From the IMG/VR virus record IMGVR_UViG_3300006224_000021, positions 1 through 37,459 of that record: 37,459 nucleotides of DNA, one strand, 5' to 3'. The notes beneath the pieces are model-generated. The model saw only the letters and a list, made by a program, of their open reading frames with translations. It was not told where the DNA came from and ran no database searches. The translations under genes were made by a program, and so were the position numbers. Positions 1-37,459 of the stretch are shown here, piece by piece. Position 1 is the stretch's first letter. Every line of letters begins with the position of its first letter. The stretch is from a virus.

Positions 1-2
1 AC

Positions 3-236
3 GATAAGTATGGTAAGTTATCAAGGCTTTACCAAAGCAACGAATTTAAAAGCCCACAGGAACTTGAAATAGCAGTTGCAAACTGGTATGCAAAGGAAAC
101 ATTATCGGGTAACGTTGTCCCACCCCCTATAACAACAAGCAATGACACTCATACTGAAAAAGAGTATCAAGAGTTGCTTAAACTATATACCGACTCAAAT
201 TCAAAGGTAGAGGCTATAAAGAAGATAATATGTTAG
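3..236 (+). CDS. C-terminal end of a gene cut by the window edge
   Basis: The third forward frame is open from the left edge to a TAG at 234, giving 77 residues that begin DKYGKLSRLYQSNEF and end in a hydrophilic helical tail (EYQELLKLYTDSNSKVEAIKK). No domain is recognised. Its last four codons overlap the ATG of the next gene (ATGTTAG), as in a phage operon. It may be the missing tail of the gene that runs off the right edge at 37459: joining the two ends directly leaves them one base out of frame, and one added base would read SLGLT-DKYGK. That link is an inference. Confidence 0.6.
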   Translation, partial: DKYGKLSRLYQSNEFKSPQELEIAVANWYAKETLSGNVVPPPITTSNDTHTEKEYQELLKLYTDSNSKVEAIKKIIC

Positions 237-349
237 AAAAAATAAATAACATAATAGCGTGGTCATTGGCGGTTATAATAACTATAATCGTTTATCCGTT
301 TATATGGCTACACGACACTTTTTATATAGATTTAATAAAAAGAAGGTAA
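230..349 (+). CDS. Small single-pass membrane protein, 39 aa
   Basis: The ATG overlaps the stop of the preceding gene and the frame ends at TAA 347-349. The product has one strongly hydrophobic segment (roughly residues 8-26, WSLAVIITIIVYPFIWL), a short acidic/aromatic stretch and a basic LIKRR end. Size and layout fit a small phage membrane protein; a holin-like role is possible, but no lysis enzyme lies next to it and nothing shows that function. The ribosome binding site is weak, so translation may be coupled to the upstream gene. Confidence 0.55.
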   Translation: MLEKINNIIAWSLAVIITIIVYPFIWLHDTFYIDLIKRR

Positions 350-355
350 TATATA

Positions 356-874
356 ATGATAAATGAAAAATATTCATATAAAAACTTTTCAAGTAAGTCA
401 TTTATAGACGTATCACCCTTAGAATTTAACGGGAAAGGGGATATTGTAAACTCTGATTTTTCTCAGGAAATATTAGAGAGCGAACCAGTAGAAATGAAAT
501 CAATATTTCCTGCTGGTATTTCTGGTGTTAGATTTATTGGTGGTAATTATGATAACGTAAAAATACCAGAAACCTGCGAACTATTACATAATGACCAACA
601 AGGGACTTTATGTTCAAACAAGTTAATTAAGGAATGTAATGATAGGCATAACTGGGAGTTTGATAAAAATACCAAAAAACCAAAAGAACCGATAGATAAG
701 AATAGGTTCGTTTTGTTTGGAATATCAACAGACCCCAAAGATATTCCCATCAAAAAGCTAACGCATTCAAGGTTAGCACAACGTCAAGAAGATATAGAAA
801 AGTCAAAACCAAATCCACACATTACCACAGACTGGAATAACATAAAAAACATAAAAGAAAAAGGGATAAAATAA
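356..874 (+). CDS. Hypothetical phage protein preceding the tail spike genes, 172 aa
   Basis: The ATG at 356 follows an AGAAGG site at 341. The protein starts with YSYKNFSSKSFIDVSP and has a central ISGVRFIGGNYDNVKIP stretch that reads like a short pentapeptide-repeat or beta-helix turn, then a Cys-containing section and a charged C-terminus with ISTDPKDIPIKKL. From memory this arrangement recurs in small conserved phage proteins beside tail genes, but I know no function. It ends directly before the beta-helix gene at 875 and probably shares its transcript. It could be a tail accessory protein. Confidence 0.7.
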   Translation: MINEKYSYKNFSSKSFIDVSPLEFNGKGDIVNSDFSQEILESEPVEMKSIFPAGISGVRFIGGNYDNVKIPETCELLHNDQQGTLCSNKLIKECNDRHNWEFDKNTKKPKEPIDKNRFVLFGISTDPKDIPIKKLTHSRLAQRQEDIEKSKPNPHITTDWNNIKNIKEKGIK

Positions 875-2188
875 ATGGCACTAACTAAAGGGAATATGGT
901 ATTCCGACCTGGTGGCAGTAATAATAATCCAGGATATTGGAATACTGCGGGAACTGGTACTAATTACTCAAATCAGGACGCCGCACAAATTTCTCTTTCT
1001 GGTAATGTGTCCTCAGATGCGGCAGGAACTACAATTGCTGTTACTGGCAGTTTATTATCATCCGCTATTGTAGGAAATGGATTCCAAGTAACTGGTGCTG
1101 GCACTGGACTTACGCTTGGTACGTATGAAATAAAAACATACGTAGATGCCAATACATTTACCATTGACCGCTCCGCTGGGAGCTCAAAATCAGGTGGTAC
1201 TGGGTATATAGGCGGAGCGAGGGCACTATTCACCAACTCATATCTTTCCAGTGCTGTTGCTGGAATGAACATCTATTCTAAAACTGGCACTTATAACGTA
1301 ACAGAAGCTATAAATTTTACGGCGGCTGGTTCTAATACCGACCCTATAAGATTTATAGGCTTCACAACTACACCAGGCGATGTTTGTAATGGTGATAACC
1401 GACCAGTAATTAATATGGGGGCTTATTCCTTTGCCACATATTCTAATAATTTTATTTATGATGAGAATATGGTATTTACAGGCACTGCCGCTGAAATGCG
1501 GAATGACCAGAGCGGTGCTTTTAACATAATAAACTGTTCATATACAAATACAAGTGTGACTGCCGACAGAAAGGCACTCTATGTATCTGGGGTGTGGGGG
1601 GACGGTGAAGAGATAGAGTGCGTAAGCACTAATGGTTATGGAATGTATATCCCACAAAACGGTTGTGATGTTAAAAGAGCCACCTGTCGCGACTCAAAAT
1701 ATGGTGCTTATGTTGGTGGAAATTATTTTGTTAATTTTAACAATTGTGTATTTGATACCTGTTCAACCGCTGGTATTTATAGCGATGGGTTCTATGTAAA
1801 ATTGGCAAATAATACTTTCTATAATTGCGGGGATGGTTTTTATAATTCAAGTACTAATGGACAGGGTATCGGTTTTGTAGGAAATATTTTTGCTAATTGC
1901 ACTGATGGGATACATTTTTCTAATAATACCTATATCCGTTCACATATCCAAAGAGATAATAATTTTTATGGTAATACAAACGACGTTACTAACTACACTA
2001 AAGAGCCAACAGCACTTGCTCTTGACCCGCAATTTGTAGATGCGGCTGGTGGTGATTTTAGGGTTGGGGAGAATATGGTGCTCACCAAAAAAACACCAAA
2101 TGGTGTGGATTATAGCTATACGTTAGGAGCTATACCATATTATGCTACGGCTGGTGGTGGAACTATAAGTTATGGGAGGGTATCTTAA
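875..2188 (+). CDS. Right-handed beta-helix tail spike/fibre protein, 437 aa
   Basis: The middle and C-terminal parts are rich in short N/T/G/C-containing beta rungs (FNIINCSYTNTSV, FVNFNNCVFDTCSTAGIYS, VKLANNTFYNCGDGF, IGFVGNIFANCTDGI), the pattern of the pectin-lyase-like right-handed beta-helix found in phage tail spikes and receptor-binding proteins. Residues about 40-130 form a Gly/Thr/Ser-rich N-terminal module, and the end (LDPQFVDAAGGDFRV) is the usual helix terminator of such proteins. I see no catalytic motif, so depolymerase activity is unproven. An AAAGGGA site precedes the ATG; the stop overlaps the next start by one base. It lies on the strand opposite the main late operon. Confidence 0.8.
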   Translation: MALTKGNMVFRPGGSNNNPGYWNTAGTGTNYSNQDAAQISLSGNVSSDAAGTTIAVTGSLLSSAIVGNGFQVTGAGTGLTLGTYEIKTYVDANTFTIDRSAGSSKSGGTGYIGGARALFTNSYLSSAVAGMNIYSKTGTYNVTEAINFTAAGSNTDPIRFIGFTTTPGDVCNGDNRPVINMGAYSFATYSNNFIYDENMVFTGTAAEMRNDQSGAFNIINCSYTNTSVTADRKALYVSGVWGDGEEIECVSTNGYGMYIPQNGCDVKRATCRDSKYGAYVGGNYFVNFNNCVFDTCSTAGIYSDGFYVKLANNTFYNCGDGFYNSSTNGQGIGFVGNIFANCTDGIHFSNNTYIRSHIQRDNNFYGNTNDVTNYTKEPTALALDPQFVDAAGGDFRVGENMVLTKKTPNGVDYSYTLGAIPYYATAGGGTISYGRVS

Positions 2189-4026
2189 TGACTAATTATT
2201 TTGGTGCACTTCTAAAAAATAAAATAGATGCAACAGTCGCACCATCTAAAACAAATGATGCTTCCGAAGGGTATGGATATGGGTCTGGATGGATAATCCC
2301 GAGTCAGAATAAAGCTTTTTTTTGTTCTGACCCTACAATTGATAATGCTGTTTGGAAACTAATCTTGTCAAACGGGCTTGTGATAAACAAAACAGGTTCT
2401 ACTCTTACAAAAGGAAGTGTAGTATATATAAATGGAGCTCAAGGTAACCGTCCAAAAGCTGTATTGGCGAGGGCTGATTCCGAAAGTACAAGTTCTAATA
2501 CTATTGGCTTAATATTAGAAGATATCTTAAATAACAACGAAGGGTATGTTGTTACAATCGGAACTATTATTGGTGTAAATACAAGTGGGATGGCAGAAGG
2601 AAGCCTTTTATGGTTATCTCCGTCAATAAATGGTAGATATACAACCACAAAACCAACAACTCCAAACCACTCTGTATATTTAGGAACTGTATTATATGAA
2701 CACGTATCAAATGGTATAATATGTGTTCATATAAATAATGGATTTGAATTATCAGAATTACACGACGTATTAATAACATTACCACAAAACGGTGAAGCTA
2801 TTGTTTATGATTCAATAAATGGGTATTGGAAAAATGCGGCGGCGTCTATAACGTCCGGTACTGCAAGAGATTATTATCTTGACGACACTATTATCACCGA
2901 TACTGGAGTTGATAATAATAATGAAATAGTAACCTTAAGTAAGGTCCCTGCAGGCGGGACTACCATAACAGACACTATAATAGTTAATAATAACACTGTA
3001 TTAAAAGAAGCATATCTTGATGATGCATTAGGCGGCACTCAAATAGAAGGTGGTCTTTGGGAGTTTGCATTTTATGCAGGAGTGAGCAACGCTTCTAACA
3101 CAACAGAAATTCTTCTAAATATTGGACGTGCAAGAGTAGAAACAGTAACAGTAACAATTACGGGTACTGGCACGTCAAGGACTGCAACCGCAAGCGGTGG
3201 TACACCATTCGCTACCTCAAAAATTGATATTGGTGGCACAATAGATAGTGATAGCTATCTACAAACTCCAAAAGGTCTATATAGAATTACAGCCCGCACA
3301 AGCGATACAGTTGTTACTATAACAACACCAACTACATACACAAACGAAAGTTCCGTTGCGTTATCTGTGTGGAAACGTTTATTCCAGCAGACCAGCGGTG
3401 ATATAAATACCACCACTATAACACTCATTCAAGGAATAAATAGTATACAGCCTGCTTATTCTATAGAGTCTACAGATAAATTGTTTTTAATGGTATTTGG
3501 GAAAACTACCAGAGCATCTGATACTACTATCAGTTTTACTCATAATGGAACTACTCAATATAGTAGGTTTAAATCTCCATTATTAGATCGCCATAATGGT
3601 TTATCAGGATTAAACGAAGGCGATTATAAACATCTGACTGCTAATGAAAAATTATCATCTGATGCTTCTGTTAAAGGGAGTATCCAATTTATTATAGATG
3701 GTCAAGGAAGTCCTATAACAGCAGGAGTGATGAATGCAGTAGCAAGGGCGTTTAGGGCTGGAACGATTACAAGTTCTTGGATAGTTTCAAGAGTAGGTGG
3801 AGTAGATACTGCCAAATCAATATCCTGCGATATTTATAAAAATGGAAGTAAAATTTCAGCTTCCGCTCCAGTCGCATTATCTGCGGCGAGCGAAGCATTA
3901 GATACAACATTGACAGGTTGGACAACATCAATTTCTGCTACCGATGAGTTTACTGTTGAGGTAACAGGTACACCAACAGCAGAATATGTTGCAATAGAGT
4001 TACGTTATAATGTAACAGGAGTGTAA
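2188..4026 (+). CDS. Tail fibre protein, 612 aa
   Basis: The start overlaps the preceding stop (TAATG) after a GGGAGGG site. Residues about 60-200 form a module common in phage fibre and neck proteins: KGSVVYINGAQGNRP, then a segment setting values over time-like strands (TIGLILEDI, GSLLWLSP, YLGTVLYEH), ending IICVHINNGFELSELHDV. Later comes a typical fibre signature near residues 470-490 (RHNGLSGLNEGDYKHLTANEK) and a C-terminal beta-rich domain. The role is most likely structural attachment at the virion tip; receptor specificity cannot be read from the sequence. It sits between a spike and an Ig-like fibre protein on the same strand. Confidence 0.75.
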   Translation: MTNYFGALLKNKIDATVAPSKTNDASEGYGYGSGWIIPSQNKAFFCSDPTIDNAVWKLILSNGLVINKTGSTLTKGSVVYINGAQGNRPKAVLARADSESTSSNTIGLILEDILNNNEGYVVTIGTIIGVNTSGMAEGSLLWLSPSINGRYTTTKPTTPNHSVYLGTVLYEHVSNGIICVHINNGFELSELHDVLITLPQNGEAIVYDSINGYWKNAAASITSGTARDYYLDDTIITDTGVDNNNEIVTLSKVPAGGTTITDTIIVNNNTVLKEAYLDDALGGTQIEGGLWEFAFYAGVSNASNTTEILLNIGRARVETVTVTITGTGTSRTATASGGTPFATSKIDIGGTIDSDSYLQTPKGLYRITARTSDTVVTITTPTTYTNESSVALSVWKRLFQQTSGDINTTTITLIQGINSIQPAYSIESTDKLFLMVFGKTTRASDTTISFTHNGTTQYSRFKSPLLDRHNGLSGLNEGDYKHLTANEKLSSDASVKGSIQFIIDGQGSPITAGVMNAVARAFRAGTITSSWIVSRVGGVDTAKSISCDIYKNGSKISASAPVALSAASEALDTTLTGWTTSISATDEFTVEVTGTPTAEYVAIELRYNVTGV

Positions 4027-4031
4027 ATAAA

Positions 4032-4931
4032 ATGATAAAAATAGGGAATACTGAAAGAATATATTTCAATGATGCAAGTGGAATAGGTGGGATAACAGCA
4101 ATGACAGCGACTTCTGTTAATGCCTCAGGTGCTGCATCTGGGGATACAGATGGTACATTAGTAGAGGAAACGACTGGTAAGGTTTTTTACCTACCTATAA
4201 CCGCTGTTGTAGCAGGAAACAAAGAAGTAATTTTCAGTTTTACTGATGTTTATGGTAGGACCACAAAACATAGAGTTGGATACACGGTATCAGCAAGGTT
4301 AGTTGACGATATAAGTGTTGGCACTGGTACTGGTGCGTATACTGTGGTATTACACCTACATGATGCAGATGATAATGCTGTGGCTGGTGCTACACTATCA
4401 GTACATAACTTTGCTAATGATGATGGGGCATTGTTGGGTAGTGGAGTTACTAATGCAAGTGGTAACCTGACATTAAACCTTGACGCTTCTCCAACCGCAG
4501 AGCCGTATACGGTAAGAGGAATTAAGAGCGGATATGTAATTGCTAATCAAAACATTACGGTAACTGCGAGTGCTACGTTTATTATTGAGAGCACCGCTTT
4601 AGTGATTACACCACCCGCAAATCCATCATTATGTCGTCTTGCTTTATATCCAATAACGCTTGGTGGTGCTGACATTAATTCTCTTATCATCAGTATTACA
4701 ACGACCGATAATTTAACTGAGGCAACAGATGATTCTGGAATATTAATAAATCATTTAGAAGGTGAATTTATTCAAGACATTTCAGATCCGTCAATGTATT
4801 ATTTTGATGCGATTAGAAAAGCCGATGTAACGATTTCTTGTGATAATTTGTTTGATACAGACAAGTATATAACAGTACCAGATGAAAGCACAAAGATTTT
4901 AACTAAAGACTTTTTAAATAATGTAGTATAA
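4032..4931 (+). CDS. Beta-rich fibre-associated protein with carboxypeptidase-regulatory-like domain, 299 aa
   Basis: An AGGAGTG site overlaps the previous stop region. Residues about 95-180 look like a carboxypeptidase-regulatory/transthyretin-like fold: VVLHLHDADDNAVAGATLSVH, GVTNASGNLTLNL, YTVRGIKSGYVIANQNITV. This is a known add-on in phage tail proteins and surface-binding proteins. The N-terminal third has short Thr/Ser/Ala beta strands; the C-terminus has ITTTDNLTEATDDSGILI and ends in a charged tail. It is probably the last gene of the forward fibre cluster. I infer surface recognition or fibre accessory work; no enzymatic motif is visible. Confidence 0.7.
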   Translation: MIKIGNTERIYFNDASGIGGITAMTATSVNASGAASGDTDGTLVEETTGKVFYLPITAVVAGNKEVIFSFTDVYGRTTKHRVGYTVSARLVDDISVGTGTGAYTVVLHLHDADDNAVAGATLSVHNFANDDGALLGSGVTNASGNLTLNLDASPTAEPYTVRGIKSGYVIANQNITVTASATFIIESTALVITPPANPSLCRLALYPITLGGADINSLIISITTTDNLTEATDDSGILINHLEGEFIQDISDPSMYYFDAIRKADVTISCDNLFDTDKYITVPDESTKILTKDFLNNVV

Positions 4932-5068
4932 TGGCTTATTAGAGCCTTATACGGCCACGAGCCACTGTAATGCGTTTTAAGGCTATAAAATTCAAAAGGC
5001 AACATATTATATTAACCTTTTACGTAAAAAAACATCTAATAATAGAATTAATAAGTATATGAGGAACA

Positions 5069-5176
5069 ATGGATAAAACTGTATACGATTTATCATTTGA
5101 CAACAATAGAAAATCAAAAGAAATAAATATAATCCCAGATATTAGAGAACAGGTGGAGAAGAGTGTAAAAACTTAG
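5069..5176 (+). CDS. Small hypothetical protein, 35 aa
   Basis: A short frame (MDKTVYDLSFDNNRKSKEINI..., ending EKSVKT) begins five bases after a good GAGGA site and ends just before the converging late operon. The residues are strongly polar, with no domain recognised. The clear ribosome binding site is the main argument that it is real. The 137 bases before it (4932-5068) hold no gene; they contain several short GGCT/AGCC and AAAAGG/CCTTTT inverted repeats that could end transcription of the forward fibre genes. Confidence 0.4.
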   Translation: MDKTVYDLSFDNNRKSKEINIIPDIREQVEKSVKT

Positions 5177-5177
5177 A

Positions 5178-5198
5178 GTATTAAATAAACTTTAATAC
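5178..5198. terminator. AT-rich hairpin between converging genes
   Basis: A perfect 8-bp inverted repeat, GTATTAAA-TAAAC-TTTAATAC, lies where the forward fibre cluster (stop at 5176) meets the end of the reverse late operon (stop codon at 5192-5194). The position suggests a shared, bidirectional transcription end. The stem is AT-rich and no long U tract follows on either strand, so as an intrinsic terminator it would be weak. Confidence 0.35.
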
Positions 5199-5701
5199 GC
5201 TAACTGCATTGCCCAGTTTATTGTCAGCGTTCCACCTGCTGGTATTGATATTGCTGGTGTGAACGACTGGTATGCTATTAAATACTGTTCTGTTGCGTCG
5301 GCTATTAGTCCGACTTCGCTTATTCCACTTTGACCGCTTGCAAACGTCCAAGTATGTGTAGCTTTCATTTTTGGGGACAGTTCCCAGTTCGTTTCATCTA
5401 CGAAATCAAATCCGTCAAAAAGATGTAATGTATTCGTTATCGGAGTTCCTAAATGATTATCTGTTGGAGTTCCAGTTCCAAGTTGCATCATATCTATATT
5501 TACAGTTTCATCATAATAACTACTCGCCTTCCCAAATATTTTTATAAGCATCCATACTAATCCATTATTTTTTGTTAAAGGGTCGCCTTTAGTTATTGTG
5601 TTCTTGCCAACGTTATAAGAGATTTGCCTACCGTTTTTATCTTTTACGATAGCTTCTACTTTAGTGATAATTCCTGTTTTTGATAATATATCGGTTTTCA
5701 T
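5192..5701 (-). CDS. Small tail fibre/tip protein, 169 aa
   Basis: Last gene of the reverse late operon, starting after a GGAG site. The C-terminal half has the signature of many phage fibre-tip proteins: LGTGTPTDNHLGTPITN followed by ATHTWTFASGQSGISEVGLI, then YQSFTPAISIPAGGTLTINW. In that family a short beta domain with SG-x-EVGL and a final P-A-G-x-T-L-x-x-x-W strand is frequent in receptor-binding or fibre-cap proteins. The N-terminus (KTGIITKVEAIVKDKNGRQIS) is probably the attachment part. No enzyme motif is visible. It follows the large beta-helix gene, so these two may form the distal adhesin pair of the reverse operon. Confidence 0.7.
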   Translation of the reverse strand: MKTDILSKTGIITKVEAIVKDKNGRQISYNVGKNTITKGDPLTKNNGLVWMLIKIFGKASSYYDETVNIDMMQLGTGTPTDNHLGTPITNTLHLFDGFDFVDETNWELSPKMKATHTWTFASGQSGISEVGLIADATEQYLIAYQSFTPAISIPAGGTLTINWAMQLAY

Positions 5702-5714
5702 TTTATTAGCTCCT

Positions 5715-8282
5715 TTACCAATTGTGATTTATTACGCCTACACCACCAGTAGTGGTGGTATAAGCTCTTTGTTGTATATGGCCATAAGCTAAGTCGCCGT
5801 TTGCATCACAATTAACGTGATATTCCTGCCTTGTCATTATGTAACGAGCATATCCATCAAACGCATACGGACTTGTTTTTATTTTAAAGGTATGTAATGT
5901 TCCGCACCCATAAGGGTTCTCAAGTTGGAATGTAAAGTCGTTGATTCCTATTGATTGATAGTCGCCGCAATAATCGCCCCACGCAACATTTTCAGTTGAC
6001 GGAAATTTAAATACAACGGAAGCGTGGCTTGAATGGTATTCACATATCTCATTAATCAGTGGACTGAACTTAATGTAATGACCTTTACCTGTTGTAAAGA
6101 CTGGATTAGTAAGTGTTGCATCGCCGCTATCGTATGCGATAGTTGTACTATCGCTAAAGCAGTGTGCACTATTGTAATTCCAATTCCCAAAGTTAGAGAA
6201 TATGCACGCATATAGCATAAAATCTGAATACGTTTCATTAAGTGCGTAACTGTCAAATCCTTCGGAGTAGTATAATTTTCTATCCTTCCATACAGTGTAG
6301 CAATCACTAAATATCGGTGTACCGTCTATATGTCTTGTAACACCTAATAGGTTTTCAGCCTTTACCATTGGATTATAAACGAACCGTCTGCTATCACTTG
6401 ACCAGTTCACGCCATCTGGTCTTACGTACTTATCCGTACCTGTATGGTATGTTTGTGCATAGTAATTTGAGTGGTTTGCGTACTCACCATTAACTACACG
6501 TGGGTTATCAGCACAATAGTACATTGATTTAGCAAAGTCGTTAAAGAAATATTCCTTACTAACTGTTACAAGCTCACTCCACTCACCTGTAATGAAATTC
6601 TTTGCACGTACCTTAAGTGTTATACTTGCCTTCTGGTCATTCACACCATCGGCTGTAACGGTTTCATAAGTATAACTTTCACCCCACTCAAGACCACCAG
6701 TACATTCCTTCCAGGCATCAATAAACGATGTACCTGTGCTTGAAACCGCTGGATATGTAGCATTAATCGCCCACCATCCGACATCGTTATAGTTAGTAGT
6801 GCCATCATCAACTGCAATATAAAGCTTGTGCTGGTCTCCACCTGGATTATCAAATGACAAGTCAAGCGAAGCACCGTTATAAGTAGCATAAGTTGGCTTC
6901 TTACTTATAGTATTCTTATCATAATAAGACAGCGTACCATCAATATCAGTAAAGAAGATACCACCTAAGAACATATTAACTGTAAGGTTCATATCAATGA
7001 CAGGATTCACCTCATCTAAAGCCTCAAATGGATGCACAGTGTCCGTAACTGATATTCCAACGTTAATATCTAAAGGGTCGGTTACAGTAACTAAATCTGA
7101 TGTATCCCTTATCGCATTATAGTACGGGTCTTGGAATGTACCGATGTCGGTACTGTCAGTAGCCACACCAATGCAAGGCGACGTATCCGCAACGTACATA
7201 TTAGTGGTATCAAACAGCGGATTAGTGGTAATGCAACTGTTTTGCACTATTGTTGGTACAGTGCCGCCGTGCTGTGTTGTCATACCATAAAAACTGCAAT
7301 TGTTTTCTGTAACTGTACCTGTTGAGCCTGTCGGGAAGTTAATTGCATAAGTGCCACCATCGTTATAGAAAATGCAGTCATTAATAGTAACAGTACCTGT
7401 TGATTTAAGCTCTAACACATAGGTTTTAGCAGTAGTTGCAAAGAAAACGCAATGATTAAATGTAATAGGAGTCCCGTTTTGGATTCGCCACCCATCACCG
7501 CTATTAAATGTGCAGTAATTAAAGGTTGCGTTAGTAACAAAGAACAAGCATTTCTGACCTGATACAAAGCTGATATTCTCAATAGTAACGTAGTCTGCAC
7601 CAGTGCTAATAAGAGCGTTTGCCCCAGTATTAAAAATAACCTTACCACGTTGATGCCCTCTAATAGTTACATTGGCAGTCGTTAATGTTACAGACCCACC
7701 AGTATAACTACCGTTTTGGAAGTAAGCATTACCGCTACCGTTAGTGTTAATCACACCGATAATCTTATCCCACGTCTGATAAGGGTTTGCAAAAGTGCCG
7801 TCACCAGTTGTGTCGTTACCATTAACGCTGTCGCAAAACAGCCATACGGAGTCGGCAACAGCAAGGATAGCGGTACGGACATCATTAATCAAGGATACTG
7901 TCCTTTTGGTGTAATCGGTTTGATTTATTACAGCATCGGCATTATCATACAAACCTTTAAGATTAGCAGTCGCAACCGTCCAGGTTGGTGATCCAAGTCC
8001 TTGCTTTGTATAGAGTTCTTCGCAGGCAGTACGCAAATCTGTTATGTAAGATAACCATATCCTATAACCAGACAGACTTGTAGAACTCCCCTTCGTCCAA
8101 TTAAAATGGTAAGAAGTCCAATTAGTACCAGTTATCTGCGTTAATTCCCCCAAATAATCAATATCTTGACGTAATTCAAGGATAATGTTTGCTGTAAAGC
8201 TGGTATGTGTTGCGATATTAGCTGTAATTACAGCATCAGAACTGTTATATAGGGGAACTATATTGTTATATGAAAATGGCAT
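5715..8282 (-). CDS. Beta-helix tail spike protein, 855 aa
   Basis: Residues 1-145 form a helical attachment region. From about residue 150 comes a typical pectin-lyase-fold entry (CDSVNGNDTTGDGTFANPYQTW) followed by regular rungs: VTLTTANVTIRGHQ, ADYVTIENISFVSGQ, NATFNYCTFNSGDGW, PITFNHCVFF, TVTINDCIFYN. The rungs end near residue 400 (SPCIGVATDSTDIGTFQDP). The C-terminal half is a separate beta/aromatic-rich domain with many Tyr, Trp, Cys and His residues (AHCFSDSTTIAYDSG, CEYHSSHASVVF). This layout fits a receptor-binding tail spike; glycan cleavage is possible, but no catalytic residues can be assigned. Its start has only a weak ribosome binding site, so translational coupling is likely. 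Confidence 0.8.
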   Translation of the reverse strand: MPFSYNNIVPLYNSSDAVITANIATHTSFTANIILELRQDIDYLGELTQITGTNWTSYHFNWTKGSSTSLSGYRIWLSYITDLRTACEELYTKQGLGSPTWTVATANLKGLYDNADAVINQTDYTKRTVSLINDVRTAILAVADSVWLFCDSVNGNDTTGDGTFANPYQTWDKIIGVINTNGSGNAYFQNGSYTGGSVTLTTANVTIRGHQRGKVIFNTGANALISTGADYVTIENISFVSGQKCLFFVTNATFNYCTFNSGDGWRIQNGTPITFNHCVFFATTAKTYVLELKSTGTVTINDCIFYNDGGTYAINFPTGSTGTVTENNCSFYGMTTQHGGTVPTIVQNSCITTNPLFDTTNMYVADTSPCIGVATDSTDIGTFQDPYYNAIRDTSDLVTVTDPLDINVGISVTDTVHPFEALDEVNPVIDMNLTVNMFLGGIFFTDIDGTLSYYDKNTISKKPTYATYNGASLDLSFDNPGGDQHKLYIAVDDGTTNYNDVGWWAINATYPAVSSTGTSFIDAWKECTGGLEWGESYTYETVTADGVNDQKASITLKVRAKNFITGEWSELVTVSKEYFFNDFAKSMYYCADNPRVVNGEYANHSNYYAQTYHTGTDKYVRPDGVNWSSDSRRFVYNPMVKAENLLGVTRHIDGTPIFSDCYTVWKDRKLYYSEGFDSYALNETYSDFMLYACIFSNFGNWNYNSAHCFSDSTTIAYDSGDATLTNPVFTTGKGHYIKFSPLINEICEYHSSHASVVFKFPSTENVAWGDYCGDYQSIGINDFTFQLENPYGCGTLHTFKIKTSPYAFDGYARYIMTRQEYHVNCDANGDLAYGHIQQRAYTTTTGGVGVINHNW

Positions 8283-8287
8283 ATTTA

Positions 8288-8782
8288 TTATTCTGCGCCA
8301 TATTGTAATAATATCTGAATAATTTCTTTTACATCTTGATTTTGCGTGTTTTGCTTTGCAAAATCTAATGCTGTCATTCCGTGTTTTGTCTTTATGTTAG
8401 GGTCTGCACCGTGTTCTAATAGTTTTCTAACATAATAAACGTTCTGATTAGACGCCGATATAGTTAGTGCAGTAGCACCAAAATTAAACGTTTGGTTCAC
8501 GTCTATTTTTGTGTTTTCAAGTAAATAAATTAAAGATTCTGTCTTATCATCTTTAACTGCTAAAAGTAATGGGTTTATCCACTGTGGTACAGACCTGCAC
8601 TCGTTTAAAAAGTCATCAAAATTATCAATTTTATGTAAATATATCTCTTCTATTGCTTCTATGTGCTGATTTAAAACAGCGTCATTAAATTCTCTACAAA
8701 GCGAAAAATCAGTAGCTAAACATAAAGAAGACCATATTGTTGACGTCAACAAAAAGGTAAATAAAATTATATTTTTTTTCAT
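8288..8782 (-). CDS. Secreted ankyrin-repeat protein, 164 aa
   Basis: The ATG at 8782 was chosen over one 33 bases upstream because an AGAGGG site precedes it and it begins a clear Sec signal peptide (KK, hydrophobic core IILFTFLLTSTIW, likely cleavage after CLA). The mature part has ankyrin-type units: WINPLLLAVKDDKTESLIYLLEN, then GATALTISASNQNVYYVRKLLEHGADPN and GMTALDFAKQ...IIQILLQYGAE. Ankyrin repeats bind other proteins. An exported one is unusual inside a tail operon; it may be a moron acting in the host envelope (for instance on competing phages or host enzymes) or a tail-bound accessory. Spacing to neighbours (51 bases upstream, 5 downstream) leaves it in the late transcript. Confidence 0.8.
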   Translation of the reverse strand: MKKNIILFTFLLTSTIWSSLCLATDFSLCREFNDAVLNQHIEAIEEIYLHKIDNFDDFLNECRSVPQWINPLLLAVKDDKTESLIYLLENTKIDVNQTFNFGATALTISASNQNVYYVRKLLEHGADPNIKTKHGMTALDFAKQNTQNQDVKEIIQILLQYGAE

Positions 8783-8832
8783 TTTAGTGCCCTCTAATAT
8801 ATTAGTATACCTCAAAAAATTAAAAAGTCAAA

Positions 8833-11800
8833 TTAATCCTCCCAAAAGCCGAAGGCAACGTATTCAGGGATCATCTTCCCCGCCGTTCCGTTCCAAGTAA
8901 GCTTCGCTGTTCCGTCACCAAGCACAAGGTTTTTTGTATAAGTATCAACAAACTTTTCAGTTGAAGTTCCCAAATCTGCACCTTCATCAACTAATGGTGA
9001 AATATTTGACGTAGTTCCACTTACTTTTACTTCATTACATTCGATTTTATCAGAAAAATAGGCATTTGCATATTGCATCGTTGCACTACCCAAATCATTT
9101 GTAGCATCCGTATCTGGTCCTATATCCCCAGATGTTGTAATTGCACCAGCATTTGTTATTTTAAATAATACAAGTGGAGTACCTGTAGGATCTTTAGTAT
9201 ATGTTATTGAACCATCTGTACTACTAACATAAAGTTTATAATCAATCCCAGCATATGTATTTATAAGATATGTGCCACCACTGCCACCAGGAACATCACC
9301 TTCAAGTGTTATATATTTTGTCATAGCTGTAACTACGTCGCCATTTTGATCTTTAACTATTACCTTTAGTCTTGGTGGATCGCCATCTTCGTATACTGTT
9401 TCTGTTGTCCATTGATCAGACCCGTGTGTAAATGTTTTTTTTACTCTTGGCTTTATGTCGGCAATATCTGACGTGTGGTCAGTAATAGTTACGTCGTGGT
9501 CATCCACTATCGGTGTATAGACTGCCAAAATCCCATCGGTATCGTTTAACCTACCACGCAATGTCTTATTAATGAGCCTGAACTGAGTCTTATTGCCGTC
9601 TTGCGAATACGATTCTGTGTGAACTGTACCTGCCTCATCTTTAAAGTCTTCTTTCTCAATTAATGTCGGTACAAAATAATAATAATCGCCAGTCAAGCCA
9701 AGAGCAGTTACATTAGTAGCACACTTATAGACGCCACCACCATCAGATGTAATCCCGGGCGTAGATACGCTTGTTAAAGTCTTTACCAACGAGTCATCAG
9801 ACTGCTTGTAAATTTTAAATGACACATCATCAATTGACACCTTATAAAAATCCTTCTTGTGATAAGCAATTGAAAATTCTATCTTGTCAGTATATTCGGG
9901 TATCGTTGCCTTTGTATCGTCAATAGTAGTATCATAATCTCTAACTGCACCTTGCAGTGCTGGTGCGGCCGGTGCAAGTCCCTTAATATAATGTAATGAC
10001 TTTGTTTGCACACCAAAGACGTTAGTAAAGGTCAGCACCGCTGTGTAACGGCTTCCAACTGGCGGTTTTGTAAGGTTATCTGTTATGTAATAATGCTCAT
10101 TCCCATCATCAACTTTAGTAACAGTTACTGCATTACCACCATACGTGCAGGTAACAGTATCAATGGACTGGTCTTCCACCACTGCTTTGAGCCGCACACC
10201 ATCAGCAGAGGCTACCTCTATAACTGACGGAGCTGTTTTTTGCTCATTTAAGCTGTCAGGCAGTACCGCCGTAACCTGCACCATTGGTGGATTATCGTCA
10301 AGCTGGAATTCCTGCACATCTTCACCAGCATTACCGGCTGGGTCTTTTGCTACGCTCTTAATTCGGAAAATATCACCACGTGCATATCCAGCCGTAGCAA
10401 TCAAATCATAATACCCGTCATTTAGGCTATATTCATAGTACCCTTCGCTATCACTGTCAGGCGGGTTGTTCCAGGTCCCACTTCCTATTAACGTATAAGC
10501 ACTCCAAGCACTGCCACTCCATTTTGATCTCCAGAAACTAACAGAACTAACAGAAGTGTCGTCTTTTGCGTAAGCTCCTAAATATATCGGATTCTTTACC
10601 TTCTGATAAGTCTTTTTTTTAGCGGTAGGTTCGGAGTCTATGTATGTTATAGTTGGCGGTGTTGTGTCTTCGGTTAATGCAACAGGCTCTTTAGCTTTCT
10701 TTAACAAATGTTTATATGACAAATTTGGTCTCTGATACCCAAACTGGATTACATGCTGTACACCGAAACTGCTATATGATTTTGTCATTGAAATAAATGG
10801 TGCTAATACTTTTGGTGTGCCACCATTTTCTGTTACAGCGATATATCCATTTGGGGTTGAAAATTGTAATGGGGAATACCCATACTTTATCATTTTTAGC
10901 TTTACTGTATATACTTCTATGTTTCTTTCAGCCCCATTTAGCGTCAGTTTATTATCAAGATACCATAAAATATAACTATCAACTAATTCAGTAATATCGG
11001 ATAGTTTTACATTATCTTTTGGAATAGGTAGTACTCTTATCCCATATTTTGAAATACTTGTGGCTCTTTGAGATGAATAATGCGCAGTAGAAATTAATGT
11101 ATCCCCCAAATAGACTGTATTTTTAATATCATCTAAACTATATGGGGTTACAATATATCCATCGGGTTCAACGTCCTCGCTTCCAAGTAACTGAAAATCG
11201 CCCGGTTTCCCTAAATCAAAGGTCGCTAAAACGGAGGTGCTTCGTTCTGCACAATGGAACGCATTATTACTATCAAGCCATGCTATATGTGGTTCGGTAG
11301 TTGTAAGATCTTTTGTGCCATTGCCTATATCTATTGCTTCCCTTACAACGTCCATTGGTTCTGCAGCAGTATATTGGTATTCAAGCGTAACGTCTGGTAT
11401 ATTGTTATTCGCTGCAGAATAAGTTATTGGAGTATTGTCGCAAATTGGTAATTGCGGGGTTTGGTGTTTTCCAGAAAACTCATTCCCCAAGAATACATCA
11501 TTCATTATCTTTTGGTTTGTGGTTGATATTGCCTTATAGCCACCACCACCATCGCTCTCCTCAAGCGTATAAGTTAATCCATTTGACTTCCATATAGTGT
11601 TATTACACTGTACGCTTATTCGTTCACTGTAGGGGTTTTGGTGCGTTATATCAGGGGTAATTGAGGTAACGTATCCACGATAGACTGTAGTGCTATCCTC
11701 TTTTATTATCACAACATCGCCATATTCAATTACATAGTCAGCAAAAGGCTTCCAAACCTCAAACGAGCAATCGCTGTACCCGTAGTTTACTATAAATTTA

Positions 11801-11919
11801 TGGGTAAGGTTCTTAATGCCATACTCATCGTCTGGGGAGTCCATAGTCTCAACATGAGGCGATCCTGTACGTTCAACAGTTTTTGTACTATTCCAAATTT
11901 CTACTGTAAAAGTTGTCAT
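8833..11919 (-). CDS. Large tail hub/fibre fusion protein, 1028 aa
   Basis: Placed directly after the tape measure, where phages carry the tail tip hub. Residues about 1-400 resemble a hub/baseplate (gp27-like or distal-tail) region: FEVWKPFADYVIEYGDVVII, a YRGYVTSITPDI strand, NQKIMNDVFLG and VVREAIDIGNG, ending in SFGVQHVIQFGYQRP. Residues about 410-700 are Ig/cadherin-like repeats (PTITYIDSEP, KSVAKDPAGNAGEDVQEFQLDDNPP, FTNVFGVQTKSL). The C-terminus has a fibre stalk motif with DLGSATMQYANAYFSDKIEC and ADLGTSTEKFVDTYTKNL, as in many side-tail fibres, and ends GFWED. I infer a tail-tip protein carrying its own fibre. Confidence 0.75.
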   Translation of the reverse strand: MTTFTVEIWNSTKTVERTGSPHVETMDSPDDEYGIKNLTHKFIVNYGYSDCSFEVWKPFADYVIEYGDVVIIKEDSTTVYRGYVTSITPDITHQNPYSERISVQCNNTIWKSNGLTYTLEESDGGGGYKAISTTNQKIMNDVFLGNEFSGKHQTPQLPICDNTPITYSAANNNIPDVTLEYQYTAAEPMDVVREAIDIGNGTKDLTTTEPHIAWLDSNNAFHCAERSTSVLATFDLGKPGDFQLLGSEDVEPDGYIVTPYSLDDIKNTVYLGDTLISTAHYSSQRATSISKYGIRVLPIPKDNVKLSDITELVDSYILWYLDNKLTLNGAERNIEVYTVKLKMIKYGYSPLQFSTPNGYIAVTENGGTPKVLAPFISMTKSYSSFGVQHVIQFGYQRPNLSYKHLLKKAKEPVALTEDTTPPTITYIDSEPTAKKKTYQKVKNPIYLGAYAKDDTSVSSVSFWRSKWSGSAWSAYTLIGSGTWNNPPDSDSEGYYEYSLNDGYYDLIATAGYARGDIFRIKSVAKDPAGNAGEDVQEFQLDDNPPMVQVTAVLPDSLNEQKTAPSVIEVASADGVRLKAVVEDQSIDTVTCTYGGNAVTVTKVDDGNEHYYITDNLTKPPVGSRYTAVLTFTNVFGVQTKSLHYIKGLAPAAPALQGAVRDYDTTIDDTKATIPEYTDKIEFSIAYHKKDFYKVSIDDVSFKIYKQSDDSLVKTLTSVSTPGITSDGGGVYKCATNVTALGLTGDYYYFVPTLIEKEDFKDEAGTVHTESYSQDGNKTQFRLINKTLRGRLNDTDGILAVYTPIVDDHDVTITDHTSDIADIKPRVKKTFTHGSDQWTTETVYEDGDPPRLKVIVKDQNGDVVTAMTKYITLEGDVPGGSGGTYLINTYAGIDYKLYVSSTDGSITYTKDPTGTPLVLFKITNAGAITTSGDIGPDTDATNDLGSATMQYANAYFSDKIECNEVKVSGTTSNISPLVDEGADLGTSTEKFVDTYTKNLVLGDGTAKLTWNGTAGKMIPEYVAFGFWED

Positions 11920-11921
11920 AA

Positions 11922-14615
11922 TTAGTTACCTTGTGGTGTTTTGTTTGATGAGAGTGCTCTATTAATAGCATTTTCTATGCTTCTTTTTAACTCAACGCTA
12001 TCTATAATCCATTCTGGGGATATTCTAACTTCAAACTTTGTTTTTTCAAACATCTCTGTATATTTATTCTTTAAGTCGTCAGCAACGTTTTGATGTATTC
12101 CAGATAAAAGTTTAAACGCGGACTTTGCTTGCTCAGAATAATCTACTTTTGCTTTAGATAGTATATCTGTTTGTGCTTTAAGTTCTTCTTTGGCGGCTAA
12201 TATATCTTCACTTATAAATTCTGTACCTTCAATGCCATTTATAATCTCTGATGTTTCTTTTAATGCTTCGTTTGCTTTATCTAAATCTTCTGGAGTGCTT
12301 GCATCTGCAATTTTTTGGCGTGCAGTTTCTACGTCTTCTGCATACTTATCAAGTTTTTCTTTCTTATCTGCCCAATTTTGATCGTCCTGTAATGCAATAC
12401 GCTCTTGTTCTTTCCCCCATTTATTAGTTTCGTTTATTAGTTTATCTAAAATAGTAACTTGTTTTTGCATATTTTGAATTTCAGATGTAATAAGTTCTTT
12501 TGCATCTTCGGCTTCTTTTTTACGTATCGCTATTGCATATTTATGTTTTTGGTCTGCCCATGATTTTGATATAATTGTTCTTTGTTCTAACTCTTCAATA
12601 AACGCTTTATCATCTTGTTCTCTAAACTGTCTTTCCTTGTTTATAGAATCTATTGCTATTTTAACAGAATCGTGTGCTGCTTGTATTTCTTCTTCTCTGC
12701 GAGCATCCGTGTGTTTTTTTTGTAAAATAGTTAAACTTTCTTCTTGAGAAACGGCCTGTTGCATTGTTTTCCATCTTAATTCTTCTGCTCTTTTAGCGTA
12801 GTCTTCGCTCGTTTTTTTCCTTTTTTCATATTGATCTATTTCAAATTTAGCTTCATTGGTCTGTTCTTCTCTTATAGCCTTAAACCTGTTTTTTATAGTT
12901 TCTTGCTCTGCCTTTGATCGCTTCTCAAAAGAATCTGCAATAATAGCATTAAAATAATCTATCTCAGAAGACATTTTTTCTATAGAAATAATTTCTTCTT
13001 CAATCCTTTTGCTTTTTGGTTTAAAAGATTCACTATTTTCAATTGCGAAAATATCTTTTCTAACCTTAAGGATCTCTTGAATAATAACTTCATAATCACG
13101 AGCAGAAACCACATCAAAAATACTATTTATATCTTGAAATGGAACGTCATAAATAGCTGTTGTTGAAGCCAATAACTCTTTTTGTAAAGTTAAATATAGT
13201 TTTAATTGTTCTATGTATGGAGTATTAGATTCTCCTCTTAACTTTGCATTTTCTATCTCATTAACTACGCTTTTTGTATAACTGTCATTTGATGCTTCTG
13301 CAATTTTTTGATACTCATTTTGTCTTTTTATTGCTTTTGAAAACTCGTCAACTGCAATTGTTGCTATATTAACAATATTCTTTATTGTCTCACTTTGAGT
13401 TATATATTCGCCTGCGCTTTGCAATAGGTTTTTAAATGCAATACCTAAATTTTTTACAGTTCCTTCAAATATAGCAGCTTTACGCTCTGCATCACCGCCC
13501 CATTTTTGTTCTATTTGCTCAAGCATAGAATTGAACTGCTCTGTTGGTGTTAGATTTGAGTCAACGTTAATGCCAAATTGCTTCATTGATACGTTGAGAG
13601 CAGATAATCCTTCTGCGCTTACCGAAAATCTACGCGCCGCCTGTTCAAGTGTTAATCCTAACACCTCATTTGCAGAAGCAAAATCTATAATTAACGGCAA
13701 AGATTTCTGTACTTGATCGGCAGTTAACCCCTGTTGTAACAATATAGCCTCTGCCCTTTTTATTTGTTCGTCATCAATTGCGGTTTTTTTAGACGTTTCT
13801 TCTGCCAATCTCACCATTCCGTCTAACGCTTTTGGGAGTTCAGAATTATAATCTTTTAAACCAGTAATTAGTGCTTGCCCTGCTCGTTCATACTCCATTG
13901 TTACTTTAATGATTTCTTTCATTGAATCATATAACTTTTTAAGAGCTGCAATTATCCCGGCTATGGTTAACCCCTTAGTAACTAAAGATTTAACGTAGTT
14001 TTCAACCGATAGACTCGCCTCATTCGTAACCTTAGACCCTTCTTTTTTTGCTCCAGTTTTTTCTTGTTCGGCTTTTGCCGCATTAATCATCGTTTGTTTT
14101 TCTTGCTCTGTAACAGTAATCCCCTGCTTTTGTAGTTCTGCTATTTTTTGTAAGACAGATTGTTCGTTTGTTAATTGAGCTATTTTTTCTTTTATTGCTT
14201 CTGTATATTCTTTAGTAACATTGGTCCCTGTTTCAAGTAATTTTGAATGTTCATTATTTATTTCTCGTTCATTTTTTAACAAGTCTAAATTGTTTTTCCG
14301 AACGGCATTAAGCTTTTCAATGGCTTCAATTTCTTGTGCGGCTTTATCTGTTAGAACCTTATGACCATTAATCTCTTCAATATATCCTTCATTAATTAAT
14401 CTTTGCTGCTCAGCCTTTGACAATCCGGCTTGGTATAAACTTTTTAAAACTCCAGTATGTTCTGTCATAGCCGCATTTGCTCGTTTAAGCATCTCAGATA
14501 GAACCAATGTTTCTCTTTCAACCTTTTTCATTGATTCCGTTGTGTTATCTGCCGCCTTAACCGCTCCATCAGCATTGCCTTCTAATATTAACTTTGATTT
14601 AACTTCGGTTGCCAT
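11922..14615 (-). CDS. Tail tape measure protein, 897 aa
   Basis: The longest mostly helical protein of the window, located between the tail tube and tail tip genes, as expected for the ruler that sets tail length. Residues 1-190 are charged coiled coil; about 205-235 is a hydrophobic segment (LTIAGIIAALKKLY), followed by a conserved tape-measure core (GQALITGLKDYNSELPKAL, AILLQQGLTADQVQKSLP, FNSMLEQIEQKWGGDAER, NLGIAFKNLLQSAGEYI). Residues about 540-800 are again long Glu/Lys/Gln coiled coil. No lysozyme or peptidase domain is visible. An AAAGGTG site lies before the ATG. Unusually, no tail assembly chaperone gene lies between it and the tail tube gene. Confidence 0.9.
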   Translation of the reverse strand: MATEVKSKLILEGNADGAVKAADNTTESMKKVERETLVLSEMLKRANAAMTEHTGVLKSLYQAGLSKAEQQRLINEGYIEEINGHKVLTDKAAQEIEAIEKLNAVRKNNLDLLKNEREINNEHSKLLETGTNVTKEYTEAIKEKIAQLTNEQSVLQKIAELQKQGITVTEQEKQTMINAAKAEQEKTGAKKEGSKVTNEASLSVENYVKSLVTKGLTIAGIIAALKKLYDSMKEIIKVTMEYERAGQALITGLKDYNSELPKALDGMVRLAEETSKKTAIDDEQIKRAEAILLQQGLTADQVQKSLPLIIDFASANEVLGLTLEQAARRFSVSAEGLSALNVSMKQFGINVDSNLTPTEQFNSMLEQIEQKWGGDAERKAAIFEGTVKNLGIAFKNLLQSAGEYITQSETIKNIVNIATIAVDEFSKAIKRQNEYQKIAEASNDSYTKSVVNEIENAKLRGESNTPYIEQLKLYLTLQKELLASTTAIYDVPFQDINSIFDVVSARDYEVIIQEILKVRKDIFAIENSESFKPKSKRIEEEIISIEKMSSEIDYFNAIIADSFEKRSKAEQETIKNRFKAIREEQTNEAKFEIDQYEKRKKTSEDYAKRAEELRWKTMQQAVSQEESLTILQKKHTDARREEEIQAAHDSVKIAIDSINKERQFREQDDKAFIEELEQRTIISKSWADQKHKYAIAIRKKEAEDAKELITSEIQNMQKQVTILDKLINETNKWGKEQERIALQDDQNWADKKEKLDKYAEDVETARQKIADASTPEDLDKANEALKETSEIINGIEGTEFISEDILAAKEELKAQTDILSKAKVDYSEQAKSAFKLLSGIHQNVADDLKNKYTEMFEKTKFEVRISPEWIIDSVELKRSIENAINRALSSNKTPQGN

Positions 14616-14697
14616 TTCATTTCACCTTTATTTGTCTTCTACTGCCCTCTTTGAGTTGACAATATAACTTATCAGTTTTACTCTTTTATCATCATAT

Positions 14698-14738
14698 AAA
14701 AAGAGCTGGGATGTTACAAGAACAAACCAGCCCTTTTT
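14698..14738 (-). terminator. Intrinsic terminator after the tail tube gene
   Basis: On the reverse strand a stem AAAAAGGGCTGG pairs with CCAGCTCTTTTT (11 of 12 bp) around a 17-base loop and ends in a U run, just after the stop of the tail tube gene. The A/T-flanked symmetry means it could also work on the forward strand. It would cut transcription between the highly expressed tube and the tape measure, a common way to lower tape measure dose. Confidence 0.8.
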
Positions 14739-14764
14739 GGTTTATATGTTTTTATTTTCTATTT

Positions 14765-16432
14765 CTACGCCGCATAACTTTCTTTATCATTTACAAGAGT
14801 ACATATAATTGGATCGGTGCCAGTAAATATTCCAGCACTAAACTCAAACTCATCAAAAATTCTTGCCTCATCTGTTGATGGTACAGCATTTACATAACTA
14901 CATTCTGGTAACGAGATAACAGCACTGTATGGTGTTGCGCCAGTTACCATCTGATCGCTTGTGCAGGTTATTAAGATACTGTGTGCAGTATCGGCTTCAA
15001 GAGCGGCAAGTAATGCGGCATAACCTGCGTTTGCTCTGTTAACCTTAAACTTACCTGTAACCTCAATCTTCTCTGCCTTTGAATAAGCCTTGCAATCCTT
15101 ATCTGGATTATTAAATTGACCATTGTGAAGAGGATTAACTCCACTTTTCTTGGCGGCAACATTAAAAGATTCTATTTGTTGAGTGACTTCTGCACCAGTC
15201 ACCCCAGCTCCTAAACTTATTTGGTATGTATCAAACACTATACTAACAGGGTCTGGACTGAATGGTTGATCGCTCGTTCCCCCACCAGTATCTTGACGTG
15301 CAAGCAAATCAAATTTTAAATCTACAACCCCTGCACCAGGTGCGTTTATATCTATACCGGTACATATTACACTATCCGCAGTAGTTCCATCTGTTGCATT
15401 GCCAACCTCAAGAAATAATCCTTTTTCATAAATTTGAGTTAGTTCAGTATCAATTCCAGTTGCTCTTAATTTGTGCGTATTAGCACGAGTTGGCAATGTC
15501 AAATCATAAACACTCGTATTGTCAATCGTCAAATCTGCGCCATCGTAAGTGATAGTATCGGAAGATGCTATAAAATCTGTTACGGTCCTTTCCTCTCCTG
15601 CACCAGTGCCATACCATACTTTAAGTGTTGCACCAATCCAAAAACTATCGGCTTCTGTCAATATGCTATCTACTAATGTATTTGTTCCACCACTATCCGC
15701 AATCCCTTTACAAATTCTAAATGTAGTGGTGTTATCTGGTGCTGTTGCTGTTGCAAAGGTAAACGTGCCGGTAGAACCAACAAAGTCGGTTACTACTAAA
15801 TTTTGGTTACTACCAGTACCTGCAATTGTATGTATTAGCATATCATTAAAATGATCATCATCAAAATCACCTGCTATATCATTGCATACTGCCGTTGTGG
15901 TTGTACCACTTGAGAATGTTCCGGTAAGTGTTGTATTTCCTTTTGTTTTATCACTTTGAAATACATAGTGTCCTAACAAGTTTTCAATCAATGGAATACA
16001 ATCTGATGCACTTAGTTCCATTGGTATATCACCAGCAAAATTAAATACTCCAGCTTTTTGTTTACCAGTGGAAGCGTTTTTATATAATCTTTTACTACCA
16101 ATTTTTGTTGCTGTTCTCTTAAATGAAACAGAACCAGTAGTTGCAACTGACCGAGCCTTACTCGCCGGTTCAATAACAACATAAGTTGTACCAGACGCTA
16201 CTGCTGTTGCTGTTGCAAAAGTGAATGTCCCAGTAGATCCTGTAAAATCAGTTACTATAAGGTTTTGACCTAAACCAGTACCGCTTAATGTCCTTATAAT
16301 ATCTCCATTAAATACATCATCTGCATAATCGCCAGCAATGGTACTATCAATAAGTGTAGTTGTGCTACCACCAGTTGCTTTACTCTTCCAAAAACGTTGC
16401 TTCCGCAACACTAATTGGTCAGTCTTTCTCAT
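14765..16432 (-). CDS. Major tail tube protein with inserted repeat domains, 555 aa
   Basis: Located between the tail completion gene and the tape measure. The tube-like parts are near residues 95-140 (SVSFKRTATKIGSKRLYKN, FAGDIPMELSASDCIPLIENLLG) and 310-555 (EKGLFLEVGNATDGTTADS, VDLKFDLLARQDT, EFEFSAGIFTGTDPIICTLV), typical of tail tubes that use FAGDIP and KFD strands. About three copies of a 65-residue unit are inserted (residues about 20-90, 175-245 and 248-310), each with a DDxFN or similar segment, GTGxxQN or GTGAGEE, a VTDF strand and GTFTFATATA in the first two. Length is well above the usual 200-350, explained by these insertions. The AGGAGACAAATAAA leader matches that of the major capsid gene. 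Confidence 0.8.
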   Translation of the reverse strand: MRKTDQLVLRKQRFWKSKATGGSTTTLIDSTIAGDYADDVFNGDIIRTLSGTGLGQNLIVTDFTGSTGTFTFATATAVASGTTYVVIEPASKARSVATTGSVSFKRTATKIGSKRLYKNASTGKQKAGVFNFAGDIPMELSASDCIPLIENLLGHYVFQSDKTKGNTTLTGTFSSGTTTTAVCNDIAGDFDDDHFNDMLIHTIAGTGSNQNLVVTDFVGSTGTFTFATATAPDNTTTFRICKGIADSGGTNTLVDSILTEADSFWIGATLKVWYGTGAGEERTVTDFIASSDTITYDGADLTIDNTSVYDLTLPTRANTHKLRATGIDTELTQIYEKGLFLEVGNATDGTTADSVICTGIDINAPGAGVVDLKFDLLARQDTGGGTSDQPFSPDPVSIVFDTYQISLGAGVTGAEVTQQIESFNVAAKKSGVNPLHNGQFNNPDKDCKAYSKAEKIEVTGKFKVNRANAGYAALLAALEADTAHSILITCTSDQMVTGATPYSAVISLPECSYVNAVPSTDEARIFDEFEFSAGIFTGTDPIICTLVNDKESYAA

Positions 16433-16444
16433 TTTATTTGTCTC

Positions 16445-16891
16445 CTATAATTTGTCTTGAATGTAATTATATGTTATGATTACTGATTTAACTTTAACTG
16501 TTCTATCTGGATTAATGTCTTTGCTTTCAATATATCCTTCGTAACGAGCAGTATCTCTCGCTACATTATCTACTATATTAAATCTAAAGTTCTCGTTTGC
16601 AGTTGTCCTACAAAGAATATTCTCTATCCGTTCAAGCATGTCAAGGTGAGTTGATTTGTTTGCCATATCAACTACTTGAATGATTATTTTTCTCTTTTGG
16701 CTACTCCTTGTCCATTGTATATTACTATCGCTGTCTAAAGAGTCTATATTAATAAATGGGAGAGGAACATTATCTGCAAGGTTATAATCCCATTTCTTAA
16801 TAGACCCCTCTTTACAGAAGGATACCAATGTAGTATCCGCAGTAAGTAGTTCATGTATCTTGTCTATTAATAACCTCTCAGGATGTGCCAT
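16445..16891 (-). CDS. Tail terminator/completion protein, 148 aa
   Basis: A small alpha/beta protein with an N-terminal helix (ERLLIDKIHELLTAD), PLPFINIDSLDSDSNIQW, then KRKIIIQVVDMANKSTHLDMLERIENIL, a layout typical of tail terminator proteins (DUF3168/gpU-like group) that stop tube growth and join the tail to the head. It sits between the head-tail connector genes and the tail tube gene, exactly where that protein is normally coded. A GAGG site lies before the ATG. The assignment rests on position plus a weak sequence pattern. Confidence 0.65.
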   Translation of the reverse strand: MAHPERLLIDKIHELLTADTTLVSFCKEGSIKKWDYNLADNVPLPFINIDSLDSDSNIQWTRSSQKRKIIIQVVDMANKSTHLDMLERIENILCRTTANENFRFNIVDNVARDTARYEGYIESKDINPDRTVKVKSVIITYNYIQDKL

Positions 16892-16893
16892 TA

Positions 16894-17307
16894 TTATCCT
16901 CTTGTATAAGAACCAAATCTTGAAACTTTTGTAACATCTTTTAAATCGGTTGTATTAGCACCGACCGTGTTAATATTCACTTTTATCATTTCAAGTTCTT
17001 TGATTGACCTATCATAAGCCAACATAACGGATTCTGGAGTTATCATGTCTGAAACTGCGCCCTCATATAGATACGCAATCGTTATATTTTGTGCTATTCT
17101 CTTTAAAGATGGGGTAATAAGTATTGAGTCAAGTGGGATAGTAAATGGAGTACCAAGCCTACCATTAATTAAACTTTCCGCTTCATCTATACACTTTTGG
17201 ATAACTGTAAGGTTTGGTTTGTCTGTAGATTCCGGTTCCCCACTGAGACGTGCCCAGTCAACACCCTTTATAATTGATAAATCATCTTTATATGTTATAA
17301 TTGCCAT
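16894..17307 (-). CDS. Head-tail connector (adaptor) protein, 137 aa
   Basis: I use the ATG at 17307, four bases after the upstream stop and behind GAGAG, rather than one 36 bases upstream that would overlap the neighbour. The protein is mainly helical: YKDDLSIIKGVDW, NLTVIQKCIDEAESLINGRL, TPSLKRIAQNITIAYLYEG, ESVMLAYDRSIKELEMI. This resembles DUF1320/gp6-type adaptors that extend the portal ring (Asp-rich start, then a helix with an NGRLG-type turn). It is translated with the gp10-like gene before it and the tail terminator after it. Confidence 0.7.
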   Translation of the reverse strand: MAIITYKDDLSIIKGVDWARLSGEPESTDKPNLTVIQKCIDEAESLINGRLGTPFTIPLDSILITPSLKRIAQNITIAYLYEGAVSDMITPESVMLAYDRSIKELEMIKVNINTVGANTTDLKDVTKVSRFGSYTRG

Positions 17308-17311
17308 CTGT

Positions 17312-17806
17312 TTAGTCTCTCGTAGCTCTGAATGACATATCAAGAGCTTTGTCTATCTCTTCATTCATAATTCGTTTAGCATCCATCCTTGTAACTGCTT
17401 CAAGAGCATTGTAAATAAATTTACGAGGCTTTATCCCATTAATTCCTTTTGTTTTTGGACGACCAGTTTTCTTTTTAATCTTACCTGGAATAGTTCTGCG
17501 ACCACGTGTCCCATCTTCTATAAAAGAAGCATAGTCTTCGTGTTTCCCATATTTTGATAATGAGCTCGCAAATATCTGTACTTGCGTATTCGCATTGCTT
17601 GGTGCGGATTGTAATGGCTTCCAAGCGATTGATTTTGTAAGGCCTGGAGTTCCGCTGTTTCTATCAATATAGTCATGGTTTTCTTTTGCATATTTTACAA
17701 TCTCATCTGCAACCATCACAACAGTATTAAGCATAGCCTTATCAATACGTCTGCCAAGTCCGGCAAACTTATTGATATCTAAATCCATATTTAATCTTAC
17801 TTCCAT
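17312..17806 (-). CDS. HK97 gp10-like head-tail/neck protein, 164 aa
   Basis: Features of the gp10/minor tail family: helix IDKAMLNTVVMVADEIVKYAKEN, GTPGLTKSI, then a variable beta part, YASFIEDGTRG, and PRKFIYNALEAV, where the E-x-G-T and P-x-x-F-x-x-x-A motifs are characteristic. Members bind at the head-tail junction. The ATG at 17806 directly abuts the stop of the methyltransferase gene; a second ATG at 17788 has a GGAAG site and could also serve. It is followed after four bases by the connector gene. Confidence 0.75.
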   Translation of the reverse strand: MEVRLNMDLDINKFAGLGRRIDKAMLNTVVMVADEIVKYAKENHDYIDRNSGTPGLTKSIAWKPLQSAPSNANTQVQIFASSLSKYGKHEDYASFIEDGTRGRRTIPGKIKKKTGRPKTKGINGIKPRKFIYNALEAVTRMDAKRIMNEEIDKALDMSFRATRD

Positions 17807-18376
17807 TTATTTTCTCTTACAAATTATTGATAACTTATTATTATCTCCAAGTATCTTGATTATTTTGAAGTATTTACTAACTTTTTCTTGCCAAACATTA
17901 CTATTAAAGATTGATGGGTGTAATTCCTCACCAATTATTTGCCCAAAAGGATCATGAAATAGTGCAATGTCAAAGTAAATAATTTTACCACAAAGTTTTG
18001 ATAAATTTTCTAATGTTAAATCAATCAATGGTTCAGGGATATGTTCCATTACGTCAACACAATAAATAAAATCGTAAGCTTCTGATTTATATCTATGTAT
18101 TGGAATACACAAAACGTGATTATCTACTTCATTAATATGTGCATTATTCGTTATGTCAATTCCAATAGCATCATATCCGTCATCTATAAACTCCTTCAAG
18201 GCGCGTCCAGTACCACAACCAGTGTCCAATATGCGTTTTGCTTTAATATGCTCTGCAATGCCTTTTAGGATATGAATTTGACGTAATGCTGGGGAGTTTA
18301 CTTTATAAGAGTCAACATTATACATTCTGCGATACTTGTCTTGTTCACTCTTTTCTATGTCTTTTATGTTATCCAT
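17807..18376 (-). CDS. Class I SAM-dependent methyltransferase, 189 aa
   Basis: I start it at the ATG of the ATGGATAA overlap with the upstream stop (18376), which gives MDNIKDIEKSEQDKY. Residues 48-57 hold motif I (RILDTGCGTG), an acidic residue follows at about 74 (GIDIT), and motif IV-like YCVDVMEHIPEP lies near 106-116, the layout of UbiE/Methyltransf_11-type small-molecule methyltransferases. It lacks a DNA methylase DPPY. With the MptE-like gene in front, it may modify a sugar or another metabolite, perhaps for decorating the capsid or host surface; the substrate is unknown. It lies inside the capsid/tail operon, so it is expressed late. Confidence 0.85.
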   Translation of the reverse strand: MDNIKDIEKSEQDKYRRMYNVDSYKVNSPALRQIHILKGIAEHIKAKRILDTGCGTGRALKEFIDDGYDAIGIDITNNAHINEVDNHVLCIPIHRYKSEAYDFIYCVDVMEHIPEPLIDLTLENLSKLCGKIIYFDIALFHDPFGQIIGEELHPSIFNSNVWQEKVSKYFKIIKILGDNNKLSIICKRK

Positions 18377-18963
18377 TGAACCCACCATAGTAAGGGAATA
18401 TATCCCTGTCAAGTAACGAATTGTAACTGCAATTAAGTAACTCAACTCCATTCTCTTTAGCAAACTTACCAATTATTTCAAGTGTCCAAATCATTTTCCC
18501 GTATGTTTCTGCTTGCATCTTAAAGCCGTATCCGCCATGAAAATGGGAATTACCATTTAATAGTAGGCAATCTATTCCAAAGATGTATATCCGTTTATAT
18601 CCCTTACATATTGCGAGTGCTATTGACATCGCGCCCGTATTATAACCTGTATAACAACCGTCCTCTAATCTAAGTGTCGGCTTCGGTTTTTCTTCAAAGT
18701 AAACCGTCCCAATATCGGAGAATCTATTCTCAATCTCACATGGATTATGTGGAGCGTACTTTTCACATTCCTGCTTTTTAAGACGCTCCCTATAATCAAT
18801 TTCAAACTTATAATCAAAGTACGTTATGCAATCAACCATAAAACTTTCAAAGACTTTATTGCACCCAATCTTGTAGAGAGCGGAACACTTTATTGCCTGT
18901 TCTTGCTTTTGGTTTTTGATGGAATATCCGCCTCCGATAATGATACAGCCTTTTTTTTTTCAT
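18369..18963 (-). CDS. MptE/DUF115-like sugar-transferase-like protein, frame broken or shifted at an A10 run
   Basis: The frame is open from just after a TGA at 18962-18960 to 18369 (196 codons). It starts KKKGCIIIGGGYSIKN, the nucleotide-binding N-terminus typical of the MptE-like/DUF115 (sialyltransferase-like) group, and continues with a Tyr-rich middle, then GYNTGAMSIALAI, KRIYIFGID and NSHFHGGYG, all characteristic. The first in-frame ATG (18839) would remove the glycine loop. If the A run at 18951-18960 were nine instead of ten, the ATG at 18963 would start it perfectly (197 aa). Alternatively a -1 shift on A AAA AAG in the upstream gene gives a 265-residue fusion. The likely role is attachment or activation of a sugar-like group; the substrate is unknown. 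Confidence 0.7.
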
Positions 18964-19165
18964 CTTCTGTGTCAACGTGTGGTTGGTCTTGATTTATTGG
19001 ATTATTTTTTTTCCACTCTTCAAGTTTTATAGCACGCTCGTCAACGTCTACGTGGGCAACTTTATCGTACTTATGAGGCATCGCATTGTATTTTGCGATA
19101 TCTACATCGCCGTAAATCTCTGATACTATCTTGGTCTTTAAGTCTCTAAATAATATTGATCTCAT
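18890..19165 (-). CDS. Small hypothetical head-operon protein, 91 aa
   Basis: The ATG at 19165 is preceded by a strong AAAGGAG site; earlier in-frame starts lack one. The protein has an N-terminal strand region (RSILFRDLKTKIVSEIYGDVD) and a charged helix (DERAIKLEEWKKNN), then a low-complexity acidic/basic tail ending SKTKSKNRQ. It follows the major capsid gene by 20 bases and overlaps the MptE-like frame by about 70 bases. Its place suggests a small head protein such as a decoration or joining protein, but I recognise no family. It may be the N-terminal part of a frameshift fusion. Confidence 0.65.
   Translation of the reverse strand: MRSILFRDLKTKIVSEIYGDVDIAKYNAMPHKYDKVAHVDVDERAIKLEEWKKNNPINQDQPHVDTEDEKKKAVSLSEADIPSKTKSKNRQ
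18950..18964 (-). other. Candidate -1 frameshift or slippage site (A10)
   Basis: In the frame of the 91-residue head protein the reverse strand reads GAA AAA AAA AAG GCT. This contains a correctly phased A AAA AAG heptamer, the strong slippery sequence known from E. coli dnaX. A -1 slip enters the MptE-like frame at GGC TGT. Runs of nine or more A are also prone to RNA polymerase slippage. A plain homopolymer sequencing error is the main alternative. Confidence 0.5.
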
Positions 19166-19185
19166 AACAACTCCTTTCTTTATAA

Positions 19186-20082
19186 TCAACTGCCAGTACG
19201 GATTTGACATACAAACGTTGGCATTAAAACGCCAGTCCCATAAAGGACATCGGCTACAACGCTTGTTGCAAGATAATCAATATCGTAAGCCGCCTGAACT
19301 CTTGCTGATTTCTGTGTTGCCAATGCGAAAGCTTCGTTTTGGAATACAGCGTTTACCTTATAATCATGCACATGAGGAGTTGCGGGTGTTGCAACTGACG
19401 CAACTGATGCTACGGTTGGTAAATTATTACTTACAACTACCGTACAACCATATATTGTACCAAGCATCCCAGTGCGTATTACGTCTCCGCTAAGACTATC
19501 TGCCTTAGAGAACTTGTCTAATCCCAAGATAACATTCTTTTGTGCAGGAGTTACAACGAGGACACGACCTGCTTCTGGTGCATTCGCCTCGTCAAGTTTT
19601 TGTACTGCAGATCTGATAAGAGCGTCTGTTATATCTCCCCATGCAGAACTTGCCATTGTGCCTACGTTTTGAGTTACTGCAGAATCAACCAATAGAGAAC
19701 TTACGTCAGTATCAATCTGTTTTGCCAGACCACGTCCAGCTTGTGCTGAATATGCTGCAATACTGTCTGGTTTGGATTGTGCTACCGCTATATCCTCTAC
19801 TCTAAACGCAGCATATTTATGCTTGTCTATGGTGATTGTAGCGACAGACTCTGTATACGTTGTATAAGTAACTGCGGTATTACCACTCTTAGAGCCGATT
19901 GTTACTGCTGAGTATTTCGGGACCTTAACCGTATTCCCGTATGCTGCAATTTCGCCATCATAATTAGTCTTTACAAACCGTGCCAAAACAGATGCGTTTA
20001 CAGTTTGATATATTACTTCGTTACTCCACACATCTGGTATAAAAGCATCAATTGTCGTTGTTGTTACATTCCCAGTTGCCAT
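19186..20082 (-). CDS. Major capsid protein, 298 aa
   Basis: It follows the scaffold gene and has the features of an HK97-fold coat protein of the P22 gp5/phage capsid group: an N-terminal arm with AFIPDVWSNEVIYQTVNASVLARFV, TVKVPKYSAVTIG, KYAAFRVEDIAVAQSKPD, RGLAKQIDTDVSSLL, then VLVVTPAQKNVILG and a C-terminal VNAVFQNEAFALATQKSARVQ region with a D-Y-x-A-T strand. Many copies of it build the icosahedral shell on the scaffold. The leader AGGAGACAAATAAA before the ATG, shared with the tail tube gene, predicts strong translation. Confidence 0.9.
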   Translation of the reverse strand: MATGNVTTTTIDAFIPDVWSNEVIYQTVNASVLARFVKTNYDGEIAAYGNTVKVPKYSAVTIGSKSGNTAVTYTTYTESVATITIDKHKYAAFRVEDIAVAQSKPDSIAAYSAQAGRGLAKQIDTDVSSLLVDSAVTQNVGTMASSAWGDITDALIRSAVQKLDEANAPEAGRVLVVTPAQKNVILGLDKFSKADSLSGDVIRTGMLGTIYGCTVVVSNNLPTVASVASVATPATPHVHDYKVNAVFQNEAFALATQKSARVQAAYDIDYLATSVVADVLYGTGVLMPTFVCQIRTGS

Positions 20083-20112
20083 TTTATTTGTCTCCTTATA
20101 TTATTAGTTGTG

Positions 20113-20856
20113 TTAGTTGAACCCTACTGTCTTCCTAGCCTTTTCATACTCTGGAGACATTGGATTCATTTTCCCCATTGCTGCCATTTGTTGCTGTTTT
20201 GTCATGCTGTTAAAATCTTTACTTAGATTCCCGCCGTTTGAGCCAGAACCACTATTGACTCTTGTTGGCAGAAAGTATGGTCTTTGTTCAATAAATTGCT
20301 TAACGGCAGATTCAACAGTTAAATATGTACCTCCATTAACAGACGTATCTATTTCTCTTGAACCATCGATACTCTTAACATAGACCTGTCTTTTTTCATC
20401 TACTGCAAACCGTGTCTTTGCTACCTCTACTGCATCTGCAACGGCGGATGGGATAACTCCAGCCTTAATAAAGGCAGATTGTAAGGTTGTAACGATTATA
20501 TCGTTGTGGTTCCTTGCAATCTCATCTGCCAAGGCTTGTTTTGCTTCTGTTATCTCTTTAAGAGCATCAGCCTTAATCTTTACCGTGTCTGTTTCCTTTT
20601 GAAGCGCCTCGGCTTTCTTGGCTTCTTTGGAAGCCTGCTCTGCTGCCTTAAATTTTGCCAGTTCGGCTTGTGCTTCCTTTAAAAGTTTTTTTGCTTCTGC
20701 TGCTTCACGATTTTCAGTAGCCTTCGCAATACGAACTTCCTTTTCTTCTGGAGTTTCTTGTGGTGGAACGTAAGCACTACCTTTTACTGCATTCGCTTCT
20801 TGATTTACTTCATAATTTGTACTACCAGAATTTGTACTACCTGTGTTTGTGTCCAT
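20113..20856 (-). CDS. Capsid scaffolding protein, 247 aa
   Basis: A highly charged, helical protein immediately before the capsid gene. It starts with a disordered Ser/Thr/Asn region, continues with an Ala/Lys/Glu coiled coil (about residues 38-125, REAAEAKKLLKEAQAELAKF), a conserved middle (NHNDIIVTTLQSAFIKAGVI, VAVDEKRQVYVKSIDGS-like) and a C-terminal SMTKQQQMAAMGKMNPMSPEYEKA, which looks like the capsid-binding helix-turn-helix of phage scaffolds. It is expected to guide procapsid assembly and leave before packaging. A promoter candidate lies upstream at 20918-20946. Confidence 0.85.
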   Translation of the reverse strand: MDTNTGSTNSGSTNYEVNQEANAVKGSAYVPPQETPEEKEVRIAKATENREAAEAKKLLKEAQAELAKFKAAEQASKEAKKAEALQKETDTVKIKADALKEITEAKQALADEIARNHNDIIVTTLQSAFIKAGVIPSAVADAVEVAKTRFAVDEKRQVYVKSIDGSREIDTSVNGGTYLTVESAVKQFIEQRPYFLPTRVNSGSGSNGGNLSKDFNSMTKQQQMAAMGKMNPMSPEYEKARKTVGFN

Positions 20857-20917
20857 AATTTTTACCTACCTTTTTTTATTTTTTTACTTCTTTTGTTTAT
20901 TTTAATCTTTGCATATA

Positions 20918-20946
20918 AGGATATAACTTTCAAGTAGTTACGTCAA
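20918..20946 (-). promoter_or_regulatory. Candidate late promoter for the capsid-tail operon
   Basis: Reverse-strand TTGACG, a 17-base spacer and TATCCT lie upstream of the scaffold gene (match 5/6 and 4/6). The -35 sits in TTTGACGT, the same octamer that forms the arms of the palindrome at 28386-28407, so one regulator might see both. Not tested. Confidence 0.4.
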
Positions 20947-20950
20947 ACAG

Positions 20951-20985
20951 ATTAATAGACGTTTAAAGTACATTAATAGAGCTTA
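20951..20985. repeat. Two ATTAATAGA direct repeats, 21 bp apart
   Basis: ATTAATAGACGTTTA at 20951 and ATTAATAGAGCTTA at 20972 are spaced by 21 bases, two helical turns, in the region between the late promoter and the divergent promoter at 21007. This layout suggests a pair of sites for one regulator that could control both promoters. Confidence 0.4.
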
Positions 20986-21006
20986 AGCGTCCAAATTGAA
21001 ATTTGC

Positions 21007-21035
21007 TTGACATTTTTATTATTGTTTGCTATGAT
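21007..21035 (+). promoter_or_regulatory. Sigma70 promoter of the inserted cassette
   Basis: TTGACA at 21007-21012, a 17-base spacer and TATGAT at 21030-21035 match the consensus almost fully. Only six bases separate the -10 box from the ATG at 21042, so the transcript should start at or next to the start codon (leaderless). No Shine-Dalgarno site is present before that ATG. Confidence 0.8.
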
Positions 21036-21041
21036 AAAAGC

Positions 21042-21269
21042 ATGGATATTAAAGATGTTAATTGTAAGGATTGTAAATGTTCTAAAAAATCCAAACAAAA
21101 TATTGTAATGAATTATTTAGAATGTTCAAACCATCATTTAACATCAAACGAACTTAAATTATATGGCGAGCAAGAAGAATATTTATTGGCATATTCTTTT
21201 GGAGCAGACGAAAGTGTGGTTTATGTAGGCAAAAACTTTGGTTGTAAATTTTTTGAACAAAAGGAGTGA
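21042..21269 (+). CDS. Cys-rich small protein, probably zinc-binding, 75 aa
   Basis: I start it at the ATG 21042, at the expected transcription start of the promoter just upstream; an upstream TTG in frame lies inside the promoter. It begins MDIKDVNCKDCKCSKK and has further cysteines in LECSNHH and FGCKFFEQKE, a pattern of paired Cys seen in small phage zinc-ribbon proteins whose ends read G-C-x-x-[WF]-E. The role is unknown; such proteins often bind nucleic acid or host proteins. It is the first gene of the forward cassette 21.0-23.3 kb. Confidence 0.65.
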   Translation: MDIKDVNCKDCKCSKKSKQNIVMNYLECSNHHLTSNELKLYGEQEEYLLAYSFGADESVVYVGKNFGCKFFEQKE

Positions 21270-21273
21270 TAAT

Positions 21274-21294
21274 ATGGGCGTATCATTACTATAG
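21274..21294 (+). other. Micro-ORF with in-frame amber before the 21307 gene
   Basis: A strong AAAGGAG site precedes ATG GGC GTA TCA TTA CTA TAG. The frame then continues without another stop straight into the gene annotated from 21307, which has no good ribosome binding site of its own. Either the ribosome reinitiates after the six-codon peptide, the amber is read through, or the amber is a mutation. Confidence 0.45.
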
Positions 21295-21306
21295 AAAATA
21301 GATAAA

Positions 21307-21759
21307 ATGGAAAAATCATTAAACGCTTTAAGGAGTGATGTTAAGAGGCAACAGTGTAAGGAAAATATTAATATAATTACTAACGGCTTATCAACAGAAG
21401 AATTGTTTTGTTTGTTACCAGGAGAAATACAGAATCCTTTAACACAAAAAACGTATTCATTACGGATAGATAGAATGCCTAAAAACCAGTTATTTTCTAA
21501 AATCAAAAATGTACCAGCATTTTATTGGTATGTTTGCTACGTTAGAGATCCATACGATATTCCTACATCAATGTTGTCATATGTCCTAATGGGATTTTCC
21601 CCACCGTCAGATACGATGGCTGAAACTCTTAATGAAGCATTAAAAAATTGTCTTATTACGTTGATTAAGTATAATCATTATAACGCAGGGATTGACATTG
21701 TTGCAGAAATTGATACAATTAAAAGCAAAAGGAGCAATAATGAATCAACTAAAGAGTAA
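21307..21759 (+). CDS. Hypothetical protein, paralogue of the gene at 22778, 150 aa
   Basis: Shares with the protein at 22778 an N-terminal L-[ST]-x-EELF-x-LLP-x-x-I block and a C-terminal [IL]-[NK]-[ED]-AL-x-x-CLI-type helix (ETLNEALKNCLITLIKYNHYN here). Between them lies an aromatic-rich middle (PAFYWYVCYVRDPYD). I know no function for this family; the pair suggests a duplicated accessory gene. The true start may be 21274 if the in-frame TAG is read through (see that entry). Its end overlaps the next gene. Confidence 0.65.
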   Translation: MEKSLNALRSDVKRQQCKENINIITNGLSTEELFCLLPGEIQNPLTQKTYSLRIDRMPKNQLFSKIKNVPAFYWYVCYVRDPYDIPTSMLSYVLMGFSPPSDTMAETLNEALKNCLITLIKYNHYNAGIDIVAEIDTIKSKRSNNESTKE

Positions 21760-21973
21760 TTATGGGCAAATACTTAGGAATGCACAGTATATTGACAAGA
21801 GCGGCAGATTGCGTACGTCAAAACAGTATAGGAGTAAAGATATTCACAATGCGACTGGATTATCAAGCACAACAATACGGAAAATTCTTAATGGCAGGCA
21901 AGATTGTAACTACAAAGCAATCAATGCCGTGGCGACAGCTCTCAATAAAGACATTAAGGAACTTTATGAATAA
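21740..21973 (+). CDS. Small helix-turn-helix DNA-binding protein, 77 aa
   Basis: The ATG at 21740 has an AAAGGAG site and overlaps the previous stop. The C-terminal half is an XRE/Cro-type helix-turn-helix: RSKDIHNATGLSSTTIRKILNG followed by KAINAVATALNKDIKELYE. It is probably a transcription regulator of this cassette or of the nearby divergent promoters. The last codons, AAG GAA CTT TAT GAA, provide both the ribosome binding site and the ATG of the next gene. Confidence 0.75.
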   Translation: MNQLKSNYGQILRNAQYIDKSGRLRTSKQYRSKDIHNATGLSSTTIRKILNGRQDCNYKAINAVATALNKDIKELYE

Positions 21974-22160
21974 ATCCAAACCTAAACTAAAATTTAAAAA
22001 AGATTCTATCGGTTATTACAATGCAATTCAAGACATTGCAATTGATGTTTTAATCGCAGAAATTTTAAGGCTTTCTGAATATTGCATTAAGACACCATCG
22101 GAGCTTAAGGTTAGTCTTATTAAAAAAATAAAAGAGCTTTATGACCAAACCAAAATTTAA
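21966..22160 (+). CDS. Small hypothetical protein, 64 aa
   Basis: I start it at the ATG inside the preceding HTH gene's end (21966), where AAGGA lies four bases upstream; the longer frame to 21762 runs over that HTH gene and is not credible. The product is helical and basic (NKSKPKLKFKKDSIGYY, IDVLIAEILRLSEYCIK, LIKKIKELYDQ). It ends in the same KELY motif as the two HTH proteins and may be a diverged member that lost its recognition helix. Function unknown. Confidence 0.55.
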   Translation: MNKSKPKLKFKKDSIGYYNAIQDIAIDVLIAEILRLSEYCIKTPSELKVSLIKKIKELYDQTKI

Positions 22161-22353
22161 AAAAGATTACCATAAAATATTACAAAAAGCTCAGTTAAAA
22201 CTTAATATGAGTGCTAAGACAATACATTATAAGACTGGCATATCTTTAAACACTATTCAAAAAGTGCTTGGTGGCGAGACAATTAAACAACAAGATTTAA
22301 TATTAACTGTCGCATCGTCTTTAAATGTGCAAGAAAAGGAACTCTATGAATGA
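22141..22353 (+). CDS. Small XRE-type helix-turn-helix protein, 70 aa
   Basis: Helix-turn-helix of the Cro/CI type with NMSAKTIHYKTGISLNTIQKVLGG as helices 2-3 and LILTVASSLNVQEKELYE after it. It resembles the protein at 21740 in layout and in the KELYE end, so the two are probably duplicates. The start lies inside the previous gene after an AGAG-containing site. It is likely a DNA-binding regulator; the target could be the ATTAATAGA repeats or the leaderless promoter at 21007, which is an inference. Confidence 0.75.
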   Translation: MTKPKFKKDYHKILQKAQLKLNMSAKTIHYKTGISLNTIQKVLGGETIKQQDLILTVASSLNVQEKELYE

Positions 22354-22435
22354 AACATGTGAAAACTGTATTCATTGGCATAACTGCGAGGATAAGGAAA
22401 TTAACGGAACGTGTCCACACATGGAGTTAAAATGA
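22346..22435 (+). CDS. Very small Cys-rich protein, 29 aa
   Basis: Starts inside the end of the HTH gene with AAAAGGA seven bases upstream and ends in an ATGA overlap with the next gene. Its 29 residues include CENCIHWHNC and GTCPH, a compact zinc-binding-like C-x2-C...C...C set. The same Cys/His style occurs in the neighbour at 22432, suggesting related domains. Small but well framed by overlaps on both sides. Confidence 0.5.
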   Translation: MNETCENCIHWHNCEDKEINGTCPHMELK

Positions 22436-22698
22436 AATGTAAAATTAAAAACCCATCTCGTCTAAAATCATTAAGACAACGGAAACATAAAAAAGTTTTT
22501 ACCTGCGAATATCACAATGGTCTTAAAATGATTTGTGGAACTTGCCTACATTACCATCACAACGACGGTTGTTGCCATATATATCCACCAAAACCACATA
22601 AATTATCTCCAAAAACAAAGAAGAATAGGTTTTGTTCTGCTGGTTGGTGGGGTAAAAGTCCTGATATAACAGGCGCTCTTATTAATCTTGCGGTATAG
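22432..22698 (+). CDS. Cys/His-rich protein ending inside the tRNA gene, 88 aa
   Basis: Begins in an ATGA overlap. A basic N-terminus (RLKSLRQRKHKKVF) precedes CGTCLHYHHNDGCCHIYPP and FCSAGWWG, a C-x2-C...CC...C-x3-WW pattern of small phage metal-binding proteins. The stop TAG is formed by bases 8-10 of the tRNA-Gln gene, so the coding sequence and tRNA overlap by ten bases and cannot both mature from one RNA without processing. Function unknown. Confidence 0.6.
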   Translation: MKCKIKNPSRLKSLRQRKHKKVFTCEYHNGLKMICGTCLHYHHNDGCCHIYPPKPHKLSPKTKKNRFCSAGWWGKSPDITGALINLAV

Positions 22699-22763
22699 TC
22701 AAACTGGTAAGACATCGGACTTTGATTCCGACACTGGAGGTTCGAGTCCTTCTACCGCAACCA
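22689..22763 (+). tRNA. tRNA-Gln (anticodon TTG)
   Basis: Full cloverleaf: acceptor TGCGGTA/TACCGCA, D arm GTC...GAC, anticodon stem TCGGA/TCCGA with loop CTTTGAT, variable CACT, T arm GGAGG-TTCGAGT-CCTTC (one G-U pair), discriminator A and an encoded CCA. The U1-A72 first pair agrees with glutamine identity. It reads CAA codons, useful in an AT-rich phage. Confidence 0.92.
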
Positions 22764-22777
22764 ACTAAGGAGAAAAT

Positions 22778-23176
22778 ATGCCATTTTATACTGGAGTAAA
22801 ACATTATTTAGAGTCTTTGACAGTAGAAGAGCTTTTTATACTGTTACCGCAGAAGATAGAAATTAATTTTTCTGTTATACCAGGATATAAAAATAGTAGT
22901 AATTTAATTGAAACTTTTATTCCGCGCATACAACATAAGGTGATAGAAAATGTAACATATTTTCTTGTATCTTATATGAATGTTACAAGAAAGAGTAAGT
23001 ATGGATATACAGAATATCCGTTAAAGAACATAATACCAAAGAAAAGTCGCTATATCATTAAACGTGGTTGCCCATTCATTAATATAACGATAAAAGATGC
23101 ATTAATTACGTGTCTCCTAATACTGCATGAACAGTATTTGATTAACATAAAGTATCAGTTTGAAATTAAAAAATAA
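22778..23176 (+). CDS. Hypothetical protein, paralogue of the gene at 21307, 132 aa
   Basis: An AAGGAG site lies right after the tRNA. The N-terminus LTVEELFILLPQKI and the C-terminal NITIKDALITCLLILHEQYL match the corresponding blocks of the 150-residue protein at 21307; the middle (aromatic, basic, with KYGYTEYPLKNIIPKKSRY) has diverged. No known domain. The two copies flank the HTH and Cys-rich genes, so the unit may have spread by duplication. Confidence 0.65.
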   Translation: MPFYTGVKHYLESLTVEELFILLPQKIEINFSVIPGYKNSSNLIETFIPRIQHKVIENVTYFLVSYMNVTRKSKYGYTEYPLKNIIPKKSRYIIKRGCPFINITIKDALITCLLILHEQYLINIKYQFEIKK

Positions 23177-23182
23177 ACTTCT

Positions 23183-23258
23183 TGCTGATTAGCTCAATGG
23201 ATAGAGCAGTTGCCTTATAAGCGAAATATTTGTGGTTCTATTCCACTATCCGCAACCA
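23183..23258 (+). tRNA. tRNA-Ile (anticodon TAT), slightly irregular
   Basis: Acceptor TGCTGAT/ATCCGCA with one T-C mismatch, D arm GCTC...GAGC, anticodon stem GTTGC/GCGAA with a G-A mismatch and loop CTTATAA, T arm TGTGG-TTCTATT-CCACT with a T-T end, discriminator A, encoded CCA. The anticodon TAT would read ATA, a frequent codon here. Three mismatches and a pyrimidine at T-loop position 57 suggest decay or a relaxed structure. Confidence 0.75.
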
Positions 23259-23379
23259 AATAAACAATTGGAAACTGAGACCTGATACCGAAGGGATTAC
23301 GACAATGTTAATCTTTGTAAAGAATACGTTTCTATGTGTGATAAATATATCGCTCTTGTATCATTGAGAATAAATAAGA

Positions 23380-24900
23380 TTAAGAAGTCTTGGTCCTCTT
23401 TTTTATTGGAATATTGTTCCCATTTTCGTCATTAACGTAACCAATATTTCCTTGTAATTGATCTACTGGGTCTGTTTGTGGCCTTTCTGTGTTTGTCGCC
23501 TCATCATTTTTTGTTTTATCTATTGCCTGTTCGTTTTGTAATGCTTCTATTTCAGATTTAATCTTTTCAATTATATCATCTGTGGCGTCTGGTAATAACT
23601 TATTTACCATACTCTTTTTATATTCAGTATTAAATGTAATTCCCATCTTCATACTAATAACTCTGAAAGCATTTTCTAATTCTGTTACAATATCGTCAAC
23701 GCTATAATCCTTAGGATATGAGATTATCGTTGCCTTTGTTTTATTGTCATTGCCATTAATGAGGTTTACAATCTTTGCGATTTGTAATTCTGCGTCTCTT
23801 AAGTGCCCAGCTTTCTTAATCAATGATTGGTTGGTTTGTTCAAATTGGAATTTTAACGATACTCCAGATGGCATTACTCCACCAGTAGCACGAAGACGTG
23901 CCAATTGGAACATTATCTCTATATGGTCTTTAATAGCTCTATCATACGACTCTACAGAAGTGAATGGAGGAGCAATAAAACTCGGGGTGCCATTCTCAAC
24001 TTTATAATAATAAACTCCATTTGTTTCAATAGTAAGCGTTTCCCCAGCCGCAGGGGCATCACCTGGTAAGCATAGTATTGCGAACCCTTGCGACTTCAAA
24101 ATATAATCCCGCTCACTTAACTTATTATAAAGCGCTTTACATATATCGGAAATTTCATTTATCTCGCTAACTCCTATTAAGCTTCCCGGTGTTTGCTCAT
24201 TATAAACAACAACAACCGGTACTATCCCCAATGTATTTATACCACTATCAATTAACGAACCTTCGGCATCGTATAGTTCCCACTTATTTTTACTCCAAAT
24301 ACGATATTGGTTAACTATCGTATGATCTGCAAGTGGATCGTCTGGATTACTCATTATTGGTTCTAATATTTTTATGAAAGTAAGTTCTTTCGTTATGTTA
24401 TCTATTCCCCAGTCATAAACGACTGTTGGTGATAGTAAATAAACATACGGTCTTATACCATTCTCAATCTCTTGTAATCTATTCTGGGCTTCATTCTTTG
24501 GGGAATCTACCATTACAAAGCAGTGACCAATATTATTTGCATACAACTGTACCTGCTTCATAAAAGAGTCCATATCTTTCTGTCTGGAATAATCGCAACT
24601 ATTCCAGAATTCTTTTAAATTATCATTTCCATCACGTATAATCTTCTTTTTGTAAATTGCTCCATTAAATGCATCTGATATCGTTTTACAGAAATTATAA
24701 TAATATGCGGCACTTTTCCGTAAAGTAAATTTAGCATCTTGTTCTGCCGGATATTTTATTAGATAACTACCGTTTGAGAATCCGCCAGTACCACCATACG
24801 CATCTAAGTTTTGTTGCCATTTTGCAAGATTAGCATCATATTCGGCGTGATGTTTAGTTATTTTCGCTAATAATTCTTCTTGTGATGTTTTTGTTGCCAT
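23380..24900 (-). CDS. Portal protein, 506 aa
   Basis: It follows the large terminase by one base and has the size and pattern of a phage portal: helical N-terminus with LRKSAAYYYNFCKTISDAFNGAIYKKK, a central block (SFMKQVQLYANNIGHCFVMVD, IRPYVYLLSPTVVYDWGID, GVSEINEISDICKALYNKLSERDYILKSQGFAILCLPG), GVSLKFQFEQTNQSLIKKAGHLRDAE, and a charged tail. Twelve copies would form the ring through which DNA enters. An AGGAG site in the end of the terminase gene serves its start. A scaffold gene is not adjacent: the forward cassette 21.0-23.3 kb separates them. The 121 bases between the tRNA-Ile and this gene's end show nothing I can identify. Confidence 0.85.
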   Translation of the reverse strand: MATKTSQEELLAKITKHHAEYDANLAKWQQNLDAYGGTGGFSNGSYLIKYPAEQDAKFTLRKSAAYYYNFCKTISDAFNGAIYKKKIIRDGNDNLKEFWNSCDYSRQKDMDSFMKQVQLYANNIGHCFVMVDSPKNEAQNRLQEIENGIRPYVYLLSPTVVYDWGIDNITKELTFIKILEPIMSNPDDPLADHTIVNQYRIWSKNKWELYDAEGSLIDSGINTLGIVPVVVVYNEQTPGSLIGVSEINEISDICKALYNKLSERDYILKSQGFAILCLPGDAPAAGETLTIETNGVYYYKVENGTPSFIAPPFTSVESYDRAIKDHIEIMFQLARLRATGGVMPSGVSLKFQFEQTNQSLIKKAGHLRDAELQIAKIVNLINGNDNKTKATIISYPKDYSVDDIVTELENAFRVISMKMGITFNTEYKKSMVNKLLPDATDDIIEKIKSEIEALQNEQAIDKTKNDEATNTERPQTDPVDQLQGNIGYVNDENGNNIPIKKRTKTS

Positions 24901-24901
24901 A

Positions 24902-26152
24902 TTATCTTGCTCCTAATACCATTTTTGGTACGCTTCTTGATTCGTAGCTATTAATGACATATCGCATTGCATCTACTGTATGATCGTTCTGTTTAACCGG
25001 GGCATCTTTCGTTTTGTCGTATCTATATTGCGAAATTTCTCTCAATGTTACCTTACATCGTTCACAGATTTTTATTGTATCGCTCTGAAAGTGCTTTTTT
25101 ACCCTGTCTATTCCTATATCAACAACATTCTTTGCTTTATGTATATTAAAGCCGTTCTTACGAAGTTCCGCTATCATCTCCGGACGGCTCGGATCTGCAT
25201 ATATACCACTAATTTTATACTTTATGTTAATTATGTCAAGTTTTTTCTTTATATCGTATGATTGCATACCACTCTCATATACCTCATCATATACTTGCCA
25301 TCTATTACCATCTGTGCCCATTACTACTATCGCACACGGTTGACCAAAACCAAAGTCTATACCAATAATATATTGTTTTGGTGCAAAATCTTTTAATAAG
25401 CCAACTGCTCGCTCATAACCTTTAAATACTAAACCAGTAAAATTATATGGACTCGCCTCATGCTCTTGTAGATACGTTTCTTCGGTTAGCTCCTTTCTCC
25501 GTTCCTCTAACCATTCTACATTATCAATCTTTGTATTATCTATTGATTTAAATAAAAAAGAATCCCAGTTCTTAAATTCTTCTTTGTTTTGACCTCGTAA
25601 ATATAAATCCCAGACCCAGTTTGTACCCTCAGGAGTTGTAATAAATAACGCCTTACCCTTCGTGTCCATCAACGTAGGGCTTAAATACTTTTCCCAGATT
25701 ATCTGTTTACTCTTAGCACACTCATCAAATATCATATAATCTACAGAATCACCAACCAACCCATCAGGCGTATCAGAACTCTTACATTTTATCTCAGTAC
25801 CATTTTTAAACTCAATAAATGGAGTGTCGGATTCCGATTTTTTCTTCACAATATTACTACCAAGTACTTGCTTTATTAAAAACGTGTCCCAGACCTCCCT
25901 AAATATCTTTCTGCTTAAATCATATGTCGGGGCCACTATCCATATTCTCTTTTTCCCCTCTTTGAAACTCTTAAAAATAAGAGCCTCAGCTTCTTTACTC
26001 GCACATAAGCTCTTACCAAAACGTCTACCGCATACAGCCACAACATTGTTCGCAACACTATTATGTATCTGCTCCTGAGCCGCATGAGGCTCATACTTAC
26101 ATAAATGAAACCAATAATTCTTCACTATGTCATTTATCATCTTATCATACAT
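24902..26152 (-). CDS. terL: Terminase large subunit, 416 aa
   Basis: ATPase and nuclease motifs are in order: Walker A CGRRFGKS (residues 41-48), Walker B DYMIFDE (138-144), coupling motif FITTPEG (170-176), then RNase H-like nuclease acids in GIDFGFG (D266), ADPSRPE (D320) and NDHTVDAMRY (D394). It packages genomic DNA through the portal and cuts it. The length is typical for the short terminase group. The start is behind a GGTGAT site, and the gene opens the leftward transcript from the 26.2-26.7 kb control region. The presumed small subunit is about 6 kb away on the same strand. Confidence 0.95.
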   Translation of the reverse strand: MYDKMINDIVKNYWFHLCKYEPHAAQEQIHNSVANNVVAVCGRRFGKSLCASKEAEALIFKSFKEGKKRIWIVAPTYDLSRKIFREVWDTFLIKQVLGSNIVKKKSESDTPFIEFKNGTEIKCKSSDTPDGLVGDSVDYMIFDECAKSKQIIWEKYLSPTLMDTKGKALFITTPEGTNWVWDLYLRGQNKEEFKNWDSFLFKSIDNTKIDNVEWLEERRKELTEETYLQEHEASPYNFTGLVFKGYERAVGLLKDFAPKQYIIGIDFGFGQPCAIVVMGTDGNRWQVYDEVYESGMQSYDIKKKLDIINIKYKISGIYADPSRPEMIAELRKNGFNIHKAKNVVDIGIDRVKKHFQSDTIKICERCKVTLREISQYRYDKTKDAPVKQNDHTVDAMRYVINSYESRSVPKMVLGAR

Positions 26153-26306
26153 AATATCACCAACTTAAACGCTTGTCAATATCTCAATCAATCCCAATAT
26201 TTTTAACGAATTACCTTTCTCATTATAAATTTTCAACTCAAAACAGGGCATACCTATAACAATAATATCACTATTTTAAAACTTTCTACAAATTTTGCAC
26301 GAGATA

Positions 26307-26333
26307 GGGGGAGTTTTTCACCGCCGCCTCCCC
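26307..26333. repeat. GC-rich hairpin in the control region
   Basis: GGGGAG (26308-26313) pairs with CTCCCC (26328-26333) across a 14-base loop of C-rich sequence. Neither strand has a U tract at the right place for a normal terminator, so it may be a protein site or part of a packaging/origin structure. Confidence 0.35.
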
Positions 26334-26366
26334 ACCCCGACCCTACCATACCTATCCCGCCGAGCC

Positions 26367-26386
26367 GCTCTGGTGGCTGGTTTGAG
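26367..26386 (+). repeat. 20-bp direct repeat, copy 1
   Basis: GCTCTGGTGGCTGGTTTGAG is repeated exactly at 26472-26491, 105 bases downstream. It is followed by CGTATTATATG. The right half belongs to the TTTGAGYGT motif that recurs in the non-coding region near 29.3 kb. Confidence 0.85.
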
Positions 26387-26407
26387 CGTATTATATGTAT
26401 TGTTATG

Positions 26408-26426
26408 GTTGTATTAATAATACAAC
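26408..26426. promoter_or_regulatory. Perfect 19-base palindrome, probable operator
   Basis: GTTGTATTAATAATACAAC reads the same on both strands around its central base and sits midway between the two 20-bp direct repeats. Its size is that of a dimeric repressor site; the HTH proteins of this phage are possible binders (inference). Confidence 0.5.
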
Positions 26427-26471
26427 AGAGTTGATGTATTTGTTGTTATATTGATACGTGGTGTTAGTTGT

Positions 26472-26491
26472 GCTCTGGTGGCTGGTTTGAG
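26472..26491 (+). repeat. 20-bp direct repeat, copy 2
   Basis: Exact copy of the repeat at 26367. It continues TGTTATGG, which gives TTTGAGTGTTATGG, almost identical to the reverse-strand element at 29328-29341. Confidence 0.85.
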
Positions 26492-26622
26492 TGTTATGGC
26501 ATAGATATTGCATAGCGGGTTCGTGTTGCAAAATTGATACACGTTATTTTTTATTTATTTTTGATTTGTTTTTTATTGTATATCAAAAACTATGCCAATA
26601 TTATTTTAATATTTATAAGTGG

Positions 26623-26651
26623 TTGATATAATTAATAGTTCTCAATAAAAT
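26623..26651 (+). promoter_or_regulatory. Candidate promoter of the early operon
   Basis: TTGATA, a 17-base spacer and TAAAAT (5/6 each) lie about 105 bases before the first early gene. The region downstream has no stop to transcription. The gene at 26758 has its own AAAGGAG site. No experiment supports it. Confidence 0.45.
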
Positions 26652-26757
26652 AAATATATTTACAATATTTTATTAATAAAAAGCACAATTGGCACACCTG
26701 TTGCATTACTATATGTCGTAACATCAAGTTACAAAATAAAATCAAAGGAGCTTTAAA

Positions 26758-27474
26758 ATGAAAACCCAAAGTAATCGCAATAAGCTACAAGTAGTTGAGG
26801 CAACAATCGCCGTTGACAATGCGGCACGTGAGGACGTAATAATCCAAACAATTAGCGATAATGCAACCGCTAACATTGAAGCAAGTAAGGTAGAGTCTGA
26901 AATGATGTCAACATTAACCCCGTTGCAAGTACGCAACTATAAATACGAGAAAGCAATAAGAGAGCTTCTCGGGGATATGTATGATATTAAAATAGACAAG
27001 CCAGAACACTTGTTGCAAGTAGTAGGTGAGTTAAAAGTATCGCCAGAGCACAAGCTGTCTATAAAAGACAGTGTAGCACTTAAAGATATTGAGCTTGCAG
27101 ACGTTGAGTATGAAGGATACGAACACCAACGGTTGCAATCAATTGTTGACAAGTATGAGGCAAAAGTTGCTAATATGAGTGAGCGAGACCGCTTAATTAA
27201 TATTAGCAAAAAAGAAGCCGCCGAGTATTTAAAAGCGGCAAAGGTAATCTACGAATTACAAGTAAAGAAAACTCGTGAAGCTGGCGAGTATGACAAAGAA
27301 TTTGAAACAGCACTACAACTGGTTATAGGGGGAAATGGGAATATTAGCGTGCAAGAGTTACAAGCTAAGACTTGGACTGACAGAGATGCAAACAAACCAA
27401 ACGTACACCATAAAGCCAACAATGCAAGGGCTTGTAAGTGGGCTTTAATTGCATATAAAACTTTTAACAAGTAA
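26758..27474 (+). CDS. Early hypothetical protein, 238 aa
   Basis: First gene of the rightward early operon, with an AAAGGAG site. It is a charged, helical protein with an Asn/Ala-rich N-terminus (AVDNAAREDVIIQTISDNATANIEA), a middle with LTPLQVRNYKYEKAIRELLGDMYDI and KEAAEYLKAAKVIYELQVKKTREAGEYD, and a Lys/Asn-rich end. I recognise no family. Position suggests a function early in infection, such as host takeover or replication support; that is inference only. Confidence 0.75.
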   Translation: MKTQSNRNKLQVVEATIAVDNAAREDVIIQTISDNATANIEASKVESEMMSTLTPLQVRNYKYEKAIRELLGDMYDIKIDKPEHLLQVVGELKVSPEHKLSIKDSVALKDIELADVEYEGYEHQRLQSIVDKYEAKVANMSERDRLINISKKEAAEYLKAAKVIYELQVKKTREAGEYDKEFETALQLVIGGNGNISVQELQAKTWTDRDANKPNVHHKANNARACKWALIAYKTFNK

Positions 27475-27494
27475 CATAACAATAACAAGTATAG

Positions 27495-27517
27495 GTGGGA
27501 GGTGTTGAGCCTCCCAC
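27495..27517 (+). other. GC-rich RNA hairpin after the first early gene
   Basis: GTGGGAGG-TGTTGAG-CCTCCCAC forms a perfect 8-bp stem 20 bases after the stop at 27474. No U tract follows (AAAGGGGG instead, which is the ribosome binding site of the next gene), so it looks like an RNA stability or processing element, or a weak attenuator, rather than a terminator. Confidence 0.6.
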
Positions 27518-27532
27518 AAAGGGGGCTATAAT

Positions 27533-27661
27533 ATGAAAGCGATAATTATGTTATCTATTATAACGTTAGTACTGTTGTTTGCAAACGCCTTGTTTGCAAC
27601 GGCAGTTAATGTATTGGTTATACATCAAAACAAGATATTAGAATTAATGTCTTGCATATAA
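27533..27661 (+). CDS. Small membrane protein, 42 aa
   Basis: Preceded by an AGGGGG site directly after the hairpin. It has a Lys near the start followed by a long hydrophobic segment (AIIMLSIITLVLLFANALFAT, roughly residues 3-23) and a mostly polar end with a Cys. One transmembrane helix or an uncleaved signal anchor is likely. Function unknown; a small inner-membrane effector made early is a reasonable guess. Confidence 0.6.
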   Translation: MKAIIMLSIITLVLLFANALFATAVNVLVIHQNKILELMSCI

Positions 27662-27675
27662 ATATGAGGCTTATT

Positions 27676-27813
27676 ATGAAAAACATATCAAAAAACTTTG
27701 ACATTACAAGAGAATATAAAGGGCTTATCAAGCTTGGAAGTACAGGTTGGTATATGATAATCAAGATTATTATAGCTAACCACGAGTTTATAATTAAGAG
27801 AAGTATTAAATAA
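27676..27813 (+). CDS. Small basic hypothetical protein, 45 aa
   Basis: The ATG at 27676 is favoured by a GAGG site six bases upstream; an in-frame ATG at 27664 is possible. The product has a polar N-terminus (MKNISKNFDITREYKG) and a hydrophobic, Ile-rich C-terminal part (WYMIIKIIIANHEFIIKRSIK). It may associate with the membrane. No family recognised. Confidence 0.5.
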   Translation: MKNISKNFDITREYKGLIKLGSTGWYMIIKIIIANHEFIIKRSIK

Positions 27814-27854
27814 TAATTTATAGCCGACTGGCTGAAAACGTAAAGGAGAGAAAA

Positions 27855-27914
27855 ATGGAAACAGTGTTAAATGAAATATACAATGTCACCGAAAGAATAA
27901 AGGGGGTGATTTAA
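27855..27914 (+). CDS. Leader-like peptide of 19 aa upstream of the 27915 gene
   Basis: An AAAGGAGAG site precedes this 19-codon frame (METVLNEIYNVTERIKGVI), whose TAA directly abuts the ATG of the next gene. Its last codons (AAGGGGGTG) serve as the next ribosome binding site. It may be a translation-coupling leader or a real micro-protein. Confidence 0.45.
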   Translation: METVLNEIYNVTERIKGVI

Positions 27915-28274
27915 ATGACTGAACGTGAACAGGTTGAAAACTTAACGAGGAGGAAGTACGTATTGTTAATGAAAGACCTAATAAAACTACAACGTTCGTT
28001 TAAAGAGGTACATAGCCAAAGGTGGCTTAAAGACTTCTGGCAAGAGTATTTGGGGAGCTTTAGGCGGCTACTCTTGCTTGACATAAGACGTGAATTCCCA
28101 TTTGCAGACGTGCAAGTCTGCTGTAATTTATCGTTAAACAATCCGTCAAAGATTTTAAATGATGATTTTAAGGTATTGGTTACTATCAATAACAAGGTTT
28201 ATGCTGTTGAAAGACGGTGTAAATCTGTAACAAAAGAGCAAGTAAAGCTCTTCTATAAGAGGTGCTGGTTATGA
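27915..28274 (+). CDS. Early hypothetical protein, 119 aa
   Basis: Starts immediately after a leader peptide. Helical, basic N-terminal half (TRRKYVLLMKDLIKLQRSFKEVHSQRWLKDFW, FRRLLLLDIRREF) and a smaller beta-like C-terminal half (FKVLVTINNKVYAVERR). The high basic charge suggests nucleic acid binding, but no named domain is visible. It ends in an ATGA overlap with the next small gene. Confidence 0.65.
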   Translation: MTEREQVENLTRRKYVLLMKDLIKLQRSFKEVHSQRWLKDFWQEYLGSFRRLLLLDIRREFPFADVQVCCNLSLNNPSKILNDDFKVLVTINNKVYAVERRCKSVTKEQVKLFYKRCWL

Positions 28275-28369
28275 TTAAGGGCAATTTAAAACCTTCTCTA
28301 ATTGACTGTGTACTGTTATTTTTAATTGCCTTGATATATATTATGGCAATGCGAATTTACGAGCTTTAA
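28271..28369 (+). CDS. Small membrane protein, 32 aa
   Basis: Begins in an ATGA overlap with the preceding gene. Short positively charged start (MIKGNLK), then a hydrophobic stretch (LIDCVLLFLIALIYIMAM) and a short polar end. A single transmembrane helix. Function unknown. Confidence 0.55.
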   Translation: MIKGNLKPSLIDCVLLFLIALIYIMAMRIYEL

Positions 28370-28385
28370 AATTAATTATAGCGAA

Positions 28386-28407
28386 AAACGTCAAATATTT
28401 GACGTTT
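28386..28407. promoter_or_regulatory. Perfect 22-base palindrome, probable operator
   Basis: AAACGTCAAAT is followed directly by its reverse complement ATTTGACGTTT. It opens a compact regulatory stretch (28370-28505) with no gene. Its TTTGACGT arm also forms the -35 of the candidate late promoter at 20918-20946. Size and symmetry fit a repressor or activator site. Confidence 0.6.
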
Positions 28408-28455
28408 CTACAAAATTGTAGAATTTTATATGAGCAGTTTCTACAAAATTGTAGA
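28404..28455 (+). repeat. Pair of 19-bp hairpin repeats resembling Cas12a crRNA repeats
   Basis: GTTTCTACAAAATTGTAGA occurs at 28404-28422 and 28437-28455, spaced 33 bases apart with a 14-base gap. Each forms a TCTAC/GTAGA stem; the second continues with T, giving TTTCTAC-AAAATT-GTAGAT, very close to the mature type V-A repeat (TTTCTAC-loop-GTAGAT) but with a six-base loop. No cas gene is present. Both an anti-CRISPR decoy RNA and a plain double operator spaced three helical turns apart fit. Confidence 0.6.
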
Positions 28456-28464
28456 TTAGTATAG

Positions 28465-28494
28465 TTATTAACATTTTATTAACAGTTTATTAAC
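28465..28494 (+). repeat. Three TTATTAAC iterons, 11 bp period
   Basis: TTATTAAC starts at 28465, 28476 and 28487, one copy per helical turn. They lie just after the two hairpin repeats and before the ribosome binding site of the next gene. This spacing is typical of iterons or cooperative operators, including AT-rich unwinding elements near origins. Confidence 0.55.
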
Positions 28495-28505
28495 GGCGGT
28501 GATTT

Positions 28506-28592
28506 ATGAGATTAAGGAATGATACAAAACTTTATTATATTAGACTAATATTAAATGACCTAAAGAGGTTATTTAAGAGGAGAAGAGTATGA
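28506..28592 (+). CDS. Very small basic peptide, 28 aa
   Basis: Starts after GGCGGTG and ends in an ATGA overlap with the next gene. Rich in Arg, Lys and Leu (MRLRNDTKLYYIRLILN... ending KRRRV). Its end carries AAGAGGAGAAGAG, the ribosome binding site of the following gene. May be a leader or a nucleic-acid-binding peptide. Confidence 0.45.
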   Translation: MRLRNDTKLYYIRLILNDLKRLFKRRRV

Positions 28593-28921
28593 AATACGGC
28601 AAAATTAAAAAAAATGATATGGTAAAAATTTGTTCCAGTGAGATAAGGAATCACAATGATATAGCCCAAGATAGCGATGTTAATAATGTCAGAAGACACA
28701 ACTATTATAGTGAAATTATAAATTTATTGGCTCATATTAATGCCAGAAAGACTATGTATAAAAATAAACTTCTAACTGAAACAGAAGAAAACTGGATACT
28801 CCTATTAGATAAAGCTATTAGTGATTTAGATGAGCTTTCCAATACAATAATAAATACAATGTCTTCTAAAATTGATGAGCTTGAGAATAAACATAGTATG
28901 TTGTTAAGGAGGTATTTATGA
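28589..28921 (+). CDS. Early coiled-coil hypothetical protein, 110 aa
   Basis: Strong AAGAGGAG site within the preceding gene. The C-terminal two thirds are helical and charged (HYN...INLLAHINARKTMYKNKLLTE, LLDKAISDLDELSNTI, KIDELENKHSMLLRR) and probably form a coiled coil. No family recognised. Coupled by an ATGA overlap to the zinc-finger-like gene that follows. Confidence 0.65.
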   Translation: MKYGKIKKNDMVKICSSEIRNHNDIAQDSDVNNVRRHNYYSEIINLLAHINARKTMYKNKLLTETEENWILLLDKAISDLDELSNTIINTMSSKIDELENKHSMLLRRYL

Positions 28922-29148
28922 TAATCCAAAGGTCTGAACTAATAAATTATTTAATGAGCAGAAATGTCCGTAAAAGTCGTACCACTCCGATAGAGAGGTT
29001 ATGTGTAGATTGTGGTGAGAGACCAAGTTATAATAGAGAGGGTCTTTGTGTATGTTGTCAAAGAGAGATGAAACGGAAAGAGACTCTTGATTTAGAGTGT
29101 TCACTTTTGAGCGAGTCAGTTTTGTTTAATTTTGACGGTAGTTTTTAG
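28918..29148 (+). CDS. Zinc-finger-like small protein, 76 aa
   Basis: A basic N-terminus (SRNVRKSRTTPIERL) leads to CVDCGERPSYNREGLCVCC (Cys 29, 32, 44, 46, 47), a C-x2-C...C-x-C-C zinc-binding knuckle, then a polar tail ending LFNFDGSF. Proteins of this kind often bind DNA or RNA polymerase subunits in phages. It is the last gene before the 825-base non-coding region. Confidence 0.65.
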   Translation: MIIQRSELINYLMSRNVRKSRTTPIERLCVDCGERPSYNREGLCVCCQREMKRKETLDLECSLLSESVLFNFDGSF

Positions 29149-29270
29149 TATAAGAAAATATGCTGGTTATGGAGAAGAAATTAGTGTGATTTTTTTCTTA
29201 AAATTTTAGTTAATTTTTTAGTTAATTTTTAGGTAGTTTTTTGCTTATAATTTTTGATTTTTTTTTTACG

Positions 29271-29343
29271 AATTTGAGTGTATTTTGGAGAATTGTAATT
29301 AAAACATCAAAATATGGTAAAAACTAACCATAACGCTCAAATT
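29271..29343. repeat. Nested inverted repeat
   Basis: Outer arms AATTTGAGTGT (29271-29281) and ACGCTCAAATT (29333-29343) pair in 10 of 11 positions with one G-U in RNA. An inner TATGGT/ACCATA stem (29313-29332) lies inside. The outer arms contain the TTTGAGYGT motif also present twice at 26.4-26.5 kb. Confidence 0.6.
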
Positions 29344-29524
29344 TAAGTTATTTTTAAAAACTAATAGCTGTATAAGGGTTACCTTAAAATCTTTCATTTT
29401 AGACATACTACGTTTTGTTTTTTAGGTAATTCATAGTTTGGTTTTGGTAGTTTTTTAACGCTTTTTTCTTTTTTTGTTTGTTTTTTTTCTTTGTATTGGA
29501 AATGGTAATGGAGATTATACGTCA

Positions 29525-29605
29525 CGTTGAAAAATTTCAACGACCGTTGGATTTCGTTCATTGAACGTGGCGTTAACGAAAGTCAACGACCGTTGCGTTT
29601 CGTTG
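29525..29605. repeat. Cluster of CGTTG/CAACG repeats
   Basis: Within 81 bases the pentamer CGTTG or its complement occurs six times, partly as palindromes: CGTTGAAA-AA-TTTCAACG (29525-29542), CAACGACCGTTG at 29538 and again at 29584, and CGTTAACG at 29571. The two CAACGACCGTTG copies are 46 bases apart and both are followed by a TTTCGTT element. Two more CGTTG copies come at 29815 and 29825. Confidence 0.75.
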
Positions 29606-29660
29606 GAATGTTGAATAGTTTTAATAAGTTGTAAGACCAAAAGTGCTTATTTTTACAAGT

Positions 29661-29687
29661 GGGGGGGGTAGGTAAAGTGGGGGGGGG
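29661..29687 (+). repeat. Paired G8 and G9 tracts
   Basis: Eight G at 29661-29668 and nine G at 29679-29687 occur in the repeated context AAGTG(n)TAG. Such runs are exceptional in this AT-rich DNA. Together they can supply the four G runs of a quadruplex. Homopolymer length may be uncertain. Confidence 0.7.
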
Positions 29688-29856
29688 TAGTGTTTTTTTT
29701 GATTAAAATTAAGGTAAAAAAACAACACTGCCTCCTCGCCGAGTAAGGTACTTTTTTTATGCTCTTCAGGGGAGAGCGACCTAAAAACATCAAATTTGAA
29801 CGAAAAGCCGTTTTCGTTGGTTTTCGTTGGAATATTTTTAAAAAAACCTTGTTTTT

Positions 29857-29881
29857 ACCCTCAAAAATAAGGGTGTTTTTT
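29857..29881 (+). terminator. Terminator-like hairpin
   Basis: ACCCT-CAAAAATA-AGGGT followed by GTTTTTT. The stem is only 5 bp, so it would be weak. With no gene upstream for 700 bases, it could end an untranslated RNA made from this region. Confidence 0.4.
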
Positions 29882-29909
29882 GAGTACTTTTTGAGTAGTT
29901 TTTTGAGTA
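29876..29909 (+). repeat. Three TTTTTTGAGTA repeats
   Basis: T5-6 followed by GAGTA occurs three times, spaced 11 and 12 bases. The helical phasing and the site 65 bases before the next gene suggest operators or curved DNA. Confidence 0.55.
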
Positions 29910-29973
29910 TAAATTTGACTATAAAACCGACCTAAAAAATGGTACGGAATTTAAGATAAAAAGTAGACTAAAA

Positions 29974-30162
29974 ATGGAAGAAAAATTTTTATTACATTTG
30001 ATTTTTATTTTACTAATAGGGCTTTATATCTCACTCGTTGTCGGTCTACTGGGGTATAAGAATTTTAAAAAAGACAAAGCAGGATTTTATTGTGAGAAGT
30101 GTAAAACATTATACGAACTGAACGAACACGGCGAAGTAATTAACGAGGAGGTATGTAGATGA
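29974..30162 (+). CDS. Membrane-anchored zinc-ribbon-like protein, 62 aa
   Basis: One transmembrane helix at residues about 6-27 (LLHLIFILLIGLYISLVVGLLGY), a basic turn (KNFKKDK) and a short cytoplasmic part with CEKCKTLYELNEHGEV...C, resembling half of a zinc ribbon. No Shine-Dalgarno site is seen before the ATG. It overlaps the next gene by ATGA. Function unknown. Confidence 0.6.
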   Translation: MEEKFLLHLIFILLIGLYISLVVGLLGYKNFKKDKAGFYCEKCKTLYELNEHGEVINEEVCR

Positions 30163-30443
30163 ATTTACCTAAAAAAGACTTAGACACAATGTCAGAAGCA
30201 ATAGCGTTAAGTTCGCCTTCTGGCAGTATGTCAAAGCGAAGTAAGGATGCCGCACTAAAGAGGTTAGGGGATAAACTTTTCGGGGACAGGAGTTGTTTTG
30301 AAATTAAAGTAAAACAACCAACCGAGCAAGAATATATACAACAAACTATTGATTTGTATAAGAGAATTGGCAGTAAGAAGCTTTTAAAGCAGGCTATTAA
30401 ACTGGAGATAAAATTAAAAGAGTTAAAGGAGGCAACGCTATGA
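30159..30443 (+). CDS. Early hypothetical protein, 94 aa
   Basis: Starts after GAGGAGG within the previous gene and overlaps the next by ATGA. Sequence is polar with SGSMSKRSKDAALKRLGDKLFGD, then a helical end (EQEYIQQTIDLYKRIGSKKLLKQAIKLEIKLKEL). It is probably co-regulated with the DUF932 gene that follows. No family recognised. Confidence 0.65.
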   Translation: MNLPKKDLDTMSEAIALSSPSGSMSKRSKDAALKRLGDKLFGDRSCFEIKVKQPTEQEYIQQTIDLYKRIGSKKLLKQAIKLEIKLKELKEATL

Positions 30444-31444
30444 ATTTAGAAGATTTTTTAACCAAAGTAGCATTGATTGATGGCAGTAAAAGAGATGTAA
30501 TAACGGATACTCATTATATCCAATATCACGCAGGAAGGAAGGTAAGCTTTGACGGGACCGGGACTCAGTATAAAATGACTGATACGGCTTGCGAACAACT
30601 CGCCTCTAAACTTGAGATTCCTTATAAGTATTTCCGTAAATTAGATAGTGAAAACGGTGAGTTACTGGCACAGAATATTAACTATCTAACATCAAAAGAT
30701 AATGGGCAGACGATGATTCGGTGCATACAAGACCACACCGTCCGGGCAGTGCTAAGTACAAAGTACAAACCGATAGATAATATGCCGATATTGTCTGTAC
30801 TTAAAAGTACGCTTGACGGAAGTCCTATAAAGGATAATATTAAGGTAGAACGAGCATTCGTAGATAACGAAGGTCGGTATATGTCAATCATGTTTACCGA
30901 CATGACAAAGACCGCATCAATAGCGAATGCAGAAGATAAGGTGGTTAGTGGGTTCTGTATTAAGAACTCTGAAACAGGCGAAGCCGCATTTGAGATTCTG
31001 CCTTACGTCTTTAGGCAGGTTTGTACTAATGGATTGATCCGCAAGGTAGCGTCACTAAAGGATAAAATCCGATATGTACATTTAGGGAAGTCCTCCACGA
31101 ACCGGCTACAGATAGTTCACGCAATAAATTATGCGTATGCTTCGTTTAATGACACAGTCGGATGCTTGCAATACGCAAACAAACAGGCAGTGGAGTTACC
31201 AAAAGATATGATAATTAACTTGTCAAAACTCTACCAAGTGTCCGATAATACTATACAAAAGGTTATCTGGGCTTACGATGAGGAGCCGATGCCAAACCTG
31301 TACGGAATAGTGAACGCATTTACGAGAGCGGCACATGACTTTGACGGCAAAAACCGTGACGAGTTAGAAGATATTGGTGGTAAAATACTGAGCCTAAATG
31401 TCAGCAAATACGACCACATAGCTAAGGTTAAAGGAGATAATTAA
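30440..31444 (+). CDS. DUF932 phage/plasmid protein, 334 aa
   Basis: The sequence matches the DUF932 (YubP/phage-plasmid-like) type: N-terminal YHAGRKVSFDGTGTQYKMTD, LEIPYKYFRKL, a central RAVLSTKYKPIDNMPILSVL, FVDNEGRYMSIMF, SGFCIKNSETGEAAFEILPYVFRQVCTNGL and a C-terminal helical region. The R-Q-V-C-x-N-G and S-x-x-Y-x-P segments are hallmarks. These proteins are common in phages and plasmids, but their biochemical role is not established; association with recombination or single-stranded DNA handling has been suggested. AAAGGAGG lies before the ATG. Confidence 0.8.
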   Translation: MNLEDFLTKVALIDGSKRDVITDTHYIQYHAGRKVSFDGTGTQYKMTDTACEQLASKLEIPYKYFRKLDSENGELLAQNINYLTSKDNGQTMIRCIQDHTVRAVLSTKYKPIDNMPILSVLKSTLDGSPIKDNIKVERAFVDNEGRYMSIMFTDMTKTASIANAEDKVVSGFCIKNSETGEAAFEILPYVFRQVCTNGLIRKVASLKDKIRYVHLGKSSTNRLQIVHAINYAYASFNDTVGCLQYANKQAVELPKDMIINLSKLYQVSDNTIQKVIWAYDEEPMPNLYGIVNAFTRAAHDFDGKNRDELEDIGGKILSLNVSKYDHIAKVKGDN

Positions 31445-31445
31445 A

Positions 31446-31787
31446 ATGACTAATATACTTAAATTTAGAGTAACAGAAGACAATGTAGGTGGGCTTACAC
31501 TTTGGGTATGGGATGAGGATGATGTAATTACTTATGTCCACAGGTACGGCGGTGACGTAGAAAATATAATATCAGATATGGAAGCATTGAGAAACGGTGC
31601 TACCGACATTTACGAGTGGGACGGAAACGATATAACGTCAATGATTCAGGATATTTATAATGAGCAAATAAGAGATAGAGGTAACGGAGAACATGATAGG
31701 GTAATAGCCGATGAAGACGATACCTATCCCGATAATATGGTCTTAAATAGTAAAAAAGTATTTGTAATAAAAAGAGGTGATGAATGA
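31446..31787 (+). CDS. Acidic early hypothetical protein, 113 aa
   Basis: Follows the DUF932 stop by one base behind an AAAGGAG site. The protein is strongly acidic, with many Asp/Glu (VWDEDDVITYVHRYGGDVEN, YEWDGNDITSM, DEDDTYPDN), a charge often seen in DNA-mimic or regulatory phage proteins. No named domain. It ends in a TGAATG junction with the next gene. Confidence 0.65.
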   Translation: MTNILKFRVTEDNVGGLTLWVWDEDDVITYVHRYGGDVENIISDMEALRNGATDIYEWDGNDITSMIQDIYNEQIRDRGNGEHDRVIADEDDTYPDNMVLNSKKVFVIKRGDE

Positions 31788-31909
31788 AACAAAAAGTTAA
31801 AAGCAAACCAGCAGTTCTTGAGGAAGAAGACCTACAAATGATTAAGGAGGTAAAGCCTTACTTATCACGAAGTAAACGTAATTATCTAAAAAATCATATA
31901 GTTACATAA
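31784..31909 (+). CDS. Small basic protein, 41 aa
   Basis: The ATG overlaps the previous stop (ATGAATGA region) behind AGAGGTGA. Product MKQKVKSKPAVLEEEDLQM... with a basic end (SRSKRNYLKNH). It may be a small binding protein; no family seen. The 61 bases after it carry no gene. Confidence 0.5.
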   Translation: MKQKVKSKPAVLEEEDLQMIKEVKPYLSRSKRNYLKNHIVT

Positions 31910-31970
31910 TATGATTTGAAATTATTATGGGATATATATGAAACAAGAGTTGCTGTAAATGGGGATAGCA

Positions 31971-32171
31971 ATGAACGCAAAAAAAGTTATGAAATGTATG
32001 ACAAATCAAAAAATATGTGATTGCACTATATGTTTAACTTGCTTACGGATGAAAGAAATAACACGTGGCGAGTTATTAGATTGTGTCGGTGGGAACTGTA
32101 AAGTTGATATGATTAAAGCATACCGACAGTGCTGTTCAGACTGTAATAACAATAAGGAGGTAATAGGATAA
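31971..32171 (+). CDS. Cys-rich small protein, 66 aa
   Basis: I use the ATG at 31971 because of the GGGGA site seven bases upstream; a start 12 bases earlier has no site. There are ten cysteines in patterns C-x-C-x2-C-x2-C (CDCTICLTC), C-x4-C and CCSDC, so zinc binding is likely. It is the last forward gene before the converging reverse unit. Function unknown. Confidence 0.6.
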   Translation: MNAKKVMKCMTNQKICDCTICLTCLRMKEITRGELLDCVGGNCKVDMIKAYRQCCSDCNNNKEVIG

Positions 32172-32210
32172 TGATTATACGATTAACTAATTAGGATATT
32201 TAATATAACA

Positions 32211-33020
32211 CTATGATTTTTTTACTGGTTCTACCTCTGATTGTTCGGAGGTAGTCTGGGCGATTTGTTCCATCGTTTCACGCTCTTTGACTTTAAAAAA
32301 TACATCAACGACATTTGGTTCGTTGATACCAAGAGACCTTTGCTGATTATATATCTCTTGGATTTTCTCTATTGCTTTCAAGTGGATAGACGTTTCATCT
32401 TTGACATTCAAGTCCATATTTTGTTTAAACTCTGGGTCAATATGTTTTAGAGTGTCAATAACGGCCTTGCCGTCCACTTCAATGTGCTCAATCGGGCTGT
32501 TTGGGTCAGGCACTATTTTATACTTCTTGGTAACCTCGTCTTGAATGAGCTTGCCTCGTGTAAAAGTAAAATAGCCATCAGGATTTGTGATTTTTGACAA
32601 GGATTTATAACATTGGTTTTTTAAAAAATCCTTACAATATTCAAACCTTGCGGATTGTTTTGGATGTGATGAGCAGAAGTTTCTATAAGTTGGATATGAT
32701 ACATCTACCATAAGTAAAGCTTGTGTTAGAGGCATTCTATCCTTTAAATAACCTTCTAACGCAGTTATAACGTCTTGGTTCATTTTAGAGGACTTATATG
32801 GCTTCTCTCGGTCAATAGAATATTTACGTTTTCTAAGAGTCTTTTTCTTACCAGGACGCTTCTTTTTTGAAGGAAAAACTCGTCTTTTTTTGCTTGTTCT
32901 GTAGGTCCCCTTTCGAGAGTAAGGCGATGGCTTTTTTTTAGGTTCTATTGATTCTATTGGAGACGGTATCGTGATTGAAACTGGAGTTGGTTCTGTTTTT
33001 GGTTCTATTATGGTTCCCAT
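32211..33020 (-). CDS. Probable terminase small subunit, 269 aa
   Basis: The first 75 residues are a low-complexity basic arm (KKKPSPYSRKG, PSKKKRPGKKKTLRKRK). A helix-turn-helix follows, PLTQALLMVDVSYPTYRNFCSSHP, as in small terminase DNA-binding domains, then a helical oligomer region and an acidic tail (EQSEVEPVKKS). Function is inferred from this layout and the missing small subunit elsewhere. GAGGATGG within the end of the upstream gene provides the ribosome site, and the two overlap by 13 bases. A general DNA-binding protein is the alternative. Confidence 0.55.
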   Translation of the reverse strand: MGTIIEPKTEPTPVSITIPSPIESIEPKKKPSPYSRKGTYRTSKKRRVFPSKKKRPGKKKTLRKRKYSIDREKPYKSSKMNQDVITALEGYLKDRMPLTQALLMVDVSYPTYRNFCSSHPKQSARFEYCKDFLKNQCYKSLSKITNPDGYFTFTRGKLIQDEVTKKYKIVPDPNSPIEHIEVDGKAVIDTLKHIDPEFKQNMDLNVKDETSIHLKAIEKIQEIYNQQRSLGINEPNVVDVFFKVKERETMEQIAQTTSEQSEVEPVKKS

Positions 33021-34258
33021 TCAAGACCATCCTCTCTGACTGGAGTGTTTTTAGTAAAATCTACGTACCTTTTTAAGATAAGGTCGCAATATTTAGGGGT
33101 AAATTCCATACAAAAACATTGCTGGTCTGACCTTTCGCATGCGATAATAGTGCTACCAGAACCAGCGAAAAGGTCAACTACAATGTCATTTTTCTTTGAG
33201 TATCGCTCTAAAATATCAATTAAAAGTTTAACTGGTTTCTGGTTAGGGTGCACTCGCTTATGGATATCTTCGGCTTTGTTTTCAGTGCCCATCATACCAA
33301 ACCATCTATGTCGTAATATGATGCGGGCGTGAGTATGTTTTGACCATATAGTTTCAAACTCAGATAGTGAGAACTCAACGTCTTCAATGCCTGCACGCTT
33401 ATCCCAGATGAGCCATGTGCCGTCATTTTTTTTAGGCAACCGCTCTGCGTAATAGTCTGCACCAAAGAGGAAAATCTCTTTGCAGTACGGAAAGTCTCGG
33501 AAGATATGACTCGGGTCGTAATCTTTGTCATCGTTGAGAACAGCATCATAATTTTTCCGGACGCATGACTTTAGGTCTTTATTTTTATTAGTTTTGGACT
33601 TGTAACCAAAGTCGGTAAAGTCAGTATTTAGGTTCATGCCGTAAGGAGGATCCGTTATAATAAAGTTAGCTTTTTTGCCGTCCATAAGACGTTCAATATT
33701 TATTGGGTCGGTGGAGTCGCCGCACAATAGACGGTGCTTCCCTAAAATCCAGAGGTCCCCTGGTTGTGTGATAGGTTTGGAGTCGTCTATGATAGGAGCG
33801 GAATCGGCTTTTTCTTGGTCATTATCAACATCTATGTCGGTTTCCTGAGTAATTGGTTCATAAATTGACAACTCAATCATATCGCTGATTTGGTCATACT
33901 CTATAGAGTTGTCAAGAACGAACTCGTTAAGTCCTTCTTGAGTTATCTTTTGGTAACTTGAGTTGATAGAGAGAAGGATTGTAGCGGCTTCCTTTTTATT
34001 CTTGGCTTCAATGTCAACTACTGGTAAATCTCCGATAGTGTAACCTTCATTGATAAGTTCGGTCAGTGCTTTAAGACGACCGTGCCCGTCAAGGATTTCT
34101 TTACCGTTCCAGACAAAGATGGGTGCAACAAATCCGTTTTGTTTGATATTATCTTTAAGTTTCTGTATATTGGTTGCAACCTTGAGGTTCTTTTGGAATG
34201 GTAGCAGTTCTTTGTAGCTTACGGTTCTTGAGCCAGTACATTTAATAGGTATTAACAT
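33008..34258 (-). CDS. ParB/sulfiredoxin-like domain fused to a DNA methyltransferase, 416 aa
   Basis: Start set at the ATG 34258, six bases after a perfect -10 box; the alternative at 34303 lies inside the promoter. Residues about 11-110 form a ParB/Srx-like domain (NIQKLKDNIKQNGFVAPIFVW, EILDGHGRLKAL). From about 165 the methyltransferase follows: motif IV DPPYG at 203-207, and motif I VDLFAGSGST at 361-370, preceded by HPNQKPVKLL, the order of N6-adenine/N4-cytosine beta-class enzymes. Both parts are typical of phage ParB-methylase fusions, which protect DNA against host restriction or mark it for replication/packaging. It is translated with the putative small terminase. Confidence 0.9.
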   Translation of the reverse strand: MLIPIKCTGSRTVSYKELLPFQKNLKVATNIQKLKDNIKQNGFVAPIFVWNGKEILDGHGRLKALTELINEGYTIGDLPVVDIEAKNKKEAATILLSINSSYQKITQEGLNEFVLDNSIEYDQISDMIELSIYEPITQETDIDVDNDQEKADSAPIIDDSKPITQPGDLWILGKHRLLCGDSTDPINIERLMDGKKANFIITDPPYGMNLNTDFTDFGYKSKTNKNKDLKSCVRKNYDAVLNDDKDYDPSHIFRDFPYCKEIFLFGADYYAERLPKKNDGTWLIWDKRAGIEDVEFSLSEFETIWSKHTHARIILRHRWFGMMGTENKAEDIHKRVHPNQKPVKLLIDILERYSKKNDIVVDLFAGSGSTIIACERSDQQCFCMEFTPKYCDLILKRYVDFTKNTPVREDGLEWEP

Positions 34259-34264
34259 ACGATA

Positions 34265-34293
34265 ATTATACAACCGATTGATATGGTTGTCAA
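34265..34293 (-). promoter_or_regulatory. Perfect sigma70 promoter with an operator in its spacer
   Basis: Reverse-strand TTGACA (34288-34293), 17-base spacer, TATAAT (34265-34270): full consensus. The -10 box is six bases before the ATG at 34258, giving a leaderless mRNA. The spacer contains ACAACC-9-GGTTGT (34270-34290), a likely repressor site. Confidence 0.85.
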
Positions 34294-34295
34294 TA

Positions 34296-34318
34296 TAAAA
34301 CAAAAAGGAGGAATAATG
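34296..34318 (+). repeat. Duplicated ribosome binding site leader, copy 1
   Basis: The 23 bases containing AAAACAAAAAGGAGGAATAA and the start codon before the gene at 34316 recur exactly at 34600-34622 before the next gene. They contain a perfect AAGGAGG site. The duplication may reflect a past gene duplication or selection for strong translation. Confidence 0.7.
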
Positions 34319-34594
34319 AACATTTTAAAGTGGTTTGAAACAAAAAAAATTGTATCGCTTATAAAAAAAGGTTTAATAAAAAAAATAAATCGCCATTATT
34401 TGAAGTATAACGGAAACACGGGGTATTTACACACTTTTGATCGTGTAGATGATAAATATTTTGCGATAGAAGTCATAAGAACAGATGGTATCGTTCATTG
34501 GCGAGTAATGAAAGTAAAACGTAAAAATAGTTTTGTTGATTTTGGGTTTGTGGTGCGAGCCATAGATTTTGAAAGGACAGAATGCTTTTTATAA
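34316..34594 (+). CDS. Hypothetical early protein, 92 aa
   Basis: The ATG at 34316 follows a perfect AAGGAGG; the longer frame from 34283 lacks any site. The N-terminus is basic and helical (NILKWFETKKIVSLIKKGLIKKIN), followed by a beta-type region (YLHTFDRVDDKYFAIEVIRTD, HWRVMKVKRKNSFVDFGFVV). Function unknown. It is the first rightward gene after the divergent methyltransferase promoter. Confidence 0.65.
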   Translation: MNILKWFETKKIVSLIKKGLIKKINRHYLKYNGNTGYLHTFDRVDDKYFAIEVIRTDGIVHWRVMKVKRKNSFVDFGFVVRAIDFERTECFL

Positions 34595-34599
34595 AACCA

Positions 34600-34622
34600 T
34601 AAAACAAAAAGGAGGAATAATG
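34600..34622 (+). repeat. Duplicated ribosome binding site leader, copy 2
   Basis: Exact second copy of the leader before the frameshifted gene at 34620. The identical context makes it clear that the ATG at 34620 is a genuine, strong start. Confidence 0.7.
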
Positions 34623-34923
34623 TTACTGTATAGGGCGATGACAGAACAAGAATTTAGAGAAACAATGAAGCGGGGGGTCGCCTCACTTTATTAGGTGGCA
34701 TAAGTTCTTTACGCCAAGTAAGTATTATCTTAAGAAGGTGATGAATGGGATTTACGCTCATTCAAAATTTAAAGTGAAATACGAAAGAGTCGTGTGTTTC
34801 CGAATAGACAAACAAGACCATAAATTCTTTTACAAAAAAGGATTATGGGATTGGGAATTGTCAATAAGGAAGGCACGCAATATTAGTTGGATAAAAACAA
34901 AAGAGATAAAATCTCTTATATAA
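34620..34923 (+). pseudogene. Small protein gene with a one-base frameshift at a G6 run
   Basis: From the strong start, the frame reads MLLYRAMTEQEFRETMKRG and then stops at 34692-34694. A second frame, open from before that point to 34923, continues naturally as SPHFIRWHKFFTPSKYYLKK...VVCFRIDKQDHKFFY. The two join if the G run at 34672-34677 has five bases instead of six, giving about 100 residues. This may be a sequencing error, a mutation or slippage. The family is not recognised. The piece 34738-34923 alone has only a GTG/ATG start without its own leader. Confidence 0.65.
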
Positions 34924-34943
34924 AATTCTAAAAGGAGATAATT

Positions 34944-35162
34944 ATGAATAGAATAAACTGTAACAACTTCTTAAAAGATGCAAATGAAAGCGACAATGGA
35001 GAATGTTGTAAAATTTGCGATGTATGCTCAGATTTTGATAATATATTTCCGACTGCCCAAGAGATGTTTGTAAGAGACTGTAAAGAGTGTATATATAAAA
35101 TGGATATTGAAACCATAGAAGAACGGATTTGTAATTGGTGTAATTGCCAAGAGCAAGAGTAA
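34944..35162 (+). CDS. Cys-rich small protein, 72 aa
   Basis: AAAGGAG lies before the ATG. Eleven cysteines: C-N-N near the start, CCKICDVC, DCKECIY and CNWCNC. The repeated C-x2-C pairs suggest two zinc sites. Acidic overall (DFDNIFPTAQEMF, IETIEERI). Function unknown. Probably the last gene of the short transcript before 35.2 kb. Confidence 0.6.
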   Translation: MNRINCNNFLKDANESDNGECCKICDVCSDFDNIFPTAQEMFVRDCKECIYKMDIETIEERICNWCNCQEQE

Positions 35163-35252
35163 TAAATAAAATAGAAAAAAATATTATTGCAAAAACTGTG
35201 CCAAAAACAACAAAAAGTAATATATTTATTTTTGGATTACAGTATAAAAATG

Positions 35253-35281
35253 TTGCTTTTTTGTGTGTTTTGTGGTAATAT
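35253..35281 (+). promoter_or_regulatory. Weak promoter candidate
   Basis: TTGCTT, 17-base spacer, TAATAT, 32 bases before the gene at 35313, in a 150-base gap without genes (35163-35312). TATGAT also occurs at 35288. Matches are moderate (4/6 each). Confidence 0.3.
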
Positions 35282-35312
35282 GTGTAATATGATAAATTAA
35301 AGGAAAAATAAA

Positions 35313-35684
35313 ATGACACAAAAACAAAAGAATAACAATAATAAAAAAATGTTGAACTTTTCGTCTTGTAGAGGGGATTTTTCTATATTACTTCCAAACG
35401 GAATAGCAATTACGAGCGTGTTTAAAAACGGAAGAGAATGTTCTCGTAAAAACGTTGCAGACATAAATCCAATGGAAGAGATATACCAGGAAGCAGAAAC
35501 TGCGGAAGTAGCACTCTTTTCTTATAGAAAAGAAAAAATTATTAATATAACGGAAATCGCAGTAAAAGCCTTAAAAATACCAAAAAAAAGGTTGGTTCGC
35601 CATTTAGATGGGATGTCGTGCGGATATGTTACAATAGAAGAGTGGTTATCTTTTATAGACTGGGCAAAACAGTTTATAAATTAA
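35313..35684 (+). CDS. Hypothetical early protein, 123 aa
   Basis: AAAGGA before the ATG. Starts with a Gln/Lys/Asn tract (MTQKQKNNNNKK), then GDFSILLPNGIAITSVFKNGREC, a helical middle with EIYQEAETAEVALFSYRKEKI, and a C-terminal helix with VTIEEWLSFIDWAKQF. It may form a small alpha/beta domain. Not recognised. Confidence 0.65.
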   Translation: MTQKQKNNNNKKMLNFSSCRGDFSILLPNGIAITSVFKNGRECSRKNVADINPMEEIYQEAETAEVALFSYRKEKIINITEIAVKALKIPKKRLVRHLDGMSCGYVTIEEWLSFIDWAKQFIN

Positions 35685-35728
35685 ATACTGCTTATGTCAG
35701 ACAATAATAACAAAAGGAGAAAAATAAT

Positions 35729-36556
35729 ATGTTATTAATAAAAGAAATAAAAATAGAAGGTGATGTTATGTATAATGAAGACGTAACATTTATAGAAGAT
35801 GTTGAGATTACAGGAAGTTTAACCGTAAATGGAAACTTAATAGCAGAAAAATCCATTTATGTACACAAAGACTATACTGTATCTAAAAACGACAATGTCG
35901 GCGGGTCTCAAGAGGTCGTCGGGGATCAAAATGTCGGCGGGGATCAAGAGGTCGGCGGGTATCAAGAGGTCAGCGGGTATCAAAAGGTCGGCGGGTATCA
36001 AAAGGTCGGCTGGAATCAAAAGGTCGGAGGATCTCAAGAGGTCGGCGGGTATCAAGAGGTCAGCGGGTATCAAAAGGTCGGCGAGTATCAAGAGGTCGGT
36101 GGGTATCAAGAGGTCGGCGGGTCTCAAAATGTCGGCTGGTATCAAAAGGTCGTCGGGTATCAAGATGTCGGCGGGGATCAAGAGGTCGGCGGGTCTCAAA
36201 AGGTCGGCGAGTATCAAAATGTCGGCGGGTATCAAAAGGTCGGAGGATCTCAAGAGGTCGGCGGGTATCAAGAGGTCGGCGAGTATCAAAACTCTTCGTT
36301 CAAGTTGTTAGACCTAACAAAGATAAAAACTCCTCGTATTGTATTTACGAGTTCATATTATCACGAGCGTAATTTTTGGGTATCCATATTAAGTTCTTCT
36401 CAAAAAAGGGAGCTAACTATCCTAATAGAGACCATTGAAAACAAAAACAACTGTTGGGATAAAATAATTGTAGAAGCCAAGAAGGTATTGAATATACTTC
36501 TTGAATTACCGTTATCGCCTGCTATACATCAGGCGATAGAGGTAATAGTAAAATAA
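35729..36556 (+). CDS. Repeat protein with 22 hexapeptide repeats, 275 aa
   Basis: The N-terminus (DVMYNEDVTFIEDVEITGSLTVNGNLIAEKSI) looks like a short beta-helix of the polymer-forming type. Residues 56-187 are 22 tandem hexapeptides of consensus [EKN]-V-G-G-[YSD]-Q. The C-terminal 88 residues form a different, mostly helical domain (YYHERNFWVSILSSSQKRE, ENKNNCWDKIIVEAKKVLN). Regular V-G-G-x-Q turns suggest a solenoid built from six-residue rungs, like bactofilin or trimeric LbetaH folds. Two starts are possible: 35729 with AAAAGGAG and 35768 with AAGGTGA. Function unknown. Confidence 0.75.
   Translation: MLLIKEIKIEGDVMYNEDVTFIEDVEITGSLTVNGNLIAEKSIYVHKDYTVSKNDNVGGSQEVVGDQNVGGDQEVGGYQEVSGYQKVGGYQKVGWNQKVGGSQEVGGYQEVSGYQKVGEYQEVGGYQEVGGSQNVGWYQKVVGYQDVGGDQEVGGSQKVGEYQNVGGYQKVGGSQEVGGYQEVGEYQNSSFKLLDLTKIKTPRIVFTSSYYHERNFWVSILSSSQKRELTILIETIENKNNCWDKIIVEAKKVLNILLELPLSPAIHQAIEVIVK
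35894..36289 (+). repeat. 22 tandem 18-bp repeats
   Basis: Consensus GTCGGCGGGTATCAAGAG (with variants) repeated 22 times, coding the hexapeptides. Variation is concentrated at the Y/S/D/N codon and at E/K/N, so copies differ mainly where side chains would face outward. Such arrays are prone to copy number change and could be misassembled. Confidence 0.85.
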
Positions 36557-36579
36557 GAAAAATAAAGGATAGTAAAAAG

Positions 36580-36639
36580 ATGGCACAAAATGAACTGCCG
36601 TGCCGAATAACGCTTCCAATAGAAGCCATTAAACAATAA
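36580..36639 (+). CDS. Possible micro-protein, 19 aa
   Basis: AAAGGATAG lies ten bases before the ATG; the frame codes MAQNELPCRITLPIEAIKQ. Short and unconfirmed; it may be a leader for the next gene, whose own AAAGGAGG site is strong. Confidence 0.3.
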   Translation: MAQNELPCRITLPIEAIKQ

Positions 36640-36657
36640 AGAAAGGAGGTTTATATA

Positions 36658-36870
36658 ATGGGAAACAAAAAAATACAATTTAAAAAAAGTTATGTAGTTG
36701 TTGTACAAACAGCGATGCTATTACAAAACGAAACAATATCAGAAATAGCGTTTAAGCTTGGATGTTGCAGAGAAACAATAAGAAGGGTCGTTATAGGAAA
36801 AGGTTCTAACAAGTATATAAAGTTAGTTTTAGATTATTTTAAAATTGATGTCAATAAATATTTAAAATAA
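36658..36870 (+). CDS. Small helix-turn-helix protein, 70 aa
   Basis: Strong AAAGGAGGT site. The centre is a helix-turn-helix (ETISEIAFKLGCCRETIRRVVIG) and the rest is basic (KKIQFKKSY) with a short C-terminal helix. Similar in size and style to the HTH proteins at 21740 and 22141. Likely a transcription regulator for nearby early genes; its operator is unknown. Confidence 0.7.
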   Translation: MGNKKIQFKKSYVVVVQTAMLLQNETISEIAFKLGCCRETIRRVVIGKGSNKYIKLVLDYFKIDVNKYLK

Positions 36871-36946
36871 AATAAATAATAAATTATATAAATAGGGATA
36901 ATAATTTTAGGTAAAAAAATATTAAATAAACAAGAGGAGGTGTCAG

Positions 36947-37459
36947 ATGACACAAGAAAACAAAGAAATAGTGGTACAGGGCGGGAACACCGAAATCGCA
37001 ACAATAGCAAAAGAAAAGTATATTAACGCTATTGCACAGAATATTGCCTTAGTTTCCGTGTTTAAGGCAATGATGCCACAAATCGTTGCTGGGTTAGAGG
37101 AGGGGATTGACTACGCCAACTCATTTAACGAAGCGATAGGGAGAGAGAAAAAAGCGGGGGATAAACCTTTTTTAATGAAGCCAGCAGTTAATTCCTGTTT
37201 GACACAACTCGGGATAACGTGCCCGCAAGAACTGTCAAAAGTAACAGAAATAGAGATAAAAAAAGGCGGGATCACTGTGGTAGGGCGTAGAGTAGAAGTA
37301 ACTGGTCTACACGAGGCATCAGGTATCAGGATAGGGAGTGGATGGGGCGAATGTACCTCAGACGAGCCACGCAATAAGAACGGAAATAAGGTCGGCAACG
37401 ATTTTTTGCAGATGGCTCTGGTTAGGGCAAAAAGACAATTGGCGATGTCTTTAGGGCTT
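36947..37459 (+). CDS. Possible phage recombination/single-strand annealing type protein, cut at the right edge
   Basis: GAGGAGG lies before the ATG, and the frame is open through the last base (171 codons). Features: helical start (AIAQNIALVSVFKAMMPQIVAGLEEGIDYAN), DKPFLMKPAVNSCLTQLGI, a beta part with GRRVEVTGLHEASG and GSGWGECTSDEPRNKNGNK, then NDFLQMALVRAKRQLAMSLGL. The W-G-E-C-[TS] plus N-D...A-x-x-R-A motifs resemble a phage protein group placed near recombination functions (Rad52/Erf/RecT-like neighbours). The assignment is tentative. The missing C-terminus might be the fragment at 3-236. Confidence 0.45.
   Translation, partial: MTQENKEIVVQGGNTEIATIAKEKYINAIAQNIALVSVFKAMMPQIVAGLEEGIDYANSFNEAIGREKKAGDKPFLMKPAVNSCLTQLGITCPQELSKVTEIEIKKGGITVVGRRVEVTGLHEASGIRIGSGWGECTSDEPRNKNGNKVGNDFLQMALVRAKRQLAMSLGL

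Follow-up and report, generated by a model that had tools for sequence, protein, structure and literature searches.

Twin palindromes in an intergenic gap of a siphovirus: a probable double operator that resembles a Cas12a handle

The intergenic gap and its twin repeat

The window analysed here is the whole of virus record IMGVR_UViG_3300006224_000021, a stretch of 37,459 bases from a siphovirus, in which the − strand carries the genes for TerL, portal, scaffold and major head proteins and the + strand a block of small genes. Protein matches of this phage were all below 60% identity and spread across many phyla. A search of viral contigs for relatives by portal, TerL, the DUF932 protein or the 238-aa product of the first + strand block gene found none; nor did the exact 19-mer described below lead to any, and phage records gave no DNA match to 5.5 kb around the site. 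Judged by the sequences of these four proteins, the siphovirus is an isolated lineage among viral contigs. Rfam recognised two tRNAs only in the window. We also noted a protein at 35729–36556 that is built of repeats (e.g. GGYQEVGG/GGSQKVGG), through which a second frame (35859–36311, K-R-S-A-G-I) is open, probably as a mere by-product.

Within the + strand block, two tiny ORFs, both on the + strand, are separated by an intergenic gap of 136 bp (28370–28505). It contains, in this order, a 22-bp palindrome, two copies of a repeat and three iterons. The features of the gap and of the genes that follow it are:

28386–28407, strandless: perfect 22-bp palindrome AAACGTCAAATATTTGACGTTT, the longest perfect palindrome of the window, overlapping copy 1
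28404–28422, + strand: copy 1 of the twin repeat, GTTTCTACAAAATTGTAGA, ending in GTAGAA
28406–28423: DNA palindrome of copy 1, TTCTACAA-AA-TTGTAGAA, proposed operator O1
28437–28456, + strand: copy 2, GTTTCTACAAAATTGTAGAT, whose GTTTCTACAAAATTGTAGA part is 28437–28455, ending in GTAGAT
28440–28455: DNA palindrome of copy 2, TCTACAA-AA-TTGTAGA, proposed operator O2
28438–28465, + strand: weak promoter-like pair TTTCTA-16-TATAGT (8/12), straddling copy 2
28465–28494, + strand: three direct repeats TTATTAAC (iterons) in exact 11-bp steps
28506–28592, + strand: first downstream ORF (28 aa), preceded by a ribosome-site-like stretch, GGCGGTGAT
28589–28921: 110-aa ORF after the 28-aa ORF

A preliminary description of this DNA had reported that GTTTCTACAAAATTGTAGA occurs twice, 33 bases apart, and the two + strand copies indeed have a start-to-start period of 33 (about three helical turns). 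The arrangement is far beyond chance: 19 exact bases are repeated within 100 bp, compared with 10–14 in 20 shuffled windows. Since the pattern TTTCTAC-N6-GTAGA is unique to the two copies (mean 0.01 in dinucleotide shuffles) and the window holds no further TCTACAAAATTGTAGA site even when 3 mismatches are allowed, the observation stands. The reading TTTCTAC-loop-GTAGAT, given for the second copy, is correct for that copy only, because copy 1 ends in GTAGAA.

As DNA, both copies are near-perfect palindromes of the form TCTACA-N4-TGTAGA, with arms of 8 and 7 bp around a 2-bp centre. They were said to sit next to another palindrome and iterons, and this is what we find. The 22-bp palindrome is likely a further protein-binding site (or else a weak terminator hairpin; as RNA it folds with −9.1 kcal/mol). 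The iteron array (1 match against 0.00 expected) ends 11 bases upstream of the start codon. The promoter-like pair falls below the cut-off of the promoter scan and counts as no evidence of function; if it were real, O2 would fill its spacer.

Comparison with Cas12a handles and RNA folding

The core of each copy, TTTCTAC...GTAGA, exactly matches the 5-bp stem of type V-A handles, and the repeats had been put forward as a candidate type V-A RNA anti-CRISPR, the transcribed copies of which would mimic the Cas12a handle and so occupy Cas12a. Three V-A Racrs have experimental support (PMC10651486); the window copies are like these RacrVA elements in the TCTAC/GUAGA stem and in their phage intergenic site. 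We used as a yardstick four type V-A arrays, two of them adjoining Cpf1 genes (G325 and G721) and two found via an unbiased loop-length pattern (G853 and G957). Their handles read AAUUUCUAC-UUGU/UAUU/UGUU/UGUC-GUAGAU at a spacing of 60–67 nt; A(-18), U(-10) and U(-1) are present in all four, and the loop is always 4 nt long. The phage copies, written as RNA, are CGUUUCUAC-AAAAUU-GUAGAA and AGUUUCUAC-AAAAUU-GUAGAU. With G(-18) and A(-10), neither copy has the A(-18)–U(-10) pair that belongs to the Cas12a handle; position −1 is A in copy 1 and U in copy 2.

The handle is reported to be strongly conserved over 28 type V repeats (PMC10200996), and its reverse-Hoogsteen pair, U(-10)/A(-18), to matter for activity (PMC9288538). 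The six-base loop had been flagged as longer than usual, which holds against the 4-nt loops of the yardstick arrays but is not decisive, since MAD7, a Cas12a, tolerated four additional bases in the loop (PMC9288538). Loop length is therefore a smaller problem than the absence of the tertiary pair.

Folding in isolation, each copy forms a hairpin (−4.7 and −5.3 kcal/mol). In transcripts of 53–451 nt, on the other hand, inter-copy pairing has a probability of 0.89–0.99 and the local hairpins reach only 0.01–0.03, because each copy is itself a palindrome; these values come from an equilibrium rather than a co-transcriptional model, and a local hairpin could form transiently during transcription.

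SRUFinder asks for at least 90% identity over at least 90% of a known CRISPR repeat (50–90% for a partial match) and a minimum of 41.1 bits, and it regards a repeat as solitary when 100 bp of flank hold no partial match (PMC10651486). Against the four real V-A repeats, the gap had a top BLAST score of 18.3 bits for the sense strand and 26.3 bits for either, and the identical second copy 33 bp away means that SRUFinder would discard the pair, as two copies within 100 bp. The 19-base TTTCTACAAAATTGTAGAT, which runs from the first to the final T of copy 2, has nine matches in 84,980 species genomes, one per locus and in unrelated phyla, with no array containing it in any of these genomes. Cpf1 matches numbered zero in the nine genomes, as they did in the control genomes of that search. 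PADLOC gave only weak matches on the phage, mainly to HTH proteins.

The proposal of a Cas12a-repeat decoy thus fails on several points: the A(-18)/U(-10) pair is lost, the copies pair with each other and are not solitary, the match falls short of an SRU in both length and score, and the genomes searched contained no array that matches. From RacrVA elements (PMC10651486) the copies differ in the first two of these respects, in having only 19 nt in common and in that no matching host repeat is known. We consider the anti-CRISPR explanation very improbable, and no more credit is due to the idea that the copies form an atypical double RNA decoy of type V-A, able to dispense with the A(-18)/U(-10) pair and aimed at a Cas12a of unseen repeat. 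With this a tempting false lead is removed. The trap is a general one: a DNA palindrome TCTAC-N-GTAGA passes by eye for a Cas12a handle, and for such palindromes one should ask whether A(-18), U(-10) and U(-1) are present, whether the repeat is solitary and whether its copies pair with one another.

The same pairing might act at the RNA level in another way, with the inter-copy and 22-bp hairpins of a read-through transcript serving as a terminator, an attenuator or a signal for processing. A 127-nt region folds better than its shuffles (z −2.7), and TTTTAT follows copy 1. Yet any identical pair of DNA palindromes would fold likewise, which leaves the fold without weight of its own; moreover, the stems are AT-rich and lack a proper U-tract behind them, the terminator scan returned nothing at this region, and no Rfam family covers it. 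We regard such an element as improbable, if somewhat less so than a Cas12a decoy.

Candidate regulators and the double-operator reading

The phage encodes three proteins that are candidates for binding the twin sites:

21740–21973, + strand: Cro/C1-type HTH protein, 77 aa, Pfam HTH_26 at E 4.3e-5 (above cut-off)
22141–22353, + strand: second Cro/C1-type HTH protein, 70 aa, HTH_26 at E 0.008 (below cut-off)
36658–36870, + strand: third HTH protein, 70 aa, with a Cro-like fold

The second is 44% identical to the first. The third, predicted alone, has five helices (pLDDT 87.2), and its fold matches 434 Cro, HipB, SinR and the phi106 repressor with probabilities of 0.96–1.00 and weak E-values of 0.03–0.2. 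None of the three genes adjoins the twin sites, and neither a CI repressor nor an integrase was recognised among the phage proteins scanned. The first two genes lie in a + strand islet (21307–23258) within the − strand structural genes, which also holds tRNA-Gln and tRNA-Ile; two small genes of the islet, 21307–21759 and 22778–23176, have the motif EELF.LLP in common.

The features required by Cas12a are missing and three Cro-like proteins are encoded in the same phage, so palindromic docking sites for a regulator are the most likely reading. The preliminary description had called repressor binding the more conservative explanation, and the palindromy, the adjacent palindrome and iterons and the three HTH proteins all speak for it. 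Two near-identical palindromes in intergenic DNA and Cro/C1-type genes in the same genome are what a double operator calls for; of the promoter overlap also expected, the twin sites show only weak matches. On this sequence evidence, the twin sites are quite probably a double operator for a dimeric HTH protein that controls early genes.

We propose that the + strand gene block may have a compact control region, at the level of DNA, at 28386–28494. The TCTACA-N4-TGTAGA pair would be the double operator, bound most likely by one of the three Cro/C1-type proteins, and binding would switch the downstream genes, from 28506 onward. It might do so by covering a promoter that lies within the sites or immediately after them, or two dimers might cooperate on one face of the DNA; the 22-bp palindrome and the 11-bp iterons could be sites for a second protein. 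Binding by any of the three proteins, a promoter at the site and the direction of regulation are what we infer from this layout. For the phage, it pinpoints a probable control point of early genes together with three candidate regulators.

The main rival to an operator is a site of replication or partition, at which an initiator or centromere-binding protein would bind the palindromes and the 11-bp iterons. Here the exact 11-bp steps of the iterons next to AT-rich palindromes would fit, as would the 800-bp non-coding, repeat-rich region downstream (29149–29973); TTATTAACA resembles a relaxed DnaA box. Against this, the vicinity of the sites showed no recognisable gene for an initiator or a ParA-type protein, the protein with a ParB-like domain (33008–34303) is a DNA methyltransferase fusion, and the position of the iterons, 11 bases before a start codon, is one where regulatory sites of promoters are common too. 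We judge a replication or partition role unlikely, though less so than an RNA-level element.

Two of the regions just named have features of their own. The gene at 33008–34303 lies on the − strand, and the ParB-like domain is N-terminal to the methyltransferase. The region 29149–29973 (about 800 bp) holds no convincing gene and is T-rich; it contains the palindromes CGTTGAAAAATTTCAACG and AACGAAAAGCCGTTTTCGTT, a 45-nt imperfect direct repeat and two G8-type runs, and is possibly an origin or packaging region.

Known operators and the half-site in other viral DNA

The proposed double operator is most readily compared with phage Cro/CI (XRE-family) operators, such as those of 434 and lambda, which it resembles in its short palindromes of fixed spacer, its multi-turn spacing, its place in an intergenic gap and the fact that the genome also encodes Cro/C1-type HTH proteins. 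It differs in that no CI-type repressor is recognised in the window and that the HTH genes are not adjacent to the sites. The half-site TCTACA also differs from those of the 434 and lambda operators. BlaI–MecI operators, which we compared alongside those of CopR–CopY, have TACA/TGTA arms and a 2-bp spacer. Both kinds have these arms in common with the window sites, whereas their spacer is 2 bp rather than 4 bp; the CopR–CopY operator is TACANNTGTA (PMC7253601). No copper or beta-lactam genes were found in the phage, and the literature searched, in the three spellings tried, does not print TACA-N4-TGTA as an operator.

Tandem CTACA-N4-TGTAG sites occur in 15 other stretches of viral contigs. 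In another phage (L030), the DNA between two divergent genes contains a pair of these sites at a distance of 36 bp; one gene encodes HTH_3 and Peptidase_S24 domains (CI-like), the other HTH_3 (Cro-like). This arrangement is a classical switch layout, and the occurrence of the window's half-site pair in such a place adds support to the double-operator reading and to the likeness to Cro/CI operators. A further phage (G001/L003, G001:C1:3239-3318) carries the 16-bp palindrome of the window three times, exactly but in reverse complement, and once more as a variant differing by one base, with spacings of 17, 30 and 17 within a 2.3-kb non-coding region; this phage has one tail-fibre-like protein in common with the phage of the window and is otherwise almost unrelated to it. 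When an arbitrary half-site of equal composition was used as a control, tandem palindromes were found in 10 stretches of viral contigs, compared with 15 for the half-site of the window. Because the control is about as frequent, the common motif alone names no regulator: by this comparison, sites with tandem palindromes are nothing out of the ordinary in phages, and one common regulator is not thereby indicated.

The viral contigs also contain CTACATGGGTGTAG repeated at a strict 23-bp period, in four copies at L026:8071-8153 and again at L029:7966-8002. In both contigs, which are GC-rich and nearly identical in the surrounding sequence, the repeats lie upstream of a − strand gene.
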